NCBI GenBank assembly: GCA_943787745.1
Contig: CALSNJ010000007.1
Coordinates: 124,001-188,000 of the forward strand
Direction of reading: 5' to 3'
DNA length: 64,000 nt
Source of the DNA: an uncultured Alphaproteobacteria bacterium
GTDB taxonomy: Bacteria > Pseudomonadota > Alphaproteobacteria > UBA6615
In this document: positions 1 to 64,000 of the stretch, piece after piece
Layout of the letters: each line of letters opens with the position of its first letter
Position numbering within the stretch: position 1 is the stretch's first letter
Notes under the pieces: model-generated
What the model was told of the DNA's origin: nothing
Seen by the model: the letters and a program-made list of their open reading frames with translations, nothing else
Database searches by the model: none
Program-made: the position numbers and the translations under genes

Positions 1-312
1 GTTGTCTTTGTGGATGTGACTGCGGATTGGTGCATCACCTGTCAGGTGAACAAAAAACGCGTCCTCGACACCGCAGATATCATTGCGGCCTTCGAACAGG
101 GCGATGTGATACGCATGCGTGCGGATTGGACCAAGCCGAGTAACGAAATCGCCAATTATCTGGCTTCCTTCAGTCGCTTCGGGATCCCGTTCAATGTGAT
201 TTATGGACCCAAATCGCCCCAAGGTGTGGTGCTGCCCGAGCTTCTGTCGGATGACTCTGTGTATGAAGGACTGGCCGCAGCCGGAATGACCCGGGCGGTC
301 GCTGGCCGCTAA
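1..312 (+). CDS. dsbD: Thiol:disulfide interchange protein DsbD, C-terminal end (partial)
   Basis: The frame is open from the first base, so the gene begins upstream of the window. The visible 103 residues form the C-terminal thioredoxin-like domain of DsbD: a hydrophobic strand, then DVTADWCITCQVN with the CxxC redox pair, and the later cis-proline region GIPFNVIY. In the DsbD family this periplasmic domain receives electrons from the membrane core and passes them to periplasmic substrates. The membrane and N-terminal domains are not in view. A peroxiredoxin follows after about 95 bases on the same strand, which fits a thiol-redox neighbourhood. A related ScsB/CcdA-fusion protein is the main alternative. 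Confidence 0.85.
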   Translation, partial: VVFVDVTADWCITCQVNKKRVLDTADIIAAFEQGDVIRMRADWTKPSNEIANYLASFSRFGIPFNVIYGPKSPQGVVLPELLSDDSVYEGLAAAGMTRAVAGR

Positions 313-407
313 TCGTTTATCTGTCATGACGGACTGGAATCTTTTCCGATTCCGTCTATGTTCCATGACTGAACCAACACGACATTCACCCGACCAAGGA
401 GGGCAAC

Positions 408-890
408 ATGGCTATCAATTCAGGTGACAAGATTCCGTCAGGCGCACTGGCACACAAGACAGCTGACGGCATTGATCAGGTTTCAACAGACGATCTGTTC
501 GGCGGCAAGACCGTTGTTTTGTTCTCTGTCCCGGGTGCCTTCACACCGACCTGTTCGGCCCAGCATCTTCCTGGTTTCGTCCAGAAGGCCGGGGATCTCA
601 AGGCAAAGGGCGTGGATACGATTGCCTGCATGGCCGTCAATGATCCCTTCGTCATGGAGGCCTGGGGCAAGGACCAGAATGTTGGCGACAATGTCATGAT
701 GCTGGCGGATGGCTCTGCGGCCTTCACCAAGCAGCTCGGTATGGAACTTGATCTTGTGGATCGTGGCCTCGGCGTGCGCAGTCAGCGTTTCGCGATGATC
801 GTTCAGGATGGCACGGTCAAGGAAGTCCTGCTCGATGAAGCCGGCGCCTTCGAGAAGAGCTCAGCCGAAAGCGTGCTCGAGCACCTCTAG
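408..890 (+). CDS. Peroxiredoxin (Prx5/AhpE-like, glutaredoxin-type)
   Basis: A 160-residue thiol peroxidase that reduces hydroperoxides in the cytoplasm. The peroxidatic motif PGAFTPTCS gives Cys49 as the catalytic residue, and FSVPGAFTPTC is the standard Prx5 signature. A further Cys74 lies in TIACMAVND, where some members carry their second cysteine. The FAMIVQDG strand and the overall length match the Prx5 family. The start ATG has AGGAGGG about ten bases upstream. It lies downstream of dsbD and ends in a strong hairpin terminator, so it is probably the last gene of its transcript. The reductant (glutaredoxin or thioredoxin) cannot be told from sequence. Confidence 0.93.
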   Translation: MAINSGDKIPSGALAHKTADGIDQVSTDDLFGGKTVVLFSVPGAFTPTCSAQHLPGFVQKAGDLKAKGVDTIACMAVNDPFVMEAWGKDQNVGDNVMMLADGSAAFTKQLGMELDLVDRGLGVRSQRFAMIVQDGTVKEVLLDEAGAFEKSSAESVLEHL

Positions 891-913
891 GCTTTGTGCT
901 GTATCAGAATTGG

Positions 914-941
914 AAACGGGGGCTTCGGCCCCCGTTTTTTT
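914..941 (+). terminator. Rho-independent terminator after the peroxiredoxin gene
   Basis: A perfect GC-rich stem (ACGGGGGC / GCCCCCGT, extended by A-T pairs) closes a UUCG tetraloop and is followed by a T run. It lies between convergent genes and overlaps the stop codon region of rnhA on the other strand. The A side is short (AAA), so termination is stronger for the plus strand. Confidence 0.9.
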
Positions 942-1374
942 ATCCCAGTGAGGTGATGCCCATTCGGGCAAGCTCGTCTGCGCGTTCGTTCTCCGGATGT
1001 CCTGCATGGCCCTTAACCCAGTGCCAGGTTACGTCGTGGCGGGAGAGGGCGGCTTGAAGACGTTTCCACAAATCCACATTTTTGACGGGCTTTTTGGCCG
1101 CTGTTTTCCAGCCATTGCGCTCCCAGTTGAAAATCCACTTGGTGATTCCGTCTTTCACATAGGTTGAGTCGGTATGCAGGTCGACCTTTGAAGGTGCTTT
1201 CAGCTCTTCGAGGGCTGAAATTGCAGCCATCAACTCCATACGGTTGTTCGTGGTCTCGAATTCTCCGCCGGACAATTCTTTCTCATGCGCGCCGGACCGG
1301 AGGAGGGCTCCCCAGCCGCCCGGTCCCGGATTGCCTGAGCAGGCCCCGTCGGTAAAAATCTCTACATGAGTCAT
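940..1374 (-). CDS. rnhA: Ribonuclease HI
   Basis: A 144-residue enzyme that cleaves the RNA strand of RNA-DNA hybrids. All four catalytic carboxylates are visible: Asp9 in FTDGACSGN, Glu47 in NNRMELMAA, Asp69 in HTDSTYV and Asp133 in NERADELA, with the mobile His123 in KGHAGHP. The length is typical of the bacterial type 1 enzyme, with the basic-protrusion region [11 protein letters not shown] present. It is the last gene of an ispH-thrB-rnhA group, starting five bases after the thrB stop, so the genes are probably co-transcribed. Confidence 0.97.
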
Positions 1375-1379
1375 ATCGT

Positions 1380-2378
1380 CTATCCGTTGAGGTCTTCGTA
1401 GGAAATTCCGTAGGCACCCGGGCCGTCGACCTGCTGGTGAAACCGCAGGCGATCAAGGAACTGGCGCGGGTCTTTGGGGCGCACAAAAGCGGCTTCATCG
1501 TGGTTGAGCCAGTCGTAGAGCCGCGTCAGCAGGAAACGAAGGGCAGCACCCCGCGCCAACTGCGGCAAAGCGTCATATTCGGCGCGCGACAAGGGTCGCA
1601 CCGCGGCGTAGCCACGCAGAAGTGCGCGCGCTTTGGTGATGTTCAGGCTCGCGTCAGCTTCGAAGCACCACGCGTTGATGCAAATCGCAATGTCGTAGGC
1701 CAGCGCATCGTTGCAGGCGAAGTAGAAGTCGATCAGGCCAGACAGGCGATCCCCGAGGAAAAACACGTTATCGGGGAACAGGTCAGCATGGATCACGCCC
1801 TGGGGAAGGTCCAGGGGCCAGTTGGCGCTGATATGGTCCAGTTCACCCACGATCATGTCGGATAGTCCTGGTGTGACCTCATCGGCACGATCACGGGTCG
1901 CTGCGACCAGTTTTTCCCAGCCGCTCACCGACATGTTGTTGTCCCGATGGCCTTCGAAACTGGCACCGGTCAGGTGCAGATGTGCCATGGCGGCGCCAAG
2001 TTCTGCGCAATGCAGCGGGGTGGCCTTGCGCGGCCACATGCCCGAAAGAAATGAAACAATCGCGGCTGGCCGACCACTGAGTTCACGCAGCGCGGCGCCA
2101 TCACGACCGTGGATTGGTGTGGGGCAGGACAAGCCGTTTTCTGCCAGATGGTCCATCAACCCAAGAAAGTACGGCAGCTCATCGGGGCGTACGCGCTTTT
2201 CGTAGAGTGTGAGGATGTAGTTTTTGGGCTCTGCTTCGGCGCTGGTCACCGTCTGCAGCAGGTAGTTCGAATTCTCGACACCCTCGGCGATCCCTTTGAA
2301 AGAAACGACTTCACCAATGTCATAGTCGAGCAGAAAACTGCGCAACTCATCATCAGAAACTTCTGTGTAGACCGCCAT
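1380..2378 (-). CDS. thrB: Homoserine kinase, type II (ThrB, APH fold)
   Basis: A 332-residue protein of the aminoglycoside-phosphotransferase fold that phosphorylates L-homoserine with ATP in threonine synthesis. It begins with the alphaproteobacterial ThrB pattern ([19 protein letters not shown]) and has the N-terminal [10 protein letters not shown] loop. The catalytic Brenner-type motif is [10 protein letters not shown] and the metal-binding motif is GLIDFYFAC. It is unrelated to the GHMP-type homoserine kinase of enterobacteria. The start lies six bases after the ispH stop and the gene is followed by rnhA, an arrangement common in this class. Confidence 0.95.
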
Positions 2379-2384
2379 AATCGT

Positions 2385-3329
2385 TCAATCCGTCAGGGCA
2401 CGGGGCAGTTTGAACTGGATATTCTCTTCACGCAGCGTGACCGGCTCAATGGTCACATCAAAGCGATCACTGCAGGCAGCGATGAACTCTTCGACGAGGG
2501 TTTCAGGTGCCGAGGCGCCCGCGGTGAGGCCCAATGTCCGGCACTCGGAAAAGCGGTTCCAGTCCATCATGCTCGCACGCTCGACAAGGGCCGCGTCCTT
2601 GCTGCCCGCCCGCAACGCGACCTCGACCAGCCGGTTTGAATTCGACGAATTGGGTGCGCCAATGACGATGACGGCATCGCACCGTTCTGCGATCACTTTG
2701 ACGGCTTCCTGACGATTGGTCGTTGCGTAGCAGATGTCTTCCGATCCGGGTTCCGCGATGTCAGGGAATCTTACGCGCAGGGCCGCAACGATGGCGGCCG
2801 TGTCGTCGACCGACAGGGTCGTTTGCGTTACGTAGGAGAGCAAGGTTCCTGGTGCGATATCCAGTTTTGCGACGTCTTCCTCGGTTTCAACGAGCGTCAT
2901 CGCGCCGTCGGGTAGCTGCCCCATAGTGCCGATGACCTCCGGATGACCTTCATGGCCGATCAGCAGGATGTGGTGGCCGCTGCGTTGCTGGTGCTGGGCC
3001 TGATTGTGGACCTTGCTGACCAGTGGGCAGGTCGCGTCGAGATAGAACAATTCCCGGCGTTTTGCTTCGGCGGGGACCGATTTCGGAACCCCATGTGCCG
3101 AGAAGATCACTTTGGCGCCTTCGGGAACTTCGTCCAGTTCATCGACAAAGACAGCGCCCTTGCGTTCAAGACTCTCGACCACGAATCGATTGTGCACGAT
3201 CTCGTGGCGCACATAGATCGGCTTGCCGAAACGCTCAAGCGCCTGTTCCACGATCTGGATGGCGCGATCAACGCCGGCGCAGAAGCCGCGTGGTTGTGCG
3301 AGCAGAATAGTGAGTTCGGGCTTTGTCAT
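2385..3329 (-). CDS. ispH: 4-hydroxy-3-methylbut-2-enyl diphosphate reductase
   Basis: The last enzyme of the MEP isoprenoid pathway, making IPP and DMAPP from HMBPP with an iron-sulfur cluster. The 314-residue protein starts at [10 protein letters not shown]; the open frame extends 49 codons upstream, but that part has no similarity to the family and covers the divergent promoter region. Cluster cysteines are seen in [23 protein letters not shown] and [11 protein letters not shown], and the substrate-binding [11 protein letters not shown] is intact. It heads the ispH-thrB-rnhA group. A small double-CDGSH iron-sulfur protein is encoded divergently. ispE of the same pathway lies about 27 kb away in this window. 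Confidence 0.96.
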
Positions 3330-3497
3330 GACGTTGAGGGTCCGCAAACTGGTCGAAAGTTGCAACCGGCCTTGTTCTCGGCCTGCCGCTCTCGTAAGGT
3401 TTTCCAGCGGTTGTGTGCCGCATGCACGTAATATCGTAGCGCCGCTGCCCGGCGCAAGGAAAGCCGGGCCGAACATAGTGAACAGTCACGGAGAGAA

Positions 3498-3740
3498 ATG
3501 ATGACCGACCCGGTGATCGCCCAGAAAGAACCGATTGCAGTGGACGTCATTCCGGGCCGCAAATACTGGTGGTGCGTGTGTGGCAAGAGCCAGAAACAGC
3601 CATTCTGTGACAGTGCCCACAAGGGGACCGATTTCCAGCCGGTCATGTTTGAATCCGAGACGGCGCAGACGATCTATTTCTGTTGCTGCAAGCAGACCGA
3701 TGACAAGCCGTTTTGTGACGGCACCCACAACACCCTCTAG
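3498..3740 (+). CDS. Double-CDGSH iron-sulfur protein
   Basis: An 80-residue protein with two CDGSH-type [2Fe-2S] sites. The first has Cys26, Cys28, Cys37 and His41 (CVCGKSQKQPFCDSAH), the second Cys62, Cys64, Cys73 and His77 (CCCKQTDDKPFCDGTH). Each is the three-Cys one-His ligand set of the mitoNEET family. There is no membrane anchor, so it is probably cytoplasmic. A Shine-Dalgarno-like GGAGAG precedes the first of two adjacent ATGs. It is transcribed away from ispH, another iron-sulfur protein, across about 170 bases. Its physiological role is not known; electron transfer or cluster handling is the usual proposal for the family. Confidence 0.92.
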   Translation: MMTDPVIAQKEPIAVDVIPGRKYWWCVCGKSQKQPFCDSAHKGTDFQPVMFESETAQTIYFCCCKQTDDKPFCDGTHNTL

Positions 3741-3757
3741 GGGCGTGTGACATACCG

Positions 3758-4315
3758 ATGATGTTTCGAACACCCGGAAGAACCGGCGCAGGTTTTGCCC
3801 TGATTGCTCTGCTTGTGCTGGCGGCCTGCCAGCGTGGGCCGGAGAAGCCGCCACCGGCATGTCCGGTGATTGCGATTGTTGAGGATACGGCCGAGTTGAC
3901 GCTCTTTACGCCGGGCCCGGGCCGCGACCTGATCGATGTGACCCTCGAAGCAAAAGTCGCGGAGTTCGGCGGCTTCTGCAATACCGACATTGATGAGGAT
4001 GAGGGAACAGGTGAGGTTAAGGTTGATCTGGAAGTCCTGTTCCAGGCGACCCGTGGGCCTGCTAGCATATCGCGCACCGCGAAGGTGTCCTATTTCATCG
4101 CCATCGCAGACCGGAACGAGAATATTCTCGCCCGGGAGACGTTTGAGTCCGAAGTCGAATTCGAAGGAAACCGAAACCGCATCGCTTATGTCGAGGAGTT
4201 GAAGCAAAAAATTCCGCTCAAGGCAGGCAAGCTTGGGGATGACTTCAAAATTTTCATCGGCTTCCAGTTGAACGACGAACAGCTCAAATACAATCGCAAC
4301 AAGCTCGGTCGTTAA
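3758..4315 (+). CDS. Putative lipoprotein of unknown function
   Basis: A 185-residue protein with a signal peptide of about 23 residues ending in a lipobox (LAAC, lipidated Cys24). It is therefore likely anchored to a membrane facing the periplasm. The mature part is mixed alpha/beta-looking, with acidic segments and two further cysteines (Cys35 and one in GGFCNTD) that could form a disulfide. It starts 17 bases after the CDGSH gene and may share its transcript. I do not recognise a named family; comparable small lipoproteins of unknown function occur in alphaproteobacteria. Confidence 0.75.
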   Translation: MMFRTPGRTGAGFALIALLVLAACQRGPEKPPPACPVIAIVEDTAELTLFTPGPGRDLIDVTLEAKVAEFGGFCNTDIDEDEGTGEVKVDLEVLFQATRGPASISRTAKVSYFIAIADRNENILARETFESEVEFEGNRNRIAYVEELKQKIPLKAGKLGDDFKIFIGFQLNDEQLKYNRNKLGR

Positions 4316-4331
4316 TCCACAAGAGTCGCGG

Positions 4332-4359
4332 TTGACTCTCTGTGGCGCTCGCCTAGTGT
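4332..4359 (+). promoter_or_regulatory. Candidate promoter for the glycine riboswitch / gcv operon
   Basis: TTGACT at 4332-4337 and TAGTGT at 4354-4359 are separated by 16 bases. The -35 matches the consensus at five of six positions; the -10 is weak. A start near 4366 would put about 60 bases of leader ahead of the first aptamer. It lies just after the lipoprotein stop codon. Confidence 0.4.
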
Positions 4360-4424
4360 CATAGGGCGCTACGGACCGAGTCGTTGCGCGATGTTGAAGT
4401 CGAAGTACATGTCATACGACCCCA

Positions 4425-4612
4425 GCGGGAGAGATTGTCCGCATCGTGATGGACGACGCCGAAGGAGCAACCGCCCCGGAAACTCTCAGGCACCCAGGAC
4501 CGCAAGGGGGATGACACTCTGGAAAGCAGGTTTGGTGTGAATGCACCTTACCTCACCGAAGGCGAAAGCCCGATGTCTTGTCGGGTGAATCTCTCAGGTC
4601 TGACGACAGAGT
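4425..4612 (+). promoter_or_regulatory. Tandem glycine riboswitch (gcvT element, two aptamers)
   Basis: Two aptamers lie in series. The first (about 4425-4503) is closed by GCGG/CCGC pairing and holds the conserved GGAGAG, GCCGAAGGAGCAA and GAAACTCTCAGGCA blocks. The second (about 4515-4612) is closed by ACTCTG/CAGAGT and holds GGAAAG, CACCGAAGG and GAATCTCTCAGGT. The short linker between them is the usual arrangement for cooperative or singlet-assisted glycine sensing. It is followed after about 57 bases by gcvT, first gene of the glycine-cleavage operon, so glycine is expected to switch the operon on. No terminator hairpin with a T run is seen before gcvT, so control at translation start is more likely. 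Confidence 0.93.
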
Positions 4613-4669
4613 GGGGCAGGTGGCGCACAGCGGGTGCGGCACGGCCCTCGGTCGGATCTGGAGTGTGGA

Positions 4670-5800
4670 ATGGCGACTGCCAAGCCTGATACGGACCTTC
4701 TCAAGACCCCTCTCCATGACCTGCACGTCGCCCATGGCGCACGCATGGTGCCGTTTGCGGGCTATGCGATGCCGGTGCAGTACCCCAGCGGCATCATCAC
4801 CGAGCACAAGCACACGCGCAGTGCGGCAGGTTTGTTCGATGTCTCCCATATGGGGCAGGCAATACTGCGTGGGGCCGATGTCGCCGCCAGCTTTGAAAAA
4901 CTGGTGCCCGGTGATATCGCGGGGCTCAATATCGGCCAGATGCGTTACACGCTGCTTTTGAACGAGGCGGGCGGTATCCGTGATGATCTGATGGCCACGC
5001 GTATCGATGAGGACGGCCGTTTTGCGCTGTTTCTTGTCGTCAACGCCGCCTGCAAGGGCGCAGACTTCGCCCATATTGCCACGTCGCTGGCGGGTGAGGC
5101 CGAGCTAGAGATTCTAGAGGACCGCGCGCTTCTGGCGCTTCAGGGGCCGCAAGCCGAGGCGGTCCTTGCGGCGTTGGTCCCGGACTGCTGTGACCTGGTG
5201 TTTCTCGAAGGTCGCGATATGAACATCGACGGTGCTCCGGCCTTTGTCACCCGTTCCGGCTACACAGGCGAAGACGGCTTTGAAATTTCACTGACCGCCG
5301 ATGCGGCCTCCGCATTTGCCGAAAAACTGCTGTCCCATGAGGCTGTTGCGCCGATTGGGCTGGGGGCCCGGGATTCCCTTCGCCTGGAAGCCGGACTTTG
5401 TCTATATGGCCATGACATCGATGAGGCGACCACGCCCGTTGAGGCGGGTTTGACCTGGGTCGTTGGCAATCGCCGCCGGGAGAGCGCTGATTTTCCCGGT
5501 GCAGATACGATCCTCGGGCAAATAGCTGATGGTGCGTCACGCAAGCGGGTTGGGTTGCTACCCGAAGGGCGTGCGCCGGTCCGGGAAGGGGCACCTGTTC
5601 AGGACGGCGATGGTCACTCCATCGGCTCAGTCACCAGTGGCGGATTTGCCCCCGGCCTCGAGAAGCCGATTGCAATGGGATATGTCACGACAGATCACGC
5701 GGCCCCCGGGACATCGGTACAGATTGAATTGCGTGGACGGAGCGTGGCTGCCGAAGTGGTCGCCATGCCGTTCGTGAAACCCAACTACAAGCGTTCCTAG
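4670..5800 (+). CDS. gcvT: Glycine cleavage system T protein (aminomethyltransferase)
   Basis: The T protein moves the aminomethyl carbon from lipoylated H protein to tetrahydrofolate and releases ammonia. The 376-residue protein starts at MATAKPDTDLLKTPLHDLH, with GGAG six bases upstream; an upstream GTG at 4634 in the same frame has no better site. Family features include HGARMVPFAGYAMPVQY, GLFDVSHMGQ, the folate-binding region and the C-terminal GFAPGLEKPIAMGYV. It is directly downstream of the glycine riboswitch and heads gcvT-gcvH-gcvPA-gcvPB. About 57 bases lie between the second aptamer and the start codon. Confidence 0.96.
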   Translation: MATAKPDTDLLKTPLHDLHVAHGARMVPFAGYAMPVQYPSGIITEHKHTRSAAGLFDVSHMGQAILRGADVAASFEKLVPGDIAGLNIGQMRYTLLLNEAGGIRDDLMATRIDEDGRFALFLVVNAACKGADFAHIATSLAGEAELEILEDRALLALQGPQAEAVLAALVPDCCDLVFLEGRDMNIDGAPAFVTRSGYTGEDGFEISLTADAASAFAEKLLSHEAVAPIGLGARDSLRLEAGLCLYGHDIDEATTPVEAGLTWVVGNRRRESADFPGADTILGQIADGASRKRVGLLPEGRAPVREGAPVQDGDGHSIGSVTSGGFAPGLEKPIAMGYVTTDHAAPGTSVQIELRGRSVAAEVVAMPFVKPNYKRS

Positions 5801-5819
5801 AAAAGAAGGAGAACCTCCC

Positions 5820-6197
5820 ATGGCAGACCGGAAATACACCGAAGATCATGAATGGGTTGAAGTTGATGGTGAGAATGGTGTGATCGGCATTTCCGACTAT
5901 GCGCAGGAACAACTCGGCGATGTCGTGTTTGTGGAATTGCCGTCTGTCGGGAAAGTTCTCGATCAGCGTGATGAAGCTGCGGTGGTTGAATCGGTGAAGG
6001 CCGCGGCTGAGGTCTATACGCCGGTCAGCGGCGAAGTCATTGAGGTCAATGAAGAGCTCAACAATGATCCTTCACTGGTGAACACCGATGCCTTTGGGGA
6101 GGGGTGGTTTGCCAAGTTGAAACTGACAGACCCGACCGAACTTGAGGACCTGATGGATGAAGGGGCCTACAAAACCTTCCTCGCGGGCCTGAGCTGA
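5820..6197 (+). CDS. gcvH: Glycine cleavage system H protein
   Basis: A 125-residue lipoyl-carrier protein that shuttles the aminomethyl group between P, T and L proteins. The lipoylated lysine is Lys60 in [10 protein letters not shown], with the family pattern [12 protein letters not shown] before it and the C-terminal GEGWFAKL segment. A strong Shine-Dalgarno GAAGGAGA stands nine bases before the ATG. It sits between gcvT and gcvPA. The lipoamide dehydrogenase (L protein) gene is not in this window. Confidence 0.97.
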
Positions 6198-6198
6198 T

Positions 6199-7545
6199 AT
6201 GCGCTATCTCCCCCTGACCGATACCGACCGGTCGGCCATGTTGTCCGAGATCGGTGTTTCATCTGTCGATGATTTGTTCGTTGATGTGCCCCTGGCGGCC
6301 CGTTTCGATGGCACTTTTGACTTGCCCGACCACATGGCCGAATTCGCAGTTGAGGGACGGATGGCGCGGATGGCGGGGCGCAATACAACCACGGGAGATG
6401 TGCCGAGTTTCTTGGGGGCAGGTGTCTACCGCCACCACATTCCGGCGTCTGTGGACCACCTTATCCAGCGCGGCGAGTTTCTGACGTCCTACACGCCCTA
6501 TCAGCCGGAAATTACACAAGGCACACTTCAGGCTGTTTATGAATTCCAGACGATGGTCGCGCTGATCACCGGCATGGATGTCGCCAATGCCTCGATGTAT
6601 GACGGTGCGACGTCATGCGCCGAAGCCGTGCTGATGGCCCGGCGCATCACGCGCCGGAACCGGGCCCTGATCTCGGGTAACGTGCATCCGCATTACAGTT
6701 CGGTCTCCGAGACCCAGGCCAAATATGTCGATATCGACATCGAGGTCTGCCCGCCTGACCTTGGTGGTACCGAAGACCTGACGAGCAAGGTTGATGACGA
6801 GACGGCCTGTGTGGTGGTCCAGAACCCCGACGTGTTTGGCCATGTCCGTGATCTGAGTCCCTTGGCTGCGATCTGCCACGAAAAGGGCGCTCTTCTTATT
6901 GTTGTTGTGACAGAGGCGGTCTCCCTTGGTGCGCTGCAGTCGCCTGGTGAGATGGGTGCCGATATTGTCGTGGCTGAGGGCCAGAGTATTGGCAACCCGC
7001 AGGGGTTCGGCGGGCCGCATGTGGGCCTGTTTGCCACCCGCGACAAGTATGTTCGGCAAATGCCGGGTCGATTGTGTGGTGAAACCGTCGATGCTGATGG
7101 CAAACGGGGCTGGGTCCTGACCCTGTCGACCCGCGAGCAGCATATTCGCCGGGAGAAGGCGACGAGCAACATCTGCACCAATGCCGGGTTGTGCGCGCTG
7201 GCCTTCACCATTCATCTTTCGCTGCTGGGCGAAGATGGATTTCGTGATCTTGCGATGCTCAACCACGCACATGCTTCCCGGTTGGTTGACCGACTGGGAA
7301 CAATTGACGGTGTAGAGGTTCTGTCTGAGGCGTTCTTCAATGAGGTCGCGTTGCGGCTATCGAAACCCGCAGATGATGTTGTGAACCAGCTTGCCGATCA
7401 CAACGTGCTGGCCGGTGTACCCGCCGCGCGGTTGTTTGGTGCGGGAAAAGGCCTGGATGACATCCTTTTGGTGGCAACCAGCGAACTGACAACGACCGAA
7501 GACATGGATGCGCTTGTTTCTGGACTTTCGGAGGTGCTGGCATGA
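6199..7545 (+). CDS. gcvPA: Glycine dehydrogenase (decarboxylating) subunit 1
   Basis: The N-terminal-half subunit of the two-subunit glycine decarboxylase (P protein), 448 residues. Family markers include the start [51 protein letters not shown] and the late [19 protein letters not shown]. This subunit does not hold the PLP lysine but completes the active site with subunit 2. It starts one base after the gcvH stop and its end overlaps gcvPB by four bases (ATGA), which suggests translational coupling and one-to-one synthesis. Confidence 0.97.
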
Positions 7546-9113
7546 GCCATTCACGCGATTTGAGCCGCGCCAGTGCGGGAAATACGAACGGGGTCGTTGA
7601 AACGGTTCACGGCCATCAGGGCTTGCAGCTGGAAGAGCCGTTGCTGTTCGAGATCGACAATCCTGGTGCCGTGGGTGTTGATCTGCCGGAGCCGGGCGCA
7701 TTCAAGATGCGTCTGGGGGGGCTCGAGAGACAGCGGGAGATCGGCCTTCCCAGCGTCAGTGAACCCGAGGTGGTGCGACACTTCACGCGTTTGTCGCAGA
7801 AGAACTACGCGATCGACATGGGCATCTACCCACTGGGTTCGTGCACCATGAAGCACAACCCGCGTCTGAACGAGAAAATGGCCCGGCTTCCCGGTTTTGC
7901 CAATGCACATCCACTACAGCCGGAATCCACGGTTCAGGGGGCCTTTGAACTGATTGATGGCGTCGCCCACTGGCTCAAGGAGCTGACAGGGATGCCCGCT
8001 ATCGCCATGTCTCCCGGGGCGGGAGCGCATGGTGAACTTTGCGGTGTGATGGCGATCCGCGCTGCGCTGGATGATCGTGAGGGCGGCCCGACAACGCGGC
8101 GTCGTATTCTGGTGCCGGATTCTGCCCATGGCACCAACCCGGCGACGGCGGCCGTTTGCGGCTTCAGCGTAGATGCCATTCCTTCGGACAGCCGAGGGCG
8201 GGTTGATGTAAAGGCCTTTGCCGAAAAGCTTGACGATGATGTTGCCGGCATCATGATCACCAATCCGAACACGTGCGGATTGTTCGAGCCGGACATGATC
8301 GAAATCGCCGAGCTCATTCATGATGCCGGTGGGTACTTCTACTGCGATGGTGCGAACTTCAATGCGATCGTTGGGCGGGTGCGGCCGGGTGATCTGGGCA
8401 TCGACTGCATGCATATCAACCTGCACAAGACTTTCTCGACACCTCATGGTGGCGGTGGGCCCGGTGCGGGCCCTGTGGTGCTCTCGGATGCCCTGGCACC
8501 CTTTGCACCGGTTCCCTGGGTCGTGCATGGCGCAGATGGGTTTTCACTTGTGGAGCATGCCGATGATGCCGGGGACGCCAAGCCGTTCGGCCGCCTGAAG
8601 GGCTTTCACGGACAGATGGGCATGTTTGTGCGTGCTTATGCCTACATGCTCAGTCACGGTCGGGACGGGCTGCGCCAGGTCGCAAATGATGCCGTTCTCA
8701 ACGCCAATTATGTGATGAGCCGTCTGTCGGATGTCATGACCCCTGCTTTCGATGGGCCTTGCATGCATGAGTGTTTGTTTGATGATCGGTTTCTCAAGGA
8801 TACTGGTGTCAGCACGCTCGATTTCGCCAAGGCGATGCTGGATGAGGGTTATCACCCGATGACCATGTATTTCCCGCTGGTTGTGCACGGAGCGATGCTG
8901 ATCGAGCCGACCGAGACGGAATCCAAGCGCAGCCTGGATGATTTCATTGCTGTGATGCGCGCGCTCGTGGAGCAGGCCCAACAAGGCAACAGTGATGCCT
9001 TTGCAGCCGCGCCGGTTCTCACGCCGCGACGGCGTCTTGATGAAACGGCCGCGGCCCGTCAGCCGATCCTGCGCTGGACGCCGGAGGTTCAGGCAGCCGA
9101 AGCTGCCGAGTAA
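7542..9113 (+). CDS. gcvPB: Glycine dehydrogenase (decarboxylating) subunit 2
   Basis: The 523-residue PLP-bearing subunit of the split P protein, which decarboxylates glycine and loads the aminomethyl group on GcvH. The PLP lysine lies in [21 protein letters not shown], followed by the glycine-rich loop. Other markers are [20 protein letters not shown] and [10 protein letters not shown]. It is the last gene of the riboswitch-controlled operon and is followed by a strong terminator. The N-terminal ~30 residues, before EEPLLFEI, are variable. Confidence 0.97.
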
Positions 9114-9146
9114 CGCGCTGGTTTGCAGACCGGGACGACTCAAAAG

Positions 9147-9178
9147 AAAAGGCCCCGGAAAACCGGGGCCTTTTTTTT
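9147..9178. terminator. Bidirectional terminator between gcvPB and the F0 operon
   Basis: A perfect hairpin (AAAAGGCCCCGG / CCGGGGCCTTTT around an AAAA loop) has an A run on one side and eight Ts on the other. It can therefore end both the gcv transcript on the plus strand and the convergent atp transcript on the minus strand. Confidence 0.92.
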
Positions 9179-9196
9179 AGCTCTAGGCATGCGCGT

Positions 9197-9790
9197 CTAG
9201 TTGAGCTTGGCCGGAACTTCCTGAATTGCACTGTTGATCAGGTCGTCGCCTTTCTGGCCCTCAACCACTTCGGTGAGAATGCGCCGTGTGGCCTCAATTG
9301 CAACATCCGCAGTCAGGGCGCGTACGTCTGCGAGCGCCCGTGCCTCAGCGGCGGCAATCATGTCGAGTGCCTGCTGTTCGCGGCGTGCGAGCGTCTGCTC
9401 GGTCCGCTCCTGCGTCGTGCGTTGCATACGCTTGGCCTCTTCATGGGCTTCGGCAATGATGCCTTCCGCCTCATTCAGAGCATCACGCTGTTTGCGCTGA
9501 TACTCGGCCAGTGTGTGCTGTGCTTCTTCACGCAGGCGCTGTGCTTCGTCCAGTTCGGTCTTGATCGCATCTGCGCGGTTGTCGAGTGCAGCGATCACAA
9601 TACGACCTAAAGGGCGGGCGATCGCGGCGACAAACAGCACGAATGAGACGGCAACCCAGGTTGTCGCGTCCTCAAGAAAGGACCCGCTATGCCCCTCGGC
9701 AGCTTCGACTTCTTCCACGACTCCCGCAGCAAGCGCGTAACCCGTGGTCAGCAGAAAGACCGATGAAGAGGTGAGGATATGTCGGAACAT
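9197..9790 (-). CDS. atpF: ATP synthase F0 subunit b
   Basis: The peripheral-stalk b subunit, 197 residues. A hydrophobic N-terminal segment of about 20 residues resembles a signal sequence, followed by an acidic stretch and a membrane span (TTWVAVSFVLFVAAIARPLG), then a long charged coiled coil rich in Glu, Arg and Ala that reaches F1. Its ATG shares one base with the stop of the preceding b' gene (TGATG). It is the last gene of atpI-atpB-atpE-b'-b. Having both b and b' is typical of alphaproteobacteria and phototrophs. Confidence 0.92.
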   Translation of the reverse strand: MFRHILTSSSVFLLTTGYALAAGVVEEVEAAEGHSGSFLEDATTWVAVSFVLFVAAIARPLGRIVIAALDNRADAIKTELDEAQRLREEAQHTLAEYQRKQRDALNEAEGIIAEAHEEAKRMQRTTQERTEQTLARREQQALDMIAAAEARALADVRALTADVAIEATRRILTEVVEGQKGDDLINSAIQEVPAKLN

Positions 9791-10281
9791 CAGGTCCTCC
9801 CCTCCAAAGCCGCATTTACAGCCGAACTGACACTTGCTGGTTCGGGGCTCGTGTCGACAAGGCGTTCAACAGCCTGTCGCGCGATATCCTCGACCATGCC
9901 CGAGATACCAGCAATCGCTTCGGTTCGTGCACCATCGATACGCTGGTGCGCGGCATCCGAATCGGCTGCGAGTTTCTCTGTCAGCGAAGCGTAATGCTGT
10001 TCGGCCTCTGCCATGACGGCTTCGGCAGCTTTATGGAGTTCTTCCTGCGCATTGGAACGGGCTTTTGCCAATTCCTCTTCATACGCGGAAAGAACACCGT
10101 CTGCCTCCGCCGCGATCTCCTCGGCACGTGCGATATCGCTGTCGATACGCTGCTGACGATTTTCGAGTGTGTTCGAAATTCGTGGCAGCGCGATGCGCCA
10201 TAGAATAAGCGCAAGCACGACGAACGAAACGACGAGCCAGAAGACCTGCGAAGCATATGTCGCCGGGTCAAGTTGCGGCAT
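9790..10281 (-). CDS. ATP synthase F0 subunit b'
   Basis: The second peripheral-stalk subunit, 163 residues. It starts MPQLDPATYASQVFW, a pattern typical of b', then has one membrane span (LVVSFVVLALILWRIALPRI) and a long coiled coil with the LENRQQRIDSDI segment. It forms a heterodimeric stalk with b. It follows atpE after about 20 bases and overlaps the b gene by one base. Naming varies between genomes (atpF', atpG, atpX), so I leave the symbol blank. Confidence 0.92.
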   Translation of the reverse strand: MPQLDPATYASQVFWLVVSFVVLALILWRIALPRISNTLENRQQRIDSDIARAEEIAAEADGVLSAYEEELAKARSNAQEELHKAAEAVMAEAEQHYASLTEKLAADSDAAHQRIDGARTEAIAGISGMVEDIARQAVERLVDTSPEPASVSSAVNAALEGRT

Positions 10282-10301
10282 CGGAAATCCCCTCTACGCG
10301 C

Positions 10302-10529
10302 CTAGAACGCGAAGAGAATGAGAAGTGCGATGACGAGCGCGAAAAGCGCGATGGCTTCGACGAGTGCGAAACCAAGCATCGTCATGGTGAACACTTCACC
10401 ACGTGCGGCCGGGTTGCGACCCACTGCCAGAATGAACGATGAGAAGATGCTGCCGATGCCGATACCGGAACCGATAACGCCGACGACCGCCAGGCCCGCG
10501 CCGATAAGCTTTGCTGCTTCGACTTCCAT
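10302..10529 (-). CDS. atpE: ATP synthase F0 subunit c
   Basis: A 75-residue hairpin of two membrane helices that forms the rotor ring. The polar loop RNPAARGEV and the proton-carrying glutamate in the second helix (ALVEAIALFALV) are present. Helix one has the glycine-rich GAGLAVVGVIGSGIGIGSIF. It lies between the genes for subunits a and b'. Nothing in the ion-binding region suggests sodium coupling, but this was judged by eye only. Confidence 0.96.
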   Translation of the reverse strand: MEVEAAKLIGAGLAVVGVIGSGIGIGSIFSSFILAVGRNPAARGEVFTMTMLGFALVEAIALFALVIALLILFAF

Positions 10530-10595
10530 GAGTAAATGCCTCCGTTTGGAATACTTAGATTAGGTTGGTTTAGATTATGTCCGAGCCGGTTCTGC

Positions 10596-11321
10596 TTAGT
10601 GCAGTTCCAGCGCGTCCTTGATGTACAAGCAGGTCAGGATCGCAAAAACATAGGCCTGCAAGAATGCGATGAGAATTTCCAGCCCGGTCAGCGCTGTGAT
10701 CAGCAACAGCGGCAGCCAGCCAGCAAGTGCGCCCAGTGCAAACACGAAGCCGGCGATTACCTTCAACATGGTGTGACCAGCGAGCATATTCGCAAAGAGA
10801 CGAACCGAAAGACTGATCGGACGAGACAGATAGGAAATGATCTCGATGGGGATCAGGAGCGGCCACATGTAGAGCGGCGCTCCGGGCGGGATGAAGAACG
10901 AGAAGAAATGCAGCCCGTGGCGCGCAAAACCAAGAACTGTCACGCCAATGAAGACCGTAAACGCCATCACAAAGGTCACAATGATGTGGCTCGTGAAGGT
11001 GAAGCTGTAGGGGATCATGCCGAGCATGTTCCCAATCAGAATAAACATGAACAGCGTAAAGATAATCGGGAAGTACCGTCGGCCTTCTGCACCGATGGTT
11101 TCACGTATAAGCCCTGCGATGAACTCGTAGAGCATCTCCGCGATCGACTGGAAGCGCCCTGGAACAATCGCGCCACGACTGGCTGCGAGCGCGACTACGC
11201 CGCCGCCGATGAGAACGGTAATCGCCATCATCAGCGAGGAATTGGTGAAGGAAATATCGACTCCACCGATCTCGATCGGGATGATTGTCTTGATTTCAAA
11301 CTGTTCGAGCGGGCTTGCCAC
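10596..11321 (-). CDS. atpB: ATP synthase F0 subunit a
   Basis: The 241-residue membrane stator subunit that forms the proton half-channels. The essential arginine is in SLSVRLFANMLAGHTMLK, and the C-terminal helices carry the usual LEILIAFLQAYVFAILTCLYI. Five to six membrane spans are visible. It follows atpI after 14 bases and precedes atpE by 66 bases in the F0 operon. Confidence 0.96.
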   Translation of the reverse strand: MASPLEQFEIKTIIPIEIGGVDISFTNSSLMMAITVLIGGGVVALAASRGAIVPGRFQSIAEMLYEFIAGLIRETIGAEGRRYFPIIFTLFMFILIGNMLGMIPYSFTFTSHIIVTFVMAFTVFIGVTVLGFARHGLHFFSFFIPPGAPLYMWPLLIPIEIISYLSRPISLSVRLFANMLAGHTMLKVIAGFVFALGALAGWLPLLLITALTGLEILIAFLQAYVFAILTCLYIKDALELH

Positions 11322-11335
11322 GTCTTCGACCCCGG

Positions 11336-11710
11336 TTATTCATTTCGAGAGGCTGTCTTTGCCTCGTTTTTGCCGCTGCCATCCCGTTTTTCATCTCGGG
11401 CGGCTTTGGCCTCTGCCTCAATACGCTGCGCGGTTCGCATGACGTTTGTAAGACCTGCGGCTGATCCTAAGAGGAAGAACACGAGCAACAGCCACGGCGT
11501 CGTTCCCAGCCACCAATCCAAAACCCACCCGATCACCACTCCGACGACAATACCTGCAACAAGATCGGTTCCCACCTTAATTGCCGGTCCGAAGTCCGAC
11601 ATGGGGGTGCGTTTGTTCTCGTTACGGTACTCCGCCGTCCGGCGGTTACGCGCATCCTTCAAACGCTTGTTCAGGTCGTCCAGCGGTTCATGGCCGTTCG
11701 GTTCGCTCAT
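11336..11710 (-). CDS. atpI: AtpI, F0F1 assembly factor
   Basis: A 124-residue protein with a charged cytoplasmic N-terminus (about 1-50), two membrane spans (VGTDLVAGIVVGVVIGWVLD and WLLLVFFLLGSAAGLTNVM), and a charged tail. This is the alphaproteobacterial AtpI pattern. AtpI helps c-ring assembly and may affect magnesium or calcium transport in some bacteria. It is the first gene of the F0 operon and has a good candidate promoter about 70-95 bases upstream. Confidence 0.88.
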   Translation of the reverse strand: MSEPNGHEPLDDLNKRLKDARNRRTAEYRNENKRTPMSDFGPAIKVGTDLVAGIVVGVVIGWVLDWWLGTTPWLLLVFFLLGSAAGLTNVMRTAQRIEAEAKAARDEKRDGSGKNEAKTASRNE

Positions 11711-11778
11711 ATTAGCACCCAGGAAAGGGTTGTGCGGAAATCCGAAATGACGCCTGCCCCGCGTGTGAAGGCGCGCGC

Positions 11779-11807
11779 AAGGTACTCAGCGACATTGGGC
11801 AAGTCAA
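11779..11807 (-). promoter_or_regulatory. Candidate promoter of the F0 ATP synthase operon
   Basis: Read on the minus strand, TTGACT (11807-11802) and TACCTT (11784-11779) are exactly 17 bases apart. A start near 11772 would give a leader of about 60 bases before atpI. It is the only convincing sigma70-like pair in the 150 bases between smc and atpI. Confidence 0.5.
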
Positions 11808-11863
11808 GGTGACATTCCGCACATGCGAAATGGACGATAAACCCCGGAAAACCGGTAAAAAAA

Positions 11864-14800
11864 CTAGGCGATTGCGCGAATTTCCTCAGCACCGCGCAGG
11901 TCAACGGACACCAGTTGGCTCACCCCGCGCTCGGGCATCGTCACACCGTACAATCGATCCATTCGCGCCATGGTCATTCGGTGATGGGTGACAATAAGAA
12001 AACGGGTCGATCCAATCTGCGAAATGTGATCGAGAAGGTTGCAGAAACGGTCCACATTGGCGTCATCCAGCGGTGCATCGACCTCATCGAGGACGCAAAT
12101 GGGTGCCGGATTGGTCAAGAAGACCGCAAATAGAAGGGCCGTGGCTGTCAGTGCCTGCTCGCCGCCCGAGAGCAGGGAGAGGATCTGCAGCTTCTTTCCT
12201 GGCGGGCTGGCATAGATTTCAATACCGGCCTGCAGCGGGTCTTCGGCGTCTGTCAGTTCCAGGTAGGCACGACCACCACCGAAGAGGCGTGTGAACAAAT
12301 CCTGGAAATGTTTGTCGACTTCCTGAAATGAGGCCAGCAGACGTTGGCGTGCTTCACGGTTCAGGCTTGCGATTCCGCGACGAAGGCGATCAATCGCCGC
12401 AACGAGGTCTTCGCGCTCGGTCACGATGGTCTCGATCTTTTCTTCGAGCTCTTCGGATTCCTGTTCGGCGCGCAGGTTCACCGGACCCATATTGTCGCGT
12501 TCGCGCAGCAGACGCTCGAGTCGCTTGTCAGAGGACTCGACGTCGGGAAGTTCCTTGCCTTCGGGGACTTCGGCCAGCGGCAGAACGTCCTCGGGTTTAC
12601 ATTCCAGACGTTCGGCAATGCGTTCGATGATGGTCTGCAGAATTTGGTTCGCCTGTGCGACGGCTGATTCGGTGCGCACCTTGTCTTCGCGCATTTCGGC
12701 CTGTTTGGCTTCTGCGTCACGCATCTCGCGCTCCGCCACGGACAGGCTTTCATCGGCGCGTGCCACAGCGTCACCCGCCGCGTTGCGCTTGGCTTCCGCG
12801 GCATTGAGTTGATCCATCAGGCCCGAGCGTTGGGCTTCGATTTCAGCAGGCTTGGCCGAAAGCGTTTCCAGTTCGCCGCGCGCCTGTGCTTCGCGGGTTT
12901 CGAGTTCGCCGATGCGTTCTCCCGCGCCATTGTGGCGGGCCTGCCAGGAGGTTTCCTCGGCTGCAAGCGCGGAGATTCGACGATGGCGTTCCTCGGCTTC
13001 CCGGACCAGTCGGTCATGCTCACTCTGGGCGGAAGCAAGGGCGCTGCGGGCTTCTGCGAGCTGGCCGCGCATGGCTTCAGTGCTGGAGCGAATTGTGTCG
13101 AGATCGCCAATTTCCTGACGACGCGCGCGAGCATCCGAAAGAGCTGTCTCAACTTCCGTGATTTCGCCAGCGATCCGCGCCAGAGTTTCTGTCAGGCTTT
13201 CGTGGCGTGCAATCCGTGCGGCAAACTCACTCGATAGCTTGGCGTGATTGCGGCGCGCCTGCGCAGCGGCATCGTCGGCCGTGTCCATCTGCGAGCGCGC
13301 TGTCCGGGTTGCTTCAATCGCAGTCTCGGCATTTTCTCTGGCGGCATTGAAGTCCGCCTCAATGCGTTCGAAAGCGGTTTCGGCAGCGGCAATGCGGTCG
13401 CCGAGCTCAACAAGGCGATTGCGTTGACGAAGCCGCGTGGATGCTGAGGAACGTGCATCGCCACTGGCAACGTAACCATCCCAACGCCACAGGCGCCCTT
13501 CGCGATCAACAAGCCGCTGGCCTGGCTTGAGTGCAGAGGCAAGGCGGTTTCCGGTTTCGGCGTCTTCGACAATTCCAATTTGCGCAAGGCGACGGCCAAG
13601 CGCACCGGACTTCGAGACATAGTTGCTGAGCGGCGTTGCGCCGTTGGGCAATGCCGGATCATCGTGAGCTGCTGTGGACAAGTTCCAGTGGCGCGGCGCC
13701 CGGGAGTCCATTGGCGCATCAAGGTCTTCGCCCAAAGCAGCACCAAGTGCGCCTTCATAGCCTTGAGTCACCTCGATCTCATCGATCATCGGTGTCCAGT
13801 CGGCGGCTTCGGTTTCTGCGTCGTGGGCCAGCACATCTTCGAGCGCGCCAGCTTCGGCCCGGAGGCGAGACAATGCTTCGGCCGATTGTGAGCGAATGTC
13901 GCGGACTTTGTCGCGTCGGCTTTCGGCGGATTCACGCGCGTTATCGGCTCCTTCGAGCGCCACACGAGCCGCCTTCAGGGATTCTTCCGCTGCGATCGTT
14001 TCCGCTTCGGCTGCCACCAGTTCGTCTGAGGTCAGCCCCTGTTCTTCGATGGCTTCTTTTTCAACGCGTGCTTCGCTTGCCTGATTGTCAAGACGGCGGC
14101 GCCGCGCATCCAGTTCGCCAAGCTCACGCTCAAGCGCTGAGATCTGCGCTTCGCCATTGGCGAGACGTTCGGTCAGTTCGGTAAGTTGATTTTCGAGAGC
14201 TTGTACCCGTTCGCTGCGGGTTTCGCGCGCAGTCTTGGTCTCGGCAATCAGATCGTCCTCTCCGGCACAGGCGCGTTCGATCTCGCCTTTCTCGGTGCCG
14301 AGCCGGTCCAGGGCGGATTTCGCTTCACCAGCCAGCCCGCGTTCGCGGCCCAGATCAGCCTCAATCTGTGTCAGTCGCGTCTGCCACTGTTCGGTTGCCG
14401 ACCGTGCACGTTGTTCCTCGGCGTCGAGTTCTTCACGTGCGATGTTCAGGCGCTGCAGTTCAGCCGCAGCCGCAGCTTCGGCTTCGCGCAAGGGGACCAG
14501 CGCAGCGGCGGCCTCTTCCCGGGTTCGCGTGGTTTGCGACACAACGCGTGACTGTTCAGCGACCACCATGTCGCTGGCACGCAGCTTTTCCTCGCAATCG
14601 GCGACAGCCTGGCGTGCCTCGACCCAGCGATGATGCAGGACGGCGGCTTCGGTCTTGCGAATATCGTGCGAGATGTTTTTGTAACGACGTGCCTGACGGA
14701 CCTGTTTCTTCAGACCCTGCAACTGGGCGTCCAGCGTAACAAGTACATCGTCGAGACGTTCGAGATTCCCCTCGGCCGCGCGCAAACGCAGCTCGGCTTC

Positions 14801-15334
14801 GTGTCGGCGTGAATGCAGACCGGTGATCCCGGCGGCTTCCTCAAGCAAAAGGCGGCGGTCACCCGGTTTGGCGTTGATCAGCGCGCCGACCCGGCCCTGA
14901 CTAACAAGCGCGGTGGAGCGCGGCCCCGTCGCCTGATCGGCAAACAGGATATGGACATCGCGGGCGCGCACATCGGTGCCGTTGACCTTGTAATTGGAGC
15001 CCTTCTCACGCTCGATACGCCGGGTAATTTCCAGATCGTCGGTGTCATTGAACTGGCTTGGGGCTGTCCGATCAGCGTTGTCGAGACTCAGGACAACTTC
15101 GGCCGCGTTGCGCGCCGGGCGTTCAGAGGTGCCGCCAAAGATGACGTCATCCATGCCGCCACCACGCATCTGCTTGGCCGAGGTTTCCCCCATGACCCAG
15201 CGTAACGCTTCGACGAGGTTGGATTTGCCACAGCCGTTCGGGCCGACAATGCCGGTCAGACCAGGCGCGATCTCAAGATCGGTCCCATCAACAAAGGACT
15301 TGAAGCCCTTCAATCTCAACTTGTTGAACTGCAC
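11864..15334 (-). CDS. smc: Chromosome partition protein SMC
   Basis: A 1156-residue SMC ATPase that organises and separates chromosomes. Walker A is at 31-38 (GPNGCGKS), followed by long coiled coils, a hinge near the middle (around 520-640), returning coils, then the signature LSLLSGGEQALTATAL and Walker B CVLDEVDAPLDD. I place the start at GTG 15334 (MQFNKLRLKGFKSF) because it matches the family start and has GGGGG upstream; the open frame runs 86 codons further but that part overlaps the upstream dsbA-like gene and is not SMC-like. scpA and scpB are not in the window. Confidence 0.96.
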   Translation of the reverse strand: MQFNKLRLKGFKSFVDGTDLEIAPGLTGIVGPNGCGKSNLVEALRWVMGETSAKQMRGGGMDDVIFGGTSERPARNAAEVVLSLDNADRTAPSQFNDTDDLEITRRIEREKGSNYKVNGTDVRARDVHILFADQATGPRSTALVSQGRVGALINAKPGDRRLLLEEAAGITGLHSRRHEAELRLRAAEGNLERLDDVLVTLDAQLQGLKKQVRQARRYKNISHDIRKTEAAVLHHRWVEARQAVADCEEKLRASDMVVAEQSRVVSQTTRTREEAAAALVPLREAEAAAAAELQRLNIAREELDAEEQRARSATEQWQTRLTQIEADLGRERGLAGEAKSALDRLGTEKGEIERACAGEDDLIAETKTARETRSERVQALENQLTELTERLANGEAQISALERELGELDARRRRLDNQASEARVEKEAIEEQGLTSDELVAAEAETIAAEESLKAARVALEGADNARESAESRRDKVRDIRSQSAEALSRLRAEAGALEDVLAHDAETEAADWTPMIDEIEVTQGYEGALGAALGEDLDAPMDSRAPRHWNLSTAAHDDPALPNGATPLSNYVSKSGALGRRLAQIGIVEDAETGNRLASALKPGQRLVDREGRLWRWDGYVASGDARSSASTRLRQRNRLVELGDRIAAAETAFERIEADFNAARENAETAIEATRTARSQMDTADDAAAQARRNHAKLSSEFAARIARHESLTETLARIAGEITEVETALSDARARRQEIGDLDTIRSSTEAMRGQLAEARSALASAQSEHDRLVREAEERHRRISALAAEETSWQARHNGAGERIGELETREAQARGELETLSAKPAEIEAQRSGLMDQLNAAEAKRNAAGDAVARADESLSVAEREMRDAEAKQAEMREDKVRTESAVAQANQILQTIIERIAERLECKPEDVLPLAEVPEGKELPDVESSDKRLERLLRERDNMGPVNLRAEQESEELEEKIETIVTEREDLVAAIDRLRRGIASLNREARQRLLASFQEVDKHFQDLFTRLFGGGRAYLELTDAEDPLQAGIEIYASPPGKKLQILSLLSGGEQALTATALLFAVFLTNPAPICVLDEVDAPLDDANVDRFCNLLDHISQIGSTRFLIVTHHRMTMARMDRLYGVTMPERGVSQLVSVDLRGAEEIRAIA

Positions 15335-15362
15335 TGGTACGTAACCCCCCTGGAAACCGGAA

Positions 15363-15983
15363 CTAGTTCTTCGCAACGAGCGGATCGAGGATTTCGGAGA
15401 ACTCCTCGATCGAACGCGATCCGGGATAAAGCTGACCTTCGATTCGAAAGGTTGGTGTGCTCTGCACGCCCGACGCACCCGCTTTCTGGCGTTCGGCCAG
15501 AATGCCGTTTGCGAGTGCTTCGGACTGTATGCAGGACTCAAACGCTTCTTCACCGAGTCCCGCAAGCTGTCCGATTTTTTTGAGCTCTGCAATCGGATCG
15601 GCGGCGCGGGCCCAGTTGTTCTGGGTCTTGAACAGAACCTGAATCACGCCGGGATAGCGGCGCTCATCGACGCATCGCGCCATCATGGCAGCCCGCAGCC
15701 CCACGCCATCCAGCGGGAAGTCGCTGTAGATAAATTTCACCTTGCCGGTGTCGACATACTTCTTCTTGAGATCGTCATACACGTCATTGTGGAAACTGGC
15801 GCAATGCGGGCAGGTGAGTGAGAAATACTCCACGATCGTGACCGGAGCATCGGCATTGCCAATTACCCGCGGCGACAGCATCGCGGCAGTGTCGCCGGTA
15901 TCCTGAGCGATCGCCGAACCAGCGATCACGACAAACGCCGTCAGGCCGGCCAGAGCGGCTCCGATTCGTCTATATAGGTGCAC
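15363..15983 (-). CDS. DsbA-family thioredoxin-fold protein (exported)
   Basis: A 206-residue protein starting at GTG 15983 (GGAG upstream), with a signal peptide ending around GSAIAQ. A thioredoxin strand (PVTIVEYFSLTCPHCASFH) carries the CPHC redox site, and the cis-Pro region is GVQSTPTFRI. The helical insert between them is typical of the DsbA/BdbD-type or DsbG-like thioredoxin_4 family. It probably oxidises or handles cysteines in the periplasm. An ATG at 16040 is an alternative start that would put a hydrophobic stretch before the signal sequence. The gene ends about 28 bases before smc. Confidence 0.88.
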   Translation of the reverse strand: MHLYRRIGAALAGLTAFVVIAGSAIAQDTGDTAAMLSPRVIGNADAPVTIVEYFSLTCPHCASFHNDVYDDLKKKYVDTGKVKFIYSDFPLDGVGLRAAMMARCVDERRYPGVIQVLFKTQNNWARAADPIAELKKIGQLAGLGEEAFESCIQSEALANGILAERQKAGASGVQSTPTFRIEGQLYPGSRSIEEFSEILDPLVAKN

Positions 15984-16132
15984 AACAGTCTCCAAACACA
16001 ATATGTAGCCAATTATGAAACCTCCAAACATGTGGCACAAGCGCAGAAAAAGGCTTTGAAACCAGATGCTTGTTGGTATTCACACACAGTCTGCCAGCAG
16101 AATGTGACGGAAAGGAGATGCCTGGGGGCTAT

Positions 16133-16639
16133 CTAGCTGTCCGAACGGGGGCGCGTTTTCCGCGCCATAATCGATTCACCCAGCCCCTTGAGGGCGCGGC
16201 GTAGTTCAGGGTCCGTCACGGAATCCAGCTGTTGCTCAAGGGTTGCCATATCTTCATCGGTGGCTTTTGGGGGCAGGGGTGTCCGTTTCTTGATGGGCGT
16301 GGCAATCGGGCCCTGATGCATGCGCAAGCGCGCAATCGCCCGAAACCCGTAAAATCCGTTGATACGTTCGATCACCTGGGGTTCGAGATGCTGGAGCTCG
16401 AGAGCCAGAGGCCCGGTCACACGCACATGGAGCGTGCCACCTTCACCCTCCGGACCGCGTGACAGGCGCAGCGGAACACATTGATCCCCCAGATCAGGTC
16501 CGACAATTGCCGTCCAGTCCGAGAAGACGCTCGCCTCGAAAAAACCGCGTTTGCGGCGGATCGGGCTTGTGGCTTTGCTGCTTTCGGCACCGATGGCGCG
16601 GAGGCCACCGGCTCGCTTCTTTGTCATAGCCCGGCTCAT
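16133..16639 (-). CDS. DUF721 / DciA-like protein
   Basis: A 168-residue protein of the DUF721 family, to which the replicative helicase loader DciA belongs. The central part has the usual pattern: FSDWTAIVGPDLGDQCVPLRLS, then a strand-rich TLHVRVTGPLALELQHLEPQVIERINGFYGFRAIARLRM. The N-terminus is basic and the C-terminus charged and probably flexible. A helicase-loading role is inferred from the family. It stands next to the dsbA-like and smc genes, and is divergent from mutY across about 75 bases. Confidence 0.8.
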   Translation of the reverse strand: MSRAMTKKRAGGLRAIGAESSKATSPIRRKRGFFEASVFSDWTAIVGPDLGDQCVPLRLSRGPEGEGGTLHVRVTGPLALELQHLEPQVIERINGFYGFRAIARLRMHQGPIATPIKKRTPLPPKATDEDMATLEQQLDSVTDPELRRALKGLGESIMARKTRPRSDS

Positions 16640-16714
16640 TCCCTTTTTGCCTGTGGCTGTTGCAGGCGTGTTCGCATGTTAGAAGGCGGGTAGAGGATCG
16701 ACAACGTCTGCGCC

Positions 16715-18960
<2,246 letters not shown>

Positions 18961-18966
18961 AGCCAG

Positions 18967-19599
18967 TTAACGACATGTTGTGGCTGCATCGAGCAATTTG
19001 TGTATGGGTGCGAAGCTGCGTCGGTGATGTTCGGTAACGCCGAGGGATTCGAGCCCGCGACGGTGTTCGGCTGTGCCGTATCCGGCATTGCGTTCCCAGC
19101 CATAGCCGGGATGGGCTTCCGCCAGCTCCGCCATGAGACGATCCCGGCTGACTTTTGCCGCGATCGAAGCTGTCGCGATGGAGAGAATTTTTGCATCACC
19201 ACCGACGATGGCCTCGGCGGGGCAATCGAGAACCGGAATTCGGTTTCCGTCGATCAGCGCGCGCGCAGGTGTTTTGGGCAAGGACGCCACCGCCCGACCC
19301 ATGGCGCGCATGGTGGCCTGGAGAATGTTGTGTGTATCGATCTCTTCGACGTCCGCCGGTTCGATGGCTAGCCAGAGGTTTCCCTGTGCCTGCTGATCGA
19401 GGATCACTTCAAAACAGCGTTCGCGGGCCTTGCGTGTCAGGGCTTTGGAATCATCTACGCCGGCAACGCGCAGAACTTCAGCGGAGGATGGTGTGAGGAT
19501 CGCCGCAGCGGCCATGACCGGTCCGGCCCAGGGGCCGCGCCCGGCTTCGTCAACGCCGGCGACATCGACAAGGTCGTGGTCATCAAAAAGAGAACGCAC
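18967..19599 (-). CDS. rnhB: Ribonuclease HII
   Basis: A 210-residue type 2 RNase H that starts removal of single ribonucleotides from DNA. The active-site carboxylates lie in GVDEAGRGPWAGPV (Asp, Glu), ALIDGN (Asp) and the following SIAKVSRD-like stretch (SIAAKVSRDRL). Length and order are typical. It is followed by ccrM on the same strand after about 82 bases; the antiporter gene ends five bases before its start. With rnhA at 940-1374 the window carries both RNase H types. Confidence 0.96.
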   Translation of the reverse strand: MRSLFDDHDLVDVAGVDEAGRGPWAGPVMAAAAILTPSSAEVLRVAGVDDSKALTRKARERCFEVILDQQAQGNLWLAIEPADVEEIDTHNILQATMRAMGRAVASLPKTPARALIDGNRIPVLDCPAEAIVGGDAKILSIATASIAAKVSRDRLMAELAEAHPGYGWERNAGYGTAEHRRGLESLGVTEHHRRSFAPIHKLLDAATTCR

Positions 19600-19604
19600 C
19601 GTGT

Positions 19605-20927
19605 TCAGTCACCCGCCAGTTTTTCTGATTCTGCTTCGATCGTCTTTTTGCGCCTGAGCCGTCTTGGGATGCCTGGCTTCAGGTTGACCGTTGCGCGGAA
19701 GGCCCTTTGAAGGCCCGCAGCTTCGCGCCCGAACGCAAGGCGCAGAACGTACCTGATGGAGGCGCGCTGGAAGGATGCGGCCCGATGCAGGCGACGGATC
19801 GCGCTCATGTAGAGCGGAGAGATAATGAGCGAGAGCGCGGTCACGGACAGAATAATTCGGAACTCGTCACTGGATATTATGCCGCGCTGCAGGCCCACAT
19901 TGCCGAGCAGGAACGAGAACTCTCCCACCTGCGCAAGGATCAGAGCTGTCAGCAGTGCTTGTGCCCAGGGCATACGCAAGGCTGCGAAGATCGCCAGATT
20001 GATCGCTGTTTTGCCGACCGTCACGATCAACAACATCAGCAGGATAATGCCGATATTGTCCCAGATCAGGGCCATATCGATCAGCAGTCCGATGGACAGG
20101 AAAAACACCATCATCAGGACGCTCTGGATCGGCATGACCATCTCCAGCATGCCGACACGAAGATTGCTGTTGCCGATGGTCAGCCCGGCCAGGAACGCGC
20201 CATAGGCCGGCGACAGACCAAGTAGAGCGGAAATCGTGGCCGCGCCGAAACAGCAGACAAGGCCCAACAGAGGCGTGAGATCTTTGTGGCCCTGTGTGGC
20301 GCTGAGAATCGGAATGTTGAGGCGCTGCCGCCGACTGAGAAACAGGATCAACGCCAGCAGCAAACCAACCGAGAGTATGATCCGGCCGATCGCGACGGCA
20401 TCGAATGCGCCGATGGCGGCGACATCAACGAGCAGGATCATCGGGACAACGGCCAGATCCTGCGCGATCAGAATGCCAACGGTAATCCGGCCCGTGCGGG
20501 TTCGCAGTTCGCCGATGTCTTCGAGCATTTTGACCGCAACGGCTGTGCTCGAGAGCGCCAGAACAAACGCCATCAGCATGACTGCGGTCACGGGCCAATT
20601 GAGCTGCACGCTGATGAGCCAGACCATCAGCATGGCCCCGAATGTCTGGAGGAGAACCGTTGTAACAGCGATTTTCCAAATACGCCGGAAGGCGCGAAGG
20701 CTGAGCTCCATGCCAATGACATAGAGCAAGAGCAGCATGCCGAGTTCGGCGAGCAGCCCGATGCTTTCTTCGTTTTCGACCAGACCAAACACGGATGGTC
20801 CCAGAACAAACCCGGCAAAAATATAACCGACAACGGCTGGCTGTTTCAGACGTGTGAGCAGGATGCCGCAGGAGAGTGCAACCAGGACAACGATGGCCAG
20901 AGGCAGGAGTTCATGATTCGAAAGCAT
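19605..20927 (-). CDS. CPA2-family monovalent cation/proton antiporter
   Basis: A 440-residue integral membrane protein with about 12 spans. The first (LLPLAIVVLVALSCGILLTRL) is followed by the family motif QPAVVGYIFAGFVLGPSVFGL, and later helices carry ALSSTAVAVKML and GAFLAGLTIGNS. This is the Na+/H+ exchanger domain of KefB/RosB-like CPA2 transporters. The C-terminus is a short basic tail; the TrkA-N or RCK nucleotide-binding domain common in KefB is missing. Substrate (K+ or Na+) cannot be read from the sequence. The gene lies just upstream of rnhB. Confidence 0.9.
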   Translation of the reverse strand: MLSNHELLPLAIVVLVALSCGILLTRLKQPAVVGYIFAGFVLGPSVFGLVENEESIGLLAELGMLLLLYVIGMELSLRAFRRIWKIAVTTVLLQTFGAMLMVWLISVQLNWPVTAVMLMAFVLALSSTAVAVKMLEDIGELRTRTGRITVGILIAQDLAVVPMILLVDVAAIGAFDAVAIGRIILSVGLLLALILFLSRRQRLNIPILSATQGHKDLTPLLGLVCCFGAATISALLGLSPAYGAFLAGLTIGNSNLRVGMLEMVMPIQSVLMMVFFLSIGLLIDMALIWDNIGIILLMLLIVTVGKTAINLAIFAALRMPWAQALLTALILAQVGEFSFLLGNVGLQRGIISSDEFRIILSVTALSLIISPLYMSAIRRLHRAASFQRASIRYVLRLAFGREAAGLQRAFRATVNLKPGIPRRLRRKKTIEAESEKLAGD

Positions 20928-20968
20928 TGCCTGGGGAAGTTATCACAATGCCTGCTGATTGGGTGTGA

Positions 20969-22102
20969 TCAGCTTTCGTCGGCACCAAATAAATTGAGTT
21001 GCCCGTCGCGCACTTCCTGCAGATTTGGTTTCTGGAAGTGTGACGCGTCGAGCAAGGTGCGGTCCTCGGTATATCCCTGTTGTCGACAGGTCAGACGAAA
21101 GCGTTCTTTAAGCAGCTTTGCGTCATTGCCGCGCCCGCGCATACGTGAACCAAACCGGCTTTCATACAATTCACCGCCCCGCATTTCGCGGATACGACTG
21201 AGAATGCGCCGCTTGCGATCAGGGTAGTGATTTGCAAGCCATTCACCGAACAGGTCTTTCAGCTCAAGCGGCAGCCGCAGCAGAATGTAGCTGGCATGCA
21301 CCGCACCGGCCTGGCGTCCGCGTATCAGGATGGCTTCGAGCTCATGGTCATTCAACGCGGGAATGATGGGCGCAGCCATGACCGTTACCGGGACGCCCGC
21401 AGCCGATAGCATGCGAATGGTTTCCAAACGACGTTCAGGTCGCGCCGCGCGGGGTTCCATGGCGGTCGCCAGATCCGAATCAAGTGTCGTGACCGAGACT
21501 CCCACGCTGGCCAGGCCCTTTGCCGCCATCGGCGCCAGCAGATCCAGGTCGCGGGTGACCAGTGCACTTTTGGTGGTGATCGAAACCGGATGATTGTGTT
21601 TGGCCAGGACCTCCAGAATGGAACGGGTGACCTTCAAGCGCCGTTCAACCTGCTGGTACGGGTCGGTGTTTGTCCCCATCGCGATAGGGCGCACCTGATA
21701 ACCTGGTTTGGCCAGTTCACGTTCGAGCAAACCGGCAGCATCGGGTTTGGCAAAAAGTTTGGTTTCGAAGTCCAGACCCGGTGACAGACCGAGCCAGGCA
21801 TGGGTTGGGCGCGCGAAGCAATAGACGCAGCCATGCTCGCAACCTCGATAGGGGTTAATCGACCGGTCGAAGCCCAAATCGGGTGAGTCGTTTCGCGCGA
21901 TCACAGTCTTGCTCTGGTCGAAGGTCACGGTCGTGTCGAGCCGCGGCAAGGGGTCGTTCTGCAGGTCGTTGCGCCAGCCATCGTCAATGGCGGTACTGCT
22001 CAATCTCTCGAACCGGCCAGCCCGGTTGGAGATCGCACCACGCCCGATGCGTGGCTCATCAGGGATGGGCTGTCCCGGGTCTGATGGTGGTTGTTTTTGC
22101 AT
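20969..22102 (-). CDS. PA0069-family radical SAM protein (SplB-like)
   Basis: A 377-residue radical SAM enzyme. The cluster motif CEHGCVYC (Cx3Cx2C) follows DRSINPYRG, the pattern of the PA0069 group related to spore photoproduct lyase. Later landmarks are IAMGTNTDPYQQVE and ITTKSALVTRDLDLL. I start it at MQKQPPSDPGQ (22102); the frame is open 35 codons further upstream but that stretch is hydrophobic, lacks a ribosome site and overlaps the neighbouring gene. The reaction of this group is unknown. Confidence 0.9.
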   Translation of the reverse strand: MQKQPPSDPGQPIPDEPRIGRGAISNRAGRFERLSSTAIDDGWRNDLQNDPLPRLDTTVTFDQSKTVIARNDSPDLGFDRSINPYRGCEHGCVYCFARPTHAWLGLSPGLDFETKLFAKPDAAGLLERELAKPGYQVRPIAMGTNTDPYQQVERRLKVTRSILEVLAKHNHPVSITTKSALVTRDLDLLAPMAAKGLASVGVSVTTLDSDLATAMEPRAARPERRLETIRMLSAAGVPVTVMAAPIIPALNDHELEAILIRGRQAGAVHASYILLRLPLELKDLFGEWLANHYPDRKRRILSRIREMRGGELYESRFGSRMRGRGNDAKLLKERFRLTCRQQGYTEDRTLLDASHFQKPNLQEVRDGQLNLFGADES

Positions 22103-22176
22103 GTCCCAAGTATGTCTCGGGAATGAGAACAAAACAAGAACTATTGGTTCCAGGACCCGGAATATTACGGTCTTCC

Positions 22177-23214
22177 TTAGAATCCTAAGGCGTGTGGGAC
22201 GAGCCATTCCTGTCGAATGGCAGAAATCGAATCGGGCCGGAACGAACGCTCGATATGTGCGCGAACGTGTTCTGTCATCGTGGCGTCACGCGCAGCCGCG
22301 TGGTTTTCTTTGGACCATTGGGCGCGCCAGCGGGCGAACCATGTGATCGTACGCAACCAGGTCAGGCGGCGCAGAGGCAGCAGCCAGGGTTCCAGTTCGT
22401 CGGCGCGATCGGGTCCCACAGACCGGAGATATCGCCGATAGAATTTCGCCACGTCCTCCGGTGAGAGTTGCGCGCTGCAATCCGGGTCCCAGCCAGTGGA
22501 TGTGGCTAGAGTTGCATGCGCGAGATCAATGGGCGCGGCCCCGTAGACTGACTTTTCCAAATCCACAAACCAGGATTTTCCGTTGTCATCGACAAGAAAG
22601 TTCCCCGGATGGGTGTCGGTGCCAACAAAACACAGTGAGAACCTGGGTTCACCATTGCTTGCGAAATCCCGGGCCCATTCCAGCTCTGTGCGGATATCAG
22701 AATCGGACTGTCTGTCGAGCTGCGCGCGGGCCAGATAAATCGCTTGCTCCTCGATCACTTGAAGGGTGGAAGAGACGGGGTTTCGATGAATCTGAAGTGG
22801 CGCAAAAGTTTGTTCTGCTGGCATCGGCATGCCGTGGAGGGCTGCGAGGGTGTCCGCAATGGCACCCAGTTCGTCAGGTAGCCGGGGTGCGCGACCAATG
22901 ATCTCTTCGACGATGAGCGCACCGCGCGGCAAGGCGAGTGTAGGGGGCAGGGTTTCGACGCAGTCAGGAGCATGTCCGCTCGCTGCCGCTCGTTGAAAAG
23001 CGGTTTTTTGGTAGTTGAGTGCTTCCTGTGGCTCCATGCCCCACTGGTTCATCCGGGGAATGCGCAAAACCAGACCTGTTTCGCCAATGCGCCAATGATC
23101 GTGAGAGATACCTTTTGTCGACAAGACCGAGATGTCATCAGCGATGACCCCGTCGGCGATCCCGGTGCTGTGCAGGAGCCCCGCGATCTGTTCGGGATCA
23201 GGGGTATTGGTCAC
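22177..23214 (-). CDS. Aminoglycoside-phosphotransferase-like kinase
   Basis: A protein of about 345 residues with the APH kinase fold. The catalytic region is LCFVGTDTHPGNFLVDD, where Asp and Asn sit as in the Brenner motif (HxDxxxxN in variant form), and the metal-binding WFVDLEKS follows. The substrate is unknown; choline/ethanolamine-type or small-molecule kinases share this fold. The start is uncertain: GTG 23214 gives a natural N-terminus (MTNTPDPEQIAG), while ATG 23271 would overlap moaB by 47 bases; neither has a clear ribosome site. Confidence 0.8.
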   Translation of the reverse strand: MTNTPDPEQIAGLLHSTGIADGVIADDISVLSTKGISHDHWRIGETGLVLRIPRMNQWGMEPQEALNYQKTAFQRAAASGHAPDCVETLPPTLALPRGALIVEEIIGRAPRLPDELGAIADTLAALHGMPMPAEQTFAPLQIHRNPVSSTLQVIEEQAIYLARAQLDRQSDSDIRTELEWARDFASNGEPRFSLCFVGTDTHPGNFLVDDNGKSWFVDLEKSVYGAAPIDLAHATLATSTGWDPDCSAQLSPEDVAKFYRRYLRSVGPDRADELEPWLLPLRRLTWLRTITWFARWRAQWSKENHAAARDATMTEHVRAHIERSFRPDSISAIRQEWLVPHALGF

Positions 23215-23224
23215 AAATACCGCG

Positions 23225-23767
23225 CTAGGAGTTGGTTTCGTGTTCCCGCAGGCGCGGCAACAGTTCTGCAAAGTTGCACGGCTTGTGGCGAATATCGAGT
23301 TGGTCTTTCAGGATATCATCCCATCCGTCGCGACACGCACTCGGCGAACCGGGCAACAGGAAAATATAGGTGCCATGCAGGACGCCGGCGTCGGCGCGTG
23401 ACTGGACGGTCGATGTGCCGATTTTCTGAAAGCTGATCCAGCGAAACAGTTCTCCGAACCCGTCGATCCGTTTTTCGGCGACATCGGCAAGAGCTTCAGG
23501 GGTGACATCGCGCCCTGTCACTCCGGTCCCGCCGGTCGAAATTACGACCTCGATATTTTCGTCATGTGCCCAGCGGACGAACTGGTCAGCAATCACAGCC
23601 CGGTCGTCCTTGATGATTTTTCGGTCGGCAAGTTCGTGGCCGGCTTCCAAAATACGTTCCACAAGGGTGTCGCCGGATTTGTCGTCGGCCAGAGTGCGGG
23701 AATCCGACACCGTCAGAACGGCGATGCGAACCGGGCGAAACGCCATGTCTTTGCTACCGGCCGACAT
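23225..23767 (-). CDS. moaB: Molybdenum cofactor biosynthesis protein B
   Basis: A 180-residue MoaB/Mog-fold protein, the MPT adenylylation type of step in molybdenum cofactor synthesis. It has RIAVLTVSDSRTLADDKSGD at the start, the STGGTGVTGRDVTPEAL nucleotide-binding loop, and GTYIFLLPGSPSACRDGW. No other moa genes are nearby. Its start codon lies inside the last 14 bases of the upstream transglycosylase gene, so translation is likely coupled. Confidence 0.94.
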   Translation of the reverse strand: MSAGSKDMAFRPVRIAVLTVSDSRTLADDKSGDTLVERILEAGHELADRKIIKDDRAVIADQFVRWAHDENIEVVISTGGTGVTGRDVTPEALADVAEKRIDGFGELFRWISFQKIGTSTVQSRADAGVLHGTYIFLLPGSPSACRDGWDDILKDQLDIRHKPCNFAELLPRLREHETNS

Positions 23768-25547
23768 GGGAATCCTGATGATGATATTGCGGCCAGCGGC
23801 CAGCCACCACGTCGTCGAGTGAGGGGGCCTCCTGCCCCAGCTGGCTGCGATAGATCCAGAGATTGGTCATGATCTGCTCAACAAACTTTCGGGTTTCCCG
23901 TGAGGGGAGGCTTTCGATGAACAAGAGTGGGTCGTCACCATGTTCGACGGCGCGCTCCCAGCTGCGCAAGTTTCCCGGGCCGGCATTGTAGGCGGCAGCA
24001 AGCCGGAAAAGATCGCCCGATACGCTTTTCTGGCCAAGCAGGTGCTGGATATAGCGCTGGCCCAATTCAAGGTTCAGATCCGGTTCATAGAGGCGGTATT
24101 TCCCCCGTCCGTGCAAATAGCTTTCACGCCCCACATAACTGGCAGTGCGCGGCATCAATTGCATCAAGCCGCGTGCGCCCGCCCGGCTTTCGGCGCGCCG
24201 GTTGAAGGCTGATTCCTGTCTTACGAATGAAAGAACCAGCGCGCGGTCGACGCTATATCCACTTTCGGGTTCCCATGACGGGACAGGATAGGCTGCAGCG
24301 AGACGGGTTTCTGGGGGGGCAAAGCCGGACAACCGGTATGCCACGGATGGCAGTCCGGCATGGCTGGCAAGTGCGAGCACATCGTTTCGCAGGGCTGGAT
24401 GCGCAGCCGACAGGCTCAACAATTCCCGTTCCGCATCATGGTCCCGCCCGATCTGCAGCAAAGCAATGGCCCGTGCACCGATTTTGGTGCCCGCGATATC
24501 ACGAAATGCTGACAAACCGAGTGCGGGTTTGCGCCACCCAAAAGACTCCGAATTGCCGATCGCGCGTCGCGACAACTGGCCGTAGAAGGTGCGCGTGTGC
24601 TGAGCACCGGTTTCCAGATACGACGTCACACTTTCCGGGTTGTTGTTGGCCAGAGCAGCGCGTGCGGCCCAAAAAGAGCCGGCTGCACCGAGTGAATCTG
24701 AAGCGCGTTCGGCGCGGGACAACTCGCCAAACAGGGTTTCGGCATCATCCATCTGGCCAAGTCGCCATGCGGCAAGCCCGCCCCACCAATAGGCGAGAGG
24801 GGCATCGCCGGGGGAAGCTGCGTGAGAGGCCATCGCGGCCTCGAGTGCTTCAGTGTCTTTGCCTGCCCGGAAATAGGCCTGCGTGATGGCGCGCCAGGCC
24901 TGGGCCATCTGAACCGGGCCCATGTTTTGAACAGCGCGTGTGGATTTGATGATTTCGCGTGCGCCGGTCGGCCATCCGCGCGCCACGCGGCGCAGGATTT
25001 CACTGTGAGCGCTCCGACCCGCGCGACTTGCCGCGCGATCATAAAGAGGGCGGCCTTCGGAGGATTTGCGCACTGCGGCGCCTTTTGCCGGGGCGCGATA
25101 AACAATTGGGGCCACCGGTGCGCTGGCACCCTTGGGCTGGCGAAGCACGGCCAGTCGATGAATACGCCGCGCCTGCGGGTGATCGGCATGGCTCTTGAGC
25201 CAGTCACGCAGTTCGGTAAACCGGGATCTGTAGGCGGTTGGGTGCAGGTATTTCAGGGCCAGAGCATGACCCATCAGGCGTTTGTCCTGAATGCGCTTGA
25301 TGATCGCCTCGGCGGCCCGCCACTGTCCTGCTTCCTGGTGTTCAAAAATTCGCTTGTAGCGTGCGGCATCGGCGGCAGACAGAACGCCTTCGACCGTCCC
25401 GATGCCTGGAATCGCAATCGTTCCCGGGCCGACGAGGGCTGTTTCCAGCGGTCGTGGCTTAGGCTGCTGTGCCTGAGCTGTCATGGACCCGGAGACGATC
25501 GCGATGGTCGCAATTGAAACGAGGGTTCGAAAGATCACGTTATTCAT
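23754..25547 (-). CDS. Soluble lytic murein transglycosylase (Slt70-like)
   Basis: A 597-residue exported enzyme that cleaves peptidoglycan to 1,6-anhydro products. It has a signal peptide ending near MTAQAQ, a long alpha-superhelical U-domain (about 60-430), and a C-terminal SLT domain with the catalytic glutamate in RQESAFNRRAESRAGARGLMQLMP and the later AYNAGPGN. ATG 25547 is preferred; ATG 25571 is eight codons upstream. The 3' end overlaps moaB by 14 bases, which is functionally unrelated. Confidence 0.95.
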   Translation of the reverse strand: MNNVIFRTLVSIATIAIVSGSMTAQAQQPKPRPLETALVGPGTIAIPGIGTVEGVLSAADAARYKRIFEHQEAGQWRAAEAIIKRIQDKRLMGHALALKYLHPTAYRSRFTELRDWLKSHADHPQARRIHRLAVLRQPKGASAPVAPIVYRAPAKGAAVRKSSEGRPLYDRAASRAGRSAHSEILRRVARGWPTGAREIIKSTRAVQNMGPVQMAQAWRAITQAYFRAGKDTEALEAAMASHAASPGDAPLAYWWGGLAAWRLGQMDDAETLFGELSRAERASDSLGAAGSFWAARAALANNNPESVTSYLETGAQHTRTFYGQLSRRAIGNSESFGWRKPALGLSAFRDIAGTKIGARAIALLQIGRDHDAERELLSLSAAHPALRNDVLALASHAGLPSVAYRLSGFAPPETRLAAAYPVPSWEPESGYSVDRALVLSFVRQESAFNRRAESRAGARGLMQLMPRTASYVGRESYLHGRGKYRLYEPDLNLELGQRYIQHLLGQKSVSGDLFRLAAAYNAGPGNLRSWERAVEHGDDPLLFIESLPSRETRKFVEQIMTNLWIYRSQLGQEAPSLDDVVAGRWPQYHHQDSHVGR

Positions 25548-25627
25548 ATATCCGTCCAGAAAGCCGCGCATTCATACATCTGCCTCGGTTGGTCGGGCAA
25601 GTTGCACCGCAGGCACTTCACAAATCG

Positions 25628-26518
25628 TTACCGGTCCTGTTTCGGTCCCATCGCATCGAGTTTTTCGCGGACCGAGAGAAGGTCGAGCCAGGCTGCGCGT
25701 TTCTGCGCCGGTTGGCGCAGGAGGTAGGCGGGGTGAAGCGTGGCCATGGCCGGGATTGAAGCAAGACCGGCGGCTTCGAGCGCAGGAGACGTGTAATCGT
25801 TCCATTTGCCGCGCAAACGGGTGATGCCTTCATTGCGATTCAGCAAGATTTTGGCAGAGGTGCCACCCAGGAACATCAGCGCGCGTGGGGCGACCAGTGC
25901 AATATGCCGCTCCAGAAACGGAAGGCATGCCGCTGTTTCAGCAGCCGTTGGCTGTCTGTTGCCCGGTGGGCGCCAGGGAAGAATGTTTGTGATGTAGACA
26001 TTGGTAGCGCGATCAAGGTTCACGAATCCGAGCATTCCCTCAAGCAACCGACCGCTCTCGCCGACAAAGGGTTCGCCTTGTCTGTCCTCGTCGCGGCCGG
26101 GGGCTTCGCCGATCAGCATCAGATCGGGTGTTACCGCGCCCTTCCCAAAAACAAGATTGGTGGCGGTGGTCTTCAGGGGGCAACCGTCAAAGGTTTCAAG
26201 GGCGGTGCGTAATGCCGCAAGGTCATTGCACGCGGCGGCTTGAATACGTGCGTCTTCGGTCACGGTGTCGGCCGCTGCCAGCGGTGCCACCGGCCGGGCG
26301 GCTGTCGCAGCGGGAGTTGGTGGGGGTGCGCCAGCCTGATTCGGGGGCGGCGCCGATTCCTGTGCAGCTGTGGCAGACTTTTTAGCTGCATCCGCTTTGG
26401 TTTTTGCGACTTCGGCGAATCTGTCGACGGCCTCGTTGAGGATTGCTTCATCGGCGCCGGCATCGATCTGCCAGCGCAATGCCGCAATCATTTCTGTGCG
26501 TTCGGCTGTCCCGTTCAT
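25628..26518 (-). CDS. Family 4-type uracil-DNA glycosylase
   Basis: A 296-residue glycosylase that removes uracil from DNA. Motif A is GEAPGRDED (138-145) and motif B HPAYLLR (262-268). The first ~95 residues are a charged and Pro/Ala-rich extension common in alphaproteobacterial members. Of the four cluster cysteines of the classical enzyme, only Cys113 (FDGCPLK) and Cys198 (TAACLPF) remain; the KCRPP position reads PWRPP here. I start it at [10 protein letters not shown] (26518); a frame extension upstream overlaps the divergent promoter region of the ETF-QO gene. Confidence 0.92.
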
Positions 26519-26647
26519 CTCAGTTCCACTTTCCTGGCACGGCATCGCATCCCAAATAGTGATGGGGTCTGGCGGCTGCTGGTTGTGCTTCGGCGTTGGG
26601 CATGGTTTTTTGAACTGAAATGCTACCGGTCTCAGGAGGTTCATAGC

Positions 26648-28321
26648 ATGAGCGAAGAAGCCGTCGAACGCGAGTCAATGTCGTATGATGTTGTGATAGT
26701 CGGTGCCGGGCCTTCGGGGCTCGCGGCGGCAATTCGCCTGAAGCAGATTGCAGCGGAAAATGAGCGCGAAATCGGCGTGTGTGTCCTCGAGAAAGGTTCC
26801 GAGGTCGGTGCTCATATTCTTTCCGGCGCCGTGCTGGAAACTCGCGCGCTCGATGAATTGATTCCGGACTGGCGCGAGATGGATGCGCCCGTGACGACCG
26901 CGGTCAGTGATGAGAAGTTCCTGTTTCTCCGCGAATCCACGGCAACCTCTGTGCCGACGTCGATCCTCCCACCGTCGCTGAAGAACCACGGCAACTACAT
27001 CATTTCTCTCGGAAATCTGTGCCGTTGGCTCGGAGAGCAGGCCGAGGCTCTGGGGGTGGAAATTTATCCCGGATTCGCGGCTTCTGAAGTGCTGTTTGAC
27101 TCTGACGGACGGGTGCGCGGTGTCGCCACCGGAGATATGGGAATTGATGCCGACGGAGAACCGACTGCCAATCACACACCGGGTATCGAACTGCATGCGA
27201 CATACACGTTTTTTGCTGAAGGATGCCGGGGCCAACTGGGGCGTCAGCTGATGGACCATTTTGATTTACGCACGGAAAGCGAAGATCAAACTTACGGGAT
27301 CGGAATCAAGGAGCTCTGGCAGGTCGCACCCGATCATCATCAGCAGGGTCTGGTTGTCCACAGCGCGGGTTGGCCGCTCAGTTCTGACACATATGGTGGT
27401 TCGTTCCTCTACCATCTGGAGGACAATCAGGTGGCTGTCGGCTACGTGATCGGTCTCGACTACAAGAATCCCTATCTCTCGCCGTTTGAAGAGTTTCAAC
27501 GATTTAAGACCCACCCTGCAATCCGGCCCACTTTTGAAGGGGGCAAGCGTATTTCCTATGGTGCGCGGGCGCTGAACGAGGGTGGCGTGCAGTCTTTGCC
27601 GAAGCTGGCTTTCCCGGGGGGTGTTTTGATTGGCTGCGAGGCGGGGACGCTTAATGTGCCGAAAATCAAAGGCACGCATACGGCAATGAAGTCCGGCATG
27701 TTGGCCGCGGAATCGGCGGCGGCAGCCATCATGAATAGCCCAGAGGGGGAAACTCCTGTTTCTTTGCTGGATGGTTTTGTTGGGGCGTTTCGCGAGTCGT
27801 GGGCTTATCAGGAACTTTGGCGCGCACGTAATTTTCGACCGGCCTTCAAATATGGCCTGATGTTGGGGACGCTGCTGTCGGGCCTGGATCAGGTGTTGTT
27901 GCGGGGGCGGGCGCCTTGGACACTCAAACATGGTCATTCCGATCACGAAGCTCTGGACACAAAGGACAAGCACGCGCCCATCGATTATCCCAAGCCTGAT
28001 GGTGAGGTGACATTCGACCGCTTGTCATCGGTGTACATCTCGAACACGAACCATGAAGAGAATCAGCCGCCGCACCTGACGCTCAAGGATGCGAGCGTGC
28101 CGATCACGGTGAATCTCGAGAACTACGATGCGCCCGAGCAACGCTACTGCCCGGCACAGGTTTATGAGATTATCCGGGATGACGACGGATCGAATCCCCG
28201 CCTGCAGATCAATGCGCAGAACTGCGTCCATTGCAAAACCTGCGATATCAAGGACCCCACACAGAATATCGTCTGGGTCGCACCTGAGGGTGGCGGTGGG
28301 CCGAATTATCCCAATATGTAG
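26648..28321 (+). CDS. Electron transfer flavoprotein-ubiquinone oxidoreductase
   Basis: A 557-residue inner-membrane enzyme that passes electrons from ETF to ubiquinone. It has an N-terminal FAD fold ([17 protein letters not shown]), the ubiquinone-binding region, and a C-terminal 4Fe-4S domain with [18 protein letters not shown]. The ATG at 26648 has AGGAGGT eight bases upstream; a much longer frame upstream is antisense to the uracil glycosylase gene. Genes for ETF subunits and acyl-CoA dehydrogenases are not in the window. Confidence 0.95.
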
Positions 28322-28416
28322 ACGGTGCAGGGATCGCTCGAACGTCACAACAACGTGTGATGGCCGTGCCGGGCCTGGATCGCTAGATTGAAGAGCCTGA
28401 ACGCGGAAACGAACGA

Positions 28417-30192
28417 ATGAGTGCCATGACCAGCCTGACGACAGTTTTATGTGCCGCAGTGTTATCGGGTTCGACACTTGCCTGGGGATTGTCGCTTCCG
28501 GCACATGCTGCACCGTCAGACCTCGAAGGCGTGCCGGGGCGACAGGCCGATCTTGCAGGGCTGACTCTTACGCTCGGTGAGACAACAGCCGGGCGTTATC
28601 TCGCCGCCCGCCATGCAGAGATTACGGGTGACCTTTTGGTCGCTGCGGATCTGACCTCACAAATCATTTCGGAAGTCCCCGACTCCGCGAGTGTTCGTCG
28701 TCGGGCGCAGCTGTTGATGATCAGTGCCGGGCGTTATGACAAAGCGGCCGATCTGGCGCAGGGCGTTCTGGAATCAAACCCCGGAGATCCGCTCGCGACC
28801 TACACGCTGTATGTCGATGCGATGCGTGCGGCGCGTTTTGAGGAGGCTTACGAACGTGCGGCCAGCGTCACGGTGGCAGGCGTCAATGGGATATTGGTGC
28901 CTTTGCTCAAGGCATGGGCGCGCGCGGGTCAGGACCGGACTGACGACGCGCTGCTCGAATTAGACAGTTTGGCCGGTGAGCAGGGGTTGGGTGCGATTGC
29001 CGGGCTTCATCAGGCGTTGATCGCAGACATCGGTGGCGATATCGGACGCGCCGACGCTGCGTTCCGCCTGGCGCTTGAGAAGTCGGGCGACCGCCCTTCG
29101 ATTCAGCTTGTGGATTCCTTTGCGCGTTTTCTTGTGCGGCAGGAAAACACCGAGGAGGCGCAGGCTCTTGTAAAGAAGTTCTCGGAACAGAATACGGCGA
29201 CTCTGCTTATCGAACCGGCGCAAAAAATTGTTGCGGGTCAACAGGAGCCCACGCGTGTCATTGCGGATGTTCAGCAAGGTGGTGCCGAAGTCTTTCGCAA
29301 TATTTCGGGGCTTCTTAATCGCGAGCGGCTGCGGACGGAAGCTTTGATGTTTATTCGGCTTTCCCTTGGGCTGGAGCCGCACAATCCGACGGCATTGTTC
29401 TCTCTCGGTCAGTTGCTGGAGCGACGTTCCCGCGATGATCTGGCGATTGATATCTATCGTCAGATAAATTCAGCGACACCCTATAGCTGGTACGCACGGT
29501 TAAGCGTGGCGGACGCACTGCATGGTCTGGAACAGAGTGATGAAGCCATTTCGATCCTGCGCGATATGGTTGATGAACGCACAGATCGCTCCGATGCAGT
29601 GCAGGCGCTTGCAGACATATATCGGATCGAAGAGCGTTATCCGGAATCTGTTGATGCCTACGACCTTGCTTATGAGCGTGAAGGTGGCAATGCGGACTGG
29701 CGGCTGTATTACACACGCGGTATCGCGCTGGAGCGCGCTAAAATATGGGACCGTGCGGAGAAGGATTTTCTTAAAGCACTCGACCTGGAGCCCGATCAGC
29801 CTCTTGTCCTGAACTATCTTGGTTATAGCTGGGTGGAGCTGGGCATCCAGCTCGAACGCGCCAAGACCATGATTGAAACCGCCGTCGCCAAACGGCCCGA
29901 GGATGGCTACATCACCGATTCACTCGGTTGGGTGCTTTATCGGCTGGGTGACTATCCGGCCGCTGTGGGTCATCTCGAACGTGCTGTAGAACTGGAGCCG
30001 GGTGATCCGGTCATCAATGATCACCTTGGCGATGCTTACTGGATCGTCGGGCGTAAGAACGAGGCAAGGTTTCAGTGGATACGCGCCCTGTCCCTGGAGC
30101 CGAGCGCAGAGGATGAAGCCGAGATTCGTTTGAAGCTTGAGGGGAAAAAAGAACCAACGCCGCAGCCGCCCGGAAAAAATCGTGACATCTAG
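28417..30192 (+). CDS. Exported tetratricopeptide-repeat protein
   Basis: A 591-residue protein with a signal peptide (cleavage likely near LPAHAAPSD) and TPR repeats through most of its length. The clearest repeats are in the C-terminal half (LFSLGQLLERRSRDDLAIDI, LGWVLYRLGDYPAAVGHLER, LGDAYWIVGRKNEARFQWIR). It probably serves as a periplasmic or outer-membrane-facing scaffold. It lies 15 bases upstream of ispE, an arrangement often seen in alphaproteobacteria, but no functional link is known. Confidence 0.85.
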   Translation: MSAMTSLTTVLCAAVLSGSTLAWGLSLPAHAAPSDLEGVPGRQADLAGLTLTLGETTAGRYLAARHAEITGDLLVAADLTSQIISEVPDSASVRRRAQLLMISAGRYDKAADLAQGVLESNPGDPLATYTLYVDAMRAARFEEAYERAASVTVAGVNGILVPLLKAWARAGQDRTDDALLELDSLAGEQGLGAIAGLHQALIADIGGDIGRADAAFRLALEKSGDRPSIQLVDSFARFLVRQENTEEAQALVKKFSEQNTATLLIEPAQKIVAGQQEPTRVIADVQQGGAEVFRNISGLLNRERLRTEALMFIRLSLGLEPHNPTALFSLGQLLERRSRDDLAIDIYRQINSATPYSWYARLSVADALHGLEQSDEAISILRDMVDERTDRSDAVQALADIYRIEERYPESVDAYDLAYEREGGNADWRLYYTRGIALERAKIWDRAEKDFLKALDLEPDQPLVLNYLGYSWVELGIQLERAKTMIETAVAKRPEDGYITDSLGWVLYRLGDYPAAVGHLERAVELEPGDPVINDHLGDAYWIVGRKNEARFQWIRALSLEPSAEDEAEIRLKLEGKKEPTPQPPGKNRDI

Positions 30193-30206
30193 CGTCTTGG
30201 GCCGTC

Positions 30207-31100
30207 GTGAACACCAGGCCTGAAGAATCTGCTTTGCATGAGCGTGCCCCTGCAAAGGTGAATCTTTTCCTGCATGTTGCTGGTCGTCGCGATGACGGCT
30301 TTCACGATCTCGAAAGCCTGGTTGTGTTCACGGCATTCGGGGACGAGGTCAGCATTTCACCGTCTTCGGCGCTGACCCTCGAACGGAGCGGCCCCTTTGC
30401 GGGCGACCTGCCCGATAATCCCGAAGACGATCTGTGTTTGCGTGCGGCGACCAAATTGGCAAAGGCATTTGGACGCGCGCCGACTGCTCGTATCTTCCTG
30501 ATAAAGAATATTCCTGTTGCGTCGGGCGTGGGTGGGGGGTCTTCAGATGCCGCCGCCGTGCTGCGTGGCTTATGCCGGCTATGGGGTTTGGATGTCCGCG
30601 ATCCACGTGTGATTGGCATTGCCGAAGATCTTGGGGCGGACGTGCCTGTTTGTCTGAACGGCGCAGCTGCCTGCATTTCGGGTATCGGAGACGTTGTCGA
30701 CCCGCTTGTACAGGATCCGGCGTTTCACATGTTGCTGGTCAATCCGAACGAGGCGTTGGCCACGGCCGAGGTGTTTGGGGCGTTTGCGGGTGGAACCGGG
30801 GTCACCGATGGGCTCGTTGATTCTGTGTGCGCGCAGGACTCCGGGACATTGCTGGAAACCATTTCTGCCAGCCGCAACGATCTTGCTGTCGCCGCGCGGG
30901 AATTGTGTCCGGTTGTTGAATCGGTTTTGCGCGCATTGGAGCAAAGTCCGGGCTGCACCCTTGCGCGAATGAGCGGAAGCGGTGCGACCTGTTTTGGCAT
31001 TTTTCCAAATGCCAAAAGCTGCCAGCGTGCCGGCGCGGTCATTTCCAAAGCGCATCAGGCATGGTGGGTGTGTCCCACCAGAACTGCCTCGGCTATCTGA
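30207..31100 (+). CDS. ispE: 4-diphosphocytidyl-2-C-methyl-D-erythritol kinase
   Basis: A 297-residue GHMP kinase of the MEP isoprenoid pathway. It begins with APAKVNLFLHVAGRRDDGFHDLESLV, contains the ATP-binding IPVASGVGGGSSDAAAVL and ends with the C-terminal MSGSGATCFGIF motif. The start is a GTG. It is co-directional with the TPR gene and convergent with the PodJ-like gene, with only 17 bases between the two stops. The pathway's last enzyme, IspH, is encoded at 2385-3329. Confidence 0.96.
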   Translation: MNTRPEESALHERAPAKVNLFLHVAGRRDDGFHDLESLVVFTAFGDEVSISPSSALTLERSGPFAGDLPDNPEDDLCLRAATKLAKAFGRAPTARIFLIKNIPVASGVGGGSSDAAAVLRGLCRLWGLDVRDPRVIGIAEDLGADVPVCLNGAAACISGIGDVVDPLVQDPAFHMLLVNPNEALATAEVFGAFAGGTGVTDGLVDSVCAQDSGTLLETISASRNDLAVAARELCPVVESVLRALEQSPGCTLARMSGSGATCFGIFPNAKSCQRAGAVISKAHQAWWVCPTRTASAI

Positions 31101-31117
31101 ATGACCCCTGTCGGTGT

Positions 31118-33115
31118 CTAGCGGTCACCAGCAATCTGACGCAGGTGGTTCAGCAGGTTCAGGCTTGGCTCACCATCAACCCGCAGGCCCAACTCGCGCT
31201 GATAATTGCGAATCGCATCCCGGGTCTTGTTGCCGATTGCGCCGTCCGGCCGACCGGTGTCGAAACCCAGTTGGTTCAGCAATGTCTGCATGGCGTTGAT
31301 CTGATCCCGACTGACAGTTTCCGTATTGGCCGCCGTCGAAACGAAAGGCGCGGATGCGGGTGTGACTTCAGAATTGGTTGTTGTCGGTGTGACGCGCATG
31401 GGTGCGGGGGTCGATGTGGACGATTTGGGGGCGCGTGGAATCGTCTGACCAATAAAATGGGAGACCCGAGCGTTGACGCCAGAACGTTCTTCGGGCGTCA
31501 GTTGCGCGGCAATTTTCTCGGAACGCTCTGAAGCCTTGGCGACCCCGTTCGCATCGGCGATTTGGTACCAGTAATAGGCGTCAACAAGACTCTCACGGGA
31601 TGCAGGCGATGTTGCGAGGACGTTGCCCAGAGAGAACTGTGCTTCGGCCACATTTGATTCTGCCGCCAGGCGCAACCACTTCAGGGCTTCATCTGGATTG
31701 CGTGTGATGCCGCGACCCGAGGCGTAGGCTGCGGCAACAGCCATTTGGGCGCGCCCATGCCCGTTTTCAGCAGCACTGTGGAACCAGATCAGTGCCTCAG
31801 TCGGGTCAGGCTCGACACCGCGGCCGGATTCATAGAGGACGCCGAGATTGTATTGGGCGTTGGTCATGTCCTGCGCGGCGGCCTTGCGCAGCCAGAACGC
31901 AGCCTCGCCGTAATCCTGCGCAACGCCGCGTCCAACCAGATAGCGTACGCCAAGCTCATTTTGTGCAGTCGCGACGCCGGTGGAAGCGTCCTCACGTAGG
32001 GCATCGAGCTCTGCATTGCCGGATGCATTCTTTGCAATGGCGTCTGCCGCGCCGGTGGTGTCCAGCTCCGGATTTGGTTCGTCGCCCTTTGGAGCTAACG
32101 TCTGAGCGGGCGGGGGGGCTGGAATCGGCGGCGTTGGCACCACTGAAGGTGCTGATGCTGGCGTGGGTGGCTTTGGTGCAGCAGGCTGTGCATCCACCGG
32201 CGCCGGTGCAGCAAGCTGTGCTTCTGGCGATGACGTTGCTTCCGGTCGGGTCGGTTGGGCCGGGGTCTGGGATTTCGCGCTATCGACTGCTGACTCGACA
32301 CCCGTGGTCAGGGATTTGCGCATCTCTGGTGATAAAAACTCGAACCATGCAACAGCGGCGACGCCGGCCACCGCGGCCAGAAGAATGGCCAGAACGAACA
32401 CAAGTGGTGCTTTGCTGGATCGGCGGGGTGGCCGCCTTGGCATGAAGGGGTCCCTTGAGGGCGTGTGCAAGGCAGCGTTCTGACGATGGGTTCCATCATC
32501 GAACAATCCCGTCAACTCGGACTTGAGCGCGGCGTCCGCGGCGTGAATATCTGCTTCCGTGATGTTGCCGGGGTCGATCTTGGCGCCAGCTTCGGCGGCG
32601 CGTGAACGTGCTTCGGATGCATCATCGGGTACATCTTCAGGTTTCGGGTCGATCGGGTGATGAACTGCCTCAGCCGTGTCCGGCTCATCCACTGGTCCGT
32701 GCTCGGGCGCTGGGTCTTGCACAGGCTCTTCTGCTTCTGCAGGTGATGCGTCTGATTGTGTTTCCGAGTTGGGTTCGCTTGGCGCATTGCGCTGATTGTG
32801 CTCGAGCCGTTCCAGCCGCGCACCAAGCTCTGATATCGAATCACGGACCGGGCCGAGCTGTTCGGTAATTCGATCGGCGTGGTCGCCAACACGCACTTCG
32901 AGCGCCTGAAGGATGGTCACGATATCGAGTTCGCTGACCTCGTCAGGTGGCGCTGCCGTGTTTGTTTCGTCTTTGGATTCGTCGTCGCCGCTCATGAGTA
33001 TCGCCTGGTCAATCCACACGCCGATTGGCAGGTCGGAGTTCTGTGCCGCCGCCTTCGCAGCTTCGCGCGCTTCGGGGCTGACTCCTTTGACGCTCCACAA
33101 TTTGCCGCGGGCCAT
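31118..33115 (-). CDS. PodJ-like polar factor: shared N-module, coiled coil, membrane span, Sel1 repeats, peptidoglycan-binding domain
   Basis: A 665-residue protein. Residues 6-40 are a module shared with two neighbours (LWSVKGVSPEAREAAK onward). Residues 64-108 are a coiled coil, 110-230 acidic and disordered-looking, 237-257 a membrane span (PLVFVLAILLAAVAGVAAVA), 280-350 Pro/Ala-rich, about 380-530 Sel1-type repeats with the GRGV pattern, and about 605-660 a peptidoglycan-binding domain (LLNQLGFDTGRPDGAIG). The order and topology match alphaproteobacterial PodJ, which sets up the cell pole, though the cytoplasmic coil is far shorter. Polar function is inferred. It is the last of three related minus-strand genes. 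Confidence 0.82.
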   Translation of the reverse strand: MARGKLWSVKGVSPEAREAAKAAAQNSDLPIGVWIDQAILMSGDDESKDETNTAAPPDEVSELDIVTILQALEVRVGDHADRITEQLGPVRDSISELGARLERLEHNQRNAPSEPNSETQSDASPAEAEEPVQDPAPEHGPVDEPDTAEAVHHPIDPKPEDVPDDASEARSRAAEAGAKIDPGNITEADIHAADAALKSELTGLFDDGTHRQNAALHTPSRDPFMPRRPPRRSSKAPLVFVLAILLAAVAGVAAVAWFEFLSPEMRKSLTTGVESAVDSAKSQTPAQPTRPEATSSPEAQLAAPAPVDAQPAAPKPPTPASAPSVVPTPPIPAPPPAQTLAPKGDEPNPELDTTGAADAIAKNASGNAELDALREDASTGVATAQNELGVRYLVGRGVAQDYGEAAFWLRKAAAQDMTNAQYNLGVLYESGRGVEPDPTEALIWFHSAAENGHGRAQMAVAAAYASGRGITRNPDEALKWLRLAAESNVAEAQFSLGNVLATSPASRESLVDAYYWYQIADANGVAKASERSEKIAAQLTPEERSGVNARVSHFIGQTIPRAPKSSTSTPAPMRVTPTTTNSEVTPASAPFVSTAANTETVSRDQINAMQTLLNQLGFDTGRPDGAIGNKTRDAIRNYQRELGLRVDGEPSLNLLNHLRQIAGDR

Positions 33116-33225
33116 CTGTCTGTCCAGTCATTCCTTGAGTGTCATTCCTGACTGCGTGTCACGAGTTCAAAAGCGTCACGACAACAAGCCGAATGTCTCC
33201 GCGCAAACAACTGAATCTTGCACGA

Positions 33226-33915
33226 TTAGTCACGACCAAACAGCTTACCTATAACGCCACTTTTGGAAGACGTCTTGCTTGGTCGCGCACCAGAATCCTT
33301 TCCCGGGTCTTCCATGCGATCAAGCCGTTCAGAGAGTCGCATCATCGCACGTTCAACAGGCGCGGAAGACCCTCCGGAATTTGTTTTAATTTCCTCGATC
33401 TGTTCGCTCAGATCACCAACCCGGTCGGAGATTGGCTTGAGTATGTCTGACGTGCGCTGTTCGGATTCTTCGATCCGAGATGCCAGCTTTTGTATGCTTG
33501 CCAGAACTGCTTCCGGGGTCAGTGCCGGCGGGCCACCAGGGCCCGGTGCGGGCTGTTGCGGTGGCGGCGCGTACTGCGGATTATATTGCGGCGGCTGAGG
33601 CTGTTGCTCTGGCTGTTGTTGTGCTGGCTGGGGCTGCTGTTGGGGCTGCTGCGGGGGTGGGGACTGTGCTGTATTCGCAGCGGAGTTGGCGTCTGCCGGC
33701 TGACCGGTGAAGCTGAATGATGGTGTCCCTGCGGGCGCGGCCTGACGGTCATCTTCTGAGCCACGCTTTGAGCGCAACTCTTCTGATGCGGCAGCAAGAA
33801 TCGTTTGGGTGAGCCAGCGACCGACATTCACGCCCTGACGACGTGCAGCGATTTTGGCCGCCTCACGCGCTTCGGGTGCTACGCCCTTAACGCTCCAGGG
33901 TGAAGTGTTCGCCAT
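33226..33915 (-). CDS. Soluble PodJ-module protein with Pro/Gln-rich linker and coiled coil
   Basis: A 229-residue protein. Residues 6-40 match the N-terminal module of the neighbouring PodJ-like protein almost residue for residue (PWSVKGVAPEAREAAKIAAR). Residues 86-131 are nearly all Pro and Gln, 133-203 form a coiled coil with an ILKPISDRVGDLSEQIEEI pattern that resembles the coiled coil of the PodJ-like protein, and the tail is basic. No membrane span or signal peptide is seen, so it should be cytoplasmic. I do not know a named family beyond the N-module. It sits 110 bases upstream of the PodJ-like gene on the same strand. Confidence 0.75.
   Translation of the reverse strand: MANTSPWSVKGVAPEAREAAKIAARRQGVNVGRWLTQTILAAASEELRSKRGSEDDRQAAPAGTPSFSFTGQPADANSAANTAQSPPPQQPQQQPQPAQQQPEQQPQPPQYNPQYAPPPQQPAPGPGGPPALTPEAVLASIQKLASRIEESEQRTSDILKPISDRVGDLSEQIEEIKTNSGGSSAPVERAMMRLSERLDRMEDPGKDSGARPSKTSSKSGVIGKLFGRD
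33523..33660 (-). repeat. Low-complexity Pro/Gln-coding tract
   Basis: CAG/CCG-type codons repeat irregularly across about 138 bases and encode residues 86-131 of the soluble PodJ-module protein. The repeat is imperfect and in frame, so it looks like a disordered linker rather than a satellite or CRISPR. Confidence 0.8.
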
Positions 33916-34251
33916 CAGATAAACCGTACGTCCAAAAGTCTGCCTTCGTATGACCGGGTTTTAAGGCCTAGTACTACCGTTTGTGTCCAGGTGAATGTCT
34001 GTATGGACCGATATTCGAGCCAAAATCATCCGACTAAACTGTCATAGCGGTATACATGCACTTTTTTTGTGGTTTGCAAACATCAAATGTGAGCAGCGTT
34101 ACAACAGAATCAAGGACTTGTAGAGAGTTTTAGGCATCGGCCAAGACCGGAGTAGGCCTCACAGAGCATTGACGCTGGCCGTTCTGGAACCTTCCGAACC
34201 GTGTTTTGAAACACAGTATGGCGTGTACTACTGAGTTGTATGGCTTGGTAT
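33916..34251. other. 336-base AT-richer intergenic region between two PodJ-module genes
   Basis: No open frame here looks like a gene. The region is poorer in GC than its surroundings, holds a T7 run near 34065 and a short inverted repeat (GTGTTT-TG-AAACAC, 34201-34214). It must contain the promoter of the gene at 33226-33915 and the end of the one at 34252-34584. I see no convincing promoter pair or terminator. Confidence 0.5.
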
Positions 34252-34584
34252 TTAGTCAGTATTATCAATGTCTTCCAAGTCATACAGGCGTTGAGAAATT
34301 TGCGCGAGGGCAGTCCTGTAAGACTCGATTTCCTGGGTGGAATACCGCTCTGCTTCCGAGAGAGTTTTATCCATTCGATGCAGGACCGCACTGGCCGTAC
34401 CGGTATGACCGGGGTTATCCGGTGATGCAGGGGTACCTGAGTTGTTTTGGGCGGCGGCTAGGAGAATGCGATCGTTAAGCCATTGGCCAATCGTCTGGTG
34501 ATTCTCAGTAGCTGCAATCCGAACGGCTTTACGTGCTTCGTCGCTGATGCCGATCAGGCTCCATGGCATACGCGGATTGTCCAT
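34252..34584 (-). CDS. Small PodJ-module protein
   Basis: A 110-residue protein starting at MDNPRMPWSL (AAGGA about ten bases upstream; an upstream ATG at 34620 adds twelve codons). Residues 7-41 are the same module as in the next two genes downstream but more divergent (PWSLIGISDEARKAVRIAA). Residues 66-105 form a short amphipathic helix or coiled coil. No membrane span or signal is present. It is the smallest and most diverged of three related genes in a row and may be a truncated or simplified family member. Its function is unknown. Confidence 0.65.
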   Translation of the reverse strand: MDNPRMPWSLIGISDEARKAVRIAATENHQTIGQWLNDRILLAAAQNNSGTPASPDNPGHTGTASAVLHRMDKTLSEAERYSTQEIESYRTALAQISQRLYDLEDIDNTD

Positions 34585-34695
34585 TTGTATGGCGTCCTTG
34601 TGCGCAGTTTGATTCGGCAAGTATAGTCCCGCGAATCATACATTTATACCGAGCGACACGATCGTCGCCCACCCTGTAATTGTTGGAGTATCCAT

Positions 34696-35766
34696 ATGGC
34701 AAAGGACGTCGCTCTCATCACCGGTGTGACAGGTCAGGACGGTGCCTATCTGGCAGAGCTTCTGCTCGCCAAGGGGTATGAGGTTCATGGCGTGAAACGA
34801 CGCTCGTCCTCATTCAACACCGGTCGGGTGGACCATCTGTATCTCGACCCACATGAGAAAAACATTCAGTTCCATCTCCACTTCGGAGACATGACGGATG
34901 CCACCAATCTGATCCGCCTGATTCAGGAGGTGCAGCCGAATGAAATTTACAATCTTGCAGCACAAAGTCATGTGCAGGTCAGTTTTGAAACACCGGAATA
35001 CACAGCCAATTCCGATGCGCTTGGAACCCTTCGTTTGCTCGAAGCGATGCGTATTCTCAAGATGGAAGACAAGGCGAAGTTCTATCAGGCCTCGACGTCT
35101 GAATTGTATGGCAAGGTTCAGGAAACACCGCAGAGCGAGACCACGCCTTTCTATCCGCGCAGTCCTTATGCGGCAGCCAAAATTTATGCCTATTGGATCA
35201 CGGTGAACTATCGTGAGGCCTACAACATGCATGCTTCGAACGGCATCCTGTTCAACCACGAAAGCCCGATCCGGGGTGAGACATTCGTCACCCGAAAAAT
35301 CACCCGTGCCGTTGCGGCAATAGAGCTCGGGTTTCAGTCAAAACTGTTTCTGGGCAACATCGATGCCAAGCGCGATTGGGGGCATGCTCGAGACTATGTT
35401 GAGGGCATGTGGCGCATCTTGCAGCAGGACACTGCGGATGATTTTGTTCTCGCCACGGGCGAAACCCATGCGGTTCGCGAATTCGTGGAATTGTCCTTTG
35501 CCGAAATCGGGCGTGTTATCGAATGGCGTGGTTCGGGCGTCGATGAAGTTGGGGTCGACACGGCGACCGGTGACGAACTCGTTGCGATCGATCCGCGGTA
35601 TTTCCGGCCAACTGAAGTTGACCTTCTGCTGGGGGATCCGACCAAGGCAAAGAATGTTCTTGGTTGGGAGCACAGCACCCCGTTTCCGCAACTGGTCAAG
35701 GAGATGGTTGCGGCCGACCTTGAACTTCTGCGCAAGGATGGCGATATCCATCAAAGCTTCGATTAG
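34696..35766 (+). CDS. gmd: GDP-mannose 4,6-dehydratase
   Basis: A 356-residue short-chain dehydrogenase that converts GDP-mannose to GDP-4-keto-6-deoxymannose, precursor of fucose, rhamnose or perosamine in surface polysaccharides. The NADP motif [15 protein letters not shown], the active-site [10 protein letters not shown] (YxxxK) and [16 protein letters not shown] are typical. GGAG precedes the ATG. No partner gene for GDP-fucose or perosamine synthesis follows; a tRNA gene lies directly downstream. Confidence 0.96.
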
Positions 35767-35788
35767 GCAATTGTCTGCCAGGGTCGGC

Positions 35789-35819
35789 TTGCGAACTGCG
35801 CGCGCACGCGCGATATAGA
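35789..35819 (+). promoter_or_regulatory. Possible promoter of tRNA-Gln
   Basis: TTGCGA at 35789-35794 and TATAGA at 35814-35819 are 19 bases apart, slightly long. The spacing to the tRNA start (about 16 bases from the end of the -10) fits. The spacer is an alternating GC-rich palindrome. Confidence 0.3.
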
Positions 35820-35834
35820 ACATCTGCTGAGCAT

Positions 35835-35908
35835 TGGGGCGTAGCCAAGCGGTAAGGCATCGGGTTTTGATCCCGTGATCGCAGGTTCGATCCCTGCCGC
35901 CCCAGCCA
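35835..35908 (+). tRNA. tRNA-Gln (anticodon TTG)
   Basis: A complete 74-base cloverleaf with encoded CCA. The acceptor stem TGGGGCG pairs with CGCCCCA, the D arm is GCC...GGC with AGCGGTAA, the anticodon loop is TTTTGAT with TTG, and the T arm is GCAGG-TTCGATC-CCTGC. The start TGGGG is typical of bacterial tRNA-Gln. The 27:43 pair of the anticodon stem appears as a U-U mismatch. Confidence 0.95.
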
Positions 35909-35920
35909 GCGATATTGATT

Positions 35921-36601
35921 TCAGGTGTTTCGTGCGTGCTCGTCCTGCACAAGTTTATGCAGGCGGAAGAGATGTGAATCGCGGATTCCGCATTCACGCA
36001 TATGTGCCACGGTATTCTCGAGATACTCTGCGCAACTGCCCAGATAGCCCGATGCATTGGCGAGACGTGTGACAAGCTCACGTTCTGGCAATCGGCCCGC
36101 GTAACGTGGACTGGCGCGATTAACGGCAAAGGTCACGGCGTTGATCGGCCCCTTGTCGGTCGCCGCACGGACCCAAACAGCATGATAGCTGTCCGCGATC
36201 GCCATTTCCCGCGCCCAGACCACCGACAATTCCTCGCGCATGCGCCTGGCGGGCAATCTGAACGCCACGCCATTGCACGAGCCGCCCGCATCCAGCGCCA
36301 ATACCAGACCGTTATAGTCGGGACTGCCCCGGCCCAGCGGAGTCCGGATGCAGAAAGACCGGTGGTAGCCCCAGATGCGTGCATTGGCGCGGGCGGTGTG
36401 GTCGAAGGCCGGGTTCCAGATCAGCGAGCCATAACCGAGCACCCAGAGAGGGCCCTTTGGTGCCTTGGCCAGAAACCGGTCAAGTGCCACTTCCCGTTCC
36501 ACCTTTGTGAGCGGACGGATATTCGTCACATGCTCCTGTTCCTTGAGCATGCGATAGACATCGCCATCACGGATTGATTCTCGGCTGAGTTTGTTGGTCA
36601 T
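35921..36601 (-). CDS. ChaC-like gamma-glutamylcyclotransferase
   Basis: A 226-residue protein of the ChaC family, which splits glutathione into 5-oxoproline and Cys-Gly. The signature VLGYGSLIWNPAFDH is followed by GYHRSFCIRTPLGRG, the GGSCNGVAFRLP loop and VWAREM. It is a cytoplasmic enzyme. The start MTNKLSRESI is chosen over an open extension of 87 codons that is not ChaC-like. It ends 12 bases after the tRNA-Gln gene, on the opposite strand, and is divergent from the DUF924 gene. Confidence 0.92.
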   Translation of the reverse strand: MTNKLSRESIRDGDVYRMLKEQEHVTNIRPLTKVEREVALDRFLAKAPKGPLWVLGYGSLIWNPAFDHTARANARIWGYHRSFCIRTPLGRGSPDYNGLVLALDAGGSCNGVAFRLPARRMREELSVVWAREMAIADSYHAVWVRAATDKGPINAVTFAVNRASPRYAGRLPERELVTRLANASGYLGSCAEYLENTVAHMRECGIRDSHLFRLHKLVQDEHARNT

Positions 36602-36681
36602 TTGAAAACAAGTGGCTTCTGGACGTTCTGTGTATATCAATTGATGCGCGCAGTAAGAAGATTTCAGCGAAGGTATGAGAC

Positions 36682-37245
36682 ATGACGATTTCACCCGAAG
36701 ATATTCTGACCTTCTGGTTTGACGAGGCGGGCCCGCAAAAATGGTTTGAGCAAAGTGATGCGTTTGATGCGGAAGTGCGTGAACGTTTTGGTGCTCTGAC
36801 CCATCAGGCACGTGACGGGAAGCTCGAGACCTGGTCAGAGACGCCGCGCGGTTGTCTGGCACTCATCATCCTGATCGATCAGTTTTCCCGAAACATTCAC
36901 CGTGGTTCTCCACTGACATGGTCAGCTGACGTGCACGGGCTGGCCCTGACCCGTCTGGCGCTCGACAGGGGCTATGATGATGAGCTCAACCATGAAGAGC
37001 GGAAGTTCCTGTATATGCCGCTGATGCACAGTGAGGGTATTGCTGATCAGGATCGCTCCGTTGCGCTGTTTCAGAAGCTTGCTGCAGACGGCGCGGAGAA
37101 TGGTGAAATGACCCTGGATTACGCGATCCGCCACCGGGATATCATCGCCGCATACGGACGTTTCCCCCATCGCAACGAAATCCTCGGCCGTGAAAGCACG
37201 GCTGAAGAGATCGAGTTGCTCAAGGACCCGAACGCGACGTTCTAG
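36682..37245 (+). CDS. DUF924 family protein
   Basis: A 187-residue helical protein. The family landmarks are ILTFWFDEAGPQKWF, LALIILIDQFSRNIHRGSPL and FLYMPLMHSE. DUF924 proteins have a TPR-like all-alpha fold, and no biochemical function has been assigned to the family that I know of. It is a single gene, convergent with the pirin gene nine bases away. Confidence 0.9.
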   Translation: MTISPEDILTFWFDEAGPQKWFEQSDAFDAEVRERFGALTHQARDGKLETWSETPRGCLALIILIDQFSRNIHRGSPLTWSADVHGLALTRLALDRGYDDELNHEERKFLYMPLMHSEGIADQDRSVALFQKLAADGAENGEMTLDYAIRHRDIIAAYGRFPHRNEILGRESTAEEIELLKDPNATF

Positions 37246-37254
37246 CGTCCAGTG

Positions 37255-37962
37255 TTACTGGGGGAGGTCGGCGAGAACGAACTCGGCGTCCCCGGTTGCC
37301 GTAATCTGAACCTCGTTCTCGTCGGTGATCACCACACCATCACGTTCATGGGCCGGAGTGCCGTTGACCATCAGTGATCCCTTTGATGGGACCAGGTAGG
37401 CTTGGCGGCCGGCTGACAGTTTGTGGGTCACCATCTGTCCGTTGCCAAGTGTGGCTCCGAAAAGGGCCGCATCCTGATGGATGACCGGGATATCGGTTGC
37501 AGCATCACCAGCACGGCCGGAGGCAAGCATAACGAGTTCACCGGCATTCTCGCCACGCGGGAATGTTTTGGTTTCCCAACGGGGTGCGTGGCCATCGCGA
37601 TTGGGGATGATCCATATCTGAAAAATTTTGGTCGTCTCGTCCTCGAGGTTGAATTCCGAGTGCTGGATGCCTGTGCCTGCGCTCATGATCTGGACATCAC
37701 CGGCGACGGTGCGGCCGCGATTGCCCAGATTGTCTTCATGGGTGATGGCGCCTTCCCGGACATAGGTGATGATTTCCATATCCTGGTGGCCGTGGGGCGG
37801 AAAGCCCGATTGCGGTGCGATGGTATCGTCGTTCCAGACACGCAGGGGGCCGACGGCCATGCGGTTGGGGTCCATGTATTCAGCGAAACTGAAATGATGG
37901 TGGGCATCGAGCCAGCCGTGATTGGCATGGCCAAGTCCGTCAAAGGGTCTGACTTCGATCAT
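37255..37962 (-). CDS. Pirin-family protein (bicupin)
   Basis: A 235-residue pirin/YhhW-type protein. Metal-binding residues are in GFPPHGHQDMEIITYV and AGTGIQHSEFNLED (three histidines and a glutamate). Some members act as quercetin 2,3-dioxygenase; others have unknown roles. Its start overlaps the stop of the glutathione transferase gene by four bases (ATGA), so the two are probably translated together, which is a frequent pairing in proteobacteria. Confidence 0.92.
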   Translation of the reverse strand: MIEVRPFDGLGHANHGWLDAHHHFSFAEYMDPNRMAVGPLRVWNDDTIAPQSGFPPHGHQDMEIITYVREGAITHEDNLGNRGRTVAGDVQIMSAGTGIQHSEFNLEDETTKIFQIWIIPNRDGHAPRWETKTFPRGENAGELVMLASGRAGDAATDIPVIHQDAALFGATLGNGQMVTHKLSAGRQAYLVPSKGSLMVNGTPAHERDGVVITDENEVQITATGDAEFVLADLPQ

Positions 37963-38951
37963 GCGGCGTCCTCTAATTCTGCGCGGTTGTGGGGCGCGGT
38001 GAAATCAATATCGGGACCGAGCGGAACGATCCGGGTCGGGTTGATGCTTTCATGGCTCGCGTAATAGTGCCGCTGGATATGGCCGTGATCGATCGTCGAG
38101 GTGACACTGGGTGTTTGGTAGAGGTCCCGCGTGTAATTCCAAAGGTTCGGATAGTCGACGAGCCGCCGGATGTTGCATTTGAAGTGGCCGAAATATACCG
38201 GGTCGAAACGCAGCAGGGTGGTGAATAGACGCCAGTCGGCCTCGGTCTGATTGTCACCGACCAGATACCGCCGGGTCGCAAGGCGTTCTTCCAGCCAGTC
38301 CATGGTTTCGAACAGTTCGGTCACAGCGGCGTTGTAGGCCTCCTGGGAGGTTGCAAAGCCCGAGCGGTATACGCCGTTGTTGAGCGTGTGATAGATGCGC
38401 TCGTTGACCTCGTCTATTTCGGCACGCAGTGGCTCAGGATAGAAGTCGAGTTCCGGGTGGCTGGAGTAAGCGTTGAACGCCGTATTCAGCATCCGGATAA
38501 TTTCGGAGGATTCGTTGCTGACGATCGTGTTGCGCTGCAAGTCCCAGAGAACCGGCACGGTGATGCGGCCGCTGAAGTTTGAATCTGCGTGTTGGTATAC
38601 CTGATAGAGGTAGTCCGCTCCGATCACCGGGTCTGGGACCACGCCCTCACCATCGGCGAAATTCCATCCATTTTCGGCCATGATCCAGTGAACCACGGAC
38701 ACCGAAATCACGTCTTCGAGCCCCTTGAGGGCCCGGAAGATCATGGCGCGATGTGCCCAGGGGCAGGCGTGACAGATATAGAGGTGATAACGACCTGGCT
38801 CGGCCTGAAAGCCATCAGTTCCGGTCGCACCGGCGCTGCCATCGGCTGTGATCCAGTTACGGAACGAGGTTTCCGGACGTTTGAAGGCGCCGTCCTTGCC
38901 GTCGGATTTCGGTTCCCTGGCGTGCCACACGCCGTCGATCATCACACCCAT
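37959..38951 (-). CDS. Xi-class glutathione transferase / glutathionyl-hydroquinone reductase
   Basis: A 330-residue protein. The active-site motif is ICHACPWAHRAMIF, where the second Cys (CPWA) is catalytic in the Xi class. The C-terminal helical domain has the LVGDNQTEADWRLFTTLLRFD pattern. These enzymes reduce glutathionyl-hydroquinones. ATG 38951 with AGGAG eight bases upstream is the chosen start over an in-frame extension. It is the first gene of a two-gene unit with pirin. Confidence 0.93.
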   Translation of the reverse strand: MGVMIDGVWHAREPKSDGKDGAFKRPETSFRNWITADGSAGATGTDGFQAEPGRYHLYICHACPWAHRAMIFRALKGLEDVISVSVVHWIMAENGWNFADGEGVVPDPVIGADYLYQVYQHADSNFSGRITVPVLWDLQRNTIVSNESSEIIRMLNTAFNAYSSHPELDFYPEPLRAEIDEVNERIYHTLNNGVYRSGFATSQEAYNAAVTELFETMDWLEERLATRRYLVGDNQTEADWRLFTTLLRFDPVYFGHFKCNIRRLVDYPNLWNYTRDLYQTPSVTSTIDHGHIQRHYYASHESINPTRIVPLGPDIDFTAPHNRAELEDAA

Positions 38952-39065
38952 CAAGTTTTCTCCTGCTTGCCGCAACCCGTGTTGCGTGGGCGTTAGATTG
39001 GTTTGAAAAGAACGGTTGTCGAGATGCAACGGTCAAATGGTGTTCGGGATTCGAACAGGTGCTCG

Positions 39066-39521
39066 TTATCCGGCCAGGTAATCCGCCAGACAATCAAGTG
39101 TGCCGTCCCAGCCCTCTTGATGATGTTCGGCCTGGCTCACACCGGGAATTCGTGTGTGGGTCAGACGGAGTTCGGAAGTGTTGGCGTCGATACTTTCGAA
39201 TTGAAGCTCAAGAAGAGTTTCAACACCTTGCATCCTATCTTCGTGCTGCCAGGCCCATGACAATGCAAGTCGTCTTGGACGATCAATTGTTTCAAAGGTG
39301 CCATGTGCGGGGAACTCGTTGCCTTCGTCTGAAATCATAACGAGTTCGTAGTTCCCTCCTTCCCGGAAATCCCAAAGATCAATGCGGCATTTCACACTGC
39401 GTGGTCCCATCCAGCGACAGGTTTGTTCGGGAATGGCCCATGCATCGAACAGTCGCTGGGCAGAAACGTCGAAGCTGCGTGACAGAGTTACAGTCTGGGT
39501 CGTGTCGTTGGTGTCACTCAT
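39066..39521 (-). CDS. SRPBCC / AHSA1-type ligand-binding domain protein
   Basis: A 151-residue START-fold protein (activator of Hsp90 ATPase homologue 1-like). The family pattern is SFDVSAQRLFDAWAIPEQTCRWMGP followed by ELVMISDEGNEFPAHGTFETI and a C-terminal EGWDGTLDCLADYL. Its start overlaps the upstream ArsR gene by eight bases. This ArsR-SRPBCC pairing is common, and the SRPBCC protein may bind the regulator's ligand, though this is inference. Confidence 0.92.
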   Translation of the reverse strand: MSDTNDTTQTVTLSRSFDVSAQRLFDAWAIPEQTCRWMGPRSVKCRIDLWDFREGGNYELVMISDEGNEFPAHGTFETIDRPRRLALSWAWQHEDRMQGVETLLELQFESIDANTSELRLTHTRIPGVSQAEHHQEGWDGTLDCLADYLAG

Positions 39522-39852
39522 GGGTGTTGTCCTCGGGCGTGGCGGCAAGATAGCTGGCAAGAGAGTCGAGGCTGCCTTCCCAGAACGCAGTTTGACGGGC
39601 AATCCACGCGCTGATGTCTTCCAGAGGCTTTGGTTCCATCCGGCAATACAGCGTTCGTCCGTCACGTCTGCGTTCGAGCAAGCCGGCTTGCTCGAGAATC
39701 TTCAAATGTTTTGAGACGGCCGGGAGCGACATATCAAAGGGTTCAGCGATTTCTCCGACGCTGGCTTCTCCAGAGGCCAGACGCGCAAGAATGGCGCGAC
39801 GGGTGGGGTCGGCCAGTGCCGTAAAAGTTTGATCGATATTATATTTAACCAT
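39514..39852 (-). CDS. ArsR-family transcriptional regulator
   Basis: A 112-residue winged helix-turn-helix protein. The recognition part is FDMSLPAVSKHLKILEQAGLL, and the N-terminal TFTALADPTRRAILARLA is typical of the SdpR-like subgroup that pairs with SRPBCC proteins. It has none of the metal-binding cysteines of ArsR/SmtB. I start it at ATG 39852 (MVKYNIDQ); an in-frame ATG at 39879 adds nine codons. The chosen start codon lies inside a palindromic operator and just after a good -10, which suggests a leaderless message. Confidence 0.9.
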   Translation of the reverse strand: MVKYNIDQTFTALADPTRRAILARLASGEASVGEIAEPFDMSLPAVSKHLKILEQAGLLERRRDGRTLYCRMEPKPLEDISAWIARQTAFWEGSLDSLASYLAATPEDNTHE

Positions 39853-39887
39853 GAGGTTAAATAACATGGGCGCGCGCATGAGATCAA
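39842..39887 (-). promoter_or_regulatory. Promoter and palindromic operator of the ArsR gene
   Basis: On the minus strand, TTGATC (39887-39882) and TTATTT (39864-39859) are 17 bases apart. The operator TATTTAACC-TCAT-GGTTAAATA, a nine-base-arm inverted repeat (39842-39863), covers the -10 and the ATG. The predicted start of transcription falls at or next to the ATG at 39852. Confidence 0.65.
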
Positions 39888-39903
39888 GTGTTTGCGTGCT
39901 TGT

Positions 39904-42039
39904 TTATTCTCCCTCGCGACGCCAGGCCCCCATCAGCGCCGCACCAATTGCCAGAAGCAAAACCAGCGCGGGCAGGAATGGGACTTCGCGGACCCCACGA
40001 ATGGCGGTGGCGTCATTGCTTTGAAAGGCCAGCCAGCGCGCGGATCCGCCGTTTGAAGGGCTGTCTGCAAGCGCTCGGCCCGGCCGGTTGCGGCGCAGAT
40101 CCGGGCTGCCATTGTCTGAAAGCCAGGCGACACCGCCGCCACTCGCGGCAGTAACGGGACGCACCAGAAGGTCGGTCGCGCTTACATCGGCAAACTCGAT
40201 GGGGTTGATGGTGCCCACGCCGGCGACGGTCGTGCGTGTGCCGTCATCGAAGCGATATATCCCCGGTTCGGACACGGAGATTTGTCCCGTCGCGCGTCCG
40301 TCACCCTGTTCGTTGAGGACAAGCTGGGTTTCCGCGCCGGATGGTCCGGTCACGAACACCGGCGCCAGATCAGCTGTCAGGCTGCGGCGTGTGATCTCGA
40401 TGCTGTCTCCGCGCACCAAGGCGGTCAGACGGTCTTCCTCAAGCTCGGGTTCCTTCATCAGCCAATGCGCGAGACGCCGGAGCAGTTCGCTATGCGGTCC
40501 ACCGCCTTCGAAACCGCGCGCCCAGAGCCAGATATGGTCACTGAGGAACTGGCCGACGCGACCCTCGCCGACACGGTCGAGTATCAACAGGGGACGATCT
40601 TCGGGACCATTCATGACAACGGTGCCGGATTTGGGCCGGGCATCGATCTGGCGGAACCAGCGGCCCCATTCCGGTTCATCGCCGGGTTCGTCCGGCAAGC
40701 CGGTCAAATGGGCGGTGACGGGATGTCGGCGACCGGTCTCGTTCACCTCGGCCCGGTAAGGTGTTTCGAAGACCTCGCCGGTTGGCTCTCCGGGCAATAC
40801 GGCAGCGAGGGCTGTCTGATACAGACTGGTGACCGGCGTGACATCCGGTCCGGCGGCTTCCAGCAACGCGCCGCCCGATTTCACGTAATTGGCAATATTG
40901 CGCAGATAGATCGATGGCAGGATGCCCATCCGCTGGTAACGGTCGAAAATAATCAGGTCGAAGTCGTTGAGTTTGACTTCGAAAAGTTCGCGATAGGGAA
41001 AAGCGATCAGGCTGAGTTCGCGGACCGGCGTGCCGTCCTGTTTGTCGGGCGGACGTAGAATCGTGAAGTGGACCAGATCGACGGACGGGTCGGCTTTGAG
41101 AAGGTTGCGCCAGGTCCGCTCTCCGGGGTGCGGGGCGCCGGAGACAAGGAGGACCCGCAATCGGTCTCGGATGCCGTTGATTGTCACCACGGCACGGTTG
41201 TTGGCCAAAGTGAGTTCCTGCTGACCCTCATCCACAGCCAGTTCAAAAACACTTGGGCCGCCGCGGTCGACGATGATGTTGATGGCATGATCCACGCCAA
41301 CAGGCACCAGCGTGGTACGCCCTCGGGTTTCGCCGTCTCGCCGGATAGTGATCTGTGCCTGACGGGCGCGTACTGCGCGTGATTCATCTATTCGCAGGGT
41401 CAGGCGGACTTCATCACCGACAATCCCGAATCCGGGACTTTGCACGATGGTCAGACGTCGATCCCCGGCATCACGTTCTCCGGTCATCATGGTGTGCACG
41501 GGCGCTGTGATGTTGAGGCTTTCAATGCCCGTGGGTGCATCGTGAACGCGTCCGTCGGTGATCAGCATGGCACCGGCAAACCGGTCTCTGGGGATATCGG
41601 CAAGCCCGCGTTCCAGTGCACCAAACAAGTAGGTCCCGTCGCGCAATCCGGTCGTGATTTCGGGGGAGGTTGTCCCGGAGCCGGGCACATCAATGACCCG
41701 CAGTTCAAAGTTTTCCTGGGTCGCCGCCCAGGCCTGAATGTCAGCCAGCGCGGCGTCGCTCTGCGCTGTGCGGTCTTCGATCGATTGGCTCGGCGAACGG
41801 TCCACGACCACCAGACCAATATCGGAAAGGACTTCCCGGTCTTCGAGAACAAGCGAGGGATTGGCCAGCGCCGCAAGTATTCCGGTGATAGCCATGATCC
41901 GCCAGATCAGGCCGGGTGCCGGGTGTCCCATGCGCGGCGCGAGAAATCCAAGCGCGATAACGAGCGCCGCACCAGCCGCCATCAGCGCAAGAACCAGAAG
42001 GGGTAGCAAAGGGTCCCAGATGATCAGAAAACTACCCAT
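39904..42039 (-). CDS. Large membrane protein with glutamine-amidotransferase-like domain (MoxR operon)
   Basis: A 711-residue protein. Two membrane spans lie near the N-terminus (LLPLLVLALMAAGAALVIAL and LIWRIMAITGILAALAN), followed by a von-Willebrand-like segment (SDIGLVVVDRSPSQSIED ... AMLITDGRVHD), a beta-rich part, then a GATase1-like part around LIIFDRYQRMGILPSIYLR and KSGGALLEAAGPD, and a final span (LPALVLLLAIGAALMGAW). I start it at MGSFLIIWDP; the upstream frame lies over the end of the preceding gene. It is the last gene of the moxR operon. Function unknown; transport or assembly of a complex with MoxR and DUF58 is inferred. Confidence 0.82.
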   Translation of the reverse strand: MGSFLIIWDPLLPLLVLALMAAGAALVIALGFLAPRMGHPAPGLIWRIMAITGILAALANPSLVLEDREVLSDIGLVVVDRSPSQSIEDRTAQSDAALADIQAWAATQENFELRVIDVPGSGTTSPEITTGLRDGTYLFGALERGLADIPRDRFAGAMLITDGRVHDAPTGIESLNITAPVHTMMTGERDAGDRRLTIVQSPGFGIVGDEVRLTLRIDESRAVRARQAQITIRRDGETRGRTTLVPVGVDHAINIIVDRGGPSVFELAVDEGQQELTLANNRAVVTINGIRDRLRVLLVSGAPHPGERTWRNLLKADPSVDLVHFTILRPPDKQDGTPVRELSLIAFPYRELFEVKLNDFDLIIFDRYQRMGILPSIYLRNIANYVKSGGALLEAAGPDVTPVTSLYQTALAAVLPGEPTGEVFETPYRAEVNETGRRHPVTAHLTGLPDEPGDEPEWGRWFRQIDARPKSGTVVMNGPEDRPLLILDRVGEGRVGQFLSDHIWLWARGFEGGGPHSELLRRLAHWLMKEPELEEDRLTALVRGDSIEITRRSLTADLAPVFVTGPSGAETQLVLNEQGDGRATGQISVSEPGIYRFDDGTRTTVAGVGTINPIEFADVSATDLLVRPVTAASGGGVAWLSDNGSPDLRRNRPGRALADSPSNGGSARWLAFQSNDATAIRGVREVPFLPALVLLLAIGAALMGAWRREGE

Positions 42040-42047
42040 TGTCTGCC

Positions 42048-44792
42048 TTACTGGCCCAGCCGTTCGAGGATTTCGTCGACATGAACCTGATCGGCCTTGT
42101 AGTTGCCGGTCAGGGCGTACATGACGAGATTGACCCCAAACCGGAAAGCGAGTTCCCGTTGTCGAGCGCTGCCGGTGACAATCGGGAACATCGGACGCCC
42201 GTTGACGTCGATCGCCCATGCCGCTGCGTAGTCATTGGATCCGATGATGACCGATGAAACCCCGTCATTGACGCGCTCGTCGGGTTGTTGCACCCAGACC
42301 TGACCACCCACCCAACGGCCGGGGAAATCCTGAAGCAGATAGAATGCCTTGGTTAAAACGTGGTCCCGGGGCACTTCGATCAGCGCCGGGATATCCAGCC
42401 CATCGACAAGCGTGCGCAAGGTGCGCGTGCCGGGTCCAACGCCACCGATCCCCGACAGGCTCTGGTCGCGCGTGTCGAAAATGATTGTTCCGCCATTGCG
42501 CAGATATTGGTTCACGCGCACGCGTGCATCATCCGACAAAGCATTCTGACCGTCGGTCATAGGCCAATAGATCAAGGGGAAAAAGGCCAACTCGTCCCGT
42601 TCCATGTTCAGCCCAATGGGCGCACCTGGCTCGACCGAGGTTCGGCGAGAGAGGATCTGGCCCAATCCGAACAGGCCCGCACGGCTGGTTTCGTCAACCT
42701 TGTTGTCGCCGGTCAAAACATAGGCGAGATGGGTTCGCTCGGTCGATTGCAGCGCGAAACGATCACTGGACTGGGCCTCGACTGATGCAGGCGCAAGGGC
42801 GATGGCCGTGCCTGTGACGGCCATGACCACGGTCGCAGCACGGGCAATTCTGCGGCCGGGAAAATGTCCGCGCAATGCCAGCGATATCAGGAAGTCTCCA
42901 AGCAGCAGGACAAAGGCGGCGATGAGCAACCAGACGCGAAGATCTGTTTGTTCGGTAGGGTCGTAGGTTGCGAATTCCACACCGGGGGACCCGGATTTAA
43001 ATGCAACGGGGTTGAGGGTCGGGCCGAGATTAAAGGCGAGCCGGGTCTGCGGAGTGCCATAGAAACCTGGCGGCGCAGTTGGTCCCGGCATGACCTCGGA
43101 GAGACTGCCGGCCGGCAGCGGTCGGGCGGTCGCACGGGCATCGGCCAACCGACCGAAGCCGTCGAGACTGGCGAGCGGCGGAAGAGGCCGCGCTGTGGTC
43201 TCAGCACTGACGCCCTGACTAAGCGCAATCAAACGGCGCAGCATCTCGACATAGGTTCCCGAAAGGGCAAGCGAGGACCATTCTGCGTTTGCGGTCGTGT
43301 GATAGAGGACCAACCAGCCTGCGCCACGTTTTTCACCGGTCACGAGCGGCGTACCATCGTTCAGACGCGCCCATGTCTTGCCCGCGAGGTCGGGGGCCGG
43401 CTGTGCCAGAACCTGACGCTGGACGACGATCTCCTCAGATGTGGCCAGTCCGGCAAATGGGGAGGCGTCATCGAAGGGGGCCAGGGTTGCCGGGCGTTCC
43501 CAACTCATCACACCGCCAAAGACCCGTCCGCCGCGTCGCAAGGCAACAGGCAACAGCGCATCACTGCCTTCGGCCAGGTTTGGACCCGCGAAACGCACGA
43601 GCACGCCGCCGGCAGCGATCCAGCGGTTGAGGTTTTCGATTTCCGTGTCCGTAAGGTTTCCAATGTCCGAGAGCATCAGGACCGCCAGTCGGCGTTCCAG
43701 GAGTTCCTCTATGGTTCCGGTGCGAATATCAGCAAAGGGCTCAAGCGCGCGGTTGATATAGAAGGCGTTGCCGAGCAGCGGCTGGTTCACCTGCGCAATG
43801 TCGCCTGAAACAAGACCGACGGGCCGTCGTCGGGAGGATTCGTCGAACAGCATTGTTGCACCAGCCGATGTCCGGCCTTCGATAACAACGCGTGCAATCC
43901 GGTTGCGGACCTCACTCGGTATGGTGATGTTTGCCTCAGCTGTCAGGCTGTCAGCGGAAAAATCAAAAGCCTCGCGGGCCAACAGGCGTCCGCCTTCGTC
44001 ACGGGCGACCAGCGCGACCGGCCGGGCAACACCGCTTTCCACGCGGGTGACCTGCACCCGCAGACCTTCTGCCGTGTTTTCACTCGCCGACATATAAACC
44101 GGCAGATTGCCTGCGGTTGGTTGGATGACGCGCAAGGCGCCCAGCCGTTGGAGCGCGGATTCCAGAATACGTGTGCGGCTGTCTTGCGGGCTGCCATCGC
44201 GCTCTGCAAGACCGCTCGTCAGCCAGAGGGCGCTCGCAGAACCGGGTAGGTCCAACGCTTCAATTTGCGCCAGGAGAGCGGAATGATCACCGCGCCAGGG
44301 CAGGGGTGAAAGTGTGCGAATACGATCGCGCGCCTCGGCAGCCGAAAGCGGGCGCAGCGGTCCGCGCGACGTGGTCCCGGCCTGCGCGCTGACGGCGATA
44401 TAAACAGTCCGGCTTTCCCGGTCTGCTTCATCGATAAGTGCGAGTGCCGTCTCTCGGCGGATATCCCAGTCCTCGCCCGCGCTCCAGTCATTTTCGATCA
44501 CAAGAACAAGAGGGCCGCTGCCGCGTAACGCCCGACCCGGGTCCAGGACCGGATGGGAAAGCGCCAGGATCACCAGCGCTGCCAGAAGCAGCCGCAGAGC
44601 GAGCAGCCACCAGGGTGTGCGGTGTGGTGTTTCTTCGCTTTGCGGCAGACCGAAGAGTAGCCGGATAGCCGGGAACATCACGCGAGATGGTGCGGGAGGA
44701 ACGGCGCGAAGAAGCCACCACAAGACCGGCAAGGTGGCCAGCGCCAGCAGCAGCCAGGGTGCCGCAAAGGAGATCGCGCCGAGGGTCAGCAT
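42048..44792 (-). CDS. BatA-N / DUF4159 membrane protein
   Basis: A 914-residue protein. The N-terminal BatA-like span is FAAPWLLLALATLPVLWWLL with a second near 65-85; a von-Willebrand-like region follows. A GATase-like segment (VLMLSDIGNLTDTEIENLNR ... AAGGVLVRFAGPN) is in the middle, a membrane span near 640, and a C-terminal DUF4159 domain (LAYVLTGDNKVDETSRAG ... IYWPMTDG ... LRNGGTIIFDTRD). It lies between the DUF58 gene (six bases away) and the gene at 39904-42039 (eight bases away), so all are likely one operon. DUF4159 function is unknown. Confidence 0.9.
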   Translation of the reverse strand: MLTLGAISFAAPWLLLALATLPVLWWLLRAVPPAPSRVMFPAIRLLFGLPQSEETPHRTPWWLLALRLLLAALVILALSHPVLDPGRALRGSGPLVLVIENDWSAGEDWDIRRETALALIDEADRESRTVYIAVSAQAGTTSRGPLRPLSAAEARDRIRTLSPLPWRGDHSALLAQIEALDLPGSASALWLTSGLAERDGSPQDSRTRILESALQRLGALRVIQPTAGNLPVYMSASENTAEGLRVQVTRVESGVARPVALVARDEGGRLLAREAFDFSADSLTAEANITIPSEVRNRIARVVIEGRTSAGATMLFDESSRRRPVGLVSGDIAQVNQPLLGNAFYINRALEPFADIRTGTIEELLERRLAVLMLSDIGNLTDTEIENLNRWIAAGGVLVRFAGPNLAEGSDALLPVALRRGGRVFGGVMSWERPATLAPFDDASPFAGLATSEEIVVQRQVLAQPAPDLAGKTWARLNDGTPLVTGEKRGAGWLVLYHTTANAEWSSLALSGTYVEMLRRLIALSQGVSAETTARPLPPLASLDGFGRLADARATARPLPAGSLSEVMPGPTAPPGFYGTPQTRLAFNLGPTLNPVAFKSGSPGVEFATYDPTEQTDLRVWLLIAAFVLLLGDFLISLALRGHFPGRRIARAATVVMAVTGTAIALAPASVEAQSSDRFALQSTERTHLAYVLTGDNKVDETSRAGLFGLGQILSRRTSVEPGAPIGLNMERDELAFFPLIYWPMTDGQNALSDDARVRVNQYLRNGGTIIFDTRDQSLSGIGGVGPGTRTLRTLVDGLDIPALIEVPRDHVLTKAFYLLQDFPGRWVGGQVWVQQPDERVNDGVSSVIIGSNDYAAAWAIDVNGRPMFPIVTGSARQRELAFRFGVNLVMYALTGNYKADQVHVDEILERLGQ

Positions 44793-44798
44793 GATTGC

Positions 44799-45716
44799 TT
44801 AGCTTCGTGCATAAAGAGCCTCAGTCATGTTGGTGAAGAGGCTCAGCATTGCTGGTTCGGGCGGCGCGTCGGTCTGATGAGTTGCAAATGTCCAGCTGGC
44901 GCGTCTGGCGAATGTGCGCAGCGATGATTGCAGGCTTTCAAGACGTTCAAGATAGTCTGCTCGAAGGGCCTCGGCCCGGCCGACCAGCAACTCGCCCTCG
45001 GATTCCAGTCCACGAAATTGCGTGCGGCCACGAAAAGGCAGGCTGGCCTCGCTGGGATCGAGAATCTGCAGCAAATGACCCCGGACGCCGCGCGCGGCGA
45101 CGCGGCCGAGAAAATCCATGAGCTTGTCTTCCTCGACCAGAAAATCGCTGATCAGAACCACGGTGCTGTATCGCGGCAGGGAGGGCAGCACAGGCAGTTC
45201 GTCCTGACTTGGGTCGCGCGACATGTCGCGCAGCACGCTCATGGCGATCCGGTCGAGAACGGCCCGGCCGGTGGCCGGCGGTTCGGGTTTGTCGAGCAGG
45301 GCGATGCGCTCTCCCCCGCGTGTCAGCAATGATGCCAGCGCCAGCGCCAGCACCGCTGCTCGTTCGCATTTTTCGGGCCTGTTGCGGTTCGAAGTATAGC
45401 GCATGGATGCGGTCAGGTCCGGCCACAACCAGACACTCTGCGCGGCTTCCCACTCGGTCTGCCGGACATAAAGCCGATCTGATCGAGCCGAACGGCGCCA
45501 GTCGATCTGTTGTGGGCTGTCTCCGAATTCAAACCGTCGGTATTGCCAGAAGGTCTCTCCCTGGCCAACGCGTCGGCGGCCATGAACACCTTGCGCCACG
45601 GTTGAGGCGACACGATCGGCGGCCACCAGCAAAGCCGGGAAACTTGCAGCGATCGTCTCACCGCGGGCGCGGGTTGGCGATTGCGAACTCGCGGTGTTGT
45701 CGGGGGTCATGCTCAT
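44799..45716 (-). CDS. DUF58 domain protein
   Basis: A 305-residue protein of the DUF58 family, usually found next to MoxR ATPases. The family pattern YRRFEFGDSPQQIDWRRSARSDRLYVRQTEWE is followed by a von-Willebrand-like fold (VWLWPDLTASMRY, VVLISDFLVEEDKLMD). It lacks an obvious membrane anchor. It is the second gene of a moxR operon and presumably a partner or client of the ATPase, by analogy with other MoxR systems. Confidence 0.93.
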   Translation of the reverse strand: MSMTPDNTASSQSPTRARGETIAASFPALLVAADRVASTVAQGVHGRRRVGQGETFWQYRRFEFGDSPQQIDWRRSARSDRLYVRQTEWEAAQSVWLWPDLTASMRYTSNRNRPEKCERAAVLALALASLLTRGGERIALLDKPEPPATGRAVLDRIAMSVLRDMSRDPSQDELPVLPSLPRYSTVVLISDFLVEEDKLMDFLGRVAARGVRGHLLQILDPSEASLPFRGRTQFRGLESEGELLVGRAEALRADYLERLESLQSSLRTFARRASWTFATHQTDAPPEPAMLSLFTNMTEALYARS

Positions 45717-45743
45717 GATGGCGGGCGCGTTTTGATCGATGGC

Positions 45744-46763
<1,020 letters not shown>

Positions 46764-46798
46764 TACATTACTCCTGCCGATGCTAGTGTGAGCGCATC

Positions 46799-47386
46799 AT
46801 GTGTTCCGATTCCAACAAATCTGCCGAACCGGGTAATCCTCAGGGTCTTTTCGATCGTCTCGAGAAAACCCGGACTTCCAGCCCCGCCAAGCGCACGCCC
46901 ATCGATTGTGGCCACTTTGACATGCGCATCGCACGGGACGGAAGCTGGTATTATCGCGGCTCCTCAATCGACCGTAAACCGCTGGTCACGCTGTTTTCAT
47001 CTGTCCTCAAACGTGATGAGGAAGGGCAATATTGGCTCGAAACGCCCGTCGAACGTGGTCGTATCGATGTTGATGATGCTCCTTTTACCGCGGTTGAGAT
47101 GGATATTGAGGGCACAGGCCCCTCCCAGACCCTCATCTTCCGTACAAACCTTGACCAAATCGTGACGGCCGGCCCAGATCATCCTATTCGCGTCGCGTTT
47201 GACGAATCGACCGGTGAACCCTCTCCGTATGTACTGGTGCGTGATGGTCTTGAGGCCTTGCTGACCCGCTCCGTCTATTACGCTCTGGCAGAGCTGGTTG
47301 TCGAAGATGCAACCACTGGCCAGCCCGGTGTCTGGAGCGGCGGCATGTTTTTTGTGCTGGGATCGGGTGAAGCAGAGCAGGAGTGA
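46799..47386 (+). CDS. DUF1285 family protein
   Basis: A 195-residue protein with the DUF1285 pattern: CGHFDMRIARDGSWYYRGSSI near the start, KPLVTLFSSVLKRDEEGQYWL, and DAPFTAVEMDIEG. The fold is mixed alpha/beta and the function is unknown. It is the first of three plus-strand genes (with the Nudix hydrolase and CCA enzyme) that often travel together in alphaproteobacteria. Its stop overlaps the Nudix GTG start. Confidence 0.9.
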   Translation: MCSDSNKSAEPGNPQGLFDRLEKTRTSSPAKRTPIDCGHFDMRIARDGSWYYRGSSIDRKPLVTLFSSVLKRDEEGQYWLETPVERGRIDVDDAPFTAVEMDIEGTGPSQTLIFRTNLDQIVTAGPDHPIRVAFDESTGEPSPYVLVRDGLEALLTRSVYYALAELVVEDATTGQPGVWSGGMFFVLGSGEAEQE

Positions 47387-48084
47387 TTGAATTGGACCGG
47401 GAACAGGTGATTGCAAGGGTCGGCGAGGCTCAGGACCACTTGTCGAGTCGCCGATCCTCGGGTGCTGCGATCACCCAGATGCTTGAGGTGGATTCGAACG
47501 GTGATCCGGTGGATACCCCTTTCCGGCGCGGCGATCATGACCTCAATGAAGAAGGTATGCGTCCTGTACCGCCGCTCAAACCAGCGGCGGTGCTTGTGCC
47601 GCTGGTGGAGCATCCCGGCGGTTTTACTGTTTTGCTTACCCAGCGTTCTCCGGATTTGCGTGCCCATGCCGGTCAGATCAGTTTCCCCGGCGGGAGAATT
47701 GATCCCGAAGATGCCTCACCCGAGGAGGCGGCATTGCGGGAGGCCCATGAGGAAATTGGTATGCCACGGGATTCTGCGGAGCTGATCGGACGGCTGGACA
47801 CTTATGAGGTCCGCACCGGGTTCGCGGTCACACCGGTTGTCGGGCTCGTCAAACCGGGATTCGAAGTGATCCGGGAAGTGGGTGAGGTGGCCGAAGTGTT
47901 TGAAGTGCCGCTCTCATTCGTTCTTGATCCCGAGAATCATGAACGCCATAGCCGTCTCATCCGTGGGAAGCGTCGGTACTTCTATGTGCTTCCCTTCGAG
48001 GAACGTTACATCTGGGGTGCGACAGCGGGTATGCTGGTCAATCTCTTTGAGGTTTTGACAGGACAAAAGGCACGCTGGCGCTAA
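47383..48084 (+). CDS. Nudix hydrolase, CoA pyrophosphatase type
   Basis: A 233-residue enzyme of the NudL type. The Nudix box GRIDPEDASPEEAALREAHEEIGM (split by eye as GX5EX7REUXEEXGU) is preceded by the group-specific TQRSPDLRAHAGQISFPGG, which points to coenzyme A or its derivatives as substrate. The start is GTG 47383, overlapping the DUF1285 stop (GTGA). It is followed after about 23 bases by the CCA-adding enzyme. Confidence 0.9.
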   Translation: MIELDREQVIARVGEAQDHLSSRRSSGAAITQMLEVDSNGDPVDTPFRRGDHDLNEEGMRPVPPLKPAAVLVPLVEHPGGFTVLLTQRSPDLRAHAGQISFPGGRIDPEDASPEEAALREAHEEIGMPRDSAELIGRLDTYEVRTGFAVTPVVGLVKPGFEVIREVGEVAEVFEVPLSFVLDPENHERHSRLIRGKRRYFYVLPFEERYIWGATAGMLVNLFEVLTGQKARWR

Positions 48085-48107
48085 GACCAGCTCGGGCGGG
48101 CCACATC

Positions 48108-49544
48108 ATGATGACGCCGGCAACCAAGATACCCATTCAGGACTGGATGTCCGATCCGGCAACGCAAGCAGTTCTTGCGCCGCTGGTCGGTTCGGATGCC
48201 GCCGACCCCACGATCCTGTTCGTGGGAGGCTGTGTGCGCGACGCGTTGCTCGAACGCCCCGTTGTCGATGTCGATATGGCCACTGTTTTTCCACCCGAAG
48301 AGGTGATGCGGCGTCTGGATGCCGCGGGAATCGGGTATCACATCCCCGGCGTGGCACACGGCACCGTTGCCGCACATGTGGACGGGCGCGTCTTCGAGAT
48401 CACCACTTTGCGGGTCGATGTCGAGACGGATGGTCGTCACGCACAGGTCGCCTACACCGATGACTGGGCGCTCGACGCCTCGCGCCGTGATTTCACCATC
48501 AACGCGTTATTTGCCGATGCGGATGGAAATGTGTTCGATCCGCTGGGCGGCATGGCGGATATCGAAGCGCGGCAGGTTCGTTTCATTGGTGATGCAAATG
48601 AACGTATTCGCGAGGACGCGCTGCGGATATTGCGGTTTTTTCGCTTCAACGCACAGCTCGATACGGAAGCGATGGACTCCAGGGGGCTTGCCGCCTGTCG
48701 GGCCAGCGCAGAGATGCTCGGCGGGTTGTCGGGTGAGCGCATCCGAGATGAAGTTTTCAAGTTGTTGAGAGCGCCAGGCGTGAAATGGCGACTGAACGAC
48801 GATGCTTTTCCCGAGCTGTTCGGATGGGTGTTGCCCGAATTGCCCAATCTGAAAGGTTGTCATGGGCTCGATGGCATTGCGGTCATAGAAGAAGAGGAAT
48901 GCGAATATCCAGACGCGTTGCGTCGTCTTGCTTCTTTGATCGAGGCTTACCCTTTGCGGGCTCTCGAGGACCTGCCGAATTGTAAGTCAGACGCTGTCGC
49001 CATTGCCGGTCGCCTTCGCCTCTCCGGAGACCAGAAGAAGCGCCTTTTGAAAATGCTCGACCGGCCACGCGAGCTTGGACCGCGCTGGGAACAGGCCGGC
49101 ACGTTCAATTGGGATCATGCCTCAGCGCTTTTGCCTGTTGGACGGATGCAGACATTGCAGCACCGATTCGCGAAGGAAAAGAAGGTTGATAGGAGTTACC
49201 GGCCCTATCTTTATGAGCTTGATGATGAGGCGTGGCGCGACGCAGTGTTGCTCAACTGGTCGTATCGGGAAGCGCGTATTTACGCCGCAGCACAGTCAGA
49301 CGCTCCGGCGCAACTTGATCCTCCCCAGCAATGGCGAGATTTGCTGGAACTTCCCGGACGTTTGCCCCGGCCAGAATTTCCCCTCCGTGGCGCCGATGTT
49401 CTCAAAATTGGAATACAGCAGGGCCCGGACATCAGTCGATTGCTCAATGAGATCGAGACCTGGTGGATTGCGGGCGGGTTCGAGGCAGGCCGGCGCAAAT
49501 GCCTGAAAGAGCTCAAGCAGCGTGCCAAACGGACATCTAACTGA
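48108..49544 (+). CDS. cca: CCA tRNA nucleotidyltransferase
   Basis: A 478-residue class II nucleotidyltransferase of the poly(A) polymerase/CCA family. Markers are FVGGCVRDALLERP (GGxVRD), the catalytic DVDMAT (DxD), the RRDFTINALF motif, and EDALRILRFFRFNA in the neck. Poly(A) polymerase PcnB is the main alternative; the mid-length and the neighbourhood (DUF1285, Nudix) fit the CCA-adding type. The encoded tRNA-Gln already has CCA, so it would act mainly in repair of that tRNA. Confidence 0.9.
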   Translation: MMTPATKIPIQDWMSDPATQAVLAPLVGSDAADPTILFVGGCVRDALLERPVVDVDMATVFPPEEVMRRLDAAGIGYHIPGVAHGTVAAHVDGRVFEITTLRVDVETDGRHAQVAYTDDWALDASRRDFTINALFADADGNVFDPLGGMADIEARQVRFIGDANERIREDALRILRFFRFNAQLDTEAMDSRGLAACRASAEMLGGLSGERIRDEVFKLLRAPGVKWRLNDDAFPELFGWVLPELPNLKGCHGLDGIAVIEEEECEYPDALRRLASLIEAYPLRALEDLPNCKSDAVAIAGRLRLSGDQKKRLLKMLDRPRELGPRWEQAGTFNWDHASALLPVGRMQTLQHRFAKEKKVDRSYRPYLYELDDEAWRDAVLLNWSYREARIYAAAQSDAPAQLDPPQQWRDLLELPGRLPRPEFPLRGADVLKIGIQQGPDISRLLNEIETWWIAGGFEAGRRKCLKELKQRAKRTSN

Positions 49545-49593
49545 CGTCATTGCTTCGGCCTTGCAATAACGAGAATCCGTGTTTTGTGAAACG

Positions 49594-50169
49594 CTACTGC
49601 GTGCGCACCAGCTTGCCGGACATGCGGACTTTCACATCTTCGTCTTGCAGGCGCATGAAACGGATATCCATGCCCTTTTCGGTCAGGCTGCGCCGATAGA
49701 CCTGCAATTCGGATCCACCGGTCTCGCTGATTGCGAGCGAATAAATCGTCATGTCATTGCCGTCGATGGCTGCCCAGCGCACTGCATCACCGAGCAAGGG
49801 GTTGGGCAGTTCGGATTTCTGGAACAGGCCCCCCTTGGGGGCGAGGACAAAGACGTTCTTCTTGTCCTCTACGGGTATGAAATTCTCGGTAACTTCGCGG
49901 CGTTTGACGTCGTCGCCTGTCCGGGCGCCGTTGGCACCGCGGACGACGGTGATCCATTGGATGGTAAATCCGTCATCCTTGAAGCTCTCGATTGTCACGT
50001 CGAGATCTCGAACTTCCTGCTCAGTGCGGTCGAGAACTTCGGCTTTTCCCGACCCGACATAGGATCCGTAGAATTTCGAGACAGCTTCGTTGGCAAATGC
50101 CCCGTTGGTGGCGACAAAAACAAAAGACGCGGCGACAAGCGCAGCACGGATCAGGGTCCGGGGATTCAT
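49594..50169 (-). CDS. Exported protein of unknown function (tandem paralog 2)
   Basis: A 191-residue protein with a signal peptide (MNPRTLIRAALVAASFVFVA, cleavage near GAFANE). The mature part is beta-rich and lacks cysteines. It is related to the next gene upstream: both have FYGxYxGSGxAE near the start, RDLDVxI, a DVxKR stretch, and a C-terminal ISxTGGxxxQ/xYxRxLxxxGM pattern. The pair is probably an old tandem duplication. ATG 50169 is chosen over TTG 50175. I know no named family. Confidence 0.78.
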   Translation of the reverse strand: MNPRTLIRAALVAASFVFVATNGAFANEAVSKFYGSYVGSGKAEVLDRTEQEVRDLDVTIESFKDDGFTIQWITVVRGANGARTGDDVKRREVTENFIPVEDKKNVFVLAPKGGLFQKSELPNPLLGDAVRWAAIDGNDMTIYSLAISETGGSELQVYRRSLTEKGMDIRFMRLQDEDVKVRMSGKLVRTQ

Positions 50170-50195
50170 AAGCAAACTGCCTTTCGGGCTTGAGG

Positions 50196-50747
50196 CTAGT
50201 TGCCGACCTTGACGAGGCGGGCTTCGACCTGACGAATTGGCTCTCCATCGGCGACATTGACGAATTTCAGTTTCATGCCGGTTCCGTCGAGTGTGCGGTC
50301 ATAAGTCTGGATCACATATCCCCCGGTTTGTGTGATCCGCATCACATGAATGGTGAAGGTCCGTTCCTTGATGCTGGTCCAGCCCAGACCATCCGCACTG
50401 CGCGGATCCTGCGCGCCCACGGCGTTATAGACGCCGGGCGTGTTGGTCGGCAGGAACGACATTTTCTGGGTGCGTTTGCGGACATCGGGATTGTCTGGGT
50501 CCCCGCCGCCGCGGATGACGCTGGTCCACTCCACGGCAAAACCGGGTGCTTCGGGGGTAATGCGCACATCCAGATCGCGTACGGTCACGCCGAAATACAG
50601 GCTGTCACTGTTCTCGGCGACACCTGAGCCCTGGAAATGCCCATAGAAAGCTTCGATGGACAGGTCTTGCGCCTTGGCTGTTGTGGTGCCGACCAGGAGG
50701 GTCAGTGCGAAGATCGGCGCAAGCAGCCGGAGGGAGAGATGTTTCAT
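50196..50747 (-). CDS. Exported protein of unknown function (tandem paralog 1)
   Basis: A 183-residue protein with a signal peptide (LLAPIFALTLLVGTTTAKAQ). The mature part begins SIEAFYGHFQGSGVAENS and shares its layout with the downstream paralog, including RDLDVRI, SVIRGGG, MRITQTGGYVIQTYDRTL and a C-terminal RLVKVGN. It starts at MKHLSLRLL (50747); an in-frame extension upstream is not family-like. Gap to the paralog is about 26 bases, so both are likely co-transcribed. A lipocalin-like or beta-sandwich fold is possible, but this is only inference. Confidence 0.78.
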   Translation of the reverse strand: MKHLSLRLLAPIFALTLLVGTTTAKAQDLSIEAFYGHFQGSGVAENSDSLYFGVTVRDLDVRITPEAPGFAVEWTSVIRGGGDPDNPDVRKRTQKMSFLPTNTPGVYNAVGAQDPRSADGLGWTSIKERTFTIHVMRITQTGGYVIQTYDRTLDGTGMKLKFVNVADGEPIRQVEARLVKVGN

Positions 50748-50847
50748 GGGTGCTCCAATTTCTGATCGTGCACATGCTTTGCCAAAAGGTCGGCAGCAGG
50801 CTCCGGAAGAACTTATATCAGGACGTTCCCGGGACAAACTCCGGTTT

Positions 50848-51708
50848 TCAGGGCCAGGTCACTTCCGGCGGCAGGGACATCAGGATTGCCTCCACATTGC
50901 CGCCGGTTTTGAGACCGAACTGCGTGCCTCGGTCATAAAGCAGGTTAAATTCGACATACCGGCCGCGACGCTGCAATTGATGCGCACGCTGTTCGTCTGT
51001 CCATGGCTTGTCCATGTGACGGCGAACCAGTTTTGGATACACGTCCAGGAACGCCAGGCCCACGTCCCGGGTGAATGCGAAGTCGGCATCCCAGCTTCCG
51101 GTGTCGACATAATCAAAGAAGATGCCGCCGATTCCGCGCGGCTCATCACGGTGGGGCAGGTAGAAATACTCGTCGCACCATTCCTTGAATTTCTTGTGGT
51201 AGTCCGGGTCATGGGCGTCACAGGCGGCTTTGAGCGCGGCATGGAATGTCGCGGTGTCGTCATCATCGGGGTACATCGGCGTCAAATCCGCGCCGCCGCC
51301 AAACCATCCCTTGGATGTCACGATGTGGCGCGTGTTCATATGAACCGCCGGCACGAGGGGTGATTGCATATGCGCGACAAGCGAGACACCCGATGCCCAG
51401 AACTTCCCGTCTTCCTCCGCGCCCGGGATGCGCGTGCGGAACTCTTCGGAGAATGTGCCTTCAACCGTCGAAATGTTGACGCCGACTTTCTCGAAGACAC
51501 GTCCGCGCATGATCGACATTTCACCGCCACCGCCCGGCGCACCGTCCGTATCGGGTCGTGTCCAGTTCGATCGCTCAAACCTGCCGGGAGTCCGGTCGGA
51601 CATCGGACCCTGAAGGTCATCTTCAATGGCTTCGAACGCGCTGCAAATCTGGTTGCGCAAGCTGGCAAACCAGCTCGCAGCGGATTGTTTGTTCTGATCT
51701 TCGGACAT
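50848..51708 (-). CDS. hemF: Oxygen-dependent coproporphyrinogen III oxidase
   Basis: A 286-residue heme-synthesis enzyme that converts coproporphyrinogen III to protoporphyrinogen IX with O2. Landmarks are [21 protein letters not shown] near the start, [21 protein letters not shown], and [13 protein letters not shown]. It is translated together with trmL, which precedes it by 17 bases. The two genes lie divergent to petABC, a common neighbourhood in alphaproteobacteria. Confidence 0.96.
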
Positions 51709-51725
51709 GTATCTCTCGGTTTTCT

Positions 51726-52181
51726 CTAAGCCTGCGGAAATCCGTCGACCTGACGAAGCGCTTCTCCCAGTGCAAAGGTCAGGGCCGTGACCACGTTGAG
51801 CGAACGGGCATCGGGTTGCATCGGGACCCGGATACGCGCATCGGCACGATCATGGACGTCATCGGGAACGCCACTGCTTTCCCGACCGACCATAAGCGTA
51901 TCCTGCGCATCGAATTTGAAGTCAACGTGCCGTTGTGTCGCTGCGGTGGTGAGAAGCACCAACCGGGCTGGTTTTGCGGCGTTCACATAGGCCTCCCAGG
52001 AAATGTGGCGGACAATCTGGGTTTGGTCCAGATAGTCCATGCCGGCGCGCCGCAAATTGGCATCATTCAGGACAAACCCTGCCGGCTCTATAATATCCAC
52101 AGGAAGATTGAGACATGTGGCAAGCCGGAACACGGCACCCGTATTCTGAGGTATGTCGGGCTGATAGAGGGCGATGCGCAT
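51726..52181 (-). CDS. trmL: tRNA (cytidine/uridine-34-2'-O)-methyltransferase TrmL
   Basis: A 151-residue SPOUT-fold methyltransferase that modifies the wobble base of some leucine tRNAs. The start [20 protein letters not shown] and the C-terminal knot motifs [14 protein letters not shown] and [17 protein letters not shown] are typical. The in-frame extension of 78 codons upstream lies in the intergenic region and is not family-like. It is followed by hemF on the same strand. Confidence 0.95.
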
Positions 52182-52474
52182 GAGTTGTATGTCCGGGGCA
52201 GAACGCGATGAATGGCGGCGAGGTGAAATTGCATGCTTGGGCGGGCTTGGCAAACGGTCAGCAATTCGATTATATCCGGTCAAGTTAAGGGCGCACACGG
52301 GTTCCAGGGGGGCATTCTGGAGATTTCGCGCACAGCACATGGGATAGGTTCGGGCTGCACATTGCGGCACGGTGTCACATTGCTGGAATCCGGGAAATCT
52401 CATACCCCTCGGCACACCTGTCGTACGTTACGTATACCTGCGGCGCATCGGCGTCGAACCAAGGACTATTGCCC
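52182..52474. other. Divergent intergenic region between trmL and petABC
   Basis: About 290 bases with no convincing gene. It should hold the promoters of trmL-hemF and of the bc1 operon. A small inverted repeat TACGT-T-ACGTA (52424-52434) lies about 40 bases before petA. A weak pair TTGCTG (52380-52385) and TACCCC (52403-52408) is 17 bases apart. Neither is strong enough to call a regulator or promoter. Confidence 0.35.
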
Positions 52475-53020
52475 ATGAGCGATGACACTCAGGATCATGA
52501 CGATCACTCCGGTAGTCGGCGTGATTTTCTCTACCTTTCGGCTGGCGCCTTCGGTGCTGTCGGCCTCGGTGCGGCCTTGTGGCCGTTCATCAGTTCGATG
52601 AACCCATCAGCTGATGTTCTGGCCCTTTCGACGACGGAAGTGGATCTGTCTCAGGTCGAGGATGGCCAGCGCATTACCGTGAAATGGCAGGGCAAGCCGG
52701 TCTTTATTGACCGCCGCACGCCGACTGCCATTGAAGAAGCTGAGAGCACACCGCTTGCAGAATTGCGTGACCCGGAAACGGATGAAGAGCGCGTTCTGAC
52801 TCCGGAATGGCTGGTTGTCATCGGAATTTGCACCCATCTGGGCTGCGTTCCGCTTGGCCAGAAGGCCTCGGAAGATCGCGGCGAATGGGGTGGTTGGTTT
52901 TGCCCTTGCCATGGTTCGCACTACGACACTTCCGGGCGTATCCGGAAAGGGCCGGCACCGCTTAACTTGCCGATTCCGCCCTATGCATTCCTGAATGACA
53001 CCAGCATAAAGATCGGTTGA
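52475..53020 (+). CDS. petA: Ubiquinol-cytochrome c reductase, Rieske iron-sulfur subunit
   Basis: A 181-residue Rieske protein. It has a Tat-type N-terminus ([11 protein letters not shown]) with one membrane span that is kept as an anchor. The two cluster boxes are CTHLGC (Cys119, His121, Cys124) and [13 protein letters not shown] (Cys143, Cys145, His146). AAGGA stands nine bases before the ATG. It heads petA-petB-petC. Confidence 0.97.
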
Positions 53021-53028
53021 GGCCTAAC

Positions 53029-54348
53029 ATGAGCGCCGGAACAAATCAGACCGGGGGCACCAATAGCGGCCTCGTCAAATGGATCGACAGTCGCCTGCCG
53101 GTCTTCTCGTATCTGCAAAAAGAGTATGCCGAGTACCAGTCACCCAGAAACTTCAACTGGTTCTGGAATTTCGGTGCGATCCTGACGTTCCTGCTCGTCA
53201 TGATGATTATGTCGGGCATTTTCCTCGCGATGCAGTATCAGCCCAACACTGCGTTGGCCTTTGATTCGGTTGAGCGGATCATGCGTGACGTCAATTTTGG
53301 CTGGTTGTTGCGTTATCTACACCAGAACGGGGCGACCTTCTTCTTTATCGCCATATACATCCACATGTTCCGGGGCATGTATTACGGGTCCTACAAGGCA
53401 CCACGAGAGCTGCTCTGGATGCTGGGCGTTGTGATTTTGCTGCTGGCCATGGCCACGGCCTTCATGGGGTACGTGCTTCCCTGGGGTCAGATGAGTTTCT
53501 GGGGCGCAACCGTGATCACCAACCTTTTCTCTGCGGTTCCGCTGGTTGGCGACAGTATCGTTACTCTGCTTTGGGGCGGGTTCTCGATTGATAACCCAAC
53601 GCTCAATCGCTTCTTCGCACTGCATTACCTTTTCCCGTTCCTGATCTTCGGGGTTGTGGTTCTGCATGTGATCGCGTTGCACGTTAGTGGTTCGAACAAC
53701 CCATTGGGTGTTGATCCGAAGGGACCTCAGGATACGGTGTCTTTCCATCCGTATTACACGATGAAAGATTCCGTTGGCCTGGCAGTATTCGTTACCATCA
53801 TGGCGGCCTTCGTGTTTTTCGCCCCGGACTTCTTCGGGGAACCGGAGAACTATCTTGAGGCGGCGCCGCTGAACACGCCGGCGCACATTGTGCCCGAATG
53901 GTACTTCCTGCCGTTCTTCGCAATTCTGCGTTCGGTCGATTTTGATATCCTGTTTATCGAAGCCAAACTGGGCGGTGTGATTGCCATGTTTGGCGCGATT
54001 TTCGTCCTGTTTGTCTTGCCGTGGCTCGACAAGTCACCGGTACGCAGCGCGAAGTTCCGTCCTGTATACAAATGGTTTTTCTGGATCTTCCTGATTGATT
54101 GCGTGCTTTTGGGGTATGTCGGCGGCAAGCCGACGGATGCGCCGGTCTTTGGTGGTGTTGAAAGCTTCCAGATTATCCATCTCGGATACATCACCACCTT
54201 CTGGTATTTCGCGCATTTCCTGATTGTTCTTCCTTTGCTCGGTATTTTCGAGCGACCGAAACCTGTGCCCAAGAGTATTTCTGAAGCGGTTCTCGGGGGT
54301 GGCTCATCAGGTGCCGCTGCAACTGCCAAGCCGATGGAGAAGGCATAA
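53029..54348 (+). CDS. petB: Cytochrome b (bc1 complex)
   Basis: A 439-residue membrane protein with eight spans. The four heme-b histidines are in [20 protein letters not shown] and [15 protein letters not shown]. The quinol site motif PEWY is present ([13 protein letters not shown]). The start ATG 53029 has GAGG six bases upstream, and the gene begins eight bases after petA. Its stop overlaps the petC ATG by one base (TAATG). The C-terminal region with about 30 Gly/Ser/Ala residues is longer than in mitochondria. Confidence 0.97.
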
Positions 54349-55133
54349 TGGGTATCGTTAGCAATCTTCGCCTTGCGGCGGCAGCGACCGGCCTGATTGC
54401 CGCGACTATGTTCGTGTCGACAACGGCGTTTGGCGCAGGTGACGTAAAAGACCCTGACAGTCAGGACTGGCATTTCGAGGGTATTTTTGGAACCGTTGAC
54501 AGGGCGGCGGCACAGCGTGGTCTTCAGGTATATCTTGAGGTGTGCTCGAGCTGTCATGGCCTCAAGCAGGTTGCCTACCGCAACCTAACTGATCTTGGGT
54601 TCAACGAAGAGGAGGTCAAGGCCATTGCGGCTGAGTTTGACGTCGTCGATGGGCCGAATGATGAGGGAGAGATGTTCGACCGCTCTGCGATCCCCTCTGA
54701 CAAGTTCGTGGGACCTTTCCCCAACAATGCCGCTGCACAGGCTGCAAATAACGGGGCTTTGCCGCCCGATCTCTCGCTTCAGGTGAAGGCGCATATTGGG
54801 GGCCCCGACTACATTTACGCTTTGCTGACCGGTTACACGGAAGCGCCGGCAGATGTCGAAGTTCCGGCGGGCGCGAATTACAATCCATATTTCCGCGGCA
54901 GCCTGATCGCGATGGCGCAGCCGCTCTGGCCCGATGGGGTGACCTATTCGGATGGAACCGAGGCCACGATCGATCAGATGGCCTGGGACGTGGTCAATTT
55001 CATGCAGTGGGCCGCTGCGCCTGAGATGGAAGAGCGCAAAAAGATGGGGTTCAAGGTTGTCCTGTTCCTGATCATTCTGAGCGCCATCCTTTATGCGGCC
55101 AAACGCAAGATGTGGTCCAATCTGGACCACTGA
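54348..55133 (+). CDS. petC: Cytochrome c1 (bc1 complex)
   Basis: A 261-residue protein with a cleavable signal (TAFGAGD), heme motif CSSCH (Cys66, Cys69, His70), axial methionine likely Met189 in SLIAMAQPLW, and a C-terminal membrane anchor (VVLFLIILSAILYAA). It is the last gene of petABC and is followed by a terminator hairpin. Confidence 0.96.
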   Translation: MGIVSNLRLAAAATGLIAATMFVSTTAFGAGDVKDPDSQDWHFEGIFGTVDRAAAQRGLQVYLEVCSSCHGLKQVAYRNLTDLGFNEEEVKAIAAEFDVVDGPNDEGEMFDRSAIPSDKFVGPFPNNAAAQAANNGALPPDLSLQVKAHIGGPDYIYALLTGYTEAPADVEVPAGANYNPYFRGSLIAMAQPLWPDGVTYSDGTEATIDQMAWDVVNFMQWAAAPEMEERKKMGFKVVLFLIILSAILYAAKRKMWSNLDH

Positions 55134-55153
55134 GTGAATTGAGTTTCAGGAAG

Positions 55154-55185
55154 AGGCCGCTTGCCCAATTGCAAGCGGCCTTTTT
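55154..55185 (+). terminator. Rho-independent terminator of petABC
   Basis: An eleven-base stem (AGGCCGCTTGC / GCAAGCGGCCT) with a six-base loop is followed by TTTTT. It lies 20 bases after the petC stop. Confidence 0.9.
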
Positions 55186-55260
55186 CGTAAGCGCAGTCGA
55201 TTCTTTTCGATAGACTGCGGATAAGATAAACAACAACGAATCCAGATAACTGGGGGAAAC

Positions 55261-56142
55261 ATGGCCAGCGAAACTATCGTGACCGCCGCTCTGACAGGCG
55301 GACATATGAACTTTCAGAATCACCCGAATTTCCCGATCACGCCGGAGCAGATCGCTCGCGAGGCGATCGAGGCACGGTCTGCAGGCGCTGCCATTGCGCA
55401 TATTCATGTGCGCGAGCCTGATGGATCGCGTTCGGGCAACCCGGCGTATTTCCGCGAAGTTGTGGAGCGTATCCGCGACGCGGATTGCGACATCCTGATC
55501 AATCTGACCACGGGCGAGGGCGCGCGCTTTATTCCCAGCGATGACAACCCGATGATGGGGAACGAAGAATCGACACTGACAACCCCGGAAATACGGTTGC
55601 GTCATGTGCTCGAGTTACGCCCGGATATCTGCACACTCGATTGTGGCACGATGAATTTTGGCGAGGCTGTTTTCATGAACACGCCGGCCCATCTGCGCAA
55701 GATGGCGGGGATGATCAAGGATGCCGGTGTGAAGCCGGAGATCGAGGTGTTTGAGCCAGGTCATATCCGGTTTGCGATTGATCTGATCGAGAAGGGCCTG
55801 ATCGAGAGCCCGGCTCTGTTCCAGCTGTGTCTGGGAATTCCGTGGGGATCGCCCGCCACGCCGCAGATGTTGCAGGTGATGGAAAGCATGCTGCCTCGCG
55901 ATGCCAATTGGGCGGCCTTTGGTATCAGCCGGTCCGAGTTCAAAATTGTCGCTGAAGCTGTCAACAATGGCGGGCATGTACGTGTCGGCCTTGAGGACAA
56001 TCTGTATCTCGAAAAAGGCGTGTTTGCGAGCAACGCTCAACTTGTCGAAAAGGCTGTGCGGATCATGCGTGAACTCGATGCCGAGCCGGTCGAGCCGGAT
56101 CGGGCCGCCGAGATGCTCGAGCTTCTGCCGCGGGCGCAATAG
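55261..56142 (+). CDS. BKACE-family (DUF849) beta-keto acid cleavage enzyme
   Basis: A 293-residue TIM-barrel enzyme that condenses a beta-keto acid with acetyl-CoA in the related 3-keto-5-aminohexanoate cleavage enzyme. The zinc ligands probably include His47 and His49 in AAIAHIHVREPDG. Other markers are GGHMNFQNHPNFPITPEQIA and RVGLEDNLYLEKG. GGGGGAAAC precedes the ATG. It is the first gene after the petABC terminator, ten bases before the MTA phosphorylase gene. The substrate cannot be told from sequence. Confidence 0.9.
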   Translation: MASETIVTAALTGGHMNFQNHPNFPITPEQIAREAIEARSAGAAIAHIHVREPDGSRSGNPAYFREVVERIRDADCDILINLTTGEGARFIPSDDNPMMGNEESTLTTPEIRLRHVLELRPDICTLDCGTMNFGEAVFMNTPAHLRKMAGMIKDAGVKPEIEVFEPGHIRFAIDLIEKGLIESPALFQLCLGIPWGSPATPQMLQVMESMLPRDANWAAFGISRSEFKIVAEAVNNGGHVRVGLEDNLYLEKGVFASNAQLVEKAVRIMRELDAEPVEPDRAAEMLELLPRAQ

Positions 56143-56152
56143 GAACTTAGGA

Positions 56153-57043
56153 ATGGCAGCCAATCACGCAGGCGTGCCGCCCGTTCTTGGAATTATTGGC
56201 GGCAGCGGTATCTATGACATCGAGGGACTCAGCGATGTGCGCTGGGAGGCCGTGAATTCACCCTATGGTGCTCCCTCGGATGAGTTGATGTTCGGCAAAC
56301 TGGGCGATCAGCAGATTGTCTTTCTGCCGCGCCATGGACGGGGCCATCGGGTGCCTCCCTCCGAACTAAACTTCCGGGCAAATATTGACGTTCTCAAGCG
56401 CGCCGGGGTGACGGAAATTCTCTCCCTTTCGGCTGTGGGGTCGCTACGAGAGGATTTGGCCCCGGGGACCTTTGTGATCGTTGACCAGTTCATTGATCGC
56501 ACCTTTGCGCGGGTTAAATCCTTTTTTGAAACCGGTCTGGTCGCGCATGTCTCCATGGCGGATCCCGTTTGTGGACGGCTGGGTGATGAAATTGCCGAGG
56601 CTGCCGAAGAGGTCGGGATCAACCTGGTGCGGGGCGGGACCTATTTGGTCATGGAAGGCCCGCAATTCTCGAGCCGAGCCGAATCCGAACTTTATCGGTC
56701 CTGGGGGTGCTCGGTGATTGGCATGACAAATATGCCCGAGGCGAAACTCGCCCGTGAGGCAGAGATTTGTTACGCAACCGTTGCGATGGTGACCGATTAT
56801 GACTGCTGGCATGATGATCATGACGCAGTTACGGTGGATCAGGTGATCAAGATTCTTCTTGAGAATGCGGATCGGGGCCGGGCGCTTGTTCGTGCACTGG
56901 TGCCGAAAATATCGGGACGTAATGTGGTTTGTCGGCAGGGTTGTCATACCAGCCTCGACAACGCCCTGATCACAGCGCCCGATTCCCGTGATCCGGGGAT
57001 TGCAAAGCGCCTTGATGCCGTGGCGGGCCGGGTTCTGGGCTAA
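56153..57043 (+). CDS. mtnP: S-methyl-5'-thioadenosine phosphorylase
   Basis: A 296-residue PNP-family enzyme that cleaves methylthioadenosine to adenine and methylthioribose-1-phosphate. Landmarks are LGIIGGSGIYDIEGL, PRHGRGHRVPPSELNFRANI, and GMTNMPEAKLAREAEICYA. The start MAANHAGVPP follows AGGA; a longer frame upstream overlaps the BKACE gene out of frame. Spacing to the BKACE gene is ten bases, so they are co-transcribed. The rest of the methionine salvage pathway is not in the window. Confidence 0.94.
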   Translation: MAANHAGVPPVLGIIGGSGIYDIEGLSDVRWEAVNSPYGAPSDELMFGKLGDQQIVFLPRHGRGHRVPPSELNFRANIDVLKRAGVTEILSLSAVGSLREDLAPGTFVIVDQFIDRTFARVKSFFETGLVAHVSMADPVCGRLGDEIAEAAEEVGINLVRGGTYLVMEGPQFSSRAESELYRSWGCSVIGMTNMPEAKLAREAEICYATVAMVTDYDCWHDDHDAVTVDQVIKILLENADRGRALVRALVPKISGRNVVCRQGCHTSLDNALITAPDSRDPGIAKRLDAVAGRVLG

Positions 57044-57163
57044 ATCACCCGTCAACCCCGACTTTGGCTTGTCTTTTCGTGACAGGCGTCAACGTAATAC
57101 AATGGAACTTGGAACAAACCGGGGCCTCTGGGTCCGGTTTGATCATGTGGGGAGTGGAGTATC

Positions 57164-58060
57164 ATGTCGGATGTTGCTGGCAGTCAGGGTGCGGTAGAGC
57201 GTCCCATCGCCGGGATCGACCACGCCTTAATTGGTGTGGCCGACCTTGAGCGCGCTCGTGAAAGCTTTCAACGGCTTGGCTTTACGCCGACGCCGCGTGG
57301 TCGCCATATCGGTTGGGGTACGGGCAATTACACGATTATGTTTGAGCGTGACTATGTGGAGTTGCTCGGGGTCGTCGACCCCAGTCAATACATTCACGGT
57401 CTCGACAAGTTTCTGGAGACGGGCGAGGGGTTGCTGAATGTTGCTCTGGCTACGGATGATGCCGAAGCGTCATTTCGCTGGATGCAGGAGAATGGAATTG
57501 ATGCCGCAGCGCCGGAGAAGTTGCAACGGCTTCTGGAACTTGAAGACGGTGATGAAACCCTCGAGTTCCGGAATGTCCATTTGCCATCTGACCTCACACC
57601 GGGTCTCACGACATTTGCCTGCGAGCACCTGACGCCCGAAAAAGTCCGCCAGTCCAGTTGGCTTTCTCACCCCAATGGTGCGAACGGGATTGCGGAGGTC
57701 ACCATCGTGATGGAGAGCCTCGAAGGTGTGCGGGACGCCTATGTCCGCCTGTTTGGCGAAGAGGCCGTGTCGGGTGACGAGCGCAAGGGAAACATTACCG
57801 TTGATACCGGGCGTGATGAACTTTGGTTTGTGACACCCAAGACATTTCCCGAGCGTCACTATGATAAAACCATTGATCCGAGCCTGCCATTGCCGCGGCT
57901 GGCGGCACTGACATTGTCGGTTGCGGACCCTCAGGTGACGGCCATGTATCTGACAGGCCAGCAAGTCGCCTTTGAGAGAGACAATACGGGCGCGGTTCTC
58001 GTGTCGTCCGAAGAGGCCTGCGGGACGTTTCTGGTGTTTGCCGAAGCCGAAAACGACTAA
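57164..58060 (+). CDS. Glyoxalase-like (VOC superfamily) protein
   Basis: A 298-residue protein with a glyoxalase-like domain of the PF13468 type. It begins IDHALIGVADLERARESFQRLGFTPTPRGRHIGWGTGNYTIMFERDYVELLGV, and a second half-domain runs from about 170 to the end (IAEVTIVMESLEGVRDAYVRLFG). A metal-binding His and Glu lie in the first part (GRHIG, DYVELLG). The function is unknown. GGGGAGTGGAG precedes the ATG. It is 120 bases after mtnP, and it may be separate. Confidence 0.87.
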   Translation: MSDVAGSQGAVERPIAGIDHALIGVADLERARESFQRLGFTPTPRGRHIGWGTGNYTIMFERDYVELLGVVDPSQYIHGLDKFLETGEGLLNVALATDDAEASFRWMQENGIDAAAPEKLQRLLELEDGDETLEFRNVHLPSDLTPGLTTFACEHLTPEKVRQSSWLSHPNGANGIAEVTIVMESLEGVRDAYVRLFGEEAVSGDERKGNITVDTGRDELWFVTPKTFPERHYDKTIDPSLPLPRLAALTLSVADPQVTAMYLTGQQVAFERDNTGAVLVSSEEACGTFLVFAEAEND

Positions 58061-58113
58061 CGGGCGACCCTGGGGCCGCCCGCTGATACGCGTTAGACCA
58101 GTTTGTGTTGTTC

Positions 58114-58782
58114 CTAGCCGATGTTTTCCGACAGGAACTCCAGGGTGCGGCCCATGGCCACTCCGGCGGCTTCCTTGTGATACGAGCCACGCCGGGAACA
58201 GCTGAAGCCATGACCTGCGCCCTCATAGATGAAGCTGGGGATACCGGGGTTTGCCGCTTCGACTTTGTGAACACCGTCCAATGGAATGCCGTGGTCTTCC
58301 GCGCCCCAGTGGAACATCACCGGGCAATTCGGTGACAGGGTCTCGTGGGCCAGGATGTCGCCGCCATAGTAGCAAACAGCCGCAGAGACCGGAGAGTTCG
58401 CAGCTGCAAACCATGCGACCGAGCCGCCCATGCAAAATCCGACAATGCCGATCTTTCCAGCACCATCGATTTGCGCGACCGCAGCATTGACGTCTTTGAC
58501 CACGTCATCCCAGTCGAGTTCGCCCTTGAGCGCGCGACCTTTGGCCATACCGTCTTCATTGAATTCGAGTACCGCCTCGCGTTCGCTGCGGTCAAACAGT
58601 GCCGGTGCAATGGCGACATAGCCTTGCTTGGCGAAGTTGTCGACAGTTTCACGGATATCGTCATTGACGCCGAAAATTTCCTGAATGATGACGACGCCGC
58701 CACGGACATCTCCGTCCGGATCGGCGCGGTATGCGTCAAGCGAATGGCCGTCGGCCGCAGTCAGTTTCAGATCTGTACCCAT
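58114..58782 (-). CDS. Dienelactone hydrolase family protein
   Basis: A 222-residue alpha/beta hydrolase. The nucleophile is the Cys in GFCMGGSVAWF, the catalytic His in GAGHGFS, and the Asp lies near HWGAEDHGIP. It starts at MGTDLKLTAADG with GGGAGAG seven bases upstream. Cytoplasmic. The true substrate is unknown; there are no other aromatic degradation genes nearby. Confidence 0.93.
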   Translation of the reverse strand: MGTDLKLTAADGHSLDAYRADPDGDVRGGVVIIQEIFGVNDDIRETVDNFAKQGYVAIAPALFDRSEREAVLEFNEDGMAKGRALKGELDWDDVVKDVNAAVAQIDGAGKIGIVGFCMGGSVAWFAAANSPVSAAVCYYGGDILAHETLSPNCPVMFHWGAEDHGIPLDGVHKVEAANPGIPSFIYEGAGHGFSCSRRGSYHKEAAGVAMGRTLEFLSENIG

Positions 58783-58833
58783 GAAAGTCTCTCCCAAGTG
58801 TGACGTTTGTCGTTTTCGGCGGGCATCCTAGCC

Positions 58834-59934
58834 CTAGACGTTGAAGCGGAACAGCATCACGTCGCCGTCCTTGGCGATATAGTCACGCCCTTCCTGGCGC
58901 ATGCGGCCAGCTTCCTTCGCGCCCTGTTCGCCGCCCTGTTCGATATAGTCGGCATAGGCGATTGTTTCAGCCCGGATGAATCCCTTCTGGAAGTCTGAAT
59001 GGATACGTCCTGCCGCTTCCGGGGCCGTCGCGCCCTGGGCAACGGTCCAGGCCCGGGTTTCCTTGGGGCCGACCGTGAAAAAGGTGATGAGATGAAGGAG
59101 TTCGTAACCGGCACGAATTACCCGTGACAAACCGGTTTCTTCGAGACCCAGGCCTTCGAGAAATTCTGCGCGTTCGTCGGGGTCTTCGAGCTGAGCGACT
59201 TCGGCCTCGATCTCCGCTGACACGATCACCGCGGCGGCACCGATCCCGGCGGCCATTTCTTCCACAGCTGCTGTGTGGGCGTTGCCTGTGGCAGCCGAAT
59301 CTTCGTCGACGTTGCAAATATAAAGGACCGGCTTGGCGGTGATCAGCTGCAGTTGGCGAAATGCCACCATTTGATCATCACTGATTTTTGCCGTCCGTGC
59401 CGGCTGACCTTCTCGCAGTACGGCGACGACCGGTTCGAGCACTGCGAGTTGCGCGCGCGCTTCCTTGTCGCCGCCCTTGGCGCGTTTCTCGGTCGTGTCG
59501 AGGCGGCGTTCCATGGAATCAAGATCGGCCAAGAGAAGTTCTGTTTCCACGATTTCGGCATCGCGCACGGGATCGATATTGCCCTCGACATGGGTGACTT
59601 CACCACCATCAAAGCAGCGCAATACATGACAGACCGCATCGACTTCACGAATATGAGAAAGGAACTTGTTGCCCAGACCTTCGCCCTTGCTCGCGCCGCG
59701 CACCAGACCTGCGATGTCGACAAATTCGAGATAGGTGGGCACCACATTGGCTGATTTCGCCAGTGTGGCGAGTTCCCCCAGACGGGTATCCGGTACAGCA
59801 ACACGGCCTGAATTCGGCTCGATCGTGCAAAACGGATAATTCGCCGCCTCAGCTTGCGCTGTTGCAGTCAAGGCATTGAAAAGAGTGGATTTTCCGACGT
59901 TTGGAAGTCCAACGATCCCGCAATTGAAACCCAT
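58834..59934 (-). CDS. ychF: Redox-regulated ATPase/GTPase YchF
   Basis: A 366-residue P-loop protein of the Obg family that binds ATP rather than GTP. G1 is GLPNVGKSTLFNALT; the G4 motif reads CNVDE (NxxE form instead of NKxD), in line with ATP preference. The C-terminal TGS domain ends with DYIAKDGDVMLFRFNV. It follows pth by one base and rplY-pth-ychF is conserved in alphaproteobacteria. Confidence 0.97.
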   Translation of the reverse strand: MGFNCGIVGLPNVGKSTLFNALTATAQAEAANYPFCTIEPNSGRVAVPDTRLGELATLAKSANVVPTYLEFVDIAGLVRGASKGEGLGNKFLSHIREVDAVCHVLRCFDGGEVTHVEGNIDPVRDAEIVETELLLADLDSMERRLDTTEKRAKGGDKEARAQLAVLEPVVAVLREGQPARTAKISDDQMVAFRQLQLITAKPVLYICNVDEDSAATGNAHTAAVEEMAAGIGAAAVIVSAEIEAEVAQLEDPDERAEFLEGLGLEETGLSRVIRAGYELLHLITFFTVGPKETRAWTVAQGATAPEAAGRIHSDFQKGFIRAETIAYADYIEQGGEQGAKEAGRMRQEGRDYIAKDGDVMLFRFNV

Positions 59935-59935
59935 A

Positions 59936-60658
59936 TTATTCGCGTCCCCGCAATCGGTTCATGGCACGAGACAGGGCGTTTCCCAGCGCTGTCTCACTGT
60001 CTGATTCACTCGTCGTTTTTGTCGTTTTCGGCGGCGCAGCTTCCTGCGTGGTTTTGGTTTCCCGACTTTTTGACCCGCCGATTTTTTCGCCTTGGGTCGC
60101 CATGGACACGCGGTTCATGAAATCGTTGGGTTTGCCGTCGAGCAAAAGAGGCAGTTCATCAGCGACGGCTGTGAGTTCACGCCCGACCCACTGCCTGTCG
60201 TGTTTTGAGAAGTCACCAAGCACGTGATTGCTGACCTTTGCCTTATCGCCGGGGTGCCCGATGCCGAGGCGAACCCGCCAGTAATTCTTATCATCAAGAT
60301 GGGCGTCTATGCTGCGCAGACCATTGTGACCCGCATGACCGCCACCTTGCTTGACCCGGATTTTCTCTGCCGCAAGATCGATCTCGTCATAGATCACGAT
60401 CACATCTTCACTTGCGAGTTTGTAGAAGCGAACGGCGTCACCGACGGACCGTCCGGATTCGTTCATGAAGGTTGCAGGTTTGAGGACCAGCACGCGTTCA
60501 CCCGCGATATCACCTTCGCTGATATCGCCCTGAAACTTTGATCTGGGCGCAGAAAGCCCATGGCGGCGAACGATTTCGTCCGCCGCCATGAAGCCGATAT
60601 TGTGTCGGTTGTTCTTATGTTTTGGTCCCGGATTACCGAGACCCACAACCAGTCGCAT
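59936..60658 (-). CDS. pth: Peptidyl-tRNA hydrolase
   Basis: A 240-residue enzyme that releases peptides from dropped-off peptidyl-tRNA. LVVGLGNPGPKHKNNRHNIGF carries Asn and the catalytic His19, and VIYDEIDL the Asp. After about residue 190 there is a charged, low-complexity Lys/Thr/Glu-rich tail of about 50 residues, longer than usual. It lies between rplY (24 bases upstream) and ychF (one base downstream). Confidence 0.96.
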   Translation of the reverse strand: MRLVVGLGNPGPKHKNNRHNIGFMAADEIVRRHGLSAPRSKFQGDISEGDIAGERVLVLKPATFMNESGRSVGDAVRFYKLASEDVIVIYDEIDLAAEKIRVKQGGGHAGHNGLRSIDAHLDDKNYWRVRLGIGHPGDKAKVSNHVLGDFSKHDRQWVGRELTAVADELPLLLDGKPNDFMNRVSMATQGEKIGGSKSRETKTTQEAAPPKTTKTTSESDSETALGNALSRAMNRLRGRE

Positions 60659-60682
60659 TGGTTTGATCCGCCTGCGGGAGGC

Positions 60683-61348
60683 TTAGCTGTCGTCTTCGCC
60701 GCCTTCGCTGTCGTCACCACCTTCGGACTCGGCACCTTCGCCATCCTCGTCCTCACCTTCGGCCTCATCGTCTTCGACAACCGCAACCGTCGGGGCCGCA
60801 ATCGTTGCAATGGTGAAGTCTCGGTCAATGGTGGGTTTCACGCCGTCGGGCAGAGTAATGCTGGCGATATGGACACTGTCGCCAATATCGAGGCCAGTCA
60901 GATCAACGACGATGTCATTCGGGATCGCACCCGCACGACACATCACTTCGACCACATGTCGAACAACGTTCAACACGCCGCCGCCCTTCAGGCCTGGCGC
61001 TTCATCTTCGTTCTCGAAGACAACGGGAATTTCGACATTGATTCGTGTTGAATCGGTCACCCGCAGGAAATCTGCATGCATCGGCTGATCGGTCACAGGG
61101 TGCAGCTGCAAGTCGCGGCACAGGACCTTCTGATTGCCACCTTCGACCGCCACATCAAACAGCGTGGCAAAGAAGCCGGGCTGCATGCGTGCGGCGCGCA
61201 ACTGCGCCGGATCGATTGTGATGGGTTCGGGGTCTTTGTTCGCGCCATAAATTACTGCCGGAACTCGACCATTTCGACGTGCTGCACGGGCGGCCCCCTT
61301 GCCTACCAGTGCGCGCGATTCCGCATCAAATGTAACGGTATCGGACAT
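60683..61348 (-). CDS. rplY: Ribosomal protein L25 / CTC family
   Basis: A 221-residue L25 of the long CTC type. The 5S rRNA-binding domain is at about 1-95 and the C-terminal TL5-like domain up to 190. It ends in about 30 residues that are almost all Glu, Asp, Gly and Ser. The start MSDTVTFDAE follows GGAG; an open frame upstream reaches into the prs gene. It is first in the rplY-pth-ychF group. Confidence 0.95.
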   Translation of the reverse strand: MSDTVTFDAESRALVGKGAARAARRNGRVPAVIYGANKDPEPITIDPAQLRAARMQPGFFATLFDVAVEGGNQKVLCRDLQLHPVTDQPMHADFLRVTDSTRINVEIPVVFENEDEAPGLKGGGVLNVVRHVVEVMCRAGAIPNDIVVDLTGLDIGDSVHIASITLPDGVKPTIDRDFTIATIAAPTVAVVEDDEAEGEDEDGEGAESEGGDDSEGGEDDS

Positions 61349-61428
61349 ATTCCACTCCTCAAGCCCGATGATGCCTCCAAGGGTGCCACCATCGGTGCGG
61401 TTCATTTCGGCGCGGAATGCGCCGAGCC

Positions 61429-62361
61429 CTAATTGAACAGGCTTGAAACCGAGGCTTCTTTGCTGATCCGGTTGATCGCCTCTCCAAGGAGGGGCGCCAC
61501 GGTCAACTGACGGATATTGCTCGCCACACGCACCGCTTCGGTTGCCTGTATCGAATCCGTCATCACCAGGGATTCCAGCGGCGAAGCAGCAACACGCCCA
61601 ACCGCTCCCCCCGACAGGACACCATGTGTCACATAGGCGGAAACCGATTCGGCGCCTTGATCCTTCAGCGCTGCAGCGGCATTGCACAACGTCCCGGCGC
61701 TATCACAGATATCGTCGATCAGGATGCATTGCCGCCCGGAGACGTCACCGATGATGTTCATCACTTCGGAGACGCCTGCCCGTTCGCGGCGCTTATCAAT
61801 GATCGCGAGATCGGCGTCAAGCCGTTTGGCAAGGCTTCTTGCGCGTACAACACCGCCAACATCGGGTGAAACCACCACCAATTCGCCGTCAGACTTGCCG
61901 TGAATGATGTCCTCGGAGAAGAGAGGACCCCCGAAAAGGTTGTCGACGGGGATGTCAAAGAACCCCTGAATCTGCCCGGCATGAAGGTCCAGGGTCAGAA
62001 CCCGGTCCGCACCTGCGCGGGTGATCAGGTTCGCCACAAGCTTTGCAGATATAGGGGTTCGCGGCCCGGTTTTCCGGTCCTGACGGGCATATCCGAAATA
62101 TGGAATAACCGCCGTTATCCGCCGTGCCGAGCCCCGTCGCAGAGCATCCAGGGTCACCAGAAGTTCCATCAGGTTGTCATTGGCCGGATAGGATGTCGAC
62201 TGGACGACAAATACGTCCTCGCCTCGCACGTTCTCAAGAATTTCAACAAACACTTCCATATCCGAAAAACGTCGGATCGAAGCGCGTGTGAGTTCAATGT
62301 TGAGATATGCCGAAATTGCTTCGGCGAGCGGACGATTGCTGTTGCACGCCAGCACCTTCAT
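61429..62361 (-). CDS. prs: Ribose-phosphate pyrophosphokinase
   Basis: A 310-residue enzyme that makes PRPP from ribose-5-phosphate and ATP. The ATP/ribose motifs [17 protein letters not shown] and the PRPP-binding [14 protein letters not shown] are intact, and [17 protein letters not shown] is typical. The start [20 protein letters not shown] (62361) fits the family; the upstream extension of 32 codons does not. It is followed by rplY after 80 bases, in which a CGGCGC-ATTCC-GCGCCG hairpin forms. Confidence 0.97.
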
Positions 62362-62522
62362 CGTACTTGCCCCCACGCTGCCTTGCAGCGAATTGCGTTT
62401 CTTGGAAACGCGTTGAAATCGTCGGAAAGATGCCCGGTCGAAAGTGATCGCTCTCATTTAAGCGCCGGGAAATTATCAATCCGTCATGGTCGTGTAAACA
62501 ATCACCCTCTGGGGATAATCTT

Positions 62523-63407
62523 CTAACGTGATTCGCCGTTTGGCTTCCCGGATTCCGGTCCGGGAGGGACAAATCCTTTGCTCCAGTCGATCTGCGAGAT
62601 CAACCGGACCATTCCGGTGGCGGCTGCAATGCCAGCCTGACGGGCCAGATCACCCCATTGCGTCTCGATAACCGACCTGTCGATTGGGCTCGCCTGATCA
62701 ATTTTACCGATCTGGGTTTCAAACGGGTCTTTAACAACCCATGCAATGGCCACTTCACTTTGGTCATCGGGGAGGGGCGTGATCACAACATCCGCCGTTG
62801 CCACAAGAGTCTCGTCGGTCGCGCTGTTTGCAACGCGTGCGCCCTGACTGCGCAATGCCTGACGCAAAGACACTTGCAGCCGGATGGCGTCGCGTTCGTT
62901 GGTGCCGCGTACGTCACCGACGAATATCGGTGGTGCCTTGATTTCGCGAACTGTCTCATTCTGCACGAATTTGGCGATAGAGGGCGCCGAAGTGGCCGCA
63001 AGCCGTGCCATCAGTTCCGGGTCGGCCACGGCCCAGAGATCAACCGGTGTGCCCTCAATGCTTTGATCGTGCCGCGCGACTTCTTCGCCTTTGGGGTTGA
63101 ACAATGTCCAGGCGATAATTGCATCCCGGCCGGGGTCTATGACCTCACCTGCGAGGATCATGCTCGAACGATTGCCGCCATTTACAAAAGCCGGGACATT
63201 GCGGTCAATCAGGGCTGCGGCCATCTCGGTGGCCAGTTTCTGTGCGGTTGCCGGTGGTGCGTCGGCGACAGGCAGCACCATGATGCCGCGTGAATCCGCC
63301 AGCACGAGCAGCTCATTGGGGGTTCCTGGGTTTGCTTCGAAAGGGCGCGGCACCGGTTGGCAGGCAACCAGAACCAGAAGTGCCAGCACCAGCGTGCTAA
63401 AGCGCAC
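62523..63407 (-). CDS. Putative lipoprotein of unknown function
   Basis: A 294-residue protein with a lipobox LVAC (lipidated Cys16) and a mature part that is mixed alpha/beta. The start is GTG 63407. Two segments look related to the CsgG/curli or LpoB type of periplasmic fold (ALIDRNVPAFVNGGNRSSMI and VSLRQALRSQGARVANS), but I cannot confirm this. It lies between prs and pgeF, a position seen in other alphaproteobacteria. Confidence 0.75.
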   Translation of the reverse strand: MRFSTLVLALLVLVACQPVPRPFEANPGTPNELLVLADSRGIMVLPVADAPPATAQKLATEMAAALIDRNVPAFVNGGNRSSMILAGEVIDPGRDAIIAWTLFNPKGEEVARHDQSIEGTPVDLWAVADPELMARLAATSAPSIAKFVQNETVREIKAPPIFVGDVRGTNERDAIRLQVSLRQALRSQGARVANSATDETLVATADVVITPLPDDQSEVAIAWVVKDPFETQIGKIDQASPIDRSVIETQWGDLARQAGIAAATGMVRLISQIDWSKGFVPPGPESGKPNGESR

Positions 63408-63465
63408 AGCTCACCATGGTTGCCGCGATTGTCATGAATGCCAGCATGATCAGATATGGCATTGT

Positions 63466-64000
63466 TCAGGCATTCTCGATCAGGGTGATGACAGACATGT
63501 TGCGACCGTAGTCAGTTTCGCTCTTGTGACAACTGCGTCGGTAACTGAAGAAGTCCATGTCGTCATACGTGTCATGGCCGGTCACGGCTGTGTTGTGAAG
63601 TCCGGTCTGTGCAAGCCGACTGCGGACATAGGCCGGAAGATCGAAGAGGAGCCGGTCCGAACCGGTCTTCTCGACAAAATACTGCGCGTTGGCCTGATCC
63701 TGTTCGAGGAAGGGTGTTGGAAATTCCGGACCAACTTCATAGGACGCGGGCCCAATACATGGTCCGACGGCTGCGGTGATGTTTTCGATTCTTGCACCGC
63801 GTTCCTGCATGGCGGCGATTGTCGCGGCGACAACGCCGTCGACCGCGCCACGCCATCCGGCATGTGCGGCTCCGATAACGCCAGCCTTTGAATCGGCCAT
63901 GAGAACAGGTGCACAGTCGGCCGCAAGGACGCCGATTGTGGTCCCCGGTCGGGTGCAGACAAGCGCGTCGGCCTCGGGGGGATTGCCGGACCAGCCTTCG
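63466..64000 (-). CDS. pgeF: Polyphenol oxidase / purine nucleoside phosphorylase-like YfiH (partial)
   Basis: The gene runs off the end of the window; the part in view is the C-terminal 177 residues. The laccase-fold motifs CAPVLMADS, AAHAGWRG and AVGPCIGPASYEVG, with Cys and His zinc ligands, are clear. The FFSYRRSCHKSETDYGRNMSV end is typical. Proteins of this family act as adenosine or inosine phosphorylases or in peptidoglycan quality control (PgeF). The start is outside. Confidence 0.9.
   Translation of the reverse strand, partial: EGWSGNPPEADALVCTRPGTTIGVLAADCAPVLMADSKAGVIGAAHAGWRGAVDGVVAATIAAMQERGARIENITAAVGPCIGPASYEVGPEFPTPFLEQDQANAQYFVEKTGSDRLLFDLPAYVRSRLAQTGLHNTAVTGHDTYDDMDFFSYRRSCHKSETDYGRNMSVITLIENA

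Follow-up and report, generated by a model that had tools for sequence, protein, structure and literature searches.

Genes and features of the locus

Within the window, i.e., the whole stretch of 64,000 nucleotides that was analysed, three minus-strand open reading frames follow one another; in the order of transcription they are termed A (110 aa), B (229 aa) and C (665 aa), and the intergenic distances are 336 bases (A/B) and 110 bases (B/C). Sets of adjacent genes with the same N-terminal module in other genomes are referred to as arrays, and RHH stands for ribbon-helix-helix. The features of the trio and of its neighbourhood are as follows.

34595..34599, minus strand: Shine-Dalgarno-like AAGGA, about 10 bases 5' of the ATG of A
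34252..34584, minus strand: gene A, cytosolic protein of 110 aa from the ATG, predicted RHH-like module and short coiled coil (same ATG start in the G003 and G004 orthologues)
34447..34584, minus strand: A, predicted RHH-like N-module, residues 1-46
34270..34389, minus strand: A, predicted coiled coil, about residues 66-105 (from sequence; the B-coil profile matches the A proteins of relatives, not that of the window)
33226..33915, minus strand: gene B, 229 aa, module, P/Q-rich disordered linker, coiled coil, APVERAMMRLSERL helix and hydrophobic/basic tail
33775..33915, minus strand: B, predicted RHH-like N-module, residues 1-47
33517..33738, minus strand: B, P/Q-rich linker of low confidence in the structure model, residues 60-133
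33379..33516, minus strand: B, coiled coil/long helix, residues 134-179 (B profile, structure model, coil profile)
33310..33363, minus strand: B, conserved APVERA helix, residues 185-202 (B profile, structure model)
33229..33261, minus strand: B, C-terminal tail SGVIGKLFGRD, with a putative likeness to MinD-type membrane targeting (B profile)
31118..33115, minus strand: gene C, PodJ-like membrane protein of 665 aa
32981..33115, minus strand: C, predicted RHH-like N-module, residues 1-45
32801..32926, minus strand: C, coiled coil, about residues 64-105 (coil profile)
32348..32404, minus strand: C, predicted membrane span, about residues 238-256
31646..31972, minus strand: C, three Sel1 repeats, about residues 382-490 (Pfam)
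31142..31309, minus strand: C, PG_binding_1 domain, residues 603-658 (Pfam)
30207..31100, plus strand: ispE (GHMP kinase), convergent neighbour kept beside arrays
28417..30192, plus strand: TPR protein, neighbour kept beside arrays
26240..28321, plus strand: ETF-ubiquinone oxidoreductase (ETF-QO), neighbour kept beside arrays
34696..35766, plus strand: GDP-mannose 4,6-dehydratase, upstream neighbour, array-adjacent also in L073, L078 and L114

All three genes are retained in two congeneric genomes (G003 and G004), and the comparison of the three congeneric genomes gave pN/pS values of 0.22-0.52 for the genes of the trio, which indicates purifying selection on intact frames. B is the most conserved of the three (73-79% identical among the congeneric genomes). 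The sequence-only reading had allowed that the small genes might turn out to be mere broken fragments; they are whole and are conserved across many families, and broken frames are ruled out by the intact frames and the pN/pS values, with the single exception of the C gene of G003, which is frame-shifted in its contig.

The N-terminal module

Alignment of the three N-termini yielded a common module of about 45 residues with 14 invariant columns, namely the start M, W7, S8, G11, E15, A16, R17, A19, A23, A24, G32, W34, I39 and L40. When the 50-residue N-terminus of B was compared with the whole 3.27-Mb genome, only A, B and C matched well (E 8e-28, 2e-10 and 2.5e-7); the next-best match had an E value of 0.04 and contained a stop. 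The common N-terminal block of the sequence-only reading is thus real, and its description is refined here to a predicted RHH of about 45 residues. A generic helix pattern, which that reading had named as the explanation to be feared, is ruled out by the genome-wide uniqueness, the specific module profile and the controls of the coil profile (see below); the similarity is specific. A scan of named genomes with B alone as query gave no match, and no informative match to PHROG was obtained.

Regarding the fold, the module matched no Pfam or NCBIfam model at the threshold or curated cut-off, with many RHH families below threshold. The sub-threshold Pfam matches of 93 members scanned singly were mainly to RHH families, i.e., NikA-like (10), HicB (7), TacA1 (5), Rv0623-like (3), FitA (3) and DUF6290 (3), and those in NCBIfam were to RelB, YlcI/YnfO, MobA and VapB, whereas ten roughly reversed, hand-typed control sequences gave no RHH match. 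The AlphaFold2 model of the module (92 alignment rows) has a pLDDT of 86 and helices at residues 14-27 and 31-53. A beta strand is absent from this monomer model, as is to be expected because the RHH fold, which normally acts as an intertwined dimer, is completed by dimerisation. The top PDB matches of the model in Foldseek and VIA-align were nearly all RHH proteins (Arc, TacA, VapB, NikA, PutA, FitA, ParG, MatP and CopG), each weak on its own (Foldseek E no better than 0.66, Z at most 6.5); the module profile gave no credible match to PDB sequences. Taken together, the structure model, the weak profile matches and the fold matches in PDB make it very probable that the module has an RHH fold. 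With RHH proteins such as Arc, CopG, the TacA/VapB antitoxins, NikA, ParG and MatP it has in common a predicted helix A-turn-helix B of about 45 residues behind a short strand-like segment; it differs in its attachment to coiled coils and a membrane scaffold, and in the strand, which is conserved as WSVKG.

Canonical Caulobacter PodJ, a model polar scaffold that organises the bacterial cell pole, begins at its very N-terminus with the same module, followed by the coil. The published work covered treats the first approximately 45 residues of PodJ as belonging to the coiled-coil region. In the literature covered, with subscription papers largely outside it, no report of an RHH at the N-terminus of PodJ was found, the only joint match concerning MatP, nor any report of a split PodJ-like operon. 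An RHH-like fold at this place would provide a concrete interface for dimerisation and possibly for DNA.

The coiled coil and protein B

A profile of the B coil matched A proteins with up to 38.7 bits (full-length A of L060), C proteins with up to 26 bits and canonical PodJ with up to 17.7 bits, in each case directly behind the module; reversed sequences, shuffled sequences and 300 flanking ORFs all remained unmatched. The coiled coils of A, B, C and PodJ are therefore, by sequence comparison, homologous through intermediates, and module plus coil appear to be the ancestral unit. The coiled coil that the sequence-only reading had assigned to two of the proteins stands in this wider form; within the window itself, C reached 9.0 bits and A was unmatched.

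In the profile of B, an APxERA helix is invariant and the tail has many hydrophobic and basic residues; its structure model shows helices at residues 134-179 and 185-202, with a linker (residues 60-133) of low confidence. The tail resembles the membrane-targeting helix at the C-terminus of MinD in its final hydrophobic pairs, accompanied by basic residues (e.g., GFLGRLFGR), but B has no MinD homology elsewhere, and the helical amphipathicity of the tail (hydrophobic moment) is not above that of shuffled tails. A MinD-type amphipathic helix was accordingly rejected as an assignment, and contact of the tail with the membrane, which may occur, is kept as a suggestion only. The two small proteins had been described as soluble, which holds for A, a cytosolic protein, and less plainly for B with its conserved hydrophobic/basic tail.

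That A, and perhaps B, might be an RHH transcription regulator of the adjacent podJ-like gene, with autoregulation as in antitoxins, would suit the size of A (57-150 aa, the size of RHH proteins), its first place in the operon and the antitoxin RHH families among the weak profile matches. It is nevertheless improbable, as the conserved coils of A and B share ancestry with those of C and PodJ, the membrane protein C bears the same module, and the set comes without a toxin gene. A toxin-antitoxin or defence island was ruled out, as none of the three proteins matched PADLOC and the scanned neighbours included no toxin.

Protein C and its relation to PodJ

The Pfam domains of C are Sel1 (E 5.5e-31) and PG_binding_1 (E 2.7e-14), and both ends of C match PodJ of Caulobacter vibrioides (BLASTP E 4e-21 and 2e-9); the N-terminal match (residues 7-99, E 2e-9) covers module and coil. 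By its architecture C is thus PodJ-type in a broad sense, with the PodJ module and coil, a single membrane span and then Sel1 repeats and PG_binding_1. The PodJ layout that had been proposed for the large protein and its place in a paralogous family that includes PodJ are both borne out, as is the arrangement of a membrane anchor (C, span near residue 238) with cytosolic partners (A and B).

C and PodJ of Caulobacter vibrioides/crescentus have in common the N-module, the following coil, the single span and the periplasmic Sel1 and PG_binding_1 domains. In Caulobacter, however, a single gene at a different locus encodes PodJ, whose cytoplasmic part of about 640 residues comprises CC1-6 and a disordered region, whereas the array has about 237 cytoplasmic residues in C plus the separate proteins A and B. 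Single-gene PodJ has 544-787 residues before the membrane, compared with about 237 in C of the window. The median length of the cytoplasmic part is 221 aa in array C and 607 in single-gene PodJ (P 7e-13 without correction for relatedness, and with four long exceptions). C lacks the long cytoplasmic region of canonical PodJ (CC1-6 and disordered region), and the neighbourhood differs as well, the array lying beside ispE and canonical PodJ beside a metallophosphatase-like gene. Array C is not a simple PodJ orthologue, because the canonical long PodJ genes, including that of Caulobacter vibrioides (L164), are found at a locus other than that of the array and the canonical module groups with that of B. 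The module is dispensable in some subunits, since C of L078 and L093 has lost it and kept the coil.

A role in the envelope or cell wall without polarity, with C as a Sel1/peptidoglycan-binding sensor and A and B as its cytosolic effectors, would account for the periplasmic Sel1 and PG_binding_1 domains, Sel1 being a generic adaptor fold. We consider such a role very improbable, given that both ends and the overall architecture of C match PodJ and that array and canonical PodJ co-occur in none of the 288 alphaproteobacterial genomes searched.

Distribution, synteny and history of the paralogues

The module profile was searched against these 288 genomes, and 40 genome regions plus 80 loci from a second collection were examined. 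Module genes were found in 77 of the genomes, in none of the 288 at two separate places, and in 27 of the 77 module-bearing genomes, from 16 families, at least two of them are adjacent, which answers the question of tandem frequency raised by the sequence-only reading. Beyond the Alphaproteobacteria, the module turned up solely in small proteins standing on their own, in another class of the same phylum. A typical array lies on one strand and consists of A (57-150 aa), B (approximately 130-320 aa) and the PodJ-like C, in the fixed order A/P-B-C; most arrays are A-B-C and convergent with ispE-TPR-ETF-QO, exactly the layout of the window. Of 46 loci examined, 30 had the TPR protein as a neighbour, 23 ispE and 15 ETF-QO, always in opposite orientation.

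On a module tree of 40 columns, which has good support for only a few branches and some truncated genes wrongly labelled A, the modules of A, B, C and single-gene PodJ group by class and not by genome, with 16 class changes compared with 66.8 for shuffled labels; those of canonical PodJ fall together with B (SH-aLRT 93). Because the modules cluster by paralogue, the duplication is ancient and a recent tandem duplication is ruled out; the location on one strand and the origin by duplication had been read correctly from the sequence, to which this age is added. By these comparisons the three genes form a conserved set or operon of long standing, shared by many alphaproteobacterial families and no local oddity, and lineages without canonical PodJ have a divided form of it. 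That the common block is only a generic helical pattern or a functionless recent local duplication is scarcely credible: no support for it was found, the module is unique to the trio in the genome and its profile specific, the genes are under purifying selection, order and synteny are kept in many families, and the modules cluster by paralogue class.

A probable divided polar scaffold

On balance, A, B and C are probably the separate parts of a polar scaffold of the PodJ type, joined to one another by their RHH modules and coils; this reading is held with restrained confidence. It draws on the genome-unique RHH-like module and the coil, both of which also begin Caulobacter PodJ, on the arrays with their fixed order, on the grouping by paralogue class and on the short cytoplasmic part of array C. 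Points on the other side are the loss of the module from C of L078 and L093, the strandless monomer model, the weakness of each single RHH match, and the separate locus and B-like module of canonical PodJ. C would span the inner membrane, with its periplasmic Sel1 and peptidoglycan-binding domains tying it to the wall; A and B would be cytosolic, and the tail of B may contact the membrane. Homo- or heterodimers would form through the RHH modules and multimers through the coils; in this way A and B would assemble on C the cytoplasmic portion of the hub, which in canonical PodJ corresponds to one long cytoplasmic chain. A PopZ-family gene (PF10691, which we take to be PopZ, the only control match being Caulobacter) was present in 18 of the 20 genomes tested, that of the window included. 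In Caulobacter, residues 1-249 of PodJ, the module included, are required for polar accumulation (PMC8980812), CC4-6 is the PopZ-binding part (PMC10127582), and about eight copies of PodJ 1-601 assemble into a complex (PMC9684454).

ParB-bearing arrays

The first array gene encodes a ParB-domain protein with the module in G039, G219, G126, G030 and G094 and at locus L124; the form is absent from the window and from most arrays. The domains are ParB_N, HTH_ParB and ParB_C in L124 and L073, and ParB_N and HTH_ParB in L088. These proteins share ParB_N and HTH_ParB (two also ParB_C) with ParB partition proteins, from which they differ by the PodJ-type N-terminal module(s), the place in a podJ-like array and, usually, a second ParB elsewhere in the genome; the latter was found in four of the five genomes checked (G126, G219, G030 and G094), whereas in G039 the array ParB was the only one found.

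It is rather unlikely that the array is a chromosome tether that keeps the replication origin at the pole through RHH modules which either bind DNA or pair with a module-bearing ParB, C being the anchor in the envelope. A tether would fit an RHH, mainly a DNA-binding fold, the presence of ParG and MatP (segregation and chromosome organisation) among the fold matches, the fusion of the module to ParB domains in several arrays, and the requirement of PodJ for retention of the origin at the old pole in Agrobacterium (PMC9239152). Against this, the window and most arrays are without the ParB form, ChIP of GFP-PodJ at the origins of Agrobacterium was barely above background (PMC9239152), and the conserved strand WSVKG has only one basic residue. 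The divided PodJ-type scaffold is the preferred reading. As a tentative extension of it, PodJ-class scaffolds in general may be RHH-built, the RHH serving in many alphaproteobacteria as the common plug of a multi-protein hub whose subunits lie in the membrane, at its periphery and in the cytosol and, in some lineages, include a ParB-type protein that binds the centromere, with RHH heterodimers joining the chromosome to the pole scaffold. The ParB-bearing arrays suggest such a physical connection running straight from scaffold to chromosome, a point of relevance to the PodJ-dependent holding of the origin at the pole in Agrobacterium.

The tree of module-ParB proteins has long branches and is compatible with one or with several origins. 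The module-ParB of L124 has four partial helix-pair repeats, G079 carries a lone, weakly ParB-like protein with a module at both ends, and a natural two-module protein is encoded in G039.

Variants of the PodJ-like and partner proteins

At the ispE locus, PodJ-like C proteins that lack the N-terminal module and start at the coil were found in two fetched loci (L-numbers, each with its own coordinates), and the adjoining B gene retains the module in both. B-like genes without a membrane part were also found at the site which canonical, single-gene PodJ occupies in other genomes. In C of the window, the motif ADxALKSxLxGLFDDGxH is conserved in genomes G003, G004 and G009 and is possibly a binding motif. 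The frameshift in the C gene of G003 may be either an assembly error or a real loss.

Variant genes and motif
L078 6969-9167, C without module, ispE locus
L093 6426-8090, C without module, ispE locus
L091 5369-6157, B-like gene, canonical PodJ site
L094 5616-6176, B-like gene, canonical PodJ site
Window 32486-32551 (-), C motif just ahead of the membrane span
L058 3942-5019, C gene of G003, frame-shifted past about 140 codons

The A proteins of some families (L062/L104-L107, L103, L084) finish with [ST]SIERAM, which is also the motif of B's APVERAM helix.

Association with ParB and occurrence outside the class

ParB domains are fused to the module in the first gene of the array in L061/L114, L068/L130, L069, L073, L088 and L124; in the L124 protein, four partial helix-pair repeats precede the ParB part. 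A solitary protein of 416 residues carries the module near both ends, with weak ParB similarity in between (first line below). The array lies 16-18 kb from the ParB gene in G120:C60 and G145:C2, an arrangement seen in none of the other genomes. A different class of this phylum has small solitary module proteins (second line below; further ones in G323, G326, G329, G332, G353, G361, G367 and G381).

Solitary module proteins
L087 3903-5150, two-module protein
L201 3422-3901, small module protein, another class
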